From Lophium mytilinum (Eukaryota; Ascomycota; Dothideomycetes; Mytilinidiales; Mytilinidiaceae): DNA of 64,000 nucleotides. The stretch is from positions 806,001 through 870,000 of the forward strand of contig MU004197.1 of the NCBI GenBank assembly GCA_010093605.1. Direction: 5' to 3'. Positions 1-64,000 of this stretch are shown piece after piece. Below the pieces are notes generated by a model. It worked only from the letters and a program-made list of their open reading frames with translations. It ran no database searches and was not told where the DNA came from. The first letter of the stretch is position 1. The number at the start of each line of letters is the position of its first letter. Made by a program: the position numbers and the translations under genes.

Positions 1-169
1 AACCTGTTATCACCGATCTCGATTTGAGACGCCCGCCCACCCCGTTTCCATCATCCTTGAGCTCATGCCGAGCTTTTGAAGCTAAAGCAGAATGTCACCG
101 CAATCATGGTGAATATCAGATGGCATCTCTCATTTTATAGTTTCTACCAATCCCAATTACGCTTCAACC
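1..169. other. Left edge, no gene seen
   Basis: Short stretch downstream of the macro-domain gene, which ends at 170 on the minus strand. It probably holds that gene's 3' untranslated region. I see no open frame, RNA gene or repeat in it. Confidence 0.4.
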
Positions 170-946
170 TCAAGCTTCAGCATGCCATGTCTTCTCGACT
201 TCAATGGCGCTGATTCCAAAATCAGCCCAATCAAGCCTACTCCACTTCTCCGGATTCTCGGATGCCTCAACAAAGTGCTTCAGCGCCAGGACAGCTTGGC
301 TTGCCCATATCTCCGGGCTTACGCGGCCGACCCCGGTGGCCAGCGGCGTCATGAGAATGCTCTGAATCTCCTCCTCATCTGCCACTGACTCCCCCTCTTC
401 ATTCGCCTTCTCTTTAGCCTCCCTGACACCGCGGTTGTGGTTGTCAATCGCGCACAGCAGGCTCCAGATACACTCGTACACGACCTCGCGATCCCAAGTC
501 ACGTTACTGGGCCTCCGCATCGTAGGACACAGCGCGACGCGCTTCGTGCCCCAGCTCTTCCCGCTGCGGCTCCGCTCGTGGAACTCGTCCGGGATGCGCA
601 CCAAAGTGCAGGTCCCGGGAGGTGCGAACCCGCGCCATTGGCGGTACAACGTGGCCTGGGCAACGTGCGTGAGCGCCAGGTAGTCATCTTTGGGCGAGAG
701 GGCACGGGAGATCGCGTCGTCGAAGGCGCCGTCGAGGCGCCCGTACGAGTTGGCCGGCGACACGATGGTATCGAACTTGACGCTGGAAGGCAGCTGCGAG
801 AGCGAATAGTCATGGATTGAGACGGAAACGGATGAGGGGAGCTTGTGTTTCTCGCTTGCGGCTGAGAATGCCGAGCTGAAGCGCTCCTCCATGCATAGGA
901 GCTGGATCTGCGGGTAGTGCGAGGGTGTGCTGGAAGCCATGCCCAT
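170..946 (-). CDS. Macro-domain-like protein
   Basis: Single-exon frame of 258 residues starting at the ATG at 946; a second in-frame ATG at 940 could also serve. The segment VSPANSYGRLDGAFDDAI (about residues 62-79) resembles the ADP-ribose-binding loop of macro domains, where an N-x-x-x-x-x-x-G-G/A-x-A/D pattern follows a short strand. A second glycine-containing loop, MTPLATGVGRVSP, lies near residues 198-210 and fits the second phosphate-binding loop of the fold. Macro domains bind or hydrolyse ADP-ribose and its derivatives. Fungal proteins of this length with a single diverged macro fold are common, and none is well characterised to my knowledge. No signal peptide or membrane segment is visible, so a cytosolic or nuclear protein is likely. 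Substrate and activity cannot be inferred. Confidence 0.75.
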   Translation of the reverse strand: MGMASSTPSHYPQIQLLCMEERFSSAFSAASEKHKLPSSVSVSIHDYSLSQLPSSVKFDTIVSPANSYGRLDGAFDDAISRALSPKDDYLALTHVAQATLYRQWRGFAPPGTCTLVRIPDEFHERSRSGKSWGTKRVALCPTMRRPSNVTWDREVVYECIWSLLCAIDNHNRGVREAKEKANEEGESVADEEEIQSILMTPLATGVGRVSPEIWASQAVLALKHFVEASENPEKWSRLDWADFGISAIEVEKTWHAEA

Positions 947-1957
947 GTGGTTGAGTATAATGTTTGGCAGTAGAGTAGAATACGTGACTTATAACGTGCA
1001 AGGCTTGACTCGCTGCGTGCTGCTTTATGCGTTGTGTTCAGCTAAGAGCTCATTGACAGATTGCCGGTAATGTGTGAATGGTGAGTGTGAGTTCGTGAGA
1101 CGGATTAGCAACAGTGCTTCATTCTTAACAAATGTGGAAGCCTAAAATGACGTGAAGAACAGATCGCAAGCAGATGCCTACGCCAAGCAAACGTAGGGGA
1201 ATGGATTGAGGGGTACAAAACTACCTAGCGCGTAGGACATTACAATAATGCGTGGTTTTGAAGACAACAACGACTTGGACAGGATTAGAATGAATTGCGA
1301 CGAATCTTTACTCGTCGTTCTGGACGGATTACTAATCTATGACCACGTGACCCTCCGAGCTCATTCCCCACTCCACGTCCCCGGTTCGACACAAACCATC
1401 AATGAGCACACCCCCATCAACCACCTGAAACTCAAGGTTAGCTGCCGCAGGGTCTTTGATCGTGGGCTTGATGTTGCGACCCAGTATCAGGTGCATATCC
1501 CGTAAGAGTAAGAGTGAACAGCTCTGTATTTTAGGTGGCACACGTAGGAGAAGATGTCACCTGCCTTAGAGTACATCTACCGGGCGAAGGAGTTATATTT
1601 CGCAACCAGCGCGATACACCTTCACATCGGAGAGAGAATAGTCAAGCCGGCGAAGGTGGAACAGCGGGAACCTGTGGACACGGAGAAGAAACCTGACTAG
1701 AGCCGCTCGGGCATCTATACAGCCAGGCATGTTAACGTGTTCTGTATTCCTGGTTAGCAGAGTACAGTAGGCGTCAGCCTCGAGGTGGCGGGTTCAAGTT
1801 GGCTGTCTATTGAGGGTCGACCTCCATGGATTAGCGACTTGTTGCTTCTCGACAAATCAGCAGTCTCACGCTTCTCAAGGGTGTTTTCTCAGTCTCGGAC
1901 TCTATTCGACAAGCAAACCTCCCATCGTCAAACAAGCTCAGGAAGCGACAACGAACA
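947..1957. other. Intergenic region between macro and HET genes
   Basis: About 1 kb lying between the 5' ends of two divergent genes. Short frames here have no recognisable domain and no codon bias. A stretch at about 1750-1805 has a D-loop-like and a T-loop-like block but no acceptor stem, so I do not call it a tRNA. The last 150 bases before the HET gene ATG at 1958 are probably its 5' leader. Confidence 0.4.
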
Positions 1958-3820
1958 ATGGCCGAACAGCATACATCGCAAAGGGATTTCCCTGCCTATA
2001 CGGACCTTCCACTTGACTACATCAGGGTTGTGAGGATCTTGCCGGGCGCTGGAGAGAGCGATATCCATTGCCACATCAGCCTCGTCTCACTCAAGAAACA
2101 GCCCGATTACATCGCGTTGTCTTATGCCTGGGGTTCGCCGGAGAAAGAAGGATCATCAAATGCAAACGCAAGGACAACGAGAAAGAGGAAGGAAAGGGGG
2201 AAGACCCGTACCATCTACTTGAACGGGCACCCTCTGGGCCCGATACGCAAGAACCTATGGCGCTTTCTTAATCAAGCTCGAGAGCTCGCATCAACACTCA
2301 CCGACCTGCAGAGCGATTACTGGATTGATGCAATATGCATTGATCAGTCCCACCAGGAAGAACGAAAGCAGCAGGTTGGACTCATGCCGAGAATCTACGA
2401 GACAGCGAGAAAAGTGCTCATCTGGCTCGGCCCAACATACGACAACAGCAATGTCTCTTTGCGGGAACTCACCAGACCCATATTGTACTGGCGAGCGAAG
2501 AAAAATGTATTCAGCGTCTGGACCAAGCCAGCTGGCGCAGCTATTAGTAGCCTTTGTGGAAGGCCGTATTGGAGACGACTCTGGATATTCCAGAAAATCA
2601 TGCTTGCGCGCCAGATCGATATCATGTGTGGCGATGAGATAACCCCGTGGGGTCCTTTCCGCGACTTCCTTGTCGAGCTGAGCACTTTGACACCTCCTCC
2701 TCGCATCCAGGATGCGATCGAGTACCAGAACGTTCGAAATAGCCCTGCAATGGCCATCGTCAAGCAGACTGCGAAGAGGCCCCTCGATGCTACGGAACGC
2801 CTCGGCCGGACTCTGTGGAACCTGATGAGCGCAACGGAGGGTCTTCACTGCGCCGAACCGCGCGACAGGGTCTATGCGCTTCTGGGTGTTGCACAAGCAG
2901 GACACACGAATATCATCGCTGACTATTCCATGTCTATCACGACCCTTCTTAATCTTGTTCTGAAGAAACAGCATGAAGTCGAGCCTCCCTGCAACTTGGA
3001 AGAGGTTGCTAGCCAATGTCGTTATCTTGAAAGATTACTACACATAGAGGCCCATTCGCTGGTCACACTCGAAGGTCTGTCGGAATTAGAAGATCGGCTG
3101 CATTGCCCAGGATTCCTTCACAGCCCCGTATTCAACCTTAATCTACCTCAAAACTATACAACACTCGGGTGGGCCTCGCTCTATGGCCACGACGCGGTGA
3201 AGCGATTGCTGTTTGACCCCGCTCCAGCTGAGTTTGGCTTTGATGAATGGCGTTTGAGTAACATGCTGTTCAAGTCTGCTCAAGACGGAAACGAGGCGCT
3301 ACTGTCGGAGCTGCTCATATGGCATAATCAATACATTCCCGGATCGGTGGACTATGACGACATTAACACACCGCTGCAGTGGGCCGCAGAGAATGGGCAC
3401 AAGATGATGACGAGCTTTCTGCTTGAATCACCAGAGATCAACATCGACTCAGTCTCCAGGTATCCAGTCTCCGGGTATCTTATTGAGAGATTGAAATCAC
3501 CGCTGCTGCTGGCCGCGGCAAATGGACACGACGCGATTGTGAAAATGCTGATGCACAGAGCCGATCTCAACCGTAGAGATCGGGACGGCCGCACGCCGCT
3601 ATGGGCGGCTGCGGCAAGTGGGGATGATGCTATTGTCAACCTACTACTCGACACTGGCAAGGTCAATATCGACTCATTCGACTACGAGGGTTTGACACCA
3701 CTATCAGGGGCTGTATTGTACGGCAGGGATTCAACAGTCAAGCTGTTACTCGACCGTGGAGCAAACCTCCAACTACTTCGATTTAAAATACGATGTCAAG
3801 AGGATAGGGAAAACGATTGA
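1958..3820 (+). CDS. HET-domain protein with C-terminal ankyrin repeats
   Basis: Uninterrupted 620-residue frame from the ATG at 1958. The N-terminal half carries the heterokaryon incompatibility (HET) domain: YIALSYAWG near residue 50, LNGHPLGPIRKNLWRFL near 90, then YWIDAICIDQ and a segment ending in VLIWLGP at about 121-165, with the fungal EPRDRVYALLGVA motif near 305. From about residue 385 to the end there are roughly five ankyrin repeats, including TPLQWAAENGHK and TPLWAAAASGDDAIVNLLL. HET proteins mediate non-self recognition cell death in filamentous ascomycetes, and ankyrin tails act as sensor or interaction modules. The protein stops abruptly just after LLLDRGANL, in the middle of an ankyrin repeat, followed by a short charged tail that does not look like ankyrin. 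A frame-changing mutation or natural shortening is possible. Whether it is active cannot be told. Confidence 0.88.
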   Translation: MAEQHTSQRDFPAYTDLPLDYIRVVRILPGAGESDIHCHISLVSLKKQPDYIALSYAWGSPEKEGSSNANARTTRKRKERGKTRTIYLNGHPLGPIRKNLWRFLNQARELASTLTDLQSDYWIDAICIDQSHQEERKQQVGLMPRIYETARKVLIWLGPTYDNSNVSLRELTRPILYWRAKKNVFSVWTKPAGAAISSLCGRPYWRRLWIFQKIMLARQIDIMCGDEITPWGPFRDFLVELSTLTPPPRIQDAIEYQNVRNSPAMAIVKQTAKRPLDATERLGRTLWNLMSATEGLHCAEPRDRVYALLGVAQAGHTNIIADYSMSITTLLNLVLKKQHEVEPPCNLEEVASQCRYLERLLHIEAHSLVTLEGLSELEDRLHCPGFLHSPVFNLNLPQNYTTLGWASLYGHDAVKRLLFDPAPAEFGFDEWRLSNMLFKSAQDGNEALLSELLIWHNQYIPGSVDYDDINTPLQWAAENGHKMMTSFLLESPEINIDSVSRYPVSGYLIERLKSPLLLAAANGHDAIVKMLMHRADLNRRDRDGRTPLWAAAASGDDAIVNLLLDTGKVNIDSFDYEGLTPLSGAVLYGRDSTVKLLLDRGANLQLLRFKIRCQEDREND

Positions 3821-4501
3821 CCAGCGCAGGCCCTTTTCATCACCGCGGCCGCAAGCGTCATGCTCCAACGCGACAGACTTGGTGCTCTTGTATGAGGACA
3901 AGTGCGGCTTTTTGAAAACGTCCCGATGTCAGTTGCGGCCGAGCTTAGGAGTTGGATCGTGCTGAGGCGTGGATCTAAATTAGCTCTACTCCATAAGGGT
4001 AGGTGTATGCTACTGGGGCGCTTCTTGTCGGAGAGGAGTTGAGTGGCAGAGTATAACTTGAAAATTAGTATATCGCATTTTTTGCTAATTTTAATCGCCG
4101 CGCTGTCAATGATAGGGGAGACCTAGGGTAGCAGGCAGCACGGTCTTAAAGAGGGTAATAATAGTTCAAGGGATAGACAGAAGATATATAAAGAACGAAT
4201 AAGAAGAGGAATAATAATATATCTAAAGGGTAGCTTGGAAAAATACTAAATGAATTAGGGTATGTAGAAACTGCCTCCGCCACGCTACACCTAGAATACA
4301 CGAAGAAAGAGGGGTGGAGGGGTAATTAAGGCTAGGCAACAGGGACGCCAGGCACCAGGCACACTGGTTAATAGATTCACTATCGTCACGCCGTGGAAAT
4401 ACGCATCACTTTCCAAGTCTTGCACGCCGTCCCCGTGCAAGCGCAGCAGCTGCTCAACTTGCATATCACGACAATCATCCGCATACATCAGTCACGCAAC
4501 C
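3821..4501. other. AT-rich intergenic stretch
   Basis: Separates the HET gene from the UCH gene downstream on the same strand. Positions 4050-4260 are visibly AT-rich, with many TA and TTAA words and few CA dinucleotides. This could be an old repeat degraded by repeat-induced point mutation, but no terminal repeats or coding remnants are recognisable. The final 150 bases are more balanced and pyrimidine-rich, as expected for a promoter and leader. Confidence 0.4.
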
Positions 4502-5359
4502 ATGGGTGAACCAAGTAGCTATGGCGGCGGCGCCGCCACGTCTGGGGCACCTTACGAGTCTGCCCGAGAGTTCACCATGCTTGGTATTATTTCCCCTTTA
4601 CCACGAGAGATCCTCCATCCAGGTTCCTCCACACAGACCTTGAACTGATAGCTTTCAGAAAACAACCCGGAAGTTATGAACGAACTCGCTCACAAGCTTG
4701 GCGTTTCAAACGAGCTTGCCTTCCACGATGTCTATTCTCTCTATGAAAGCGACATGCTGGCCATGGTTCCACGTCCCGTCTTCGCTCTATTAACCACGAT
4801 TCCCATGACAGAAGTTTGGAAGCAAGACCGCGATGCAGAGGATTCTAGCCTCGAATGGTACAAGGGTGCCGGCTCAGAGGAACCGGCAATCTGGTTTCAG
4901 CAGACCATCATTCACGGCTGCGGGCTCATAGGTCTTCTTCATTGTGTCTCCAATGGGACTCCTTTGGAGATGGTTGTACCCGGAAGTAAGTTGGCCGACT
5001 TTCTGAAGGAAGTGGTGCCTCTTGGAATGGATGAGAGAGCAAAATTCCTGCGCGAATCAGACTTCATGTATGAGGCCAGTGAATCTGTTGCGAAACGAGG
5101 TGATTCGAACCTCCTGACGCCTGGTGACGAGGGTGATATCAACCACTTTGTAGCGCTGGTGAAGGGTGCTGATGGGAATCTGTGGGAGCTCGAGGGAGCG
5201 AGGAAAGGACCACTCAACAGAGGAGCCTTAGCGGAGGATGAAGATGCTCTCAGTGAGCGGGCACTGGAGCTGGGCATCAGGCGTCTCATTGAGATGCAGC
5301 GAAAGGCTGGTGTCGATCTACCTTTCTCTTGCATTGCTCTCGGTCCTAGGGTCAATTGA
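4502..5359 (+). CDS. Ubiquitin carboxyl-terminal hydrolase, UCH family (paralogue 1)
   Basis: Two exons, 4502-4583 and 4659-5359, joined in phase 1 across a 75-bp intron; the product is 260 residues, the usual size for UCH-L3/Yuh1-type enzymes. The junction recreates the family hallmark ENNPEV near the N terminus. The active-site region reads QTIIHGCGLIGLLH, with the oxyanion Gln and the nucleophile Cys, and the catalytic His lies in INHFVALV. The third triad position, Asp in the mammalian ELDG motif, is Glu here (LWELEG). These cysteine peptidases (family C12) release small adducts from the C terminus of ubiquitin or Nedd8 in the cytosol. A second gene with the same intron position lies at 19589-20376 on the other strand. 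Catalytic competence with Glu is not proven from sequence. Confidence 0.9.
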
Positions 5360-6429
5360 TCACGAGCGAAAAGCATGTACTTTGGTAAACTGCCTTATTA
5401 GAGCCATGGATAGGCCAATGGGAGTTTCAACACCACCAACGGCGATCTTCTAATGCTGGATGCTGTTGTTACAGCCTTCTGCCATCAGCCTATCCTATTT
5501 TGCCGGAGAGAAAAGTATAGTGGTCAAGAAGTTCTCGGTCAATCTACCGATCCTTGATTAAATGAAAATGAACGAAAGTAATGAAGTCAATCCAGGGTGT
5601 TCTTTACGAAGCTATCGACTTTTTTTGTCAGACGCAGAAGGAAACAATGCCGCTAATATCGAAAGGCTAAGGACCCACAACCTTTCGACTCATGACCCTT
5701 CCTATACTCCTTCACAAGCAGCATCACTGGATCCAGGCCAACGCAGTGGAAATTAGACTACCTTATGACGAAGGTGTCACATTCAACATGGGGCACCCCT
5801 CACAGTGGTGTCAGTCGGGCAAGAGTAGAGCCAGAGCTGTGAGATATCCACGTGCCCAAACTTATGACCTGGTACTGTATCAAGACATGAGGCCCGGCAG
5901 CACAAATTCTCTATTCATATTACCCCTCTACCTTCGTGTGAGGGATAATAAGCGAGACCGAACAATCCCATTGCCGCTCTCTCGGATTACGGTCGTCCTG
6001 TCGAGCTGTTAGACAATTATGCAACCGTTCAAGCCACCTTCACTTACCTTTTACTGCTCTCCGGTAGAAGGATATGCATGCAGCCACCACCGGGCCCATT
6101 GCAGTGACCCTTTTCTTCTCACCATACTCCATGACTTCTTCATAACTCCTCGATTCGACTTGATTTTCCCTTTGCCCCTTATCGTTTACCAACGCCCGTA
6201 TCGGACCGTCCATTGTCTACATAGGCGGCTAATATTGTCAGCACTAGTGAGGCTCGAAATCCTGAGGTTCCTCACCGAAAACACAAACAGTCAACCAGGC
6301 GGATCCTTAGCTACAGTTGGGAGTTTGATCGCGCTTTTGTCATCTTTTCTACTTGAGGTCTTGTTTCGATTTACCAGACATGAATGTACTAAAGCTCAAA
6401 ATGTCAGGTGCAGTAGAAGTGGTGGCCTT
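5360..6429. other. Intergenic region between convergent genes
   Basis: The UCH gene (plus strand) and the kinase-ankyrin gene (minus strand) end toward each other here. Short frames such as 5692-6012 and 6019-6465 show no domain and no coding bias. Pyrimidine-rich runs near 6020-6200 are unremarkable. I see no RNA gene or repeat. Confidence 0.4.
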
Positions 6430-8953
6430 TTACTTCGACGAAACTCCCCGTTCGGCACCCGCTGAAATGAGACAGCTGACAATGGCTGCATGACGCGATT
6501 TCGACCAAGGCAATTTACGGCTTAGATTGATATCTGCATAATCCAAAGCGGTTTTCCCAGTAATGTCCTTTGCATTGATCAACTTGTCGTGCCAGGGAAG
6601 TCCAAGAAGGAACGTAATAGCATCGACACTTCCTTTACGAGCGGCAACATGAAACAGCGTCTGCCCTTGCGCTCCGAGGGCAAGGGGATCGTGAGGTTGC
6701 GCTCCTGCTTCAAGGAGGAACTTCATAGCCACCGTACTGTTATCGCTCAAGCCTGCCGCGAACATCAGGATTGATTGGCCTCCAGATTGCGGATAAATCT
6801 CATTTGGATTGGCTCCAGCGTCTAGGAGCACTTTCGTGATCTCGAAGTTTGAATTCTTCAAAGATTTGCCCAAAGGACTGCCCCTCTCGCCCTCAACGCC
6901 AGCAAAGGCAGCGAGAAGGGCTATCATGGGCAAACCGAGTCTGGTTTCCTGCCAGGTAGGGGTCACCCCCCGTCCCGCAGACCTCATCACCGCCATTATG
7001 GGCGTGTAGCTTGTGGGCTTGTTGCTTCGGAGCCCTATTGGCATGATCCTCCGAGTTTCAGGGATGCTCCTCCGAATTTCAGGGATGCTGAGCCCATTGT
7101 ATAAGAATAGATGAATCAAAGAGAGAAGATCGGCCAACTGGGAACTTAGAACCCGCTTAGCCAAATCAGGGTGGACTCTTCCAATATATTCCATGAAAAC
7201 AGTACTACTCCAAATGGCTATCTGAAGTTGTGTAGGATCATTCCAGTGGCGATCATTGATATGAGGAAGTTCGCCTTCTAAGTTTGTAGGAGGCCATCGG
7301 TTGAATTTGATCCCTTCTAGAAGCTTACCATAGAGAGGGGCCTGAAAGTGCGACGGCTTGGCAGAGACGCCGGTTGTAGTGCCCGAGATGGACTCTGGTG
7401 GGGTTTCAAGGAGAACATCCCGCCGCGGCGTGAAACTTCCTCGTTCAACGCGTTTCTCGGTCATATCGGTCCTGCTTGACAAAGAAGATTTCCGCGAGTC
7501 AGACTCCGCACGCCCATGAGGATAAGAAGCATCCTCTTTCAGCTGCCGATAAATATCGTTCAAAGAGTCGACTCTAGAATTCTCGTCAAGCGAGCTGGGA
7601 TATGGGGGGGATCCGGGGAGGTCAATCACGAAGCCATCATCAGTAACATCCTCGGAGATGCAGCATTGACCGCAATAAGGATTTGATGAATCAACATCTC
7701 GACTCTGAAATGTCGAGATGATGTGGTAGATCTCCGCGGCATCTGGCCGGTCACCAGGTGTCAGAGAGAGCATGCCCTCTATGAGTTCTGAGATGGTCGG
7801 ACCTATTTTCTTGGGTCTGGGTTCTTGAAGACGCGAGCGGATCCAAGTGTATGCCGTTTCAGTATTCTTGTGGAAGGCCGTCGTTCCTGAACTACTGCGG
7901 AAAGTGGTTTTGAGGTCTTCAATCCTGAGTCCTCTTTTGACTACGAGTATTTCCATGAAAACACACCCGAGAGACCAAATGTCAGTCCTTGAGTTTCGTT
8001 TCTGATCGGGGTCGAGAACCTCCGGGGCGCAATAGTTGTAGGTCAGTCCAGACGCTTCATCAGTAGTGCTCCTCGAGAGCTGTTGCCAATCAAGGGAGAT
8101 GCCGAAATCTGTGAGATAGACTCCGGCCCCTTTGACGAGAATGTTGTCTGGTTTGATGTCGCGATGGCGAATTTGATTCTGATGTAGGTAATGTAGAGCG
8201 CTAGCAAGGCATCCGAAGAAAGTTCCTAGGGTGATTCTGTGACGGACATGCTGCTCCGAGCTGGCAAGGAAGTCGGTCAGGCTGTGTTCTGCTACGGGAA
8301 CCATGAGCACGCCGAAGTATCTTCTGTCAGTGTAGCTTCCAACCTACACAAATCTGTCAGCGGGTTTTCATATTGAAAAGCGGTAAACTTACAAAGCGAA
8401 CGCAATGTTCATGATCAATACGCTTCATGATGTTCAATTCGTTCTCGAATTCTTTCAAAATGCTCCTCGAATTAGGTCCAAGGCGCTTCTGGAAGCGCTT
8501 TCGGGCAAAAAGGTTTCCGCTTAGCGTGCTGCGCACTCGGTCGACTGCATTTCGTCCCGTTCCCAGCTTTCCAGTTGACTGGTACGGCAAATCTCTGTCT
8601 TCAATGTGCAGATCAACATATTTTCCTTTCCCGAATCCTTTCTCGAGAACAACAGCTTCGGTCAAAACCGAACTCTGCCTTTCGAGGAATGTCTCTGCGC
8701 ATGAACGCAACGCCCTTGGGAGAGAGGAAGGGGTGGGAAAGGGCAAACATATGTCGTTGAAACCCAGGCGAACGAAGTCTTCCATGGCGCTGACTTGGTC
8801 GAGAAGACGACAAAGGATGTAAAGTCTCGGTCGTTTCGCCCACTCGGAGAAGCCTTCATCCTCCAGAAGAGCTGATAACTCCACGCAGTCTCCGTCAGTG
8901 TAGGTATAACCACCGACCTTCTCGGGTGCGAAGTAGTCTGCTAAGGACAGCAT
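6430..8953 (-). CDS. Protein kinase with C-terminal ankyrin repeats
   Basis: Two exons on the minus strand, 8953-8393 and 8343-6430, joined in phase 0 across a 49-bp intron (GTAAGT donor, TAG acceptor); 824 residues from the ATG at 8953. The open frame continues upstream to 9127 but contains no earlier ATG. The kinase domain spans about residues 130-400: glycine loop GTGRNAVDRV, lysine in LFARKRFQKR, catalytic loop HRDIKPDN, DFG and a CAPE motif (normally APE) with a complete activation segment, so it should be active. A 200-residue low-complexity Ser/Arg-rich linker follows. The last 200 residues carry ankyrin repeats, e.g. NSTVAMKFLLEAGAQP and GQTLFHVAARKGSVDAITFLL. Kinase-ankyrin fusions of this kind are frequent in Pezizomycotina and mostly unstudied. 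A 21-bp tandem repeat lies inside the gene at 7046-7087. Confidence 0.88.
7046..7087 (-). repeat. 21-bp in-frame tandem repeat in the kinase-ankyrin gene
   Basis: Two near-identical 21-base units, CTCCGARTTTCAGGGATG at their core on the plus strand, encode repeated SIPE(I/T)RR heptapeptides between the kinase and ankyrin parts. This is an in-frame microsatellite-like duplication that leaves the reading frame intact. Confidence 0.75.
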
Positions 8954-9734
8954 AGTAATGCGTTTGGGATGAATCTGCGCATGCGGTTCAGTGAACGGTG
9001 GAGTAGAGCATGGCGATGAGGGGAAAGTTGCAGGCCAAGCTGCGAGGCTACGAGGCTGAAGATTTGGGGGTGACGCAAAATAATCAGCCTTCTTATCTGA
9101 AGTTTTCGTGATTGGCTCATGAGGCAAGGCTACTTGATCAAACTTACAATCTTGCAGCGCGCTTTACTTTTATGAACTCCCAGTTCACCTAAACATCACA
9201 CTAATGGGACTTCGAAAGGAGTGTCGAATGCGTCGCTGGGAAAATTGGAATTGAAAAAGAGCTTGCTGAATCAATCGAGTTCCATGACCCATAGAGTGAG
9301 CGAGATGCCATCTTGATAGCGAATGATTTGTGCAAACTCCTTGATAGCTTAGATGAACATGCGCTTGGGCCATGACGTTTGTTACGCTACGCGCCTACTG
9401 ACATCTCCCTTTACTCAGGTGAAAAACAGGGGACACCTCTCTTCCAAGGCGCAGACATCCTCGTAAGTATGAAAACTAGGAGCGAGTTTATCCATTGCTT
9501 CTAACATAACGTTGTTGGTGATCGCTCGTGTTCCGGTTGGTGGGTCGTGATGCTAGGTACTTCATAAGGAGACACGGAGATTGCGCCAAGGCACCCACCC
9601 CCATCCTACCTACCCAGTGATTTAGATCCGCCTGCGAGCACATTGGAGCCTTTACCAATCCAAACGAAAAAGAAGACGGAACGTGATAAGAAGAGATCAG
9701 CACGAGTAAATAAGAAAACTTGAGGACAAAAACC
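8954..9734. other. Upstream region of kinase gene, no other gene seen
   Basis: Holds the presumed leader and promoter of the minus-strand kinase gene and then unannotated sequence up to the tRNA-Ser terminator. The frames present are short and carry no recognisable domain. Confidence 0.35.
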
Positions 9735-9741
9735 AAAAAAA
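9735..9741 (-). terminator. Pol III terminator of tRNA-Ser
   Basis: On the minus strand a run of seven T residues lies 12 bases after the 3' end of the tRNA-Ser gene, followed by a second T run at 9728-9732. Such runs end RNA polymerase III transcription, so the tRNA gene has a complete transcription unit. Confidence 0.8.
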
Positions 9742-9752
9742 TTAATCATGTA

Positions 9753-9884
9753 CGACACCTCTGGGGATCGAACCCAGGCTCCCTGAGGATTGTTAGTGAC
9801 CTGATTGGACATCAAGATTTGGGGAAGCCGTACCGAAGGAACGGGCTTAGCAGGCCCGCGCGTTAACCACTCCGCCAAAGTGCC
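9753..9884 (-). tRNA. tRNA-Ser(GCT) with a 51-nt intron-like insert in the variable arm
   Basis: Read from 9884 down to 9753. The acceptor stem pairs GGCACTT with AGGTGTC over seven positions (including G-U pairs), with discriminator G. The D arm is GCG/CGC, the anticodon stem CGGGC/GCCCG encloses loop CTGCTAA (anticodon GCT, serine), and the T arm is CTGGG/CCCAG with loop TTCGATC. Internal promoter boxes A (TGGCGGAGTGG) and B (GGTTCGATCCC) are intact. The gene is 132 nt instead of about 82. The excess is a 51-nt block (minus strand, 9832-9782) that begins GTACGG, contains CACTAACA and ends TCCTCAG. Removing it leaves an 81-nt tRNA whose variable arm is TTCC-TTCG-GGAG, a four-pair stem with a UUCG loop. 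There is no intron at the canonical position after base 37. The identity of the tRNA is secure; how the insert is removed, if it is, is unknown. Confidence 0.88.
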
Positions 9885-10473
9885 TGTTTGATGGACGGTA
9901 GCGGAAAATGTTGCAATATATAGTTTATTCAGAAGAGCTAATAGGCGAGATTTGACATCGGCTGCGGGCAAAGGCTTGGCAAGCATGCATGACCTCGGGA
10001 TTACAACTCCACCATCACAACTTGTTACCTGGAAACTGCACATTTCACGCGAGCAAAGGGCCCCGGATAGATGCCGGCTTATTCTGAGTCACGCAAAACC
10101 CTTGTTCAATATTACTGTTATCGAAAATCGGTCCTCCTACATTCCCACTGTTACTAATTATAGGACTAGGGGTGCGTTCAACGAATATTCGACACTTCAC
10201 GTAACATTCGCATAGAAAAGCCTTTGGTTTACTCTCGACAGTCTTTCGCTAAGCCCTCTGGTGCCAAATGCCGGTTTAATTGACGATATGGTAGTGTTGT
10301 TTGCTTCCTTTCGATGGTAAATTTCACGAGCGCAAGGGTATTCATCAGACCAAACACTTCCATTAACATTAGGGTATCAGAATTACTTTCACGTATATAC
10401 ACATCGCAGCTTGAAAACAGACAGCCAACCCCATCTTTCAGATTCCCATCACATCGCCGCCCATTCAAAGTTC
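9885..10473. other. Intergenic stretch without a gene
   Basis: Lies between the 5' end of tRNA-Ser and the 3' end of the secreted-protein gene. Several short frames exist but none shows domain content or splice structure. I see nothing specific here. Confidence 0.35.
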
Positions 10474-11367
10474 TCATGAGACCGGCATAAGCTTGATGCT
10501 ATCAACCCAAATCTCCTTCGTTCCCGTATTAGCCTGGGCTACATTGCTGAACTGGATTTGAAGAACACCATAGGTAGATGTGAGTTCCGTAGCCGGGATA
10601 ACAATATTCTGATCCGCCGTAAACGTCGTCCAATCAGAAGAAGCAACATTCTTCGAATACATGATAACGTTGTAGCCCTTAGTACCGATGTCCACCGTCG
10701 CCGAGACGTAGAAAGCCAGCGCAGTCGATGCGGCCGAGTTGCGGCGAGCAGCTAGCGAGAGGCGGTATGTGGTGCCCGGGCAGACGGAAATGCCTTGGGT
10801 GATGTATGAGATGGCATTCGCGTCCGTTTGCTGCACGCTGATGACATAGTTGCCGTCGGCGGGACCGGGCGCAACGGTTCCGCCTCCTGCGCCGGGGCCC
10901 TTGAGCACGGTGTTGTCAGAGGAGCGGCCGGGGACGACGATCCAAGGAGCCAGGTAGCCGCAGCACTGGTTTTCGAAGTCGCCGTTGACAACGGCGTTGG
11001 CGGTGTGATTGCAGGTGGAGGAGGGCTGCACAATCTTGCCATCACAGGTGCCAGTTTCTATGCCAGTGATGCCGCCGACGGTGCCTTGCTTAAGGTAGCA
11101 TGTGCCCCCTGAGGTGTAGGATACGTCGGTGCAACCAGTGGTTGTCGCACAGCTGGTCATGCAGTCGATGAATGAGCCACCGAAGAGAGGATCGCCGAGG
11201 TTATTGTTGGATCGGAGTGCGTCCGCTTCGACGGCGAACAGCTTGCCGCCGGCCGTATAGGTGCTGCCACTGTCGATGCCGGCGCAGTTGGTAGCGCGTT
11301 TCGCAACAGAAAGAGCTGTGATGGGGGCAAGGAGCTGCGCAATGGCAAGAGACAATAAGATTAACAT
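10474..11367 (-). CDS. Secreted cysteine-containing protein with carbohydrate-binding-like C-terminal half
   Basis: Single-exon gene, 297 residues from the ATG at 11367; the frame is open further upstream, but this start gives a clean signal peptide (MLILLSLAIAQLLAPITALS) followed by a Lys-Arg site (VAKRATN) that fits Kex2 processing. Residues about 25-115 contain spaced cysteines (DCMTSCATTTGC, GTCYLKQGT) resembling a PAN/apple-type module. After PSSTCN the C-terminal 160 residues start VNGDFENQ and end EIWVDSIKLMPV. This is the pattern of galactose-binding-like or CBM-type beta-sandwich domains found in fungal secreted proteins, including N-glycosylation sequons such as CNHT. It is probably an extracellular or cell-wall protein. 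The ligand is unknown, and the domain assignment is by pattern only. Confidence 0.75.
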   Translation of the reverse strand: MLILLSLAIAQLLAPITALSVAKRATNCAGIDSGSTYTAGGKLFAVEADALRSNNNLGDPLFGGSFIDCMTSCATTTGCTDVSYTSGGTCYLKQGTVGGITGIETGTCDGKIVQPSSTCNHTANAVVNGDFENQCCGYLAPWIVVPGRSSDNTVLKGPGAGGGTVAPGPADGNYVISVQQTDANAISYITQGISVCPGTTYRLSLAARRNSAASTALAFYVSATVDIGTKGYNVIMYSKNVASSDWTTFTADQNIVIPATELTSTYGVLQIQFSNVAQANTGTKEIWVDSIKLMPVS

Positions 11368-12118
11368 CGTATCAGATTTGTCCGAGTGAAAGAAAATAAG
11401 TAGCGAAAAGGATAAATAAGACGAAGAGAAACAGGAACTGTAGATACTAATGATAAGGAGAAGCACTCTTGTTCATGGGCGAAGGCCACTATTTAAACAT
11501 TCGCAGGCCGGTTCGACCGGACATGGGCTACAAGGAAAGCAACCAAAGATTCCTTCTTTAGTGTTGACGGCGCCACATGAATCGATAATTTCGGCTTCAT
11601 CCTCGCAAGTGCCCTTATAGGCCTGGCTGATACTGGTGCATTTTTCTAGAAGAAGACGACGGACGAGTCTCGGAAGGATCGGCACTCTTATTGACAATGG
11701 AGGAAGCACGGATCCGGCGTACTTTCATAGCAGTACCCCTATACCAAGGCGCCTCGCCAGGACTATCGTGAGTTTAGTGTAAGCCACCTGCGCTAAAAGC
11801 CGGCAGTGGCTGACTGAGAACGCCTCCCTCTGTTGTACTTTTTCCGCAGGAGATGTAATCTTGACTAATTTGATTATCGCGTTCAATTCACGCTATCGAG
11901 ATTGTCGGTGTAGAGTTCTTAGTTGGGGGATAGAGAAGAAGTTGATTTAATCGAAAGCCGCATTAAAGGAAAGATGGGTGTTGTCGGTGTTGAAAATTTG
12001 ACGCGTCGGGATAGGCGAGTTTGTGGCGTTCAGCCAGAACGGCGTGCGGGCTGGCAGCCTCTTTAAGCTAGAAGAAGCTTGACACGGCCTGATCGAGATG
12101 CCCATGACTCCAATAGGA
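11368..12118. other. Upstream region of secreted-protein gene
   Basis: Contains the AT-rich leader (11368-11470) of the secreted-protein gene and then sequence up to the target-site copy of the MITE at 12119. A cysteine-containing frame at 11473-11709 lacks an ATG and is not called. Nothing else is recognised. Confidence 0.35.
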
Positions 12119-12129
12119 ATTTCCATGCG

Positions 12130-12270
12130 ACAATAGTCTATGATGCTGGTAAATATACCCTGTATAGTCTTTAATGCTTGCAAAACGCCACCGGGGCTGC
12201 ACTAAGCTAAAACAGCTGTAGCTTCGAGCGACCCTTGCCTATGCAGCGTTTTGCAGGCGTGCACAACTCA
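12130..12270 (+). repeat. Left terminal inverted repeat of the MITE
   Basis: Pairs as an inverted repeat with 12571-12710; shared words include AAATATACCCTGTATAGTCT and GCAAAACGCCACCGGGGCTG. Confidence 0.85.
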
Positions 12271-12570
12271 CGTAGAGGTACCCGTGAGGTGCAAGATGGA
12301 GGAAAAGAGGGTGGGTGATGATAGAAGATAAGGGGGCAGCCCTGTGCCCGGCACGTGCTTATCTTGTTGGCAGAGCAACCACCCCTAAACATAACACTCT
12401 GCCGCCCCCTAACCCTCTTTATAGGCACACACGGAAGACATGCGACCGGGGAAACCAGCTGCTGCAAGGTGGAATTCCCCGTCCGCTTGTCGACAGCGTG
12501 TGCTTTTGACAATCACGGCTGATTCCCTTGATCACGTGGTTGCTAACCAGCTCTGCGCAGCTAAGCTGGG

Positions 12571-12710
12571 TGAGTTGTGCATGCTTGCAAAACGCTGCAT
12601 AGACAGGGGCGCTCGAAGCTACAGCTGTTTTAGCTTGGTGCAGCCCCGGTGGCGTTTTGCAAGCATTAAAGACTATACAGGGTATATTTACCAGCATTAT
12701 AGACTATTGT
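12571..12710 (-). repeat. Right terminal inverted repeat of the MITE
   Basis: Inverted copy of 12130-12270 with a handful of substitutions, several of them C/T or G/A transitions. Confidence 0.85.
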
Positions 12711-12847
12711 TGATTTCCATGCCGTCTGGGCTTTTTCAGATGCTAAAATTGTATTCCCCTACGAAGCCAGCATCAGAACCGAGCGCCAACAATGCAAAAC
12801 TCCAAATCATGCTCTGGACTCCCGATCTCCTGATCGAAGGTCTCTTT

Positions 12848-13394
12848 ATCGTAGCACTCCTCGGGCTCCATTCTTGTTCTCTTGACACCACTGTAAGGGG
12901 TGCCCCAGCTAGTTATTAGCTTCATTAAAAGGTAGTCTAATTTACACTNNNNNNNNNNNNNNNNNNNNNNNNNNNNNNNNNNNNNNNNNNNNNNNNNNNN
13001 NNNNNNNNNNNNNNNNNNNNNNNNNNNNNNNNNNNNNNNNNNNNNNNNNNNNNNNNNNNNNNNNNNNNNNNNNNNNNNAAAGGTAGTCTAATTTACACTA
13101 TATTAGCCTTTATATAATATTCTCCCCATACATACTAGGTATTAAGTTCCGGGTACACAGATATAGCACTCCTTAGGCTCCGTTCTTGCTCTCTTAATAC
13201 CACTATAAGGGGTGCCCCAGCTAGTTATTAGCTTTATTAAAAGGTAGTCTAATTTACACTGTGTTGGCTTTTACATCGTATTCTCCCTATGCAGTACTGG
13301 GTCTTAAGCTCCGGGCACACGGATATAGCACTCCTCAGGCTCCGTTCTTGCTCACTTGACACCACTGTAAGGGGTGCCCCAGCTACTTATTAGC
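12848..13394 (+). repeat. Tandem array of about 160-bp units related to the 227-bp MITE family, interrupted by the gap
   Basis: At least three unit copies are visible. The phrase GTGCCCCAGCTA recurs near 12900, 13213 and 13374, and AAAGGTAGTCTAATTTACAC recurs at 12928, 13079 and 13239, giving a period of about 160 bases between the last two. Differences between copies are mostly C-to-T and G-to-A transitions, as expected from repeat-induced point mutation. The unit aligns by eye with the interior of the TA-flanked MITEs at 47873 and 57529 (GGGCACA, GGCTCC, TTGCTCACT, ACACCACTGT, GGTAGTC in the same order). Confidence 0.78.
12949..13078. other. Assembly gap (130 N)
   Basis: Run of 130 undetermined bases placed inside a tandem array; the flanking sequences are two copies of the same repeat word, so the true array length is unknown. 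Confidence 0.99.
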
Positions 13395-14353
13395 AACAGG
13401 TCATTGAGAACGCAGACCAAGGCATATAGTAGGACTGCTGCAGATGCAACGACCGGCTCCTCATCCCCAAAGCCATCAGCCGGCCCGAAGGCGATTTCGA
13501 CTTCTGCCCCAAGGCATAGACTGTCCGGGCCACAAGGAGTTGAGCCCCAGGGAAGGCGTCCAACTTAGAGATGATGAGGGCAATCTCGAGAAAGACAAGC
13601 AGTACGTCGTGGGGCTCATTGGAAGGCCTAGATGCTGCCGTTCAGTGGCCCACCGACACGACCTAACTCCTGACATGATGGCGTTGACGAGGTGCTAGTA
13701 TGAGCCGGGGACAAAGGAAGGCCAGGACCTTAGAAAGAAATTCAGGAAATGGTTGGCTAAGCAGAAGCCGAAAGACTGACCCTCCTAAGCCCTTCTTTCT
13801 TGGCCTTTGGGATATTAATTTCTCTAGATGTTGATTAGGTATCTTTTCTTTCCTAATATATGGCTTTCTGGATTCTTTGGATGTTGATTAGGTATCTCTT
13901 TTTCCATAATTTATGGCTTTCTAGATCCCTTGGTCAGACCGTAGTTGCTCGGAGGTGCTAGACGCCTTAGATTTCCTTTGTTAGTTAGTAGTGCTTTCTT
14001 TTTTTCGGCTACGTTTGGAAGAACGGAAAAGACTACGCATCTCTATCACAGTATTCCGCTGTGTAAAGCTACTGTTTTAAAAAGATACGATATCTCATAG
14101 ATCTGAGAAACAATTGAATGTATATCATCGTGCTGGCAAGTGCCCCAATGGTGCCCATTGTTTTATTAGAAATAGAGCCAAGCAGACCCCTACGACTACA
14201 CGTGGAAAGAAAGTACAACCTAAAGAGGCGTACTACTATCCCTAGCCGAAGCAAGAGAAGTTGAGAAGAAAAGAAGTCGAAAACAATAATACTAGTAGAT
14301 GGGCGGCTCATACAAAATCTTCATATCTCCGCCTCACATCCTTCACAACTAAT
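13395..14353. other. Repeat-flanking region without a convincing gene
   Basis: Follows the tandem array. Frames at 13374-13698 are short, proline- and charge-rich and carry no recognisable domain; they could be remnants of a mobile element. A 53-bp tandem duplication lies at 13822-13922. Positions 14069-14350 are the 3' side of the carboxylesterase gene. Confidence 0.4.
13822..13922 (+). repeat. 53-bp period tandem duplication
   Basis: Two copies, starting near 13822 and 13875, share GATGTTGATTAGGTATCT followed by a pyrimidine run, TAATNTATGGCTTTCT and a short spacer. The sequence is AT-rich and has no coding role that I can see. Confidence 0.8.
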
Positions 14354-16184
14354 CTACGCAACACCTTCGTTAACGCTTGTACTCTCCCCCTCCTCTACCG
14401 CTTCCACATGGTTGCAAAACCACTGGTAGAAGGCTCCTTGCTCAATCTGCGTCGCCGTTCCGTTCGCGCCAAATGCCAAGACGTCGTCACTGCCCATGCC
14501 GTAGTGATTGAGCGGCCAGCCCATCTTAGGAAGGTTGGTGGCAGCATTGCTGGGGTCGGCGGCGAAGGCGAGGAGAAGGTCTTGCAAGGTGTTGGCGATC
14601 TGAATTTCCAAAGCCGTGGAGGGACCGAATAGGGAGAGCGTGTCGAAGTACACTGGCATGTTGGCTGTACGAAGTCTTGTCAGTACAGTTCTAATGGATA
14701 GAGGCAAGGTGGCAATGGGAGGCTTACATTGATGGTATGCACCCATCCACGGTAGGGGTGAAAGATTCGTAAAGTTGCCGGCCCACTCAAAGCGCCACGT
14801 AGCAACCCGCTCGTGATTGCGGAGTCTGTGATGATAATCAGCAAGGCGATTCGCCAAATGTATGATACCGAGTGCGAGGATAGACTGACTTGCTCATATC
14901 GCGCTGCGGGCACATGATACCAGCAAGGGTATCGATTTCCACCAAAGTCTGGTTGGGAGGCGCCGCGGTGGTGGTGCTATCAATAAGGGACTCGGCTTCG
15001 TTGCGGTTTGAGCCATAGATGGCTGGCTGTGAGGTACGGTATCAACTAGTGTTCGGCATACGCCAACGGCAACATGGACTTACAAGAGGTGCAAACTGCT
15101 TCGCAAGGGTGCGCTCAGTGTAGTTGGAGAAGTAGGTAATGTTGTCGGCAATTGGCTGGAAGTTCAAGCGAGTGTCTCTCGTTGCGCCAAAGCCTTTCAA
15201 CGCGGTCTCAATATCCTGCCATGATACACTGCGCATACAGGCGAGTTCGGCTGCAGGAGTCGTAGTTGTGCAGTTCAGCTTCTTCGCGAGGGAAGTGAAG
15301 TTGGAGCCGCTGTAATCTTGGGATCCCGAGGGAGTCATGGCGGAGCCGGAAGTAAGGATGATTCCCTTGGCAATTGGGTCTTCGGGATAGGCATAAGGCA
15401 TATAGTCGATGCTTTCGGCTCCAGCGGAATGGCCCAGCAGGGTAATTTTCTCAGCGTCACCTCCAAAGGCGGCAATGTTATCGCGCACCCACTCTACTGC
15501 AAGACGTTGGTCGAGCAAACCGGGATTCTGCTGTGACAGGGCGGGAGTGTCTGGGAAACCGAAGACGTTGACGCGCTACATTGATTAGCACACACATAAT
15601 GCCACAAACAGGTGCTCAAACAAGAACCATCAGGATGGTGATTAGAGGCTTGCAGAACTTACGTAGTTGATCTTGACCATGATGAAGTCCTGTTTCTTCT
15701 CAAGTAGAAACTTTGGGTCCGTATCCGGGACGTCGATCCCGCCGATGGTGAAGCCGCCTCCAAAGATCCAGACTATAACTGGCAACGGCTTTTTCGGTAG
15801 AGGCCCCGTAGGCTTGTAGACGCAGAGATACAGGCAGTCTTCACTAAAGTTCTCAACAGTGTTGTATTGAGGTAAATGAATGGAGAAGTAGTTTGGGGTC
15901 TGATCGAATTGAGGGCAAGACGGCGGAACCTCAGTCGCGTTGATGTAGTCATGATGGTATGGCTTTTGAGGGGGTGCAAATCGCAGGTCTCCCACAGGCG
16001 GCAGGGCGAAAGGGATGCTGCAGTATTGCTCGACGTGTGGGAAAGAACTGTTGATTGTTCCGTAAATTTCAGTAGAGCCGGCCTTGACCATAGGTTTATC
16101 CGGAGGGCATGATGGGCCTGGCAAAGCGGTGGCAGTCTGGCTGAGAGCCAAGACGAAGGAAGAAAGGAGAACTCGCGAAATCAT
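14354..16184 (-). CDS. Secreted type-B carboxylesterase/lipase
   Basis: Five exons on the minus strand: 16184-15663, 15575-15084, 15026-14890, 14825-14728 and 14664-14354; all phases agree and the product is 519 residues. The first residues, MISRVLLSSFVLALSQTATA, form a signal peptide. Family features: IPFALPPVGDLRFAPP near the N terminus, SEDCLYLCVY, the oxyanion-hole loop WIFGGGF, the nucleophile elbow GHSAGAES (the family consensus has GESAG), a GSNRNEAES segment carrying the acidic residue, and the catalytic His in GAYHQSNMP, which is restored only after splicing exons 4 and 5. Such alpha/beta hydrolases cleave carboxylic esters outside the cell. Several N-glycosylation sequons are present. 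The substrate is unknown. The His for Glu change in the elbow and Phe for His in the oxyanion loop are deviations worth noting. Confidence 0.9.
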
Positions 16185-17393
16185 CTTGAAAGTAGGTATC
16201 GATGTGCTTCGGGGAATTGGATGGCTGCGAAAGAGCTGGCAACCGATCTTCTTATATGGTGAGCCTGGCAAGGTTGAGGTTCGTGAGATTGTCCGAAAGT
16301 AGCTCAGAGTGCGCGACTCTTCGCTATAAGGATCTTATCAGAGCCACAGGCTCCAATATGAGACGGCTCCCTCCTTGTGGAAATTGGACAGTTATGTCAT
16401 TGTGGGAGTCGCCGTCAGCCTCAGCCTAGCTTTTGCTGCGTTCTATGATCGAAACGTTTAGCGGCACGGTAAAGAGCAACCGTTGACGAGATTTTGAGCC
16501 CCAAAATTAGCAGCAGCAAATTCAGGGACAACGCATGCTGATCGAAAAGGCATAGCAGGCATAGAATGGCTGGAATACAGTTCGAATGTGGAAATGATGA
16601 TGAGGTATGATGTGTAAAGAGAGGCGTGGACACTGCGCCGCGAGCTACTTCCGTCTGGCGTGCATAAGGGCGAGAAGGGCTCATGAGAAGATTGGGGGGC
16701 AGAGACTGAGGTCAACTTAGTGCCTTACCTTTTACCAAGGAACCATGTGCCCTCGTAGGTTTTGCTATATTCGGCTAAGCGCGAGATCGGCCCGCGATGA
16801 ATCGATCCGTCGGCGCGGACGACCATCATCTCTGATTGGCTGTCCTGTCGTTCAATGCTCACAACTACTCTGCCTCCGCTAAAGGCTTCATTGTTCCGAA
16901 ACCGGGGAAGAGCAGACGCCGTCTCGTTAGTATGCACACGATTTGTTGGCGACGTCAAGAAGTGGACTTAATCCGTGGGGTAGATTCTAGTTGCCTAGTT
17001 GAAAGTCAACGGTTTCTAGTGGGCACTAAATCTGAGAGTACGCCGCAATAGCGAAGCAAACGCGAGCAAACTTTAGTGAGCAGACCTAAGGGAACTTGAG
17101 TCGGAACGGAGCCGGGGCCTGTGCCGAGCTCGACAACAACGGCGTAGCGTCACGTGAGTAATGACGGTTGAGAGTGTCAGATTGGGGTCCCGTAGCAGAG
17201 TAATTGCTTTACACCTATCCTTTGGGGCTAGAGAGCAAGGAAGCTGGTTGGAAGCTGAGCCAGGGCCTCAGCTACGGCGGCACAGGACTACTTGAGCAAA
17301 CATCTAGCAGCATATGAGTTTTTTTGGCTTATAATAACATATTAGATGCACAAGAACTTAAATCCCAGTCAAGCCTTAGGGGTACATACGTTT
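16185..17393. other. Intergenic region, no supported gene
   Basis: About 1.2 kb upstream of the carboxylesterase and downstream of the next minus-strand gene. A minus-strand frame at 16725-16958 lacks an ATG and any homology I recognise. The stretch 17300-17390 is AT-rich and probably contains polyadenylation signals. Confidence 0.35.
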
Positions 17394-18753
17394 CTACAAT
17401 CTGAAAATAGATCGAACTCTTGTAGCAACGCCACGATTCTTGCTGCGCGGCAACCGGCTAGCAGCACCTTTGCTCCGCACGACTCTTCTACTAACATCTG
17501 ATTTTAACAAAATGAAACTCTGGTCGTATATATATCCATTCGCATTACCACATCTCTCGAGGGCCGGTGCTACCGCAAGTTCAACTCGTCCTGGTTTTTC
17601 GAACTCCTCGTCGTCTATGTCTTCCATTTCCGAGTCGTAGAACATGTAACCATATTGCTGGTTGGCCTTACCACCAGTATATGTAACAAATCGATAGTCT
17701 GCCTGTTGCTTCTTGAACTTCAAGTCAAGTGCCACCGCAGCAGACACTATTGTTTTAAGATCTTCTTTCCCTGGACGAAGGCTCTGGGTAGCCCAAGGCC
17801 TCAACTTGCGACGAATGCGGCTCGCAAACTTGCCGATCCATTTCAAGATCGGCCCAGCATCAAAGCTTGGGCTCCATTTGCCGTTGACTTCCGGGACGAG
17901 TAGGTTTGCGGTAAGAGCTCTCCAATGGTGGTATTCTTCAGCGTCTTCCTCGTTCGTTACCCCTATCAGTGAAAATCAGTATCAGCTCATCCATTTCCAA
18001 GCCCTGGATCTTACCTTTTCGAATCGCCTCATTTAATGGGCGGAGTTTACGATCTCCTAGCTTACCAGCCCAGACGTAGCCACAGCCTTTATGGAAGCTA
18101 CTAAATATCCGGGCTTGTAACTTGCTCCATAAGTACGCTTGCACAAGGAGTGGCCGGTCCTGTGGATGCTTGAGATATGCGGCATAATTATCTGTAAGAT
18201 GGCCGAAAAGCTCTTTCGAGGAATACAATGCTGGTCGACTTTGGCGTTTTGCCGACGTTCCGCTGAAGTAGCGTTCTGACCATTGCCGTACCTCCCAGCG
18301 CAGTGTCTGCAGCTCTTCTACCAAGGCCCTGTCGTCTGGTCGGTAGTGGCCGTTTGATCGTGGCGATCCGTGCTTGGTGGTGGACATTCGAAGCTGTTGT
18401 CGAAGCTGGTCTCTTTCTCTCGTTACAGCTACGATGCGTTCCATCAGTTCGTCTTGGCTTGACCCAGGTTCGAACCTTGGTCTAGATGGCGATTTTGCTG
18501 GAACAGAGGGTGCGCCTGTCTTCGTGATGACTGGGACTCGCCCAGTCCCTGAGGACAATGACGACGACCCTGAGCCATTCAGACCCTCTTCGCCAGGCAC
18601 GTCCAATAACGGCCTGTTATTCCGCGCAGGTTTCGTCTGCCATGAAGAATGAAAGGCCTTAGGTATCAATATCTCCTCATCTGACCACTCGTTCTCGGAT
18701 TCTCGTAAAAGCGGTGGAGTTTCGGCCTCATGGACGACAAAGGGGTGCTCCAT
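17394..18753 (-). CDS. Conserved fungal protein of unknown function
   Basis: Two exons, 18753-18015 and 17962-17394, joined in phase 1 across a 52-bp intron (GTAAGA donor, TAG acceptor); 435 residues from the first in-frame ATG at 18753. The frame is open for about 90 bases upstream without an ATG, so a short upstream exon is possible. The N-terminal third is disordered and Ser/Pro-rich. Near residues 135-150 a short coiled coil (ERIVAVTRERDQLRQQLR) is followed by LQTLRWEVRQWSERYF and a Leu/Trp-rich helical segment typical of a family widespread in filamentous ascomycetes and annotated only as hypothetical. The C-terminal half is basic. No enzyme motif, signal peptide or membrane helix is present. 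I do not assign a function. Confidence 0.75.
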
Positions 18754-19588
18754 CGAAGAGCTGAGAACTTCAGCTGAGGGACAGGATAGTTTGAGGGCGG
18801 AAATAGTCGAGTCGCGGACGTCTGTGGGCCTGTTAAACAATGAGGCATGATGTCGAGAAGCACTACCAACCTGTACTGCCCTCCGTGGTCATGTCACCTT
18901 CGGGCGCATTGCACTGGGCCAGACGGCCGAGCCGGTTCCAACTTCTCAGCTTATCTTCGGGCCCAAGGCTGAGCTGTGGTTCGCGATCCTTTGGTGCTGG
19001 CTAGTGGGGATGGGTCGCAGTGCTGTGTGAGGATTTAAACGTTGAGGGAGCAAACAGCTTGCCCACCGCAGGGCGACGCTTTCCCCATCGTGAGAAACAG
19101 AGGTGGCCAATCCTGCTCCTTGCCCTGAGCCCGTATCTAGCTGCACGAGAGATGGCGGTTATGCAGCCAGTCAAGTCAGGCCCTGGATGAGGGGGCGGTT
19201 TGCCAAGACGCGTGATGCATTAGACACCTGGGGTCCACTTGCTGCAGACCCATGCGTAGTTCGCCTGTGAAGCCTGACCCGCAGGTGTTTCGGCCTTGTT
19301 CTTCAATACGATACATGTCTAGGTTTCTATTTCGAGAGGTAAACTTTGGCTCGCAAACGATCACTACTTGTGCATTAATCTTATCAATTCGCTCACATCT
19401 GAACATATGTGTCACATGGTGCTTTCCCAGGTCAATCAGGCATATATGTTTATTCAACTCTCTTCACTGTTCTTAATAGTGACGACGAATTGATTGAAGA
19501 CGAAAAGGCCCAAGTTCGCCGTCAACGCCAGTCTCCTTGCTCGTTATATGCGGACTAGATTAGACTGCTAGCATCCTCTCTCAAAGGC
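18754..19588. other. Intergenic stretch
   Basis: Between the 5' side of the uncharacterised minus-strand gene and the 3' end of the second UCH gene. Frames are short and uninformative; I see no RNA gene or repeat. Confidence 0.35.
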
Positions 19589-20376
19589 CTAATCAAGGCT
19601 GGAAGCTAGAGCAACGATGCTGAACCGAAGATCCTCCCCCATATTCTTGATAAATCGACGAACGCCGAGCTGCAGTGCCTTTTCACTGAGGGCATCATCA
19701 TCCTCACCCAGCACTCCCCGATCTATGGGCCCCTTCCAGCCTCCCTCCAACTCCCATAGATGCCCATCGTCTCCCTTGACAAAAGCAATGAAATGCTGTC
19801 CGCAATGGTCGAAGGATGGCGGAGGAGCCGTGTCGCCCTTTTGAGCTGCGGAGGCATGGGCTGCCTCTAAAGCCTGAGAGTCATACAGGACTTCCGCTCG
19901 AGGGGTCGGCTTGAGCGGTATGGCTTCTTTGAGGATAGCCTCGAGATCAGATCCAGGCTTGATGTACTTTCGTGCTCCACCGTTGCAGACAGCATGCAGG
20001 CAGCCGATCAAGCCGCATGCATTTCCGATAGTCTGTCTGAACCATACAACGGGCTCTGCCTCTCCGGAACCATCGTAGGCAGGAATCGCCTCGTCCTCTT
20101 CCTCGCGGGTTTTGCGGTAGGCCTTGGCAGGACATATGAAAATGAGAGCATGCACAGGGCGTGGAATGAAAGCAAGTAGATCTGGCTCGTCGATGCTGTA
20201 GATGTCATAGAAGCCTAGTTTAGAAGACACGCCAAGGAGATGAACGAGGTGAGTGAAGACTTCCGGGTTGTTCTCTACCGACTAATCAGATGGTGGACTG
20301 AATACAATGCTACTTTAAACGAACCCAATGGAACGAAGTGCTTCTTGCTCGTATCGACTTTTCCTGGGTCGGCCAT
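19589..20376 (-). CDS. Ubiquitin carboxyl-terminal hydrolase, UCH family (paralogue 2)
   Basis: Two exons, 20376-20325 and 20274-19589, spliced in phase 1 across a 50-bp intron; 245 residues. As in the paralogue at 4502, the intron interrupts the Glu codon of ENNPEV, so the intron position and phase are conserved. The active site reads QTIGNACGLIG (Gln and nucleophile Cys), the catalytic His is in QHFIAFVKG, and the third triad position is again Glu (LWELEG) instead of the Asp of the mammalian enzymes. The N terminus KKHFVPLENNPEVFTHLVH is closer to the classical Yuh1/UCH-L3 sequence than paralogue 1, so this is the more likely orthologue. Role: hydrolysis of small ubiquitin or Nedd8 C-terminal adducts in the cytosol. 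Confidence 0.92.
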
Positions 20377-20944
20377 TATGTGGATCTGAAGGATTGTGTC
20401 GTGAGGAGTGATTGTGTCGTGAGGTTGTAGTGACGCCTTGCAGGCAGCAGAGCAACGCAACAGCGGCAGCGGCCAAGCCCGGGCCCTTTAACGAGGCCCG
20501 TGTGAAAGATGAATAACCCCACCCCTCTAATATGTGAAATTTCTAGGATATTCGACTGATTAGGACTCAGATCATGCGCAACTCGTGAAATCAACGCTGC
20601 GTGCGTCTTACTAGCATAAACCTCAATGTGACCACCCGGCTAAGCAAAATCGGCATCATGAAACGAAAAGAGAAATCAACGGCGTTAACGGAAGATGTCC
20701 TGGAGCATTTGAATGGCGACAGTGTCCATTTGCCTTCGTTTTCTGGCATCCTAGGTTGGTATTTGTTTTGTGGGTGTGAGAGTTATGAGTATTGAAGTGG
20801 TGATAAAATCCTATTTTTCTCCCTGCTCTCGTTCAGGCGCTGGAGCATTTGCGCCTACGTAAAAGTACAATAAATGTTACAGTGTCTTCTAAATGCTGGG
20901 CCGAAGTTGTATGCAATGAATGGCCAGCTTCTACTGGGTCTTAT
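20377..20944. other. Intergenic stretch
   Basis: Upstream of the second UCH gene and downstream of the TrpRS gene, both on the minus strand. No coding or RNA signal is seen. Confidence 0.35.
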
Positions 20945-22182
20945 CTATAAGCCTATCGCGTCCCGAACAAGGGCTATTGTAGCATCGGCGCTAGCACGTG
21001 CTCTACGTGAGCCTTCTTCGTTCATTTCCGACAGCCAATGCGTGTTAGAATCATGCATGATGGTTTCGTACCTGACTCTAATACTGCTGAGATGTTCGTC
21101 AATGGAGTCAGCAACCTTGTCTTTGAAGGCACGCATCGACAAGTCTTTATAGTCGTGTGCGACCTCGTGACAAGATCGAACTTCGGTATCGTCCAGGTGA
21201 GCCAAAATCTCGATCAAATTGGACACCCCTGGCCTTTGCTGGGGGTCATATGTTATACCATCGATTGAATCAGTCAACGCAGACTTGATTTTCTTTGCGA
21301 TCTCATCTCGAGAGTCTGATATGAGGATCCTTGACTTTGGATTTTCATGCGATTTCGACATCTTTAAGTGGGGTTGTGTTAAAGACATGACTCTCTTTGC
21401 AGGTGCTGTACGTATTAGCGGGAGAGAAAATGGTTTTGGTATGCCTAGACTAACACAGTATTGTTTCTGGTGGCACAAGAACCTTGCCTGAGGTATGGTT
21501 GAAGGCATTGGCACAATTACGAGCGAATTCGAGATGCTGGCTCTGGTCCTCCCCGACGGGCACGTGTGTAGCACTAGTGATATACACAATTAGCTGTGTA
21601 TAGGTATGTACGGAGAAGATGCGCACCGGTGTACTAGAACGTCGGCCGCTTGAAGGACTGGATATGAGAAAAGACCCAGTCTAAGCTTGGCTTTGGAGGA
21701 CTCGTCGAGAGGAGACGCGTTGTCTGGTAGGGCCAATTTGCTCTAGACCAAAGTCAATCAGGGCACCCTGACAGGCAACAAGTCAAACGTACCTTCCACT
21801 GTGTCATTCTCGAGAGGTAGCCCATGGATGCAGTGCAGCTCAAGATCCACATCAATTCCGAATGCGCCGGAACAGCAGATTGACAGAAAATTATGGAGCG
21901 CTTCGGATCCAGTCCTACAGCAATCAGGGACGCAAACATCTCCTTGCGCCATTGCCGTAAGCGGGCAGGATCCTGGGCGACGGTGATAGCATGCAGGTCC
22001 ACCACGGAGTAGAGCAGTGTCGACTCTGGCGCGGCCTCATCCTGTAGTTTGACCCATTGGCGGAGGGCACCTAGATAATTCCCCAGGTGTGGTACTCCGG
22101 TCGGTTGGATGCCTGAGAACACGACCTGGCGGCGCGAAGGGGATGCGGCGATGGACAGGAGCCGCGAGGTAGGTCGGAGCAT
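20945..22182 (-). CDS. MSW1: Mitochondrial tryptophanyl-tRNA synthetase
   Basis: Four exons on the minus strand, 22182-21793, 21742-21627, 21573-21455 and 21405-20945, with consistent phases 0, 2 and 1; 361 residues. Class I signature motifs are present: the HIGH equivalent HLGN in GVPHLGNYLGALRQW and the KMSKS loop in PHLKMSKSHENPKSRI. VPVGEDQSQHLEFAR, the tryptophan-pocket region, is recovered only after splicing. The length and the short N-terminal extension with Arg and Ser (MLRPTSRLLSIAASPSRRQ) match the mitochondrial rather than the cytosolic enzyme, which is longer. It charges mitochondrial tRNA-Trp with tryptophan. The gene is divergent from the Rvs161 homologue with 387 bp between the two start codons. 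Confidence 0.93.
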
Positions 22183-22569
22183 GGTAGTTTGCTGGAGGGT
22201 GCGTTGGGAGGACGAGCAAGACCAACGCGTATTGGTCGCCGCTCACACCACCGAGTCGCAGAATAAGCGCCTTGAAGACATGTGAAGAGAAGAAGTAGGG
22301 AGTTGCATCTTGATATGTTGAAGGCCTTAAAACAGTTTGCGATTATTTATTGTTGAGCAAAAAGAACGTACGGAAGTGGTTAGACGCAGTGACGGCTCAG
22401 GCTTCGTCATTGCATTTCACGATCCACCCACCACAGCCACTTTGCGTTGCCCTTTTCACTCTGTACAACCTCCGCTACTGCTATCCAACCCTCGTCTATT
22501 ACCACAACCTCACCATCTACTGCCCTTCCGTCGAATACACACTCTCGCACCCCACAACGACCCGCCAAC
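22183..22569. promoter_or_regulatory. Shared upstream region of divergent TrpRS and Rvs161 genes
   Basis: 387 bp between two start codons facing away from each other. A long pyrimidine-rich stretch at 22430-22560 directly precedes the Rvs161 start, typical of fungal leaders. No individual factor site is asserted. Confidence 0.45.
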
Positions 22570-23503
22570 ATGTCCTGGACCGGCTTCAAGAAGGGCGTCA
22601 ACCGCGCCACGACGCAGGTGTTGATGAAAGCCGGACAGGTGGAGAGGACAAACGACCGCGACTTCGAGACCGAGCACAGGCGCTTTCGCACCATGGAGAC
22701 CGCCGCAAACAAACTGCAAAAAGAGGCCAAGGGCTATCTAGACTCTCTTCGAGGTGGGACGTCCGCCGCTCTCCGCCAGGCCAACCCCACTGACTGGTCG
22801 CAGCCATGACCGCCTCACAGATGCGCATTGCGGAAACAATAGATGCCTTCTACGGCGAGGCCGGCGCAAAAGATGGAGTCAGCAGGAGCTACAAGCAGGC
22901 AGTCACGGATCTCGACGCTGAGACTATAAAAGCGCTGGACGGACCGTACCGGTATGCGACGGTGTTGGGCCACCGGATTACATGAGCTGATGAAGAGCAG
23001 AACTACTGTTTTGGACCCAATTTCGCGGTTCTGCGCCTACTTCCCCGACATCAATGCCTGTATGTTCTACACTTTTATGACAGTACCATCCGCCTCTAAC
23101 CCCGCTAGGCATAACAAAAAGAGAGCACAAGCAGATGGACTACGACCGCATGCGTGCTCAGGTCAAGAAGCTAACCGACAAGCCCGACAAGGACGTGACT
23201 AAGCTACCACGCGCCGAAAAGGACGAACAGCTTGCAAAGGCCGCGTACGATCAGCTAAATGAGACGCTCACCACGGAACTGCCTCAGCTCATCGATCTTC
23301 GTGTTCCGTATCTCGACCCCAGCTTCGAAGCGCTAGTCAAGATTCAGCTCCGCTTCTGCGCAGAAGCATATTCACGAATGGCCCAGGTGCAACAGTACCT
23401 GGACGCGGATACTAGGGACCAGTACGCCCAGGGGCAGCTCGACGCCAGGGTAGAAGAGGTGCTAGAAGAAATCAGAGGGTTGAGTATTGCCGGCACTGTC
23501 TGA
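22570..23503 (+). CDS. RVS161: BAR-domain amphiphysin-like protein, Rvs161/Hob3 type
   Basis: Four exons, 22570-22753, 22804-22951, 23001-23059 and 23109-23503; phases 1, 2 and 1 agree and the product is 261 residues, essentially the length of yeast Rvs161. The start MSWTGFKKGVNRATTQVLMK is the amphipathic N-terminal helix of the family. The rest is a helical BAR domain, including EAKGYLDSLRAMTASQMRIA across the first junction, FCAYFPDINACITKREHK across exons 3 and 4 and VPYLDPSFEALVKIQLRFCA. There is no SH3 domain, which separates it from Rvs167. Rvs161 dimerises with Rvs167, senses membrane curvature and acts in endocytic vesicle scission and actin organisation at the plasma membrane. Introns are 49-50 bp. 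Confidence 0.95.
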
Positions 23504-24003
23504 TAGGCTCTTCTTTGGTGGGACTCTAATCAGCACCCTTCTTTCTTGTATGCGTATAGCATTGCATTGGTTTTAGTTTTGTCACGTGGGACGGGGCGTA
23601 CAGGAGTAAGCGGAGGGACTAGGACTGCCCAAGCACGGCATAGAGGCACCTCTTGTGTCAATTCGACGGTTGTTATGTTCATGAGAAGACGTTGCTTGTG
23701 CACGGGAGGGGGGTTATATAAACTCATCTAAAGGGGCACTCCAACTGCGGCTGTGCTTGCTACCCCCGTGATAGCCTGAAATGTGTGTGCATATTCGAGT
23801 AAATGCAGGAGTGACAAGAAGGAAGACCAGGGAAATGAAAAGCCCAATGCTGCTATGAAACGCCAGAGAAATGCAGGATTCGTGCCCAGCGCCGATGTGA
23901 GAGCCCGAAAAGACTACTGGCCCCAACGCCGCGCTTGATGAGAACCAAAAGAAAGGGGGATCTGGGAGTGCCTGCCAGCCAAGCCTCCGCACCGCAGTCT
24001 CTC
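23504..24003. other. Intergenic stretch between convergent genes
   Basis: Separates the 3' ends of the Rvs161 and Cdc34-type genes; nothing else is recognised. Confidence 0.35.
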
Positions 24004-24860
24004 CTAGCTTTCTTCTTCCTGCTCGTCCCCGCTCGCCTCCGAGTCCGAGTCCATGTCTTCGTCGTCATCGTCAACATCTGAGTCGCTGCCCCCGAAGCTC
24101 TCGGCGTCGCTGTCTTCCCAGGTCATGTAGTCATCCTCTTCCTTGTGCGTCTTGAACGCTGCCTCATGGGTCGGCATCACGAACCCGGCGGGAATGTCTT
24201 GCTTGCTGGCTTCGAGGTCTTTCTTGACCATTTCCTTGTAGTTCGCAGGGTCGTTGCGGAGCATCACACCAGCGTCGACGTTGGCGGGCGACGAGACCTC
24301 GGCGTCATCGAGGAGCGATAGGACGGAGATCAGAACAGACTCGACACGCTGAACCGGGGTCCAGCGTTCTGCTGCGAGTTCGCCCGACATTTCGTCATCG
24401 CCAGAAGCGTGCAAGATGGAGATGCACAGACGGCCGTCGGGATAGATGTTCGGGTGGTAGAGAGGGCGGATAAACCTGAAGTCTGGAGTATCGTTAGTTC
24501 TGGTCTTTCATCTCCTCGGGAGTTGCGCGGGACCGCCTGCGATGCCTTCTCCGCCAGTCAAAGAGGTCGGGAGGGGCGTCGGAGTACCAGGCAACGTACC
24601 TGGTGGAGTGTACGGGTAGTTCTTCGAGAAAGTCATCTTCGCCTTGAAGTAGCCGCCGTAGTAGAGAGAGTCGGGGTTGAGGACAATGAGCGCAACGCTC
24701 CATTCCAGCACGTTGTCGTCGATGAGCTAGGCAAGGCGTTAGCTTGGACTCCCGTAACATGTAGCCTTGGATAGATCTCCGAGAGACTCACTTCGACATT
24801 AGTCCAGAGCTCCTTGGAGAGAGCCTTGTACTCGTTCATAAGAAGCCGCTCGGCAGACAT
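24004..24860 (-). CDS. Ubiquitin-conjugating enzyme E2, Cdc34/Ubc3-like
   Basis: Three exons, 24860-24792, 24726-24600 and 24482-24004, phases 0 and 1; 224 residues. The UBC fold starts SAERLLMNEYKALSKELW. The active-site cysteine lies in YPDGRLCISILH and is followed by the acidic insertion HASGDDEMSGELAAERW, which is the Cdc34/Ubc7-type loop next to the catalytic site. SPANVDAGVMLRND closes the core. The last 35 residues are almost entirely Asp, Glu and Ser, the acidic C-terminal tail that Cdc34 uses to bind the basic canyon of cullin. These features point to Cdc34, the E2 of SCF ubiquitin ligases, rather than Ubc7, which lacks such a tail. The second intron, 117 bp, is longer than most in the window. 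Confidence 0.93.
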
Positions 24861-25666
24861 GGTGGCGGCGACAGCGATGTGGTAGGTGGGCGGAAGGAAG
24901 GTCAGTGCGGGGTGACGATGGGTGTAGGGCCAGACAGCTGGCAGGCACTGTCGATATATGTAGAAGAGGTTTGAAAGATCTGGAGGTGGTGGTGGTGAGA
25001 GAGAGGAGAGGTGCAGGAGACGCTGCAGGCAAAGAGGAGGCTGGAAGTAGTGCGCTGGTGACTGGAGTTGGATGTGAACTACGAAGTACTCGGCCGCAAT
25101 CGCCCGCTTTCACGGTGCGCTCTCGGCCCTGCCACACTTCACTTCCACGGTTGGACCATTCTTTCTTCCCATCACCTCATCTGACTAGCTGCCCACATCT
25201 CTCACTCGCTAGCCGCTTCTCCTTGCTTATTCAAGCCCGCCAGATCGGAATCATCACCGGCCCGGGCTGACTGACGCCATTCACCATCACGGTACCCACC
25301 ATCACCAACAATATCGGATTCACAAACAATTAGCAGATGAGAAGGCGAATGGTGAAGATTTAAGCTATTGACACCCATGCTTGACGACTTCAAGGTCTGT
25401 TCCAAGGTTCACTTTTGGTTGTCTGCCAATACATACGGCATTATCCTCAGCTATCTCCGTCCTACCTCCTATCGTATTCAGGCGCCTCAACAAAACGTAC
25501 AAAAGCTTTTTAGAGAACATAGTCTATCTCGGCTAGATATAATTCAAACCAAATCTCTAGTGGCAAGCAACGTATGCGTCGACTAATACGCGGCGCTATA
25601 GATCTTCTTGAGCGCAGAAATATTCTTGGAGCATCTGTTTTGTGCATCGCATCTGCAAGATTGACC
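24861..25666. promoter_or_regulatory. Shared upstream region of divergent Cdc34 and LDAH genes
   Basis: About 0.8 kb between divergent starts. An in-frame ATG at 25574 could extend the hydrolase by 31 residues. Purine-rich (24870-25030) and pyrimidine-rich (25130-25200) blocks occur, but no defined element is claimed. Confidence 0.4.
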
Positions 25667-26973
25667 ATGTTTCCTTCCACCATCCATCTCCGCCATCCTA
25701 ATCCTTCTCCGCCTTCGACCAGAGTAGGCAATACCTATATCCTGTTCTTCATTACGGGAAACCCAGGCCTGATAGCATATTACCGCACTTTCCTCTCCCA
25801 CCTCTACGCGCTGCTATCAAGCACCGAGTCCAGCCAAGCTTCCCCTGGAGCAGACCAGTTCCAGGTCTTTGGGCGGGATTTGTTAGGTTTCGAGGTTGAA
25901 CATGCAGATGCCGCCAGCGCCGCTTCTCCGCCGTACGGACTGCAGGCCCAAGTCGAAGCCACCGAGAAAGCTCTCGACACCCTCGTCAGTGACAACACGA
26001 ACGCCAGTGGCAATCGTCCTAAAGTCATTCTCATCGGCCACTCAGTCGGCGCATATATCCTGCTGGAGGTACTGCGCCGGCATAGAGAGAAGCTCCAGAA
26101 AGCAGCTCCTCAGACCGCTATGACGATCATCGGAGGGATTTGTCTCTTCCCAACTGTCACTCACATCATGCAGAGTCGGAGCGGGAAGAGCGCTGGTGTA
26201 TGTAAAACTCCATATCTAAGCTATCTGTCTGTCTTTGGTAAAGTCGCGAGACATGCTGAGCGGTCATTATGCTGGCACCGTGCTCCCCAATCCAAAGTCT
26301 TACCATTTCTTACAGTTTCTCCTTTGCCGCCCACACTTTGCTCGCATTGCTAGTCTCGTCGCACAGCTGCTCCTGTTCTTCGTACCCAGCGCACTGCTAC
26401 GTCTCCTAATCCGCATAGTAACGGGATTTCCAGCTGAAGCAGTGGCAACAACAGCAGCATTCGTTAAGAGTAAATGGGGCGTGAGACAGGCATTGTACGG
26501 CCCCAGACACCTCCATTCAGGCGAGGCCAAACCCAGATCCTAACATCTTCGCAGGCACATGGCTCGTGATGAAATGCTGTCCATCACCACTGACGCATGG
26601 GACGACGAGGTGTGGGGTGCTGCTCACCCATCTCCAACCTCGCATCCTCGCGCCCAACTGCGATTCCTCTTTGGAACGGGCGATCATTGGGTTGCCGAAG
26701 AGACCAGGGATGACCTGATCCGGACGAGGGCTCTGAAACAGGATAGTGAAGCGGACGAGGCGTGGAAGCCTAAAATGGAGGTTAACGAGGAAGGCTGGCC
26801 GCACGCCTTTTGCATTAGTGGGTCCTATCTATCCATTGGCATCATTAGCTGTCGGGGGGAGGGTGTATGAACTAATTGAAACAGGGCATAGCATTCCGGT
26901 AGCAGAGAAAGTAGCGGAGTACGTTCGCGATACTATACGTGGGGACAAACAGGACGTCGATCAGCAGAATTGA
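25667..26973 (+). CDS. Lipid-droplet-associated serine hydrolase (LDAH-like)
   Basis: Four exons: 25667-26197, 26244-26494, 26555-26817 and 26885-26973; with this start the product is 377 residues, and with the upstream ATG at 25574 it is 408. Junctions 2 and 3 are secure because they restore AFCIRHSIPVAEKV and ALHMARDEMLSI; junction 1 (GTATGT to AAG) is the least certain. The segment FFITGNPGLIAYYRTFLSHL and the nucleophile elbow GHSVGAYILLEVL are hallmarks of the LDAH family (alpha/beta hydrolases of lipid droplets). The late FLFGTGDHWV contains the acidic residue and RHSIPVAEKV the catalytic His. A hydrophobic stretch around residues 215-260 could mediate droplet association. Its role in lipid or sterol-ester turnover is inferred from the family. 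Confidence 0.88.
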
Positions 26974-27336
26974 AGATCACAGCTTGGAGAGCTAAGGCAT
27001 CATGTCCTAAAAGTCAACGAGACGGTACCTTTTCATCAGAAACTTATGCTTGCATTACTAGCATCTTAGACGTCTGACTCTAGTTAGTGGACTACCGCAA
27101 TAATATGCTAATGGCCGTAACTCTGCGGTCTCCTCTGATTGCTACTCACCCCACTCGGCGTCCTCGTGAGAGTATTAGTGTGTGTTACGCCAGGGGAGGC
27201 CTTTTGCGCTGAAGCAACCTTCAGACAAAGTGATCTAATGGGATGCATTTGGCATCTCCTTCCACCTCGAACGTGTTGGTGGTCTGTGATAAGCACAACT
27301 GGTTGGTAGCTGCTTAACCTGATATCAAGAACCAGT
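26974..27336. other. Intergenic stretch between convergent genes
   Basis: 3' regions of the LDAH-like and Dcp1 genes. Nothing else is seen. Confidence 0.35.
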
Positions 27337-28197
27337 TCATCCATTTCCATTATAGCCCTGCTTAGACTTTTGAAACAACTGAGCAAGGAGGTCCACCGAC
27401 TGCCCTGACTTTGGCTGAGTGAGAGGGTCGGCACCGTAATTTGCACTGGACCTGAAGAAGTCGGTGTCCGGCGTGGACCCGAATGGTCCAGACTTAGTCA
27501 CCGGACTGTGATGATTCTGGATACTCCAACCCGAGTCCTGTGCTCTCTGCTGACCAAAAAGCTCTCTCAAGGACAACTGCCGACCCATAGGCACGCTTTC
27601 TTCCTCCTCGTCCTCGGTCTCTTCTTCCTCGTGCGAGGAGGCTCCGCCTCGCATCTCTATCCGCTTCCTACTCTCCTCCGCGCCAGTCGCGCATTCCTGT
27701 ATAAGCTGCGCCGTCATAGTCCTCATATTCGCGGTAGAAGAGGGCTCTGGCTCCGAGAATATCCACAGTCCGTATATCTTAGGCGCGCCGTCGCCAGTAA
27801 CCTGAAGGATGATGTAGTCTTCCGTATTCTCAACATCGTCGCCGCTCAGCAGCTCCGTGTAGAAATTGTCGAGGCCGCGGCGATTGAGGATTGTAACGCA
27901 GTATCGCTGGGCGCCAGTAGGGCTCGGGGTGAGCTCGCAGATGAAGAGGGTGCCTTCAATGCCACACTTTTCCCACTGCTGGGTGGTGCCCGAGAAGAGG
28001 TAGACGACGGCGTAGGGCGCGATGGAGAGGATCTCGGCGACGGAGGGGTTGTGGCGGCGTATTACGGAGAGGTTGAGCTGGTCGTTGGAGCGCGGTGGTG
28101 GGGTGGGGAGGTCGAGGAGGGCGGGCGCGTCTGTTTCGTAGTCCGAGGCTTGGACTGGCGGTGGATTTGGAGCCGCGTTGGGCTTTCGCGAGGCCAT
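27337..28197 (-). CDS. DCP1: mRNA-decapping enzyme subunit Dcp1
   Basis: Single-exon gene of 286 residues from the ATG at 28197. Residues about 35-170 form the EVH1-like Dcp1 domain: LNLSVIRRHNPSVAEILSIA, VVYLFSGTTQQWEKCGIEGT, FICELTPSP, YCVTILNRRGLDNFY and the IYGLWIFSE strand. The aromatic residues of the proline-peptide pocket (Tyr, Trp) are present. An acidic stretch (EEEETEDEEEESVPMGRQLS) follows, and the C-terminal tail ends in a hydrophobic helix (VDLLAQLFQKSK). Dcp1 activates Dcp2 to remove the mRNA cap in P-bodies and binds Edc1/PNRC-type proline motifs. A gene with such a motif lies at 44307-46010. Confidence 0.93.
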   Translation of the reverse strand: MASRKPNAAPNPPPVQASDYETDAPALLDLPTPPPRSNDQLNLSVIRRHNPSVAEILSIAPYAVVYLFSGTTQQWEKCGIEGTLFICELTPSPTGAQRYCVTILNRRGLDNFYTELLSGDDVENTEDYIILQVTGDGAPKIYGLWIFSEPEPSSTANMRTMTAQLIQECATGAEESRKRIEMRGGASSHEEEETEDEEEESVPMGRQLSLRELFGQQRAQDSGWSIQNHHSPVTKSGPFGSTPDTDFFRSSANYGADPLTQPKSGQSVDLLAQLFQKSKQGYNGNG

Positions 28198-28564
28198 GGT
28201 CAGAGTGCAGAGCGGCTGAAGGTGTGGTGTTGGAAATTGAAGAGGGCCACTTCAGCCCTACGAGAGACACGCTGTGGCCCCAGCTTCATGTGGGTTGTGC
28301 TTCCCTAACATCGACCTTCGACTTCCAGCTGTTTACTCGGCTGCTGCAACAGTGAATCTGGAATACACAGCGCTGACTGATATGGTGATAGTAGGTAATG
28401 AAAGCTAGATCAGATGATAAATGCGTATATCGGTATGTTTAAACTTTGGGAAAAAAAGACAGCGATTGATCGGGTAAAGCTGCTGCGTAAGTACTGCTCT
28501 GTGTAACGTTTCTCACACTACGAATCAGCCAAAAGTGAGAGAGTTCAACCACGGTTGAGGAGAC
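28198..28564. other. Region upstream of Dcp1
   Basis: Leader and promoter side of Dcp1, up to the Pol III terminators of tRNA-Tyr. No further gene is seen. Confidence 0.35.
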
Positions 28565-28579
28565 AAAAAGTCAGCAAAA
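28565..28579 (-). terminator. Pol III terminators of tRNA-Tyr
   Basis: T4 (28579-28576) and T5 (28569-28565) runs on the minus strand follow the tRNA 3' end within 20 bases. Confidence 0.7.
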
Positions 28580-28586
28580 GGAAAGT

Positions 28587-28672
28587 TCTCCGCTCGCGGA
28601 ATCGAACCGCGGACCTTCAGGTATGATGTTCAATTACAGCCCGACGTGATAAACCAACTACACCAAGCGGAG
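28587..28672 (-). tRNA. tRNA-Tyr(GTA) with canonical 11-nt intron
   Basis: Read from 28672 to 28587. The acceptor stem is CTCCGCT with AGCGGAG, seven perfect pairs, and the discriminator is A. The T arm is CGCGG-TTCGATT-CCGCG. The anticodon stem TCGGG/CCTGA encloses CTGTAA, then an 11-nt insert TTGAACATCAT and the last loop base A, so the intron sits directly after base 37 as in other nuclear tRNA-Tyr genes. The mature length is 75 nt. It is a useful contrast with the tRNA-Ser gene at 9753, whose insert is elsewhere. Confidence 0.93.
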
Positions 28673-29265
28673 GTACTTGATGTATGTGGAGCCAAAATAA
28701 AACATATATATATCAGGGTAATGAAAGATGGCCCCGGCATCTTTGAGATGACCCTGACGCCCTGACTATACCCTTGTACGCAGGATGGGTAGCTCTCCAG
28801 ACACCCTAGTCCGTGTCCTTAGCTTAATTTCAAAGCAATGGTCGCTCACGTGCGTGGAAATTGACTATCCTGTTTAACGAGATACGTAGCATTCATTCAA
28901 TTGGTCGGAGCATTGCTCTAGAAAGCAAGTACCATCTACGAAATATGAAACCACGTGCTAACTTCCTTCGCGCGGGCAGCCCTTTTTGAACGTCAACTCT
29001 GTGAAAAGATTGGAACAAATTTCATTCTTGTCAAAGTGACTCCGTTCCACAGTCCTGCAAGGCTTCCGTCAGGGCTGTTCGAGGCCTGCGCAGGCTATCA
29101 AGACTACCAGCCGCTTGCCGACGTCAACATCGTCATCTGCTGCATCAGCGACGCCCCCACCGAATATAAGACACCTACGCTTCCCCCAGGCAATGCTACC
29201 ATGACTGTCGTGGTGTCCTCCAGGGCATGTTCCTGCTGCTAAATTCCGTTAATCCAACCGCCATC
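28673..29265. other. Upstream region of the 5-phosphatase gene
   Basis: Between tRNA-Tyr and the 5-phosphatase start. Short frames only. An ATG at 29227 is in frame with the 5-phosphatase and would add 13 residues. Confidence 0.35.
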
Positions 29266-32200
29266 ATGACCTCCGCCACATCCCACGGCAGTACCTCGTC
29301 CGTGGACGCCCTCGACTCCCGCATCCCCGGCGCTTTTCCCGCCTCCAGCGTGTCCTCCCACCAAAGCCTCTACCAGGCTGTGTTCGCCAGGCGCTCCGAG
29401 TACACCCGCCTCCGGAGGATTCGTGTCAAAGTTGGATCCTGGAATGTCGCCGCTCTCAAGGGCACCGAGAAGGATGTGGCTGGCTGGTTCGTCGAAGGAA
29501 AAGGCGTGGAAGAGGCCATGGCAGGCCTCGACATTCAGGGCCAGCAATCTGCTGGGGTCGACCAGCGAGAGAGCGTTGCAGAGCAGGAGGCGCGAAGCAC
29601 GCACAAGGCCACAACCATACCTGACAACGATGCCGGTAGTCTCCCTGGTGGTGAAGAAGTAGGCATATACGCCCTGGGCCTGCAGGAGGTCGTTGATGTA
29701 GGATCCGCAACCGAAGCCTTCAAGCCGTATACAGATCCCGCGGTTGCACAAAAGTTCAAAAATGCCATGTTGGCAGCCTTGCCTCCTGGATACCAACTGG
29801 TAGCGGAGCAGCAACTGATCGGCCTCCTGCTGCTCGTCTTTGTGTCCCCGAGCATTCTCCCCGAAGTCAAGTTTGTCAGTACAACAAGCGTGGGAACGGG
29901 GCTTATGGGCTACATGGGGAATAAAGGTGCCGTCACTGCTCGATTGATGGTTGGCGAAACTACTCGGCTGGTCTTTATCGATTCACATCTTTCCGCGGGA
30001 GCAGACAAAGCAGCCCTGGAGCGTCGCAACTGGGACGTAAGTCAAATCATCAGTCGGACCAAATTCGACCCTATCGTGGATCATATGGGCCTCAACCAGT
30101 CCACCGGAGATGGAATAGGCGAAGAAGACTTTGCCTTCTGGTTTGGAGACCTTAATTACAGGCTTGAGGGAATACCCGGTGACGACGTTCGTCGCCTTTT
30201 GACAGTGCACACCCGAGATCTCGACGCCGTGCAATCAGAACCGTCTCTAACGTCCAACGCGGAACAGGCACCAGGAGTGACTCAAATATCTACTAGCAGC
30301 ATTAAAGATGGTGAGATTCCAGCAAATGTACCGGCTCATATGGATCCTGCGTCTCTACACACGACGATAGCGTCACTACTGCCGCATGACGAGCTTCACC
30401 AGCAGCAGAGGCTGAGAAAAACTTTCGAAGACGGATGGCGCGAAGGTCCCATTGAGTTTCTACCGACCTACAAATACGATGTCGGTAGAGTTGGAGTTTT
30501 TGATTCCAGCGAAAAGAATCGTTGTCCAAGCTGGTGCGACCGTATCCTCTACCGTTCCCGAACAGCCAGACTCGCTTATGAGAAGAAGTTGCAAGAGGAG
30601 GGGGTCGCGCGAAAAAAGGATGAAGAAATGAAGGCCAGGGGTTTGGAAGAAGCTGGTGCAGACGAAGATGTTCTTTTCGATTACAACCCGGACACAGATG
30701 GTGACGACTACGACGAGTTCGCCGAATCGGAACCAGAAGTCGTAGATCCGCAAGAGAGGTTTGAAGATGACATAAGTCTCGAATACTATACAGCTCATCA
30801 GAGAGTACTGTCGTCGGACCACAAACCTCTTAGCGCCGTTTTTGCCCTCAAATACGACGCCGTGGTCCCAGAGCTAAGAGCCCGTGTTCACCAAGAAGTT
30901 GCCAGGGACCTCGACCGCGCTGAGAATGAAGGTAGGCCAACTGTTACGGTCGTGGTGGATCACCACTCAGGTCACGAGACAACGGAAGCATTCGATACAG
31001 ATGCCTTGGACCATGAGGGAATCCATTTTGGAGACGTCCGATACGCCACGTCAAAGCGTCGCAGCATCACAATCGCAAATACTGGCAGGGTACCAGCTAT
31101 TGTTTCCTTTGTTGATCGTCCAGCTGAGCCAGGCCAACCTATGGGACCACTGCCACCCTGGCTGTTCGTTCGATTTGACAGAGATCCCGACAAGAACCCT
31201 GGGACTCCAAGTGAGCACAATCAGTACACGATTGAACCTGCGGAAGTCTGCAACGTTGAACTAAAACTCAAAGTCGAGAACATAGAACTCGTTCGTGAGC
31301 TCAATGATGGTGTAGCAACGCTCGACGACGTCCTTGTATTACGAGTCGAAAACGGGCGCGACCACTTCCTTCCCGTTCGAGGCCGCTGGCTCTCATCCTC
31401 TTTCGGCCGCTCAATCGACAAGCTTATCCGAATCCCCGAGGGGGGCATCCGAAAACTGCAACGCCAGAAACCGTCCGCGACTGATCAAGCGGTAAAGTGG
31501 TCGGCGCCGCGGGAGTTATTCCGACTGACGGAAAGCATAGAAGACCTAGTCGAGAGAACGCTCGCTGAGTGGGACATGACCAGCTCCGAAGGCGACAAAG
31601 CTCCCTGGCAAAACAACGCTGGCTGGCCGTTTGCCGAAGAATCTTGGGGGGCTACCACAAGTGCCTCGCGAGTATCTCTGCGGGCAAACGTCTACGAGGC
31701 CCTCGACTGCGATCAACCCTTCGACACGGCGTTCACAGCAGATGTTCTGCCAATGGAGAGACTTGAAGTACTCGCGCAAACGCTGCTTGTGTTTTTATGG
31801 GGCCTGCAGGATGGTGTCGTTACAGAGGAGTTGTGGGTTCAATTGGAGAGCGGCATTGCGGCTCGTGAGAAGGCAAAGCAACAACTCGCCTTGGATGACG
31901 AGCGAATGTCGTGTCTTGAGATCTTGTCGTCAGCTCCGACTCATAACGTCTCGTTTGTCCTCTTGACTTCTATGCTGTCGCGTGTCGCCAGTGAGATCGT
32001 CAATTCAACCTCAACCGCTGCCAGACCAATGTCGGCGCCGAGGTCGAGCGTAGAGCTCCCTGCTTCCCCAAGAGTTACTGTGAGACGGAAGACCCTGAGC
32101 CAGATTCCAGACGTGGCAAGACGGCAGTTGATCAACAGGAACTACGCTGTGATCTTTTCGGGAGTCATGATGAGGACCCCTCAGTTCAGCAAGGGCAAGG

Positions 32201-32280
32201 AGAAGGAGAAGAGGACGCGAGAAGAGCGTATGACTAGTCTCATTGAGATATTCTTGAGGGAAAGCGAAGAAGGACGATAA
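29266..32280 (+). CDS. Inositol-polyphosphate 5-phosphatase, OCRL/INPP5B type
   Basis: Single exon, 1004 residues from the ATG at 29266. Catalytic motifs of the 5-phosphatase fold occur in order: VGSWNVAALKG (about 55-65), LGLQEVVDV, FWFGDLNYRLEG near 294, CPSWCDRILYRS near 420 and SSDHKPLSAVF near 516. A central ASH-like beta domain (DVRYATSKRRSITIANTGRV) spans about 590-720. The C-terminal 220 residues are helical and resemble the catalytically dead RhoGAP module of OCRL and INPP5B (DVLPMERLEVLAQTLLVFLW). Yeast has no protein of this architecture, whereas Aspergillus and relatives do. It removes the 5-phosphate from PI(4,5)P2 and related inositol lipids on endosomal or plasma membranes. The long second half is rich in acidic linkers. 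There are no introns, unlike most neighbours. Confidence 0.92.
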   Translation: MTSATSHGSTSSVDALDSRIPGAFPASSVSSHQSLYQAVFARRSEYTRLRRIRVKVGSWNVAALKGTEKDVAGWFVEGKGVEEAMAGLDIQGQQSAGVDQRESVAEQEARSTHKATTIPDNDAGSLPGGEEVGIYALGLQEVVDVGSATEAFKPYTDPAVAQKFKNAMLAALPPGYQLVAEQQLIGLLLLVFVSPSILPEVKFVSTTSVGTGLMGYMGNKGAVTARLMVGETTRLVFIDSHLSAGADKAALERRNWDVSQIISRTKFDPIVDHMGLNQSTGDGIGEEDFAFWFGDLNYRLEGIPGDDVRRLLTVHTRDLDAVQSEPSLTSNAEQAPGVTQISTSSIKDGEIPANVPAHMDPASLHTTIASLLPHDELHQQQRLRKTFEDGWREGPIEFLPTYKYDVGRVGVFDSSEKNRCPSWCDRILYRSRTARLAYEKKLQEEGVARKKDEEMKARGLEEAGADEDVLFDYNPDTDGDDYDEFAESEPEVVDPQERFEDDISLEYYTAHQRVLSSDHKPLSAVFALKYDAVVPELRARVHQEVARDLDRAENEGRPTVTVVVDHHSGHETTEAFDTDALDHEGIHFGDVRYATSKRRSITIANTGRVPAIVSFVDRPAEPGQPMGPLPPWLFVRFDRDPDKNPGTPSEHNQYTIEPAEVCNVELKLKVENIELVRELNDGVATLDDVLVLRVENGRDHFLPVRGRWLSSSFGRSIDKLIRIPEGGIRKLQRQKPSATDQAVKWSAPRELFRLTESIEDLVERTLAEWDMTSSEGDKAPWQNNAGWPFAEESWGATTSASRVSLRANVYEALDCDQPFDTAFTADVLPMERLEVLAQTLLVFLWGLQDGVVTEELWVQLESGIAAREKAKQQLALDDERMSCLEILSSAPTHNVSFVLLTSMLSRVASEIVNSTSTAARPMSAPRSSVELPASPRVTVRRKTLSQIPDVARRQLINRNYAVIFSGVMMRTPQFSKGKEKEKRTREERMTSLIEIFLRESEEGR

Positions 32281-32535
32281 AGTATTGTGCGGCTTTTAGC
32301 ATAGAGATCGAGGTCACTTATAGAGATACCCATTAATGATTCCACCTACTGCGAGGCTTTCCAGAGCTCGTTTTCCCCACGTGGATCGCACGTGTTCGCC
32401 CATAGCGGGGTGAAAGACCTCGAGACAGGGGTTGAGTGGGGTAGCACATCCCTTCAGCCCTACGCGACGCCAACACCATAAATTTTCCCGCGCTTTCGCT
32501 ACTCAGGCACAACACATCCACACATCCACGCCCTC
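32281..32535. promoter_or_regulatory. Spacer between 5-phosphatase and GARS genes
   Basis: 255 bp between two plus-strand genes; the last 70 bases are CA-rich and pyrimidine-rich, and presumably hold the GARS gene's transcription start. Confidence 0.4.
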
Positions 32536-33940
32536 ATGTCCTCAGACAAGCTCCTCGTGCTCCTCGTCGGCAACGGCGGCCGCGAGCACGCCATTGCCTG
32601 GAAACTCTCCCAATCCCCCCTCGTCGCGCACATCTACGCCGTCCCCGGGAACGGCGGCACCGCCGCGCTCCCCAACGTCACAAACGTCGCCGGAATCGGC
32701 CAAGAAGACTTCGCCGCGTTAACGCAATTCGCCGCTGAGCACAGCATTGGCTTGCTGGTGCCGGGCCCTGAGGCGCCGCTTGTGGCGGGCATTGCGGATT
32801 ACTTCAAGCAGCACGCGCCGGGGGTGAAGTGCTTTGGGCCGTCGCTGGGGGCGGCGCGGATGGAGGGATCGAAGACGTTCTCGAAGGATTTTATGCAGCG
32901 GCATCGCATCCCCACGGCGGCGTATCAGAATTTTGGGGATTATGAGGAGGCGAGGAGGTATTTGGATGGGGTGGGGCATGATGTGGTGATTAAAGCGAGT
33001 GGGCTGGCGGCGGGGAAGGGGGTTGTCATTCCGGCTACGAAGGAGGAGGCGCAGAAAGCGCTCACGGAGATTATGCAGGATAAGGAGTTTGGGGCGGCGG
33101 GGGATGAGGTTGTGATTGAGGAGTTCTTGGAGGGGGATGAGTTGAGTATTTTGAGTTTTAGTGATGGGAGGACGGTTAGGAGTTTGCCGCCGGCGCAGGA
33201 TCATAAGAGGATTGGAGATGGGGATATGGGGCCGAATACGGGTGGGATGGGGACGTATGCGCCGACGAGGATTGCGCCGCAGAGTGTGATTGATGAGGTT
33301 CATAAGACGATCTTGCAGCCTACTATTGATGGGATGAGACAAGAAGGTGAGTGGCATTGCGTCGTGGCGCTAGGAGGTCTGGCTGATCATCCCTCAAGGC
33401 ATTCCTTTCGTCGGCGTACTATTCACTGGCTTGATGATGACGAAGTCTGGGCCCAAGACTCTTGAGTACAATGTGCGATTCGGCGACCCTGAGACGCAGA
33501 GCTTGCTGTCCTTGATGAAGACGGACTTGGCCAGCATCATGCTTGCGTGTGTAGATGGTACCTTGAGCACCAAGGAACTTGAGGTGTTGCCCAAATCTGC
33601 CGTTACGGTTGTAGTCGCATCAGGGGGGTATCCGGGATCATATTCCAAAGGAACGCTAATGAAGTTGGATCCAGTGCCTGAAGGTAAGTCTCCCGGTGCT
33701 CGTCAACTCAGAACAGTATTAATGCTGGACCTAGATGTCGTTCTCTTCCACGCGGGGACTACACTTGTCGATGGATCACTAAAGACATCTGGCGGCCGAG
33801 TCATTGCATCCACAGCTATTGCAGAGACATTGGAAGAAGCGATCAGTAAGGCTTACTCCGGAGTCCAGTCGATCCATTTCGAAGGAATGCAATACCGGAA
33901 AGATATTGCGGGGCGTGCTCTCAAGAAGACTGCATCATAA
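32536..33940 (+). CDS. Phosphoribosylamine-glycine ligase (GAR synthetase), stand-alone
   Basis: Three exons, 32536-33346, 33399-33683 and 33735-33940, both introns in phase 1; 433 residues, the length of bacterial PurD. Features: LLVGNGGREHAIAWKL at the N terminus, LLVPGPEAPLVAGI, the ATP-grasp segment VVIKASGLAAGKGVVIP, VVIEEFLEGDELSIL, MGPNTGGMGTYAPTR, YNVRFGDPETQ with the metal-binding residues, and the C-terminal GGRVIASTAIAETLEEAI. It makes glycinamide ribonucleotide in purine synthesis step 2 in the cytosol. In yeast and most fungi I know of, this domain is the N-terminal half of a fused Ade5,7 protein with an AIR synthetase half. Here a stop follows GRALKKTAS and no AIRS sequence lies downstream. 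It may be a second, single-domain copy. Codon usage flips from C-ending to G/T-ending within exon 1. Confidence 0.93.
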
Positions 33941-34084
33941 GAGAGCCTTTTCTACCATGGGACCGGACCTGACTAATGGCGTTGAGGTCAAAATTCTCTT
34001 TTTGTAGATTTTAATCCAAAAAGGGTCGGGAAGGTTAGTCTTCACAGAGCAAGGATAAGGAATTGCTTTCAACGTGTGTATTTA

Positions 34085-35105
34085 TCATAGTTTTGTGCTT
34101 TTCTTCGACGCATGCTCCCTATCCCATTCATCCTGTGCGCGTCAATATCAGTTGTCCGAGCAGATAGATGCTAACGGAACGTATCAACTTACATCCCAAG
34201 GGATTCGTGCATTGCGATGCTCGGGCTTAACCGGCGCATTGACCTTGTGATGTTCTACAGTGGCATATATCACTTTACCATCGAGGGAGGTCATTTTCCC
34301 TTGAATCATGGCCATTTGTCTCCCTACCTGAACCACTTTGCTTTCGATTCTGACCGTCGTTCCAATCTGCTAGGGTTGGCACGAGTTGCAAACACGCATA
34401 TGGATGTGGGGAGCTCACGGGAACCGCTTTCAGATAACTCAAGTTTAAAGTACGTGTGACGCCGCCCATAAACCTGTTCGAATCAGTGTGAATTGCAGAC
34501 AGGTTTAGGGACGGTAGAGAGATTCACTCCCAATATCCTGGCCGTGCAAGCGGGCATAGGGCAGACGTCGTGGCCATATCTAACGGGCTGTTCAGTCATC
34601 TGGCTCCTTTCTTGAAGTGATCAAGGCACAAACCGAAGATGACTCCAGCCGCTCCCCCATGCATGACATCTAAAACCCAAATTCAGCCTTTCAGCCCTGT
34701 GACGTAGCCACAAGCCTACCATTAAGGTTGGAATAGGGCTCCCCGATCTCTAGCTCGAAGGCGGCAAAACCGGACCCATCAGCATCCACAAGCTTCATGG
34801 TGCTCATTACTTCGTGATCGAAATCCTGCATTAGTTGCTCCGATTAGGGGGGTTCGATAAAAAAGCAGCCAATTGCGTGATTACGAACAACATGATGGGC
34901 TGGCCGAATGTCTGCAATGACACGGTAGCTGGTTGCATTTAGCCTGGCGCGCTGTAAAGGGGAGTGCCGGAGGAGGTGCCATCCGAGAAGCCACATGATG
35001 CTGGTGTAATATACCAACCAACTTATAAAAAGGAACATACCGATCGAAGAGAGCCTGGACCGCAGCCATTGCCTTTCTGCGGCCTTCTCGGGCATCAGCC
35101 GCCAT
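34085..35105 (-). CDS. Hotdog-fold acyl-CoA thioesterase (Them2/PaaI-like)
   Basis: Seven exons on the minus strand: 35105-35019, 34825-34720, 34669-34634, 34579-34528, 34473-34419, 34366-34193 and 34132-34085; 185 residues. All later junctions agree in phase and restore family motifs. NDVMHGGAAGVIF contains the HGGA active-site signature of the ACOT13/Them2 group, LARPGYWEFMGGVTRTLN crosses exons 4 and 5, and VEHHKVNAP closes the fold. The first junction (GTTGGT donor, 193-bp intron) is my choice among alternatives and is the weak point. Exons of 36, 48, 52 and 55 nt are unusually small. The likely role is hydrolysis of acyl-CoA thioesters in cytosol or mitochondria; no clear targeting signal is visible. 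It is divergent from the MFS gene. Confidence 0.88.
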
Positions 35106-35566
35106 GATGGGAGCTGGGGGGCTGAGGCTCGCAAGACTGCCCTGGATATGGTGGAGAGGTAGGAGAAGGGTAGGGGGTGCCAGCAGGAGCTGACTGGAGA
35201 CGGGCCGTGTATATATAACGGATGCCGTTGAACAATGGCCAGCGCTGCCTCGGCCCTGCATGCGCGGGCAGCTCTGCGATCCAGGGTGTCGCGTGTGGCG
35301 CTGGACGGCGATCTTTACGGGGCAAATCGTCTCGCAACTGGGCACCGTGTTTCGGCATCGGATGCGTGGCCGATTCACCACCCTCTGCCCAGCCGTGAAC
35401 CTAGTGTGCAATGGCCCGAGACGGCCGCTCTAATTCTCTTATAAGACCTTCGTTTGGAGCCCAGAGATCAGTGTGTATACGCGCTTGAGGCCACGCTATT
35501 CTACCTTTACAACAACAACGCGTTCCCGCGGAGCCATTCACCACATACTAATACCCAACCGCCGCA
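35106..35566. promoter_or_regulatory. Shared upstream region of thioesterase and MFS genes
   Basis: 461 bp between divergent starts. Short repeats of CCAGC/GCTGG type are present but no specific site is claimed. Confidence 0.4.
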
Positions 35567-37052
35567 ATGTCTCAAGCGACTCCAGTCGCCGGCGACCTGC
35601 GCAAGAAAGTGCTACGTGTCCTATTCATATCTCTCCTTCTCGATTTAGTAGGCTCCCTTGCGATCAATTGCGTCGAGTAGCCCGCGCTGACTTGCCAGAT
35701 ATCCTTCACCTTCATCCTACCCCTCTACCCGAAGCTCCTCGAGTTCTACCGCGACCACGAAGCCGCCAAAGCGAGCTCCAATACCGTCCTCGGCCAGGTC
35801 CTCCACGGTCTGAACACATACAAGAACTCCTTCGCGCGTCCCATCAATGACCGCTACGACATCGTCCTCCTGGGCGGCGCGCTCGGCTCGCTGTTCTCCT
35901 TCCTCCAAGCAATTGCGTCCCCGATAATTGGAAGACTGTCAGACAAGTATGGCCGCCGGACGGCCTTACTCTGGTCCATGGCGGGCAACATCCTCTCCGT
36001 CGCGCTGTGGGTGGCCGCAACCGACTTCCGGACCTTCCTAGCCAGCCGCGTCGTGGGAGGCCTGAGCGAGGGTAACGTCCAGCTCGCCCTCGCAATAGCA
36101 ACCGACATCAGCGACGACACGCAGCGCGGTGCCACAATGGCGCTCGTGGGGGTCTGCTTCAGCATTGCCTTCACGTTTGGCCCCGCACTAGGGGCCGCCC
36201 TGTCAACAATCACAACTGTGGCCGCGAATCCGTTCGCAACCGCAGCGGGCTTCTCGCTGTTTCTGATCGTCACCGAGACCATCTATCTCTACTTCTACCT
36301 CCCGGAGACTCTCCCAGTGGCAGCGCCAAAGAGTTCGGAAAAGTCGGGGTCCGAGGTCAAACCAGCGGGGCCCCGTGTGAGGACTAACTCGCATACCCTG
36401 CTCAACTTTACCCACTTTACCTTCATTCTCTTCTTTTCGGGGATGGAGTTCTCGCTGCCTTTTATGACGTACGATCTGTTCTCGTACAGAAGTGCGCAAT
36501 CCGGGAAGCTTTTAGGGTTTATTGGTCTTGTTGCTTCGTTGCTTCAGGGCAGTGTGACAAGGAGGCTGCACCCACTCAAAGTCGTGCAGTTAGGCGTAGT
36601 GAGCTGTGCGGCAGGGTTCTTCCTTCTCGGGAGAGTCAATACGGAGAAGGGTCTATACGCTGCTGCAGCATTGCTCGCAGTCACTTCAGCGACTGTTGTA
36701 ACTGGATTGAACAGCTTGAGTAGCTTTGAGGCTGCTGCTGGGGAAAGGGGGAATAAGTTGGGTAACCATCGCAGCTTTGGTAAGATCTTACTTCCCTGAA
36801 CAGCTGGATTTGCGCTAATGTTGCCTCGCAGGTCAAATTGGTCGATCTCTAGGACCTTTGATCTTTTGCACGTTGTATTGGTGGGCTGGAAGGGAAGTTG
36901 CATATGCCGTTGGCGGCGCTGGCATGGTAGCAGTATGTGGCCTTGTATTTGGCGGATTAAAGACGCCCCCAGGGACGGAGACGAAGCGGATGCCTAGAGC
37001 GACAGAAATTGGGAAGAAGCCCAACGCGGCAAAGATGAATGGGAAGAACTAA
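35567..37052 (+). CDS. Major facilitator superfamily transporter, TetA/MFSD10-like
   Basis: Three exons, 35567-35647, 35699-36779 and 36832-37052, phases 0 and 1; 460 residues with about 12 hydrophobic segments. MFS motif A appears as GRLSDKYGRRTALL in the loop between helices 2 and 3, preceded by ALGSLFSFLQAIASPIIG. A basic cytosolic loop of about 25 residues (PKSSEKSGSEVKPAGPRVR) separates the two halves after helix 6. The sequence layout matches the tetracycline-resistance-like branch, to which human MFSD10 and several uncharacterised fungal transporters belong. The second intron splits a Gly codon to give SFGQIGRSLGP, an MFS helix. It probably works as a drug or organic-anion antiporter in the plasma or vacuolar membrane; the substrate is unknown. 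Confidence 0.9.
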
Positions 37053-37560
37053 AATCAGGGACTGTATAAATATGTTACACCAGAATTGATTTATGCGCTC
37101 GTTCTGTAACGACCCGATCTACCATGCGTGCAATCTCGGAGGTCATGCAAAAGCGTGCTAGAAAGGATTGAAAATTGCGTGTGTCCGATTCAGCTCGTTA
37201 AGATGTTTACATCCAAGTTCCAATGCACGTAGTACGTGTAGAGTATCTTCAATGTCTCAAACATGTGTTCAAAAGCAGAACGAAAGACAACTGATCTCAT
37301 ATGTAGTGCAAAAGGGCATCTGAAATGAGCCCCAAAATAAACAACTAAATTCAGCTCCTCGAAACCTTAACATGGCAACCGCACCTTCCAAACTCGATCT
37401 CAAATGATTCAGATGTTCACCTCTACGTGCACATCTGCATCCAATGCCTTGGGAAGTTTGTGTATTCATGTACAAAGGCTCCCAGCCTAACCCAAACCCA
37501 AGCGCCGCCAACGATCCGATATCATACAAAATATACAATATACCCCCCACCCCTCTCCCA
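37053..37560. other. Intergenic stretch between convergent genes
   Basis: 3' regions of the MFS gene and the mS33 gene. The plus strand becomes strongly C-rich from about 37440 onward (see findings). No gene is seen. Confidence 0.4.
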
Positions 37561-38163
37561 TCACGACCTCCGCTTCCCAAACTTCTTCGATTCTACCACA
37601 CCCCATTAGCCAACGCGCCCAACACCACCCCAAAAAACTCAACAAAACAAAAAAAGAAAACTCACCTCCAGCAGTCCTCTTCTTCTTCGGCGGATTCTTG
37701 CCCTTCAATTTCGCCCTGCAACACGGGTGGGGTGGTTAGCCTACATCCATATCCCCAAACTCCATCACCGCAAAAACCAATCATCCCCATCTCTTCCCAG
37801 CACCCAGCTCTTTCATTCCAACCTCCCCGCCCCAGTATAAATCAACGAAAAACACCACATACACCTTCAACTTCTCAATCCAATCATCCTCCTCCTCATC
37901 CACGACATCGTACTCCGGGTACAGCTTCCGCAGATCCTGCGTCGTGCCGATGCGCGGTGGGTAATACGACGCCACGGCGGGTCCGCGGAGGCGCTGGGAC
38001 AGGATCTTGGTGCCCAGGCGCAGGCGGTCGGGGTTGAAGGTTGTGTTGAAGATGCGGCATTGGACCTGAGGAAGAGGTTATTAGTGGGAGGGGAGGGATT
38101 GAGATAGGGGGTTGAATAGCATACGCGGAGCAGGTCGACGATCCGGGAGCGTGGGACGGCCAT
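37561..38163 (-). CDS. RSM27: Mitochondrial small ribosomal subunit protein mS33 (Rsm27)
   Basis: Four exons, 38163-38125, 38065-37863, 37715-37666 and 37592-37561, phases 0, 2 and 1; 107 residues, matching the 110 of yeast Rsm27. Recognition rests on the start MAVPRSRIVDLLR, then IFNTTFNPDRLRLGTKIL and LRGPAVASYYPP, followed by LRKLYPEYDVVDEEEDDW. The basic end, LKGKNPPKKKRTAGESKK, is recovered only by joining the last two exons. mS33 sits on the head of the mitochondrial small subunit. The first and third exons and the last one (39, 50, 32 nt) are very short, so automatic prediction may miss them. Confidence 0.9.
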
Positions 38164-38562
38164 GGTGATCGTGGGTGGTGGGGAGGGACGGGTGTGTGAT
38201 GCTGGTGAGGTTTTGGGAAGGGTGTGAGGCTTGGCGGGGTAAGGGGGTTTAGGGGAATAGGGGGGTTTGGCGTTGCCGGGTGTGCAAATATGCAACCCCT
38301 AGACCAATTGTTTGCGGTCCGAGATGTTTTGCGACGCGTTTCTCGTCAAAGAATCTTGCATTTAAACCTCACAATCACTTGCTCAAAAGACTTGGGTCCA
38401 ATTCAGGTTATTATTAAAAGAGCCCTTCTATAAGAAGAAAATTCTACACAGAACCAACAATCCCCAGTCTTGAACTCGAACACACAAATGCCTCCCAACG
38501 ACGTAGATGGTTTACGCGTTTCTTCTCCCCTCTTCGAGCTACCAGAAGACAAGATCCGGTGT
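38164..38562. other. Intergenic stretch
   Basis: Between the mS33 start and the CorA 3' end; G-rich just upstream of mS33 (38170-38280), then unremarkable. No gene is seen. Confidence 0.35.
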
Positions 38563-40626
38563 CTAGATGTACTTCATCCGTTTAGCTACCACCAGACACA
38601 CCGTGACGAACGCAGCGATAACACCCAGGATGCCGAAGAACCAACCCAGACCACCAGCGTCCTTCCCAGGCACGTTGACGTTCATGCCGAATAGACCACA
38701 GATCAAGTTAAGCGGCACCAAGATCGTCGCGATAAGCGTGACCTTCCCGAGCGTGACGTTGGCATCGTTTCCTTGAATCAGATTATCCACGCTGATTTGA
38801 GCCAGGTAGTTGCTGTGGCTTCGGGACAGCATCTTCTCGAAGTGCCCCAGATTAGACATCATCGTTACGACGTGATCTTGGATATCCGAAAGATAGAGTC
38901 CCACGTCGCCGCGAGGAGCCACGTTGAAGTTTTCGTTGCACCGCTTTGCGAATCCCTTGATGACGTCGGCCTTTCCACCGAGGAGGCGGAGGAGCGACAT
39001 CACTTTCTTGCGGCATTCGCCAATGGCGCGCAGGATCTCGCGAGAGTCTTCCATCCGGGCGGTGAATACTTGGTCTTCGATTGCGTCGGTCTCATGTTCC
39101 ACATCTCGAATGACGGGAGCGAAAGAATCAACAATGTCGTCACTGAAGATCAATTAGTAAATGTGACAGAATAGCGATCGAGGCCGGAAGTGTACTTACA
39201 TCAGTGCGTAGCAGATCCAATCAGAACTCAGAGAAACGTAGTCACGGAGTCTTCCAATACGCTTCCGGACGTTGGCAGAGTGAGGGCTCTCACAGAATGT
39301 GAAAGTCAACAATCCTTCCTTGAAAACAACGCCGTAGAAGTTGACTGGCTCCAGGTAGTCCTCGCTTGTCTTCTCCATCTGATAGAAGGACCGGAAGCAG
39401 ACGAAGTAGTAGTAATGGAACAATTCTACTTTTTCGCGAGTCTCTTGAGTCGTAATGTCCTCGCGTGTAAGAGGATGCACTCCAAAAGCTTTGCAGATAG
39501 CGAAAACTTCTTCTTCGGTGGGATTGACCATATCCAGCCACCATACGCCGCCGTCAGGGGAGAGTTCAAAGAGATCGCGGAATCGCTCTCCAGGCATCAA
39601 AAGCCCACCCAGTTCAGCGGCATGGATGGTATCGTCCAATTCCGAAGAAAAGAATGACCAGCGAGTCCTAGACGCATCGGCAACACTGGCGTTGTGCACA
39701 CCAAACTCAGCATCAAGATCCGCACACTTCTCGTCGAGTGCTACATCTGAAGCATTTCCACTAGGGGTGGGGCACTCGGTTGTGATTTTTGGGATTTGGC
39801 TGTGGCTCGATTTTGGGCGGAGGTCCTGGAAAATCTTAGACTTGCCGATGTCTTTCCCTTGGCTTCCCTTGTGTCGCAAAAGCGGTGCGATGGGCGTATT
39901 TTCGTGAGACCCGGCAACGAACTCTTCAAGCTCCTCGAAGTCGATGTCCGTTGTCTTACCCGGATCTTCGGTGACCGGGAAACACACGTCTTCCTCTACG
40001 GAGCTGTGACGAGATGCAATATCCGTGTGCAGGTCATTTGGGCGATCATCGCTGATAGTGGGTCGTCGCACGTGGGTTCCTCCAGAAACGGTTCGGTGGA
40101 GGGTCAAATCTAGCTCAGATGGAGAACGGCTGTTAACAGTTCCTGCGCGGTCCCGGCGGCGATTGTCTGCAAAGGCATCGACGGAATTGGGTGGAGAAAC
40201 GGAGCGCGAGGAAGTGGAAGAGGTCCTTGACTTGTGCACTCTCTGTGCTGGTTCGTCCTGAGGGCGCCGGAAAGTGTTCCTCCGCGCGTTTGGGCTGACG
40301 ATTGAGCCTCGTCGAGCGAATCTATCCTCTCCAGCAAATGTGCCTTGGCCGCTTCTATCGTCGTCCACGATGGCGTTTTCAAAGTCCCGAGCCTCGAAAT
40401 CTCGTGAAGTCACCCCCTGTGCTTCTAGAGCATCATTGACTTGGAGTAGGTTGGGACGTTCGATTGGCTGGATACTGGCGACAGTTCCCCTTCGAGTCCC
40501 CGGGATGGATTGCATGCCTCCTTCGAGCCTCGGCAAGGACGCAGGCTGGCGGCGGTGGTCGTCGAGATCGGACACTGGCGTGCTGAATCTCGTCTGAGAC
40601 CTCTCGGACCTCGGTGTCTCGGCCAT
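38563..40626 (-). CDS. CorA-family magnesium transporter (Alr1/Mnr2-like)
   Basis: Two exons, 40626-39200 and 39142-38563, spliced in phase 2 over 57 bp; 668 residues. The junction restores CYALIDDIVDSFAPV, a conserved segment of fungal CorA proteins. The first 270 residues are disordered and rich in Ser, Arg and Asp. The cytosolic funnel follows with WWLDMVNPTEEEVFAICKAF and LTREDITTQETREKVELF. Two transmembrane helices close the protein, the first preceding the selectivity signature GMN in ICGLFGMNVNVPG. Alr1-type proteins import Mg2+ across the plasma membrane, while Mnr2 works in the vacuole; the sequence alone does not decide between them. Yeast members are about 860-970 residues, so this one is at the short end. 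Confidence 0.94.
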
Positions 40627-41781
40627 TGCGATGTTGTTGTACTATCGTATCGTGGTACACAAAGTGGCCAGTGTTTTATGAAGTTGTCGAACGGGGGCCC
40701 TATGGGTTCAACTGGCGAGCCGCTTGTGAGCGCTCACCTTGGAAGGGAGCTCAACTTGATTGAAGGCTTCGCGTAGGGGCCTCCCTACACTCAGCCGGGG
40801 GGACTCGGCCTGTCGGTTCGTGTATAATTACGCCAGAGCGCCGGGTTGTGGTTGCCGTTGTGTGATCAATGCTGCGAGTGTGAGATGTGTCGACGTGAAA
40901 CCAGTTATGGAGGCTTCTTGTAGTCGCCTCCGTAGACCCAAGTCTTTGGGCCGAGAAGGGGACGAACGAAGGAGAACTTGTGGAGAGTGATGCCCGCCAA
41001 TTTGATGGTATTGCTATATCAAGACGCCTTGGCGCCGAGGGTGGTGGTGGGAGGTTGCGTGGGCGAGCAGCAGTGAAATGAGTCTCGAGAGCAGTCCGGT
41101 CGCAGGAATAGGCCTGGAGCGGAGTGTGGGTGGTGGAATGCGGACAAGTGGTCGATTGGGGCGTCGTAATCGAGGAGACTGGATAGGTTTGCTCTGAGCG
41201 TGTGAATTGGCGTGTTCAGGACACGGGTGTTAATGGTGAAAAATGGTTTGATAAACGAACAAAGGTCCAAAGGACGGTTGTGAGGGAAGAAGAAGGGTGA
41301 AAGGGGACGGGGCGACGGTGAAAGAAAAAGGCTGGTCTTTGCCCAGGTGTGCACGGAACGGAAGCGATGAGCCCAGTCCAGCCAAACAGGCGCCTCGGAC
41401 GCCGGCGAAGACAGCCCAACTGACTCAGCGGATTGGTCTGTCCGGTGACTGGTGAGCGATTTTGAAACCGACGGGAATAGCGTTTTCAAGATTTGCAGGG
41501 AAAAAGTGACCGCGGCCGGGAGAAAAAGGAAGAAGGTAAGGCAGGGGACAGCCAATGCGAGCGCAGCATACGGGCAGGTTCAAGGTTGAGACTGTCGACT
41601 GGCGATGTCATTGAGGCCCACACGTGTTGTACCCCTGTCCAGCTGCACTCCCTCCCGGCACTCCCTCACTCCCCTGCACTCCCCGCCGGCCGCTACCGTG
41701 CTTAGCTGCATCCCAAAGCCAGATCGCCTCCAATTCACTGCTCCTCAAACCGCCCTGCCTGGACTCCATATCGACACCAGC
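40627..41781. promoter_or_regulatory. Shared upstream region of CorA and Spc1 genes
   Basis: About 1.15 kb between divergent starts. Frames such as 41019-41555 on the minus strand look like translated leader or promoter DNA (low complexity) and have no domain. The bases before the Spc1 start (41630-41700) are very pyrimidine-rich. Confidence 0.4.
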
Positions 41782-42190
41782 ATGGCCGACCAGCTTCTCG
41801 AGACGCTGCGTGATGCCGTCGAAGGCCAGATTGCAAGTGCTCTGCTGGAATGCTTCAGGTATCATGCTAACTTGGGACAGGACTTCGAGGGCCAACGCCT
41901 GGCTGAGCTCGTCACAACGGTGCTGTTAGGAGTGTCCGGAGTAAGCTCTTCGCCATTTCCTGATTCAATATCACGCGCTCACACAGCCCAAGCTCATTGC
42001 CTTCTTCGTCGGCTACGTCCAACAAGACATCTACCAGACCCTGTGGATTGGACTAGGGGGAACCGCCCTCACCTTTATCGCTGTCGTGCCGCCGTGGCCC
42101 TTTTACAACAAGAACCCTGTTGACTGGCTGCCTCCTCACAACTCTATAGCGGACCTGAGAATCGATGTGGACGGGAATCAAGTGGGCTGA
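41782..42190 (+). CDS. SPC1: Signal peptidase complex subunit 1 (Spc1/SPC12)
   Basis: Three exons, 41782-41832, 41881-41940 and 41987-42190, all phase 0; 104 residues. The N terminus DQLLETLRDAVEGQI continues across the first junction into DFEGQRLAEL, as in homologues. Two hydrophobic helices follow (LVTTVLLGVSGPKLIAFFVG and LWIGLGGTALTFIAVVPPW), then the family signature PWPFYNKNPVDWLP. Spc1 is a non-catalytic ER-membrane subunit of signal peptidase that shields transmembrane segments from cleavage. The first intron is of the GC-AG class (GCAAGT donor), is exactly 48 nt and contains no stop in frame, so an unspliced reading would insert 16 residues. Confidence 0.93.
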
Positions 42191-42700
42191 TGTGGATATA
42201 TGCTGAAGAGAGCTGCGTCTATTACGAAATAATGATCAAGCTCCAATATCTCATTTCAGCACTGTGGTACTGCTTCACAACCTTTCTTGAATGTCACCCT
42301 CCCCTGTTGATTAGCTTTCCAGTCACTGCACCGTGACGTGGATGGGAAGCTCGCCTGCAGGCCACCTTTTGATTCAAATGGCACAACATGTCAAGGGTCT
42401 CAACCAGTGGTGAATACACGGACAGACGGATCATGCTAGCTCTGGCATTCATTGTGCAGACCTCTCTATCTGCCAATCTTTTTGTGATTCACACCCTCGG
42501 TGCTCCCACTGCCCATATGCGCAATCCCCAATGAACACCGTGCGCCTGCAAGCTGTCCAGAAGCTGTCCCAACTGTACCATTTTCCGAGAGTCAGTGTTC
42601 TCCCAGAATAATATCATGGCGTCTCAAGTTGTGAATAGCTCGAAGCTTGCTAAATTCTGCCGCCGCTAATAAAGAGACGAATCGCGCCTGTGCCTCCGAT
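42191..42700. other. Intergenic stretch between convergent genes
   Basis: 3' regions of Spc1 and RBX1. No gene or repeat is seen. Confidence 0.35.
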
Positions 42701-43236
<536 letters not shown>

Positions 43237-44306
43237 GGTTGTGTGCTGAAGATGGGGATTCAGTGGGTGATGTAGGTGGTATTCTAGGTGTGGAGCAGCC
43301 TAGTGGAGGTGGGTGGTGTTGAAGTCGAAGGCGTACAGTCCTTTAAGAAGCACAAGAGGAGAAGCTCGTGGGGAGTTCCAGGCACACGTGAAACTGGTGG
43401 AGCTGGCGGGCTGAAGTGTTGTTGAAGCCTAGAAGTGAAAGTGCTCAGGCCGCCATGTCCCGCAGTTACACTGATACGCGCCAAGATTTCGCCCGCTTAA
43501 ACCGCCCGCCACTATATCTGACCAGATCTCAGATTTGGGTACCGTCCATCCATCCATGGTACTGCATGTACATATATAGTAGTAGTTAAATGTCCCTGCC
43601 CTTCGAGTTTCTTCGAACAGGTATCCTGATTTCTGATTTTCATTGCTTCCTCGTGCCCGTATTTCGTATGTCACATTCCTTTCTCGCACAAGAGCGCCGT
43701 GTTGATACCATGATGGCCGTAAATAGCCGCACAAGTGTAGACTGCAGCTTCAGAGTCATAGAACAAAGCATACCTGGGCACATGTGTAGTATTGCATCTT
43801 CAGCTCCTCCGATCACCTCACCATACCGCTTCAACCGCATAAAATCACACTGCGTGCACCAAACAGGTACAGCCCCAGCCACAATCTGTCACGCACTCGG
43901 CCTAGCTGCATCCAAAGCCGGGCGCATACACCGTTGCTGTCCGCCACGTCCAAGCCTCCTGCCTCGATCTTCGCCGACGACAGCTCAACACCGCCTCACC
44001 CGACCTTGTCACCACCACCAGCTGCAAGACCATCTCCAGAGCTAGATCTCTATTATTTCACATATCTTCTAAGTAATCACGTCCCCTCGTGTGGACATGC
44101 GCTCCCCGGTTTTCTCCTCCTCATCCACCCTATCAAACTTCCTTGATTCCGATCAGCTACAGTCATCGAGACCGAACACATACACAGCCGCCATCCGAAC
44201 AACCCAGAGGGCTAGGAGTCGAACAGCCGGATAGTCCGCCGTTTCCTTGACGTCAAACACCGCCTGCACTGGACACGCGGTCCTTCTACACTGAAGCTAT
44301 CTCCTG
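43237..44306. promoter_or_regulatory. Shared upstream region of RBX1 and the Edc1-like gene
   Basis: About 1.07 kb between divergent starts. The segment 43930-44300 before the Edc1-like ATG is CA- and CT-rich and looks like a long 5' leader. Frames at 43590-44045 have no domain. Confidence 0.4.
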
Positions 44307-46010
44307 ATGGCAAGCCCTGCACAAACACCGCCGCCAAAGACCTCCCGGGCGAGGCACCAGCATTCCAAGAGCGCGACGCCTGTTGGGCTAGACAATGGGG
44401 GGAAATCCGGTATTCGGCGGCAGCGCAACAACCGTAACAACAACAACAACGAGCGCAACAACTTCGTTCAATACCCGCAATCTCAGAATGGGTACGGATC
44501 CAGCCAGGTTCAACCATACAACCAGCCGCAGGAGTATTACTCGTTTGCACAGCCGGGCGAGGATGTTGAGAGCAGCGGTGCTGTCTCCGAGGGCCCGAGG
44601 CCGCCAAAACAACGCCAAAACCGGCCCGCGCAACAGCAATTCGCTTCCAACGGTGGTATGGAACATGAAGCCCTGCCACAATCCCCTCCTAGTGTGAAAT
44701 CTCCCTTGGTGCAAGGGGCTGTTATGACTCCGGCCAGGGCTCAAGCCGCGTATGCCGGGCCTACTTTCCATGCATCTCCAGCGCCTTCGGCTCTCCCGGT
44801 TCCAAAATTCTTCTCAAAATCAGTTCCCGCATCAGGATCGCAGCCAAGTTTGCAGGCCCGTTTAGAAAGTGAGGCGGTAGATCCTTCGCCAAAGCCTTCC
44901 CCACCATCTCCACCAGACGCCGTTATCGCCGCCCCGCCGAGACATGAGGACTCTCCACTTGACTTTTTCTTCAATGCGGACAGGAAAGAAAAAGCAAAAA
45001 GGGGAAGTGGACTGTTCACTCCTGAAAGCAAACAAAAGCCGGCAGCATCGACCACCCAGCCTTTCCCAAGCACTGCGTCGAAGAACAACGATGCGTCGCA
45101 TCATTCGCGACACAGCTCTACTAGATCTAGTAAGAGGGTTTTTATGATAGAGCTAGACGGTGGCGCCAATGTAGCCATTCGAAGATCTCCAGCGATTGCT
45201 GCGCCTGCAAGCCGCTCTGTGACTGCTCCTTCCAGAATACCCCAGATTAGAGACCGGACGAAATCAGAAAAGGACACCCAAGTTCTCCAGGATATTCTCT
45301 CCTCTCTTACAAAACCAAAGCCTCAACCTTCTACTCCGTACGCAGCGCCGGATCGCATTCCTTCAGAACCAAATTCGAGATTCCACACTCCTTCTCCCTT
45401 CAATCAGCCAAGATCAAGCACCCGAAGTGCTTCCGGGCCTACCACCCCAGCACCGCAGACCAATGACATTGCAAACCCTTCATATTACTACGGGAACCGC
45501 AATCTTTCTCCTCTTTTCAACGCAGCAAAAACAGACTCCGCCAAGCGGTCGTCTAGTCTTCGCCAAGAAGTCACCGCAGCCTCACCCACTGTGAAGCAAA
45601 ACGGATTTCCTTTCAACGGCCCACCTGAGTCCCCTCTTAATCACGCTCGCCGACATCCCAAAGAGAATGCGGATCCACGATCGGTGTCACGACAGTACTT
45701 AGATTCGGTAATGAATTCTCCGGGTTCGTCTGCGAGCCCACGTCCTGCTCGCTCTTATGGACAAGCTCAAGGGTCCTATGCCTTGGACGGATCTGGCGAT
45801 CGCCCAGCGAACCAGATTATGCAGCCCAATTTTCTACATCAATCTCCTATGTCACGAACAGCCGGCAGTGTTCCTCAGGCAAACGGGATGTCTTCACCCA
45901 ACAAGAATTACGCACCATCTAATACCCCTGAAATGCAATCTATGGAGGACAGTTTACGTCGGTTATTGAAACTCAACGGTGTTGATGGCGATTCAGCGGG
46001 CGTTCGATGA
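44307..46010 (+). CDS. Disordered protein with PNRC/Edc1-type Dcp1-binding motif
   Basis: Single frame of 567 residues, low complexity throughout, rich in Pro, Ser, Asn and Gln, with a poly-Asn tract (NRNNNNNERNN) near residue 45. At about residues 150-172 there is one conserved block, YAGPTFHASPAPSALPVPKF followed by FSKSVP. This is the PNRC signature: yeast Edc1/Edc2 and metazoan PNRC proteins use the LPxPxF-like end to bind the EVH1 domain of Dcp1 and the preceding part to activate Dcp2. It is therefore likely to be a decapping enhancer located in P-bodies. A second short block (SPLDFFFNADRKEKAKRGS) near 215 and the Leu-rich C terminus (EDSLRRLLKLNGV) are also conserved in fungal proteins of this kind. 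Dcp1 is encoded at 27337. No enzymatic domain is present. Confidence 0.78.
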   Translation: MASPAQTPPPKTSRARHQHSKSATPVGLDNGGKSGIRRQRNNRNNNNNERNNFVQYPQSQNGYGSSQVQPYNQPQEYYSFAQPGEDVESSGAVSEGPRPPKQRQNRPAQQQFASNGGMEHEALPQSPPSVKSPLVQGAVMTPARAQAAYAGPTFHASPAPSALPVPKFFSKSVPASGSQPSLQARLESEAVDPSPKPSPPSPPDAVIAAPPRHEDSPLDFFFNADRKEKAKRGSGLFTPESKQKPAASTTQPFPSTASKNNDASHHSRHSSTRSSKRVFMIELDGGANVAIRRSPAIAAPASRSVTAPSRIPQIRDRTKSEKDTQVLQDILSSLTKPKPQPSTPYAAPDRIPSEPNSRFHTPSPFNQPRSSTRSASGPTTPAPQTNDIANPSYYYGNRNLSPLFNAAKTDSAKRSSSLRQEVTAASPTVKQNGFPFNGPPESPLNHARRHPKENADPRSVSRQYLDSVMNSPGSSASPRPARSYGQAQGSYALDGSGDRPANQIMQPNFLHQSPMSRTAGSVPQANGMSSPNKNYAPSNTPEMQSMEDSLRRLLKLNGVDGDSAGVR

Positions 46011-46942
46011 TACATTCTCATTCCTATCTCTGCGTTGTTGCTGCAGCCGCTTTTGTGGATCAGCTTGTCTATAGTGACTACTCTAAGTCTACTCTCTTTC
46101 TTCACGTGTATAAGGGCGTTTTGGGGTTTTTGGCCATGTCACATTACGAGCATTTGGCTTGCAAGGCGTTGGCAGGTTTACTATCCAGAGGCTATGGTTG
46201 GGTAACTGTCTAACTTCTCAGTAACGGGGCTTGCATGGATCTGTCTGCTGGGTCTATATCTGAAGACGGCTTCTCATAGAGCCCTAGCGTCAGGATGCTT
46301 GGTACCTAGGGCCGCTTATTGCTTTATTTGTTTGGGTTGTTGGTCGGGCGGCAGGACCTGGAGTCTCATGGAGGATCTGCTAAGGATGGATTATACCCGC
46401 TCTTTGGAGATCGGCTTCTTGTGGCCTTCGATGTGGAGGGAGGGTGGTTGGACTTGTGGCGGATGCGAGTCACGATAAAATATTAAAAAATAGGATAGGA
46501 GACCTCTTTGCTGATGGCAATTGAGGCATTTCTTGTCCAACAACTGTTCATACCGTTACTTTAGTGATCTGCAAAGAGTGTAATGCATAATCTTTACGTC
46601 AAATCTACCTCTATTTGGGTTTTTGCTGATGAGGGGCTCTCGAGGGAGTACTTATACTCTGAAGATATGGTTTCTGTCATTTCCAGCGGCGATGACTTTG
46701 TAGACACCCCTACGCAGTACACTCTAATCTTTTAAAATGGCGTTGCGATTGACCGAAATGGGAAAGTAAGAATTACGGAATGGCATCTTTAGCCTTGCCA
46801 AGAGCGGTCGGGGCTGGACCACTTCTCATTCACCGTTAGTAACCAGCCCCTGCCCGCAAACCTACCTTTATAGCTCTCCCAGTCCGCACACCAAGTCCCT
46901 TACAACCCACTAACTCGTATACCACTCATACAACTTACCACC
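46011..46942. other. Intergenic stretch
   Basis: T-rich 3' side of the Edc1-like gene followed by the leader of the F-box-like gene. Only short frames. AT-rich block near 46480-46500. No gene is seen. Confidence 0.35.
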
Positions 46943-48755
46943 ATGCCAGGACAAGGCAAGAAAAAGCGGGCGAAAAAGATCAACAAGCCACCAGCGAAAA
47001 TCAATCTCACCGATATGCCAGGCGAGCTCATTGAGCGGATTGCCCTGCATGTACTCTATGACGATTTCGATGACAACGACAGCGACGACCAAAGATCCAC
47101 ATGGGCTGGCCTGTTGTTTGACTTGCGCCTAACATGCCGAAGTCTCCGGGAGAAGTCCGAGCACATCTTCATTCGAACCGCCTTTAAGAGGTTCGGCATG
47201 ACTCTATCTCTAGAAGATCTTGAAATGCTCACCGAGGTCTCCCAACTGCCAAAGATTGCGTCAGCGGTTCGAACACTTTTCATAAGCGAGGGGTTTAAGG
47301 AAGAGAAACACTATAATCTGCTTTCAGATCTTCAAGGCCATACGCAATCTGCAGAAGAGCACGAAGACACCTTAGCCGAATTCACTGATGGGCGCAATGA
47401 ACAAATTGAGGCTGCTTATCTAGGAAGCTCAGGAATGGCCGCAAGCATGCTCACACAAGCCTTGAAGAATCTTCCAAACGTTCGGAAAATCTTCATTGCG
47501 ATTCCACGGAGACGCTATTACGGAACCATTAGCCATGATTCTAGCTTCCAAGGAATACCCTTTTCCAATATCGTTTCTATTGCTCTCACAGCTTCGGCAG
47601 TAGCGAACGTCAAGCTGGATGAGTTCAGAATGAGTTTGCAGTTTTTCAAAGACAACTACGGTGCTTCTGTACAGGCACTACAGGTGGGAATGTTACTTCC
47701 CGGTCGTTTCTCATGCTTGAAGAAGCTCGACATATATCTTAGCGCAAAAGAGTGTCACCGTCATGGTAAGTGCTCCGCGTAGTCAACTATCTACGCAATC
47801 ATTTTTGCTCCTGGTGGACGTACTTTGATACATACGGCTATGTCTTGGACGGTGATCACAGGCTAGTCAATACAGTACTAAGCCAACAGTCTGGGCACAT
47901 AGACTCACTACAGCTTGGCTCCAACTTGCTCACTCAACACCACTGTCGGGGGTACCCTGGCTATTGAGTAGCCAAGTAGTCAAGAGGTAGTCCAATCTGC
48001 ACTGCTTGAACCTCGAAATCACCCTTGGATCTTCGAAATCCTGTGCGGGAACCCCATGCGGTGTCGAGCTAGTGTGCCCAGACTTTTGGCTTGTCACTGT
48101 ATATGCTCTGATTCCTAGAGATATACGCATACCAGTGCCCTAGAACTGTACCCTTCCTTCCTGAACCTGGCTAACTCTGTCAGCTCCCGATGTGTTGATT
48201 TCATATACGTCACACTTTTTGGCTGGGGCTACCGAGCTCACAGAGCTCAATTTGTCCTTCGATGACTGGACGGCTACGGACCGTGTCTTTGAAGCTATCG
48301 CTAAAGACGTTTCTCTCGAGAAACTCCAAGTACTTACTCTAGAAGGCATTCGTTTCCGCGCGGAAGACATAATCAAGTTCTTGCAAGCCCACAGGACGTC
48401 AATTCGGAAAGTTAAACTTGACACCTGCCGTATCTCCATTGGCACATGGCTACAAGTCTTGCAAGGCCTCAAGTCCATGCAAGAACTCGAAGATCTACAA
48501 CTCACCCACATCGTTCAACAGCGCTTCCGGGTTACATTTCCTTCGACTGCGAAAATCGATGCCTCCTCCCTGTGCGACGAGGACGACGACGAATTCGCCG
48601 ACTGGGTGTACGTCACGCGCCCCTACAAATATATTGCCTCCGTGGAAATTTGGGAAGATATGCCTACTAAACTCGAGGAGTTTGAGCGTGATATTAAGAT
48701 CACAGATCAGACCTATCATTCGGACGGTAGAGGACTCTTTCATTGGTACACTTAA
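46943..48755 (+). CDS. F-box-like protein with leucine-rich-repeat-like C-terminal half
   Basis: Two exons, 46943-47765 and 48184-48755, joined in phase 1; 464 residues. After a basic start (KKKRAKKINKPPAK) the segment INLTDMPGELIERIALHVLY resembles an F-box, which binds Skp1. The rest contains repeated leucine-rich segments (TELTELNLSFDDW, LEKLQVLTLEGIRF, SIRKVKLDTCRI, LEDLQLTHIV) as in substrate-recognition domains of fungal F-box proteins. The branch-site CTAAC lies 10 bases before the acceptor. The intron is 418 bp, about eight times the usual length here, because a 227-bp MITE (47873-48099) has inserted into it. The open frame at 47770-47967 is intron and MITE sequence, not exon. Substrate unknown. 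Confidence 0.78.
47873..48099 (+). mobile_element. 227-bp TA-flanked MITE (Tc1/mariner-like), copy A
   Basis: Flanked by TA at 47871-47872 and 48100-48101, the target duplication of Tc1/mariner elements. The ends are inverted repeats of about 28 bases: CAGTACTAAGCC with AGTCTGGGCACA on the left and, reverse-complemented, CAGTGACAAGCC with AGTCTGGGCACA on the right. There is no coding capacity. It lies wholly inside the intron of the F-box-like gene and away from its splice sites. A same-length copy in the opposite orientation is at 57529-57755. Confidence 0.88.
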
Positions 48756-49757
48756 GCTAAAGCATCAACATCTAGCTTCTTGTTAGCCTTCAATGCCGCA
48801 GGTAGCGTGAAGAGTTAGAGGGATCATACATCACTACTGCACTAGGCTGGAAGGCGTCTTCGGGAAGGTAGAACTCAGGTTATGTTTTAGGATTTCCCAA
48901 CCAAGATTACTGGTGAGTCATTCCGAGTAGATAGATTCGATCATATTCTCCGGGCCGTCATGCAGCTGCATGCCAAGAGTGTGACGGAAACCCGGGATGA
49001 TATATCAGATTCAAACTCAACCCACTCGACTGTCCACCCACCAAACTGTTGCTCTGTGTGTCCTCTCTTGCCAATGCGTGTGGGGCTCGAGGGAAATATG
49101 AAATTTGGAACAAAGGCAAAGTTCATGACTCTGAGCAGTCTACGAACTAGCTGGGCTGCATTAAGACGCGATGTCTAGCATATCTGAAAAAATTAGGACA
49201 AGATGTAGCTTTCTTTGAAGCCTGAAAGAGGGGTCACTTCGTAGTCTTGACCGACGTTCGATCTCGCTAGGATAGCCTAAGCGTGGTTAAGTACGTCGCC
49301 CTGATGATCGAGATTGTACGGGCCGTACGATGTGATCTGTCATTCACTGATAGCAAAGTGCAGGAAAATAACGAATTACCCAGTCTCATGCAAAGGGCTT
49401 TTAAGTGAGAGACTGCTGCCTAAGAATACCCTAGGCTGGAATCTATCAGGCCGCGCTCTTTACAACTCAAAGCTTATGGCTCTAGGAAATTCCCAAGAGA
49501 TTCGCTTCACTCTATTTCACTACAAGCAACCTCTCCAATCTTCACCTGACACATTACTGACCAGTCTAGATGACGTGATCTTGCCTTAAGATCTCACTTT
49601 ATCTGACTCTAACCTGCTTCACCCTGCTTGCTTCAGCTCTTTCTTCGCTCTTAAACCTTCTTTATCTTCCAACCGGACAACCTTCCTCCTCCAACGCTCC
49701 AATCCTCCTCAACCCTGCTCTCAGTCTAGTTGATCAAAGTCGATCGAACTCATCAAG
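48756..49757. other. Intergenic stretch
   Basis: About 1 kb between the F-box-like gene and the SANT-like gene. A frame at 49314-49589 has no domain. The last 150 bases (49600-49740) are strongly CT-rich and probably form the leader of the next gene. Confidence 0.35.
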
Positions 49758-50428
49758 ATGCCGATGAACTGGACGCCCGAGGCTGATGCCAAAGTATGTT
49801 CACTCCATAACATCGCTCATTCATACTAACAAGGAGCAGTTGTTTGTGAAGGTCCTGAATGTCTCCAACATCAAGCTGAGCCAAGAAGTGCTCGATAAAA
49901 TCGCTTCTGAGATGAGCCCAGGTATGTCACCTCTGTGGAGGTCTTCAAACACACATTATCACCCAAGGACCACATCGCTAATGATGCTTTAATATTCTAG
50001 ACTGCACTGGAAGGGCCATCAAGGAGCGCATCTTCAAGCTGAAGCAGAAGGCAGCCGGCACTGGCAACTCAACCACCGCGTCGTCCACCCCTAAAGCCCC
50101 AAGGACTCCGAAGACCCCGCGATCTGGCAAAGGCCCAAAGAGCACGCCTGGTACTGGTCAGAAGCGGAAGGGTGGCAACGTCGCTGGTCCACTCAACGAT
50201 GCTGATACGGACGATGGCGAGGACCTCCAGAAGTTCGTGACTCCCTCTAAACAAAAGGTAGAATATGCCAACGAGTACGATTCCGCGGGCAGCCAGGATG
50301 ACAACGAGGAGAGCCCCTCGAAGCGCATCAAGCGCGAACCATCGAACGACTTCGAGGGCGAGTTGTGGGACGGCGGTCACAACGCGCACAACGACTTCGT
50401 CCGAGATCAGTCTGGCGACCTCTTCTAA
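49758..50428 (+). CDS. Small SANT/Myb-like nuclear protein
   Basis: Three exons, 49758-49793, 49840-49921 and 50001-50428, phases 0 and 1; 181 residues. The N-terminal 50 residues (NWTPEADAKLFVKVL, then LSQEVLDKIASEM and GRAIKERIFKLKQKA) have the three-helix pattern and leading Trp of a Myb/SANT-like domain, a short version seen in many ascomycete proteins of unknown function. The remainder is disordered: a Ser/Thr/Pro/Lys-rich part with TPKAPRTPKTPRSGKGP, then an acidic part with SPSKRIKREPS, which looks like a nuclear localisation signal and sumoylation-type site. DNA binding is plausible but unproven with a single short domain. Confidence 0.8.
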
Positions 50429-51146
50429 GCACCTCTCTCGACGGCTGATTGGAGTACACGGCGTCTGCTTGAGAGGAGCGGGGTTTGGTGGATCGTATGG
50501 GGCGTCCTCTCTCGGATGATGCTACTTCGATAAAACCAACTTCGCCTTGGGATCATTTGGGACATTTGGGTCGGTTCTCGACTCTTTGGTTTTCATGTTA
50601 GCGTGTGATGGTTAGCGGTTTTCTTCACTCCATTCACCGCTCCAATTCTCCTATCACAACCGATGAACCTGTTCGCGGTTCAGCATTACCTGCGGAATTT
50701 GGTATGGGCAAGCTTTGTTAGGGAGAACCTTGGGATCAATTTTGGACGGACTTCTACCAGCGCGAAGCTGCGCCTCTCTCTCTATAGGCAAACAGTCAAA
50801 AGTGCTACACCTTATAATGTGCTTGATGTGATGTAACATTGCTTGGGGTCCTGCGGTGTGTCTAATGAAGCTGAAAGAGAAGTGACTTTGCTTACCCCGA
50901 ATTTAAAGGTCTGTTTGATCAATATTTTTGACTGATGTAACTTTCCGATTGGGAACCTCAATGCGCCTTGGGCCCAATCCTTGAATGATCTTTTTGATGC
51001 TTTTCAACTGTGCGTGTCAACGATACTAGTCTTTCAACTTAAAGCGGGGTGGGATCTCTTCTTCTCTCACAAATTCACTTCTCTCATACGGCTCTCCACA
51101 TCAACAAACACCTTCGAGACAATCCTACAACAAACCTTACCCCATC
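50429..51146. other. Intergenic stretch
   Basis: Between two plus-strand genes; no gene, RNA or repeat recognised. The leader before 51147 is CA- and CT-rich. Confidence 0.35.
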
Positions 51147-51914
51147 ATGACGACACCCACCATCTCTCTCATGCTCCCACCCTGCCTACCACCCCACCCA
51201 TCAACCACACTCACAATGTCGTTCCGCCGCCGGCCTCAAACCCGCGCCCGGCCGCCCAAGAGCACGCACACCCACGGGACCTACGCCTCGCCAATCACCC
51301 TCTCATCCAGCCCCTCCACGCCATCCACAGCTACTCTCCAAGCAGACACCCCCATCCATGTCCCCCCAGCGCCCTCCGACCTCATCCCCGTCCCCACCCC
51401 GCTGCCCTACAACATCCTCATCGGCCTGCGCGCCCCTCTCTTCGTCAACCGCGCCGCCGACCCCACCACCCTCCTCCCCGAGCTCCTCCGGCTCGCCGCG
51501 CTCCGCCCACAAGTCCTCGACTACACGTACGTCGGCGCCCACATCCCCTCGAACCCCGTCGTCTTCCTCTGCATCCAGGACTTCTATGGCCGGGGGCGGA
51601 GCAGCGTCGGCTTCTTCAGTCCGATGGTGGAAGAGAGTTGGTGGGAGGAGTGGGGGGATGGGGCAGCGGAGATGTTCTTTACCGAGTGTAGTGATGCGGA
51701 GTTGGCGGCGTCGGAGGTGATGGTGGCGCAGATTGGGGAGGATTGGGGGAAGCGGGGGGGTGGGGAGGCGGAGAGGGTGGAGGCTGGGTCGCAAGGGAGA
51801 GGTGGAGCGAGGTGGGATTATAGGAGGTTGCAGAGGGTTGTGGAGACGTTTTGGCATGCGAGGTTGGATGAGGCGCTGGTTACGAGGAGGCCGTGGATGT
51901 GTGGGGATGTTTAG
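51147..51914 (+). CDS. Hypothetical protein with low-complexity N terminus
   Basis: Open frame of 255 residues; the first ATG is at 51147, and another in-frame ATG at 51216 (MSFRRRPQTRARPP) gives 232 residues and a more typical start. I recognise no family. Residues 25-85 are Pro/Ser/Thr-rich and probably disordered. From about residue 90 the sequence looks folded (PYNILIGLRAPLFVNRAA, LDYTYVGAHIPSNPVVFLCI, then SPMVEESWWEEWGDGAAEMF). It ends with a helical RWDYRRLQRVVETFWHARLD. Base composition on the plus strand flips from C-dominated to G-dominated near 51590, inside the gene, and the overlapping frames are also open because of this, so the coding call is moderate. Confidence 0.55.
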   Translation: MTTPTISLMLPPCLPPHPSTTLTMSFRRRPQTRARPPKSTHTHGTYASPITLSSSPSTPSTATLQADTPIHVPPAPSDLIPVPTPLPYNILIGLRAPLFVNRAADPTTLLPELLRLAALRPQVLDYTYVGAHIPSNPVVFLCIQDFYGRGRSSVGFFSPMVEESWWEEWGDGAAEMFFTECSDAELAASEVMVAQIGEDWGKRGGGEAERVEAGSQGRGGARWDYRRLQRVVETFWHARLDEALVTRRPWMCGDV

Positions 51915-52451
51915 GGGATGAGGGGAGATTGAGGGCGGAGGATCAAGGAAGTTGTTGGTATGTCTATGGGGATGTGGAGCTGGGGTATACTTTTGGTGTG
52001 ATTTGGAAAAGAACGGCTGGGAGAGTGGGAGGAACTTGATATCTTTCTTGGCTCACGGTGCTGACAGCCATAGTACTGTTTTGATTTACAGAAGATTGCA
52101 CTGGAGCTTAGGAGGCAGACTCTGATTTACGTTGGCTTTTCAGGCTTCTTTAGATAGCGGGCTCCCAGACTCGAGGACACATAGTATTACAAACTAGAAA
52201 ATGACTTTTGATTTTGATATGTTGTGCTACCTCGCATTGACTCGAAGGGTTTGACATGATTAAGGGGTGTTTACCGTCGATAATCTTACCATCCCTTACC
52301 CAGCAGCCTGCGCGGCATGGCCAGTAGTCAGCCCCAACCTTCGGGCCTCTCCGTCAACAATAGATGGGATCAAGTCAAACAGAGACTTCTCCTTCGGTTC
52401 CTAACCGAGGAGCTTCCTGGCTCTCACAGCCCTGCCCCTCGAATTCTGGCC
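51915..52451. other. Intergenic stretch between convergent genes
   Basis: 3' sides of the hypothetical gene and the epimerase gene. A plus-strand frame from 52317 is antisense to the epimerase and not called. Confidence 0.35.
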
Positions 52452-53411
52452 CTAGATACCGGCTCCGTGCGGAGAAAACGACTCTGCTTCTTTGGGGGAC
52501 ACACTTTCAAGCCCTTCATTCTTGATCAGCTTCTTCTTATATGCGTCCGTTGCAATTGCCGCCGCCACATCACCCCAGACGAAGTCCCCATTCTCAGTGA
52601 AGTAGTACCCCTCCGCTCCCCAAGTTGCCGCCCCACCACCCTTCACAGCCTCTTCCACAAGTCTTAGAAAGACATTGCTAAGGTCGTGCACGTGGACCTG
52701 CGTCCACAAGTTCTGGCCGCCTTCAACTTGGAACCCCTTCCCCCTTTCCAACGTCACGCGAGACATCTCATACGCCTGGTGGCTCCTCTGATTATCCGGA
52801 CCGCGACCTGGTCCATATATCGTCGGCGGGCACACAATTGCCGTAAAGACCTTCCCAGGATGCTGCTCTCCCGCCGCCAGAACAATCTTATCCACATTCC
52901 TATGCGACGCTGCGTCCGGGAGGCTGGTGACCTCCTTTATGCCATCCCAGTCATCAAACACCTTCTCGCTTCTAATCCCATACGTGCCCTTCTCGGCGTC
53001 CCCAACCATCAGGATCCCAGTACCGGAAGTGTGGATGAAGTATCCCTTCTCGCCCGCTCCTTTCTTCGCCAGGCCAGCTATTATCGCGGCCGCAGCGCCA
53101 GGGTGGTCGGCATTGGCCCAGTGGCAGACAATGTCTGCTTTGGAAGCCTCTTCGGTGATCAGCTCGGTGCTGTCGAGATCTCCGTAGACGAGCCGGATGG
53201 ATGCATATTGGGACGCGACCTTGGCGCCTTTCTCGCTGTTGCGCACGAGGGCGGTAATGGAGTAGTCCGGGTGCGCGTGCGCGATGGCGTAGAGGGCATC
53301 GCCGCCTATGTAGCCGGTCGAGCCGGTGCTGGAGGGTTTGTTAATGGCGGGGTGATCTGGATGGAGTTGAGGTTGGAGAGAGGTCTGAGCTTACACGAAG
53401 AGCTTGGGCAT
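52452..53411 (-). CDS. NAD(P)-dependent epimerase/dehydratase-like protein
   Basis: Two exons: a 17-nt first exon (53411-53395) and 53328-52452, phase 2; 297 residues. Splicing creates the start MPKLFVTGSTGYIGGDALY, the Rossmann dinucleotide motif TGxxGxIG of extended short-chain dehydrogenases. Further family features are the acidic residue after strand 2 region (LVYGDLDS), IVCHWANADHPGAAAAIIAG, FIHTSGTGIL, and VCPPTIYGPGRGP with the active-site Tyr region. The fungal group with this sequence is annotated as nucleoside-diphosphate-sugar epimerase-like and acts on unknown substrates, probably in the cytosol. The tiny first exon is easily missed, and without it the cofactor motif would be lost. 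Confidence 0.9.
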
Positions 53412-54187
53412 GGTGAGACCAATCAAAGCTTGGCTGGTTTAGATGCAGGTTCAGAAGTGGATTTCGGAGGATGGATGATCACGGAGAGTGTTGCAGAGAG
53501 CACGATGGAGGAGGAGTATTTAGATGGGGAGCAGCAACCGGAGTCAGAGGGCGCAGCTACGAACTATGGCATCACTTCTACCTAGTGACGTCGCAAAAAG
53601 GGCGGCATATACCCAAAGTCCAGAGCCAATCACGAAGCGTAGGAAGGCACTACGACTGAATCAAAATATCACGTCCAGGTTTCAAATTTTTGCAATATAC
53701 GGGGAGGAGAACCGTACAGTACATCTAGCTAGGTAGACATCATCTGATTGATATTCTCGCTGTAGTTGTTCCTGCCGATCTCCGATATGTCCGAACATCT
53801 TCTTGTCCAGGGGCCCACTTCTCTCGACAATTATAACCAACTAGAACACGCATATACCGTTTCCTATGCAACAATAGGAAGCAAGCTGCAACAGACTATT
53901 CTGCAACGCAAATGCTCGCTTCTCCTCAGCCTCTTCCATACATGCCAATTTAACCTACCAACGCCAACCCTTTGACCGACAGTCCACCCCTCCCTCGTCC
54001 AATCATATGATACTGCACCAGCCATCGAGATACCTCATAAGCCAACAATCTTGGCAATAGTGCCGCTCAAGGCAACCTTATCGCATGGGAAATGAGGGGT
54101 AACTCTTTCTCAACCCCCTCAGACTGCCGTGACTGCCTCTATACAACAATTGAAGAGTCGAGATTCTGAACCTCATAATCAGCTCAA
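53412..54187. promoter_or_regulatory. Shared upstream region of epimerase and the 54.2-kb gene
   Basis: About 0.78 kb between divergent starts; short frames only. No defined element is claimed. Confidence 0.35.
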
Positions 54188-54823
54188 ATGGCCGCCGCAT
54201 GGAACTTCGTCAAAAGGCCCTTCACCGAGCCGAAAGTCACCCCAAACCGCGACAGCCGCAAGGCTGGCACCCGTAAAGGCCCCAACGGCACAGGTCTCAG
54301 CCGCGAGAAACGCGCCAAACATCTCGACGACGATGGGCTCCTTGAGAAACACGCCAATGCGTACTCCAAAGCGATGAACGATACCGGCGCCTTCTACAAC
54401 TCGTACAACAAGACGTATCAGGGTGCCAACAAGATTCTGCACAAACCACATCGTGGCATCCCCGAAGAGATCAAAACGGGTAGGACGTTACTTAGCGCTG
54501 CTGAGATGGTAGACCGCTGGGATGATAGCTTGTACCAGCATAACAGAGCGTATGACTACAAGAGGCAGCTTACGGCTCGTGGACTGCGACCTTCAGTGTC
54601 GAAGGAGAAGGAATGGGACTCTTTCTCTGAAGGGTGGAATCGGAAACGTGAGCCGATTCTGAAAGCTGTGGATAAGAATCTGGGGAAAGCTCAAAAGGGC
54701 GCGAAGCTGGCGGAGAAGCTGGCGGAGAAGCTGGCGGAGAAGCTGGCGGAGAAGCTGGACAAGGATAGGATGGAACATGATTCAGAGCAGTCAAGCAACT
54801 GGTCAGAACGTAGGTCCTCTTAG
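54188..54823 (+). CDS. Hypothetical basic protein with LAEK repeats
   Basis: Intronless frame of 211 residues from the ATG at 54188, which follows an A-rich leader. The composition is charged and helical, rich in Lys, Arg, Asp and Asn; there is no signal peptide, no membrane segment and no domain that I recognise. Segments such as GLLEKHANAYSKAMNDTGAF and AEMVDRWDDSLYQHNRAYDY look like amphipathic helices. A run of four LAEK units, encoded by perfect 12-bp repeats, lies near residues 173-190. The even codon usage and absence of competing frames support a real gene, but function is unknown and homology could be restricted to close relatives. Confidence 0.6.
   Translation: MAAAWNFVKRPFTEPKVTPNRDSRKAGTRKGPNGTGLSREKRAKHLDDDGLLEKHANAYSKAMNDTGAFYNSYNKTYQGANKILHKPHRGIPEEIKTGRTLLSAAEMVDRWDDSLYQHNRAYDYKRQLTARGLRPSVSKEKEWDSFSEGWNRKREPILKAVDKNLGKAQKGAKLAEKLAEKLAEKLAEKLDKDRMEHDSEQSSNWSERRSS
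54704..54759 (+). repeat. 12-bp in-frame tandem repeat (LAEK)
   Basis: Four perfect copies of AAGCTGGCGGAG plus a partial fifth; likely to vary in number between strains because the copies are identical. Confidence 0.92.
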
Positions 54824-55148
54824 TGATTAGGATTGATTCGTTGTTGGTACACGGCTGACTCCCTTTCCTAGCTCATTATACCTACACAACCTCTTGTGAC
54901 GACGACGATTATGACTACTAGCAGGATTGTTGGGATATTTCATGTTCCTACCTAAGCGTCTATCAAGCTTAGCATAAGTGCAGCTTCAGTGACCTAGGGT
55001 TTGCTTCGTTATTCCTTGTCGGAAAGACGTCATGTCCGGGGTATCCGCGTAATGTAGCATTCACTTAAAATCCTTCTCTTGACCCCGAACCAAAAGTGGT
55101 TTGACTCGTCTGCTCCATCAAGTGAAAGATCTCCGTAACTGAATCTCA
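54824..55148. other. Intergenic stretch between convergent genes
   Basis: 3' sides of the LAEK-repeat gene and Vps45. Nothing else is seen. Confidence 0.35.
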
Positions 55149-57201
55149 TCACCGCCCAATCTCCCTCCTTAACCTTCCAGCCGCAGATGTCGGTGCAGGC
55201 TCCGGCCAAGACTCGACCGCATCCTCAACCTCTTCCAAGAATGACGAGCTGTTATGCACCGATGTCCCCCCTAGCACGACCCTGACTCCGGGGGAGCTGG
55301 CATTGACTTGCGCCACCATCTTGGCTTCCTCATACGTCGTCCCACCAACCATGAATACGATAATATCCTGCGGCTTGTCCTTGGTAGTTGGCCCGCCCTC
55401 CACGAACGGATAAATTTGCTGGCTTAGCCGCCCCTTGATCAAGTCTTGAAGCGTGGTCTCTAATCGAGGCGAATGCTGGGTGTAGACGTTCTCTACGCCT
55501 TTCAGTCCTTTTAAGCGGCCCCGCGCTTGGCCGAAGAGTGAGCCTGGTTGGAACAAATCGGGGATCCCACCACCCGCGACTGCTGAGTTTTGGAGGGAGT
55601 TGTGGTACGTGAGGAGTTTGGTGATCACGTTGATGCGGTGACGAGAAAGGTTTCCGGACACGCCGAGAAGATCGAGGAGCATGGGTGTTGAGTTTGCGGG
55701 GTGTTTTGAATACCGTAGTGCGTAGATGGCTGTTAGTCGAAGTTTGTTGTTTGCCGGTATCGATGGGTTCTGGATGATGCGTTGAAGGCTCTTGATAGGG
55801 TTAGTTATGAAATGATCTCTATCAGATTTCAAGGAACATACTTTGACATCGTTTGAATGATTTTCGGTGCAAGCTAAGCTCTGTTCAAGCTCACTGACAT
55901 CCAGGAGGCTTTCTTCGCCAACACGTCGACTTAACTCGCCCACAAGAGTCACATGCTTTGTTACATTACCAGATAGCTTGCGAAATTCGGGATAGTCCTC
56001 GATGAAACGCTTCATGTCCGCTATGGATTCAAGCTTCGAGGGTCCCTGGCTTTTGGACGCAAACTGTTGGACATAGTCCTTTGCGTTCTGGCCAAGGTCC
56101 CCAAAGTTTAGATACATGTTCTTCTTGAAGAACGGATCTTGGTCTTGTGAGAGCACGATTTCCTGCAAACTACATTAGTACAATTGCTTGATGATATCAC
56201 GACTCTCAGTGTCATACCTGTAGCTCTGGCCTGACCTCAGGGACGTCTTTCAAATCCACCCTACCATTATGGATACCGAGCAGTTCGTGTACCATGGCTT
56301 GGTATGTCCACTGAGTCAGCAATGGCGTGACCGGATCGTCTCTTCGGTCGACTATTAGCAGAATAGGAGGTGTGTCGGTTTTTCGGAAGTCAAATAATTG
56401 CTCCTCTTGTGTCATATGATAGCGCACTTCGGTGGCGAGCTTTTTCGATAGCAGACTGTTCTTCTCGTATCGTATCAATGCCTTCTTCTTCAAAGCAAGC
56501 AGCAATGCCATGACGCCGTCCGTAGATCGTTGCAAGGCATCTTGATTCCACTGGTCTGGACTTGTGCTCCATATCCTCTGATTAGGAAAGCCTAGATTTA
56601 GTGACATCAAGTCAGGATTGATAACAAGGAAGTCCGCAAAGTACTCCTGAACAGCGCGGACAACCTCGTGGTCATCTGCCTCAGCCAAGCGCTCGAGAGA
56701 GGACTTCTTTATGATATTGCTAAAGTCTTTCTCAGTCAGAAATAGCCCCAAGTTGTATTGCATTTGACAGAGCTTCCTTACATATGTTGTATTCGCCGTA
56801 TTTGGGATCTCGTAGCTCCTCAATCAAGTTCTGTATTGATTCAGACGTCGGTCGAACAAAGCACAGGCAGCGTAGATGTCGCATCTTTTCACGTGTTTGG
56901 TTTTCCAATCGGCTAGGACAGCAGGTCAGAGGGAGGGACGTATCGTAGTGTATAGTGGGGCGTACTCGGTGAGGTAGACTTCATGGTTGAGGAGGGCGGA
57001 TTGGGTCGTTGCCGTCGAGACTATGGACACCTATAAGGTGTAAGAATGGTTACTCAGAGCTATACACGAAATAGTTGACAAACCTACCGTTTCGCTATCC
57101 AGCAACAATATCTTCATCTTCGCGGCGGAGGTGCCTGCAGCGCTGTCCCCGGCCGACACCATCTTGGTGATGTAGCCGGAGACGGCTTGAACGATGTCCA
57201 T
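55149..57201 (-). CDS. VPS45: Vps45, Sec1/Munc18 protein of endosomal fusion
   Basis: Six exons on the minus strand: 57201-57088, 57030-56966, 56912-56782, 56726-56218, 56162-55842 and 55790-55149; all phases agree, 593 residues (yeast 577). The N terminus MDIVQAVSGYITKMV, then MKILLLDSETVSIVS, EVYLTDRLENQTREKMRHL and LRDPKYGEYNIYFSNIIKKS match the SM-protein domain 1. The central block includes PPILLIVDRRDDPVTPLLTQ and WTYQAMVHELLGI. The C-terminal part has DIIVFMVGGTTYEEA, a signature of Vps45 in the family. It binds the syntaxin Tlg2/Pep12-type SNAREs and controls vesicle fusion at trans-Golgi and early endosome. The last intron (51 nt, GTATGT...CAAG) is a multiple of three without stops, so it reads through in frame if retained. 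Confidence 0.95.
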
Positions 57202-57528
57202 GGTGAAGGTGAGGCTAATGAGAGCTCAAGTGGAGCTTTCTGGGTGGTTAACCTGTGTCTTGGAAAGCTGCAGGCCCCATGCCGCCGTACGTATTGACGA
57301 GGTTCACTCGTGCCTGGAGCGCGCTGGGATGCTATGACCTCGAATTAAGCAGTGTTTTAGCGTTCTCGATTTAACCACCCCCGTTCCTCATCTCCACCAC
57401 TCCGTCTTCATACCGAACTTCAACCCAAGGCTTCAATCAACCATATTTGACCTTTCCAAATTCCTCGTGTAGAAAGCGTATATCGCAATAGCTAGGTAGA
57501 CTGCAGACCTATTCAAGATCCACTAGTA
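57202..57528. other. Upstream region of Vps45
   Basis: Promoter and leader of Vps45 up to the MITE at 57529. Confidence 0.4.
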
Positions 57529-57755
57529 CAGTAACAGGCCATAAGTCTAGGCACACTAGCTCGACACCGCATGGGGTCCCCCTACAGGATTTCGAAGATC
57601 TAAGGGTGATATCGAGCTTCAAGCAGTGCAGATTAGACTCCCTCTTAACTAATTAGCTGCTCAACAGCCAGGGTACCCCCGACAGTAGTGTCGCGTGAGC
57701 AAGTTGGAGCCAAGCTGTAATGAGTCTATGTGCCCAGACTTGTGGCTTACTACTG
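57529..57755 (-). mobile_element. 227-bp TA-flanked MITE (Tc1/mariner-like), copy B
   Basis: TA duplications at 57527-57528 and 57756-57757. The ends are inverted repeats: CAGTAACAGGCC at 57529 and, reverse-complemented from 57755, CAGTAGTAAGCC. It is collinear with copy A at 47873-48099 in reverse orientation and has exactly the same length. Internal landmarks such as CTCGACACCGCATGGGG and the GGTACCC word are in matching positions. It lies in the intergenic space between Vps45 and GST. Confidence 0.88.
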
Positions 57756-58143
57756 TAGGTATGCACTAATCCCCAGTCCCTTCGCGAGTACGATCTCCTA
57801 CCTCACAACCCTGTAGGCGTGCTTACTGTAAGACTCCTTCGGGGTATAATAGCCTGGCAAACCACTCTCTGAGTCCAGCATATTCCACTAGGGGATCTTT
57901 GTCATACGTCCCGCAGATACACGGACTGTCAGGCGTGCCCTAAGCCACTGGGGAATAAACTCATCAAGTGAGCAAAACCTTGCAGCAAAAAAGGTCAAAT
58001 GTCCTGCTGCGTCCGCAATTCTAGCGATTCTCGTAGCGTATGTTGCAACCAAGGGCAACCTCTCGTTACGCTCAGACCTTGACCTATGAGATAGCCACCA
58101 CTACGACATTCCAACGTCACATTTCGAAGCTGGATAGGCTGTT
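57756..58143. other. Upstream region of GST gene
   Basis: Between the MITE and the GST start; nothing else is recognised. Confidence 0.35.
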
Positions 58144-58899
58144 ATGGAACAGACAATAGCAACCGAGTCCGCTCAACGTGAGGCACTCACGCTACACCAC
58201 CTCAGCTCCTCCCAGTCCTTTCGCGTTCTATGGGCTCTAGAGGAGCTCTCTGCGGCGCACGGCCTGCAATACACCATTCGGTGCTATAAGCGCATCAACG
58301 GCCTCGCGCCCCCAGAGATGAAGAAGATCCATCCTTTAGGCAAGTCGCCTATTCTCGTCGTAGACGGCCAGTCTCCCTTAGAGCATACAGTCCGAGTGGA
58401 AAGCAGGTTGATACTACGGTGGCTCTCCGAAACTTACGAAGTGGGTATGTGGACCCCCAAAACTGCACAAGATAGCGCCCGGGACGCTCTGTGGGAAGAA
58501 TTTGGAGTTTCAACACTTAACACCATCGTCAACTTGGCTCTGTCGTTTGAAGCTGTTCCCCCAGCTCTCCCGTTCTACATCCGCCCCATATTTTCCAGTT
58601 TCTGCTACGCCATAGCCAATTTCCACCTGCAGAAGCTGGGTCCAGGGCTTGCATTGATGGAAGACGTCCTGACAGATGAGCGACCTTGGTTTGCGGGTCC
58701 AAAGTTGGGCTTGAGTGATATCAACCTGGTCTGGCCGATAGATGTCGCAAGCCAACGAGGGTGGTTCGATGCAAAGCAGTTCCCGAAGGTAGCAGCGTGG
58801 CATCAGAGGATCCATGAGCGGCCAGCGTACAAGAGGGCGTTGGAGAAAGGGGGGTCGTACGACCTTATCACGTTCGATTACCCGAAGAGATGGCTGTAG
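58144..58899 (+). CDS. Glutathione S-transferase, Gtt1-like
   Basis: Intronless, 251 residues. The thioredoxin-like N-terminal domain starts LTLHHLSSSQSFRVLWALEE, the glutathione-site helix of Gtt1-type fungal GSTs, and continues with IHPLGKSPILVVDG, containing the cis-Pro, and the Glu-Ser pair in RVESRLILRWLSE that contacts the gamma-glutamyl part of glutathione. The helical C-terminal domain contains PWFAGPKLGLSDINLVWPID, the conserved N-capping segment, and FPKVAAWHQRIHERPAYKRA. It would conjugate glutathione to electrophiles or act as a peroxidase. Yeast Gtt1 is ER-associated through a C-terminal segment, which is not obvious here. No introns. Confidence 0.93.
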   Translation: MEQTIATESAQREALTLHHLSSSQSFRVLWALEELSAAHGLQYTIRCYKRINGLAPPEMKKIHPLGKSPILVVDGQSPLEHTVRVESRLILRWLSETYEVGMWTPKTAQDSARDALWEEFGVSTLNTIVNLALSFEAVPPALPFYIRPIFSSFCYAIANFHLQKLGPGLALMEDVLTDERPWFAGPKLGLSDINLVWPIDVASQRGWFDAKQFPKVAAWHQRIHERPAYKRALEKGGSYDLITFDYPKRWL

Positions 58900-59542
58900 C
58901 CTGATTGTTCGTGCTGGGAAGAAGAGCGCCGTATTCATAGACAGAAGACTGCAATAATAGAGCTCGGAGGCTTTCAACCTCGCTCGTTTTCGCTACAAAC
59001 GCAGAGATTCTTTGCAGTTTTAGATGATGGCATTCTCAAGGGCGTGTCTTGGACGCGGGATTTTAAGGAATCTCATTGACGATAATGAGACTGTGTTCTC
59101 TAGATCCATTACCAATAGGGGAGCGGATATCAAGCTTATCCCGTGTCCCTCTTGACAGCCTTATGCCACCGTCAGGAGGACCCCAGCTACTAAGTCGCCG
59201 CGCAATCAAAAGGTTGCCCAAATCGCAGGGTCACAGATTTTACATTTCCTCAGTTTTACCCTTCTCAATACCCATACCACATTTTCACATTACCGTATGA
59301 TAATGATCTCAACCTGACTCCAAAACGCTGCACTGTGGAAGGATTGCTTGATTCGATCTCCACGATCTCCACGATCTCCGGGGCCCACCTAAGCGCTAGT
59401 AGGGCTTAGGTGCACAGCCTTGCGCTCCGCCTCGTAACAACTACACAACTACCAAATGCTGCCTGCCATCTCCTGCTACAATGCGAGACTACGATCCTAG
59501 GACTGTATTGAATCGCAACCACTCGCCCGATCTATACCCACC
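58900..59542. other. Intergenic stretch
   Basis: Between GST and the membrane-protein gene. It contains three copies of the 9-mer CGATCTCC(A/G) at 59354-59380. A frame at 59076-59300 is not supported. Confidence 0.4.
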
Positions 59543-60667
59543 ATGAACGCGGATACTATATCGACGACGGGGGACGAAAATGACACCGGAAGTTTCCGGA
59601 CTCCACTCCAGTTGATTATCAAGACCATCGTTACCCACGGATTCGCTCTGGCATGCTATTGCTACACATCCAACCTTCTACGCCGGCCACTTCGTAATAA
59701 CATCTTTGTCCTACGCGTCCTATTCTTCGCGTTTGTTCCCACCCTACCGCTCGTGGAACTGGTCGTGTCTGCCATCAGGTCTTTGGCCCAGTTCGTACGA
59801 AACTACGAGGACGATGATGAAATCCACCTCTGGTACTATATATGCGGTGCTCTCGGCGTGAATGCCACGCTCTCCCAATCCGACGACAATAAAGACACCA
59901 AGGCTGCTTCGAACAACCTCCTCCTTCTTCAAGCCGGAAGCCATTTCGTCGAGCGAACACGGTACAAACTGGATGTTACTTGGTTTGGAAAGCTATTAGC
60001 TGCCCTGTTCGGGCTCACTCAGGCAGTCGGTGCAACTGTAATGTACGTGCGACGACTTAAGCATGATAACTACTACGTCTTTGGTTTCGACCACCGCAAT
60101 GGTGGAATGGGCATTGCGTCCACCATCTGCGGCGCCATCAGCATCATCGTTATCTTACTACGGCTTGAATGGAAAGTCAGTAAGTCATTCGAGGCCCCAG
60201 CAGTCTCGCGAACGCCGTCGTCAAAGACACAGTTTGTAGCCGAAGCCGTTCTGGCGCTGCTCACTCATCTTGGAATCGCCTGTTTGTTTGGTAGCCGCCA
60301 CAACCGATTTCTTTACTCTTCGGTTGGATCAATCGCGTGGCTTTTTACTAAGAACCTGAAAGTGTTCCTGTACACCTGGCAATCGATGTTACTCCTCATA
60401 TTTCTATTCATATTCCGGGAAGAAATCGCGAGAAGGATTGGTTTAAACTTTCCTTCGGTCGGGAAAAGAATCCAGGCTATGTTTGCCAGTCGACAATTCA
60501 AAAGAGTCCAAGCCTTGGTCTTGTTTTGTTTAGTCCTATGGGTTATTGTGGATATTATCTGGCTATTCGTTTCCGATGTCATTAAGCTGGTGCAAGAAAG
60601 TCATCATTCTGACCCGAGTGGTTGGTGGTGGCAGGATCCTATATCAGATTCTATAATAGTAATATGA
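59543..60667 (+). CDS. Multipass membrane protein of unknown function
   Basis: Intronless, 374 residues from the ATG at 59543. About seven hydrophobic segments can be seen: around residues 25-42, 50-72, 92-105, 145-168, 185-205, 230-250 and 275-295, with another at 335-358 (VLFCLVLWVIVDIIWLFV). Basic and acidic loops alternate, and there is no cleavable signal peptide. I recognise no transporter, receptor or enzyme motif, and no PFAM-like signature is obvious. Fungal genomes hold many small families of this type. The arrangement is compatible with a 7-8 TM protein of the ER, plasma membrane or vacuole. Function is not assigned. Confidence 0.65.
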   Translation: MNADTISTTGDENDTGSFRTPLQLIIKTIVTHGFALACYCYTSNLLRRPLRNNIFVLRVLFFAFVPTLPLVELVVSAIRSLAQFVRNYEDDDEIHLWYYICGALGVNATLSQSDDNKDTKAASNNLLLLQAGSHFVERTRYKLDVTWFGKLLAALFGLTQAVGATVMYVRRLKHDNYYVFGFDHRNGGMGIASTICGAISIIVILLRLEWKVSKSFEAPAVSRTPSSKTQFVAEAVLALLTHLGIACLFGSRHNRFLYSSVGSIAWLFTKNLKVFLYTWQSMLLLIFLFIFREEIARRIGLNFPSVGKRIQAMFASRQFKRVQALVLFCLVLWVIVDIIWLFVSDVIKLVQESHHSDPSGWWWQDPISDSIIVI

Positions 60668-61167
60668 AAGACCAGGACATCAGTCCACTTTTGCATGAAT
60701 TGACACCTTTTGCAATGCCGAAATGCAGACGTGACTCCATTATAATTGTACCGGCGTTTCAGGCACTTACAATTCAGTTGACTGAAGCCGTCTCCGTGTT
60801 CGCAAACAAAAGCAATCCATTTAGCTTCGAGGTCCGCCGGGGGTAGCCTAGCAAGTCTGCAGATTATTCCACACCGATCGAGCTTTGTGGCCGTCTCGCG
60901 CAAATCCTTAAGAAGGTCTTGAAACACCCATGACAGCGGCAAGTGGAGTTCTTCAAGGGGGCGTGCTTGGAATGTATGACGTGGTGGCAATTCACACTTT
61001 GCGGTTGCCGGTAGCAACTATCGTTTGTAAATACCTAACCATCTTCCTCAAAAACTCAGTCCACCACCTACATCTACCACCAGCACCTCCACACCTCCAA
61101 CAGACTCAAAGCAACATACCACTACCCTCATAATCTCCGCTACCAAGTTTGCCGAAAACCAGAGAGC
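60668..61167. other. Intergenic stretch
   Basis: Between the membrane-protein gene and the Spo12-like gene; CA-rich leader at 61060-61140. No gene is seen. Confidence 0.35.
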
Positions 61168-61645
61168 ATGTCTTCCAATATCCTCGCGGACCGTGACACC
61201 AACGCCAAGCTGGCCCAATCTCCCGAGAAGGAGGCTGGCAAGGACAAGCCAAAGTCCATGGAGTTCCATCGACAGGTCTTGGAGTCTCGCATGAAGAGTG
61301 GACAGTGAGTTGCTTCTACAGCCTGCGAGCTAAACAGCGCTGATTGGATCGCAGGGCCCAGCAAACCTACATTTCTCCATCTGACCAGATCCTTTCTCCC
61401 GCCACCCAGAAGGTCAACGCCTATCGGAATAAGCATGCGATGAAGAAGTAAGCGGATTTCGATACAGAATGTAATATATTGCGAGGGTTCTGACCATTAG
61501 TTACAGATCCAAGCCCCAGACTCTCTTCGCGAAGACAAGCAGCAAGAATCTCGAAGCAGCCAAGTCCGCCAGCATGTCGAACATGTTCGAAGACATTCCC
61601 AAGGATAATGCGACTTCTGATGCGACCTCTGAAGACGCCAACTAG
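61168..61645 (+). CDS. Spo12-family cell-cycle protein
   Basis: Three exons, 61168-61304, 61355-61447 and 61507-61645, both introns in phase 2; 122 residues. The middle exon contains the diagnostic Spo12 box, TYISPSDQILSPATQKVNAY followed by RNKHAMKK, which in yeast Spo12 and its paralogue Bns1 and in S. pombe Wis3 is the conserved phosphorylated core. The flanks are disordered, acidic at the end (SDATSEDAN) and basic at the start. Spo12 belongs to the FEAR pathway that releases Cdc14 phosphatase at anaphase by opposing Fob1 in the nucleolus. A missing third exon would truncate the protein after the box. The third exon adds KPQTLFAKTSSKNLEAAKSA, the usual end of the family. Confidence 0.87.
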
Positions 61646-62079
61646 GTCATTCCTCCGCTTTCCTATGTTCTATACCACGTGTGTTTCTATTTGGACAGGA
61701 TTGGGTCCTTGGTTTTGGAGTTCTCTGTAGGATTATGGGACATCCACGGGCTTCTGGGCGACTATGGCTCCTGGATACATTATTCTTGGCCAGTAGTGTT
61801 GCTCGATATTCATTGTGATGGGCAGCGGGCTTCGTATGGACGACGTTCGGTACCAGGAATCATGCATTGAGGCGGCGTTATGGTCACTACCTACCTAGCA
61901 GAGCTTGGGATTATAGCAATGATATGAATTACAATTTGGAGTCAATGAGCCATTGAGAAGTCCTTCGGAGTGTTGTGTGTAGCATGTGCCAGACCCCATC
62001 AAATCAACTCAATGCATCTGATGCATTTCCGCATCGAGATCTCCTCCATCTTCCTTCAACCCCACCTTAACATGCCTCC
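61646..62079. other. Intergenic stretch
   Basis: Between Spo12-like and UreF genes; a frame at 61679-61870 has no support. Confidence 0.35.
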
Positions 62080-63015
62080 ATGACATCCACCAACGACGAC
62101 CAGCAGTCTCTCCAAAACGAGATAGCTAGTCTTGAGCGAAAACTTCGAGATGCAAAAGCCAGACTGACCACCGACGCCCCTCTGGCCCCTTCTACACCAG
62201 CGAACGATGTTGGTTAGTTTCGCTCCATTAGGTACCCTCTTCTCGTCCCCACATCTGACCGCATCATAGCTCTCCATGCACTGCTACTTCTTTCAGACTC
62301 CGCCCTCCCTTTGGGCTCATTTGCTTTCAGCAGCGGCCTAGAGTCCTACCTCGCCCATCACCGGCCGTCCCCACCCACAGCGTCCCAGGTCCCATCTTTC
62401 CACACCTTCCTCCGCCTCTCCCTCTCCACTCTTGCCAGCACCGCTTTGCCATACGTGCTCGCAGCATACCGAGAGCCAGAGAAGATAGAAACGCTTGACA
62501 ACGATTTCGACGCCAGCACGCCATGCACCGTAGCCCGCCGCGCGAGCGTCACCCAAGGGCGCGCCCTTCTCGCGATATGGGACCGCAGCTTCCGGTCACA
62601 CTACACCGAGTCGTCTAAAGCCAACGGCCATGCGGTGGGGCTAGATTCTCTTACGAGCTTTCAAGCGCTGATACGCAGTGCATCGTCTGCTGAGGATGGC
62701 TTCCAGCGCAATGCGCATCTGGCCCCGCTCTGGGGTCTTACGACCAGAATCTTGCAGGTCCCGCTGCATGATGCGGCGTATCTATTCTTATTCTCGCACG
62801 CGAGAACGGTCATTAGTGCTGCGGTGAGGGCGAGTGTGCTGGGACCGTATCAAGCGCAAGGTGTGCTTGCGAGTCAAGATTTGCAGGAGAGGATCAGATC
62901 TTTAGTGGAAGAGATGTGGGAACGGAAGGTGGAAGATGCGGGTCAGACGGTGCCGGTGATGGATCTGTGGGTTGGCAGGCACGAGAAGCTGTATAGCAGG
63001 ATATTCAATTCGTGA
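62080..63015 (+). CDS. Urease accessory protein UreF
   Basis: Two exons, 62080-62212 and 62270-63015, spliced in phase 1; 292 residues. The splice restores the UreF start of the conserved domain, ALHALLLLSDSALPLGSFAF then SSGLESYLAHH, the family signature. After a variable Pro-rich loop the helical core continues with VTQGRALLAIWDRSF, LWGLTTRILQVPLHDAAYLF and VRASVLGPYQAQGVLASQDL. The N-terminal 45 residues are a short coiled coil (SLQNEIASLERKLRDAKARL), common in fungal UreF. With UreD and UreG it loads nickel into urease in the cytosol. UreD, UreG and urease genes are not in the window, as usual for fungi where they are unlinked. Confidence 0.93.
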
Positions 63016-63145
63016 GAGCATGTAAGAGCAGTCTTCAAAAGATTTCACACATAGTATCTTCAAAACTAGCACGCTTTGCACCAAACTTCGAAATCGAGAG
63101 CGAGCAGGTTGATTTCCGTCCCTCTATTCCTTTGCTGTAAGATTC
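63016..63145. other. Short spacer between convergent genes
   Basis: 3' side of UreF and of the next minus-strand gene. Confidence 0.35.
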
Positions 63146-63669
63146 TCATGGATTAACTACGCTCATCTTCTTTGCGCTGCTAAATACCAGGCCCCGGACA
63201 TCTGCTAGCAGCTCCATCAAAGCCTCCCGCTCGGATCGACCATATGCCTTCGAAACTAGTTTCTGGTCGCTTCCCATATCTCTGAGACACGCCACCCACT
63301 TTTCCGCTGGATCGCAGTCTGCATTTCTGTCGCAACCAATGCCGACCACGAATTTCCCCATGGGCAAAGAGAAATAGGCATTGCCTGTATTGAAATGAGA
63401 GTGGGCTCAGACATCAAAGGTTCACCAGTGATGAAGGGAACACGTACTCAGAATTCTTTGGTCGTGAACCAGATGAAGTGAGCGTCTTTTGCGGGATCCG
63501 ATATCGCGGTCAAGGTCGGGGTTTCTGAGGCTGTGTCCGACGTGATGGTCCTTTGAGAGTTTGTCACCCCCGATCCGGTTCGAGCATGTGCGTTCGGGTC
63601 TGTTACAGTGCTTTTCCCATCATCTACATAAGAGTTGTAGGTCCCAGCATCTGAATATAGGTCCGACAT
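63146..63669 (-). CDS. Hypothetical protein, three-exon model (5' end uncertain)
   Basis: Minus-strand model with exons 63669-63607, 63550-63448 and 63384-63146, whose phases agree (0 and 1), giving 134 residues. The second junction (GTACGT donor, 63-bp intron, CAG acceptor) is well supported because it yields RILSNAYFSLPMGKFVVGIG. The first uses GTAACA/AAG and is less certain; a longer 5' part, possibly including exons near 63735 and 63780-63986, may exist. The C-terminal half contains GIGCDRNADCDPAEKWVACL and a helical YGRSEREALMELLADVRGLV. I do not recognise the family. The alternative single frame starting at 63669 and ending HFIWFTTKEF has a stop exactly where the donor lies, so splicing is preferred. 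Confidence 0.45.
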
Positions 63670-64000
63670 GGTGCTCTTCGAAGGTCTTTTGGGGTTGATC
63701 TGGGTCCAGTAGTTGAACTGGTTTCTGGCAAGCTGTGTGAGCGAAAGGACCTCAAGCTATTTGAAGGGAAAGCCCTGCCCTAAATATAAGTGCTCTGGTT
63801 CTTTTCTTCTTCACAAACACAACAACTCTCCTTATCTTGTATATCTGTAGCTTTGTCGGAACAAAAAGCTTTCATGGTGGAAGTCTGACGGGAGAACAAA
63901 CCTGCCTCTTTCATCATTTGTTGGACATACTTATTCTGTTTCTGAGTTTCACAAAGTCTCAGAGCGGGAGTGTCTAGATAGTCCATCTAACAAGTGAGAG
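63670..64000. other. Right edge, possible upstream exons
   Basis: A minus-strand frame at 63780-63986 (start MDYLDTPALRL, several cysteines) could be an upstream exon of the 63146 gene or of a gene extending beyond the window. A CAG acceptor near 63735 precedes a frame that reads into the ATG at 63669. Not resolvable here. Confidence 0.3.

What the first reader, a model, noticed from the sequence alone, without database searches (positions are those of the whole stretch)
9753..9884. Spliceosomal-type intron inside the variable arm of a Pol III tRNA-Ser(GCT) gene
Seen: every tRNA element is intact, but the gene is 132 nt. The excess is a 51-nt block (minus strand 9832-9782) that starts GTACGG, carries the branch-site consensus CACTAACA about ten bases before the end, and finishes TCCTCAG. 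Excising exactly GT...AG joins TTCCTTCG to GGAGC, making a four-pair stem closed by the extra-stable C(UUCG)G loop and an 81-nt tRNA of normal serine length. Its length and splice words match the mRNA introns of neighbouring genes. Known: nuclear tRNA introns in fungi sit after base 37 and are removed by the tRNA splicing endonuclease (as in tRNA-Tyr at 28587); mRNA-type introns in Pol III genes are known for U6 snRNA in some fungi. Inference: this tRNA may need the spliceosome, or a non-canonical cut by the endonuclease, to mature.
Basis: partly seen in the sequence, partly recalled or inferred. Interest (0 to 1): 0.88.

Follow-up and report, generated by a model that had tools for sequence, protein, structure and literature searches.

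The report
Messenger-RNA-type introns inside tRNA genes
This fungus seems to carry ordinary messenger-RNA-type introns inside at least sixteen of its transfer-RNA genes, so it would need the mRNA splicing machine to make tRNAs, a job thought to belong to a different enzyme.

Summary
Window 9884-9753 (minus) is a 132-nt tRNA gene (Rfam 49.7 bits) with a 51-nt insert in the variable arm. The correct GT..AG bounds are 9833-9783, one base off those given. Removal restores the variable arm TTCCTTCGGGAGC that a paralogous tRNA-Ser(AGA) has uninterrupted.
It is not a lone oddity: I found 19 such inserts in 16 tRNA genes of this 43-Mb fungal genome, at positions from 9/10 to 52/53. All 18 distinct inserts are 48-57 nt with G1, A3, G5 and final AG (bounds chosen with GT/GC and AG in view); 17 are GT-AG or GC-AG. 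A strict CTRAY branch site lies 9-14 nt from the end in 15 of 18, against 0.66 after shuffling. Fourteen of the 16 also keep an ordinary 37/38 intron. Every Asp (3) and Ile-AAT (2) gene found is interrupted.
Best explanation: spliceosomal introns in Pol III tRNA genes, removed by the spliceosome. There is no RNA evidence, and the census is incomplete. Nothing seen in ten searches of an open-access library reports this. The window gene itself is not indispensable: a second Ser(GCT) gene lacks the insert.

The parts
9834..9884 (-). 5' exon of tRNA-Ser(GCT), 51 nt: acceptor 5' strand, D arm, anticodon arm, 5' half of the variable arm
9849..9851 (-). anticodon GCT in an uninterrupted 7-nt loop CTGCTAA (no 37/38 intron here)
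9783..9833 (-). 51-nt spliceosomal-type intron GTACGG...CTCAG in the loop of the variable arm
9828..9833 (-). 5' splice site GTACGG (G1, A3 and G5 shared by all 18 distinct inserts; C at position 4 and G at position 6 occur only here)
9792..9796 (-). branch-site consensus CTAAC, presumed branch A at 9793, 10 nt before the intron end
9783..9785 (-). 3' splice site CAG
9753..9782 (-). 3' exon, 30 nt: 3' half of the variable arm, T arm, acceptor 3' strand and discriminator G
9867..9877 (-). Pol III box A-like TGGCGGAGTGG, uninterrupted
   Evidence: sequence; consensus recalled
9764..9774 (-). Pol III box B GGTTCGATCCC, uninterrupted
   Evidence: sequence; consensus recalled
9735..9741 (-). run of seven T, likely Pol III terminator
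   Evidence: sequence
9915..9922 (-). TATATATT 31-38 nt upstream of the tRNA; similar TATA-like stretches stand before some other tRNA genes of the genome (seen by eye)
   Evidence: sequence
28587..28672 (-). tRNA-Tyr(GTA) with a canonical 11-nt 37/38 intron, the ordinary type for comparison
   Evidence: same gene as L074

Best explanation
The 51-nt block is a spliceosomal intron sitting in a Pol III-transcribed nuclear tRNA gene, one of at least 16 such tRNA genes in this fungus. Pol III transcribes the whole gene from internal boxes (both uninterrupted in the window gene). U1 recognises GTANG at the 5' end, and the branch CTRAY is used some 10-13 nt before the AG. The spliceosome removes the 48-57-nt insert as a lariat, which restores the cloverleaf. 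In 14 of the 16 genes the spliced form still holds a canonical 37/38 intron, which the tRNA splicing endonuclease then cuts and tRNA ligase seals. Where the insert lies in the anticodon stem or loop (Ile C10 28/29, Leu 30/31, Val 32/33), the spliceosome should act first, because the endonuclease needs a formed mature domain (recalled). Shown here: anatomy, recurrence, restored cloverleaves, and no uninterrupted Asp or Ile-AAT gene in two pattern searches. Inferred: transcription by Pol III, removal by the spliceosome, and the order of events.
For: (1) 19 inserts in 16 genes; the 18 distinct ones all have G1, A3, G5 and a final AG. Bounds were chosen with GT/GC and AG in view; A3, G5 and branch site did not set them. 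(2) Strict CTRAY with its A 9-14 nt from the end in 15 of 18; shuffled interiors give mean 0.66, maximum 5 in 2000 trials. Lenient form 18 of 18, mean 1.6, maximum 7. (3) Splice-blind cloverleaf scans: the assigned GT/GC..AG excision is co-optimal for 14 of 19 inserts, and for 7 of the 10 scans with four or fewer co-optimal excisions (Ala-TGC, Ala-CGC, Ile C10, iMet C1, iMet C4 introns 2 and 3, Thr intron 2). (4) Paralogues set the junction without splice motifs: GT/GC..AG is among the co-optimal placements in 9 of 15 comparisons. The closest are iMet C4 introns 1 and 2 against iMet C1 (25/25, 22/22), Ile C3 and Ile C10 against each other (22/23, 21/22) and Leu-CAA against Leu-TAG (24/26). A tenth, Val against Val, missed because my script required a longer right flank and hit when that was relaxed (21/21, single placement GTAGGT..57..CAG). 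(5) ARAGORN finds a tRNA in 16 of 16 spliced forms, 13 with the anticodon I assign. Unspliced it finds none in 4, another anticodon in 6, and the assigned anticodon in 6. (6) Control: 45 of 50 other tRNA sequences score as complete cloverleaves without such an excision; the 4 of these longer than 110 nt gain at most 2 points from any excision. Removing the inserts gains 4.5 to 27.5 points in the 14 interrupted genes that could be scored unspliced. (7) Patterns for an uninterrupted Asp or Ile-AAT junction, up to 3 mismatches, gave 0 and 0 matches; if no divergent copy was missed, these inserts must be removed for the cell to live. (8) iMet T-arm introns share a position in two paralogues but only 32 of 52 bases, with the splice signals kept. 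(9) Weak: predicted mRNA introns of the window look alike, e.g. GTAAGT, 49 nt, CTGAC 13 nt before TAG, but were picked by a score that rewards such words. (10) Precedent: U6 snRNA of fission yeast (PMC10484740, passages) and rRNA of lichen fungi (PMC8527467, passages).
Against: No RNA evidence of any kind. Junctions in loops are ambiguous by structure alone (161 co-optimal for the window gene), and for at least four inserts (window Ser, Val, Leu-CAA, iMet C4 intron 1) another GT..AG excision ties with the one I assign. For 5 of 19 inserts the splice-blind optimum is not GT/GC-AG: Ser-AGA (AG-ending co-optimal excision is GA..AG), Asp x3 (assigned 68.0 against 69.5) and Thr intron 1 (71.0 against 73.5). 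Six of 15 paralogue comparisons missed, one of them through my script's flank setting. Score gains for Asp C13 (4.5) and Val (5) are no larger than that of L135 (5), an unclear tRNA-like locus. I first recognised several inserts by eye from GTAAGT and CTAAC, so the set may favour good-looking ones. The census is incomplete. The window gene has an insert-free isoacceptor paralogue.
Confidence: 0.88

Rival explanations
1. The inserts are ectopic tRNA introns removed by the tRNA splicing endonuclease, as in Cyanidioschyzon merolae, nucleomorphs and archaea.
For: Such ectopic introns exist (PMC3978253, passages), and 41 of 45 uninterrupted tRNA genes here carry a 37/38 intron, so the endonuclease is busy in this fungus.
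Against: No assigned junction shows a full 4+3+3 bulge-helix-bulge: over permitted shifts, one of the 19 inserts reaches 4 central pairs, with 0 outer and 1 inner. The five canonical introns used as controls do not show it either, so the test is weak. The shared GTANG, CTRAY and AG signals have no reason to exist under this model.
Confidence: 0.05
2. The window gene, or the whole interrupted set, is made of dead tRNA genes that gathered insertions.
For: Insert-free genes for Ser-GCT, Leu-AAG, Leu-CAA, Val-AAC, Thr-TGT and an iMet also exist, so some interrupted genes could be redundant.
Against: All Asp and Ile-AAT genes found are interrupted, and two patterns for uninterrupted copies gave no match. 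Cloverleaves are restored, and inserts keep splice signals while diverging.
Confidence: 0.05
3. The insert stays in the mature RNA as an enlarged variable arm of tRNA-Ser.
For: Variable arms tolerate length, and recognition of tRNA-Ser uses a long arm (recalled).
Against: The same class of insert splits D stem, anticodon stem and T stem in other tRNAs, where it could hardly stay. The mRNA-type splice signals would be unexplained.
Confidence: 0.02

Closest known systems
mRNA-type intron in the U6 snRNA gene of Schizosaccharomyces pombe
   Same: Intron of mRNA type in a Pol III gene, spliced during U6 maturation (PMC10484740, passages)
   Different: [quoted passage not shown] here many tRNA genes at many sites. 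The three U6 genes seen in this genome match the Rfam U6 model from end to end in about 100 nt and so carry no intron.
Spliceosomal introns in nuclear rDNA of lichen and other ascomycetes (Bhattacharya et al. 2000, seen only as cited in PMC8527467)
   Same: mRNA-type introns in a structural RNA not made by Pol II, removed from the mature RNA (passages)
   Different: Pol I rRNA, not Pol III tRNA. rRNA genes of this genome could not be examined (searches failed).
Canonical 37/38 nuclear tRNA introns (Sen endonuclease plus Trl1 ligase)
   Same: Introns in tRNA genes of the same genome; the spliced forms of 14 of the 16 interrupted genes hold one as well
   Different: One fixed position, no GT..AG or branch site, cut by a protein endonuclease
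Ectopic tRNA introns of Cyanidioschyzon merolae, the Guillardia theta nucleomorph and archaea
   Same: tRNA introns away from 37/38, sometimes several per gene (PMC3978253, passages; PMC8450103, passages)
   Different: Bulge-helix-bulge type, or without a defined motif in the nucleomorph; not described there as spliceosomal

Membership tests
Spliceosomal (U2-type) intron | 5' GT (or GC) with GTRNGY-like consensus | tested here: met
   window insert GTACGG; 17 of 18 distinct inserts start GT or GC; G1, A3, G5 in 18 of 18; Ser-AGA starts GA
Spliceosomal (U2-type) intron | branch site near CTRAY shortly before the 3' end | tested here: met
   window CTAAC, A 10 nt before the end; 15 of 18 strict against 0.66 in shuffles
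Spliceosomal (U2-type) intron | 3' AG | tested here: met
   18 of 18, but bounds were chosen with AG in view; paralogue placements support GT/GC..AG in 9 of 15 comparisons and in the Val re-run
Spliceosomal (U2-type) intron | removal by the spliceosome through a lariat | not testable with these tools
   no RNA data
Pol III tRNA-Ser(GCT) gene | complete cloverleaf with GCT anticodon, long variable arm, boxes A and B, T-run terminator | tested here: met
   sequence and models; transcription itself not tested
Canonical nuclear tRNA intron | position between 37 and 38 | tested here: not met
   the window anticodon loop CTGCTAA is uninterrupted
Ectopic endonuclease (bulge-helix-bulge) intron | 4-bp central helix with flanking helices across the two cuts | tested here: not met
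   window 0-2 of 4 central pairs over permitted shifts; the five canonical controls do not show the motif either, so the test is weak
Introner-like element | near-identical copies at many genomic sites | tested here: inconclusive
   beyond the Asp copies and the two iMet T-arm introns, the clearest likeness is a 15-nt start shared by Ile C3 and Ala-CGC; only about 360 kb, overlaps counted twice, was compared

The most novel reading that the evidence does not exclude
This fungus cannot translate without the spliceosome acting directly on tRNA precursors. Its tRNA-Asp and tRNA-Ile(AAT) genes, and one initiator-Met gene with three such introns, are Pol III genes interrupted by mRNA-type introns, and two unrelated splicing machines act one after the other on single tRNA molecules.
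Probability: 0.78. Interest if true: 0.94.

Novelty: new variant of a known kind. Interest (0 to 1): 0.9.

Why it matters
Nuclear tRNA introns and mRNA introns are taught as two separate worlds with separate machines. If these inserts are spliced as their sequence says, the border is not real in at least one fungus. Uncapped Pol III transcripts would be routine spliceosome substrates, tRNA supply would be tied to splicing capacity, and insertion into short, structured, heavily constrained genes would give a clean record of where and how new spliceosomal introns arise. It also warns that tRNA annotation can miss such genes: the Rfam scan of the genome, which scored the best 63 of 1346 candidates, had 13 of the 16 missing from its 42 matches.

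Tried and rejected
Reading the window insert as a 37/38 intron: rejected, the loop is intact. Reading it as the only odd gene: rejected by the survey. Splice-blind structure alone as proof for the window gene: insufficient (161 co-optimal excisions). Paralogue comparisons that missed GT/GC..AG (6 of 15): window Ser against L029; Ser-AGA against L029 (co-optimal GA..TAG) and against the window gene; Val against L004 (flank setting, hit); Leu-CAA against L038; iMet C1 against L104. Bulge-helix-bulge test: negative, but the canonical controls are negative as well. Introner family: no evidence in the sequence held. rRNA introns in this genome: search failed twice. Not found in my census: Pro-AGG/TGG, Ser-TGA, Arg-TCT. 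The Rfam scan scored 63 of 1346 candidates, and the pattern lists showed only the first 100 of 398 places and 100 of 108. Species not identified. Five of the 50 sequences were unclear and are left out of the 45: L041, L043, L057 (Met by eye, my ends wrong), L119, L135. In one search the ends of Leu-AAG were wrong (a single optimum, not GT/GC-AG); corrected ends were scanned. For genes with several inserts the others were removed first, by their assigned bounds, before each scan.

Full report
What is in the window. On the minus strand, 9884-9753 is a nuclear tRNA gene of 132 nt (Rfam 49.7 bits; sequence). It has intact acceptor, D, anticodon and T arms, anticodon GCT, the A-box-like stretch TGGCGGAGTGG, the B box GGTTCGATCCC and a run of seven T after 11 further bases. 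Between the two halves of the variable arm stands GTACGGCTTCCCCAAATCTTGATGTCCAATCAGGTCACTAACAATCCTCAG, 51 nt, at 9833-9783 (the finding gave 9832-9782). Removing it yields an 81-nt tRNA that ARAGORN reads as Ser(GCT), whereas the unspliced gene is read as Val(AAC).

The rest of the genome. The window lies in a 43.2-Mb genome of 24 contigs that reads as a filamentous fungus (my judgement from gene content; not named). The Rfam tRNA scan gave 42 matches from 63 scored candidates of 1346. Pattern searches for T arms and inspection of the fetched DNA showed 15 further tRNA genes interrupted away from 37/38. With the window gene they are: Ser-GCT (variable arm), Ser-AGA (52/53), Ala-TGC (9/10), Ala-CGC (26/27), Val-AAC (32/33), Ile-AAT on C3 (18/19) and on C10 (28/29), Leu-AAG (30/31), Leu-CAA (15/16), iMet on C1 (52/53), iMet on C4 (18/19, 26/27 and 52/53), Asp on C1, C8 and C13 (just before 48), a probable Ile-TAT on C5 (14/15) and Thr-TGT on C14 (15/16 and 24/25). 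Position numbers were counted by hand on the spliced forms. That is 19 inserts in 16 genes, 18 distinct sequences; Asp C1 and C8 share one.

Anatomy of the inserts. Lengths 48-57, mean 52.3. Position 1 is G in 18 of 18; position 2 is T 15, C 2, A 1; position 3 is A in 18; position 4 is A 13, T 3, C 1, G 1; position 5 is G in 18; position 6 is T 9, C 8, G 1. The 3' end is AG in 18. A strict CTRAY with its A 9-14 nt from the end is present in 15 of 18; shuffling the interiors gives a mean of 0.66 and never more than 5 in 2000 trials. A lenient form is present in 18 of 18 (mean 1.6, maximum 7). Bounds were chosen with GT/GC and AG in view. A3, G5 and the branch site were not used to set them, although I noticed several inserts by eye because of such words.

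Are the bounds forced? A splice-blind scan of single excisions (35-75 nt, 40-65 nt) with a simple cloverleaf score puts the assigned GT/GC..AG excision among the co-optimal ones for 14 of 19 inserts. Where stems constrain the junction (four or fewer co-optimal excisions, ten scans), it is among them in seven: Ala-TGC, Ala-CGC, Ile C10, iMet C1, iMet C4 introns 2 and 3, Thr intron 2. It is not in Asp C1, Asp C8 or Thr intron 1. The other misses are Asp C13 and Ser-AGA, whose AG-ending co-optimal excision starts GA. For at least four inserts in loops a second GT..AG excision ties. Uninterrupted paralogues give a second, independent answer: in 9 of 15 comparisons a GT/GC..AG placement is among the co-optimal ones. 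iMet C4 introns 1 and 2 against iMet C1 match 25/25 and 22/22; Ile C3 and C10 confirm each other, 22/23 and 21/22; Leu-CAA against Leu-TAG 24/26; the window gene against Ser-AGA 19/24 with five placements including GT..51..CAG. Val against Val missed because of a flank setting and gave 21/21 with a single placement, GTAGGT..57..CAG. The misses are listed under Tried and rejected.

Controls. Of 50 other tRNA sequences scored, 45 are complete cloverleaves with no insert other than a 37/38 intron, which 41 of them carry. The four of these longer than 110 nt gain at most 2 points from any further excision. The 14 interrupted genes that could be scored unspliced gain 4.5 to 27.5 points on removal of the inserts; two with several inserts could not be scored unspliced. 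The smallest gains (Asp C13 4.5, Val 5) are no larger than that of the unclear locus L135 (5). So 16 of 61 well-formed nuclear tRNA genes seen carry the inserts. The spliced forms of 14 of the 16 still contain a 37/38 intron, all but Ser-GCT and Ser-AGA; in the probable Ile-TAT gene its placement is uncertain.

Must they be spliced? Three of three Asp genes and two of two Ile-AAT genes found are interrupted, and searches for uninterrupted junctions at up to 3 mismatches gave 0 and 0 matches. The single genes found for Ala-TGC, Ala-CGC, Ser-AGA and Ile-TAT are interrupted too. Uninterrupted relatives exist for Ser-GCT (C6:2139825), Val-AAC, Leu-AAG, Leu-CAA, Thr-TGT and iMet. So the window gene alone need not be essential, but unless divergent copies were missed, splicing of the class is.

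Mechanism. Shown: anatomy, recurrence, restoration. Inferred: Pol III reads through the insert. Some inserts leave the internal promoter readable; those in the T arms of iMet and Ser-AGA end in G and so recreate GG at the start of box B (sequences). In others, such as Leu-CAA (15/16), the insert cuts box A after TGGCCGAG, and whether promoter strength suffers is unknown. The spliceosome then excises the insert, presumably by intron definition on an uncapped transcript, as for the U6 precursor of fission yeast (PMC10484740, passages, for the mRNA-type intron; the rest is inference). The endonuclease then removes the 37/38 intron. For inserts in the anticodon stem or loop this order is forced if the endonuclease needs a mature fold (recalled).

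Origin. Asp introns on C1 and C13 share 45 aligned bases (56 nt each) and iMet T-arm introns on C1 and C4 share 32 (50 and 52 nt), so some insertions seem to predate gene duplication. Ile C3 and Ala-CGC introns share their first 15 bases, a hint that introns may move between tRNA genes. No introner family was seen in the roughly 360 kb at hand.

Prior work. Ten full-text searches of the open-access library listed no title or abstract start that reports spliceosomal introns in nuclear tRNA genes, and the exact-phrase search returned none. I read passages, not whole papers. Subscription papers and preprints outside the library are not covered. A review of tRNA introns does not contain the stem 'spliceosom' in its main text (PMC4090602, term count). 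The passages of the tRNAscan-SE 2.0 paper that I saw treat noncanonical introns as archaeal (PMC8450103). Spliceosomal introns in rDNA of lichen fungi are described (PMC8527467, passages).

Verdict. I file it as a new variant of a known kind: spliceosomal introns are known, also in U6 and rRNA, but tRNA genes as hosts are, as far as these searches go, not. The missing piece is RNA evidence.

Noticed in passing
L040 (G000:C5:1138891-1139021): The only Ser-AGA gene found has a 50-nt T-stem insert with CAACTAACAG and TATAG, but its 5' end is GAAAGC instead of GTAAGC: a GA..AG intron in an apparently essential tRNA, or a sequencing error.
   Followed up: partly
L113, L114, L115 (C4:266440, C4:327480, C4:426990): Three U6 snRNA genes (Rfam 86.5, 86.5 and 82.9 bits, full length) without an intron, each followed by a downstream box-B-like GGTTCGAGCCCC as in the yeast SNR6 arrangement (recalled).
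   Followed up: partly
L098, iMet C1 intron; L101, iMet C4 intron 2: The iMet introns contain tRNA T-arm-like stretches (AGTTCGAATCCCACT; GGTCTTGGGTTCAATC). A 14-nt piece of the first matches Leu tRNA T arms; possibly a spare box B or a scar of origin.
   Followed up: partly
L099 (C1:2061278): About 145 bp after the T arm of iMet C1 lies a 28-nt fragment equal, but for one base, to the spliced T arm and acceptor end of that gene, without the intron (27 of 28).
   Followed up: partly
L049 and L051: Introns of Ile-AAT (C3) and Ala-CGC begin with the same 15 bases, GTAAGCTCATCACAA, in different tRNAs and positions.
   Followed up: partly
L135 (C19:176506), L043 (C6:2205556), L119, L041: tRNA-like loci whose anticodon loops do not make sense as read; L135 may be a Thr-CGT with a further non-canonical insert.
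   Followed up: no
L045, L075, L105, L106: A family of small loci sharing the stem-like GTTCGACCGTCTTTCGCCCTCACC...GGTGAGGGTGGTTAAG and a downstream box B. L045, L105 and L106 match no Rfam family at gathering score: unidentified, possibly Pol III RNA.
   Followed up: partly
C8:321667-322261 and other places: Many copies ending AGTTCGATCCTTGGCGCCGGAC, four of them close together on C8, look like a tRNA-derived repeat family (SINE-like).
   Followed up: no
window 35059-35074: 16-nt exact match to the interior of the Asp C1 intron; may be chance.
   Followed up: no
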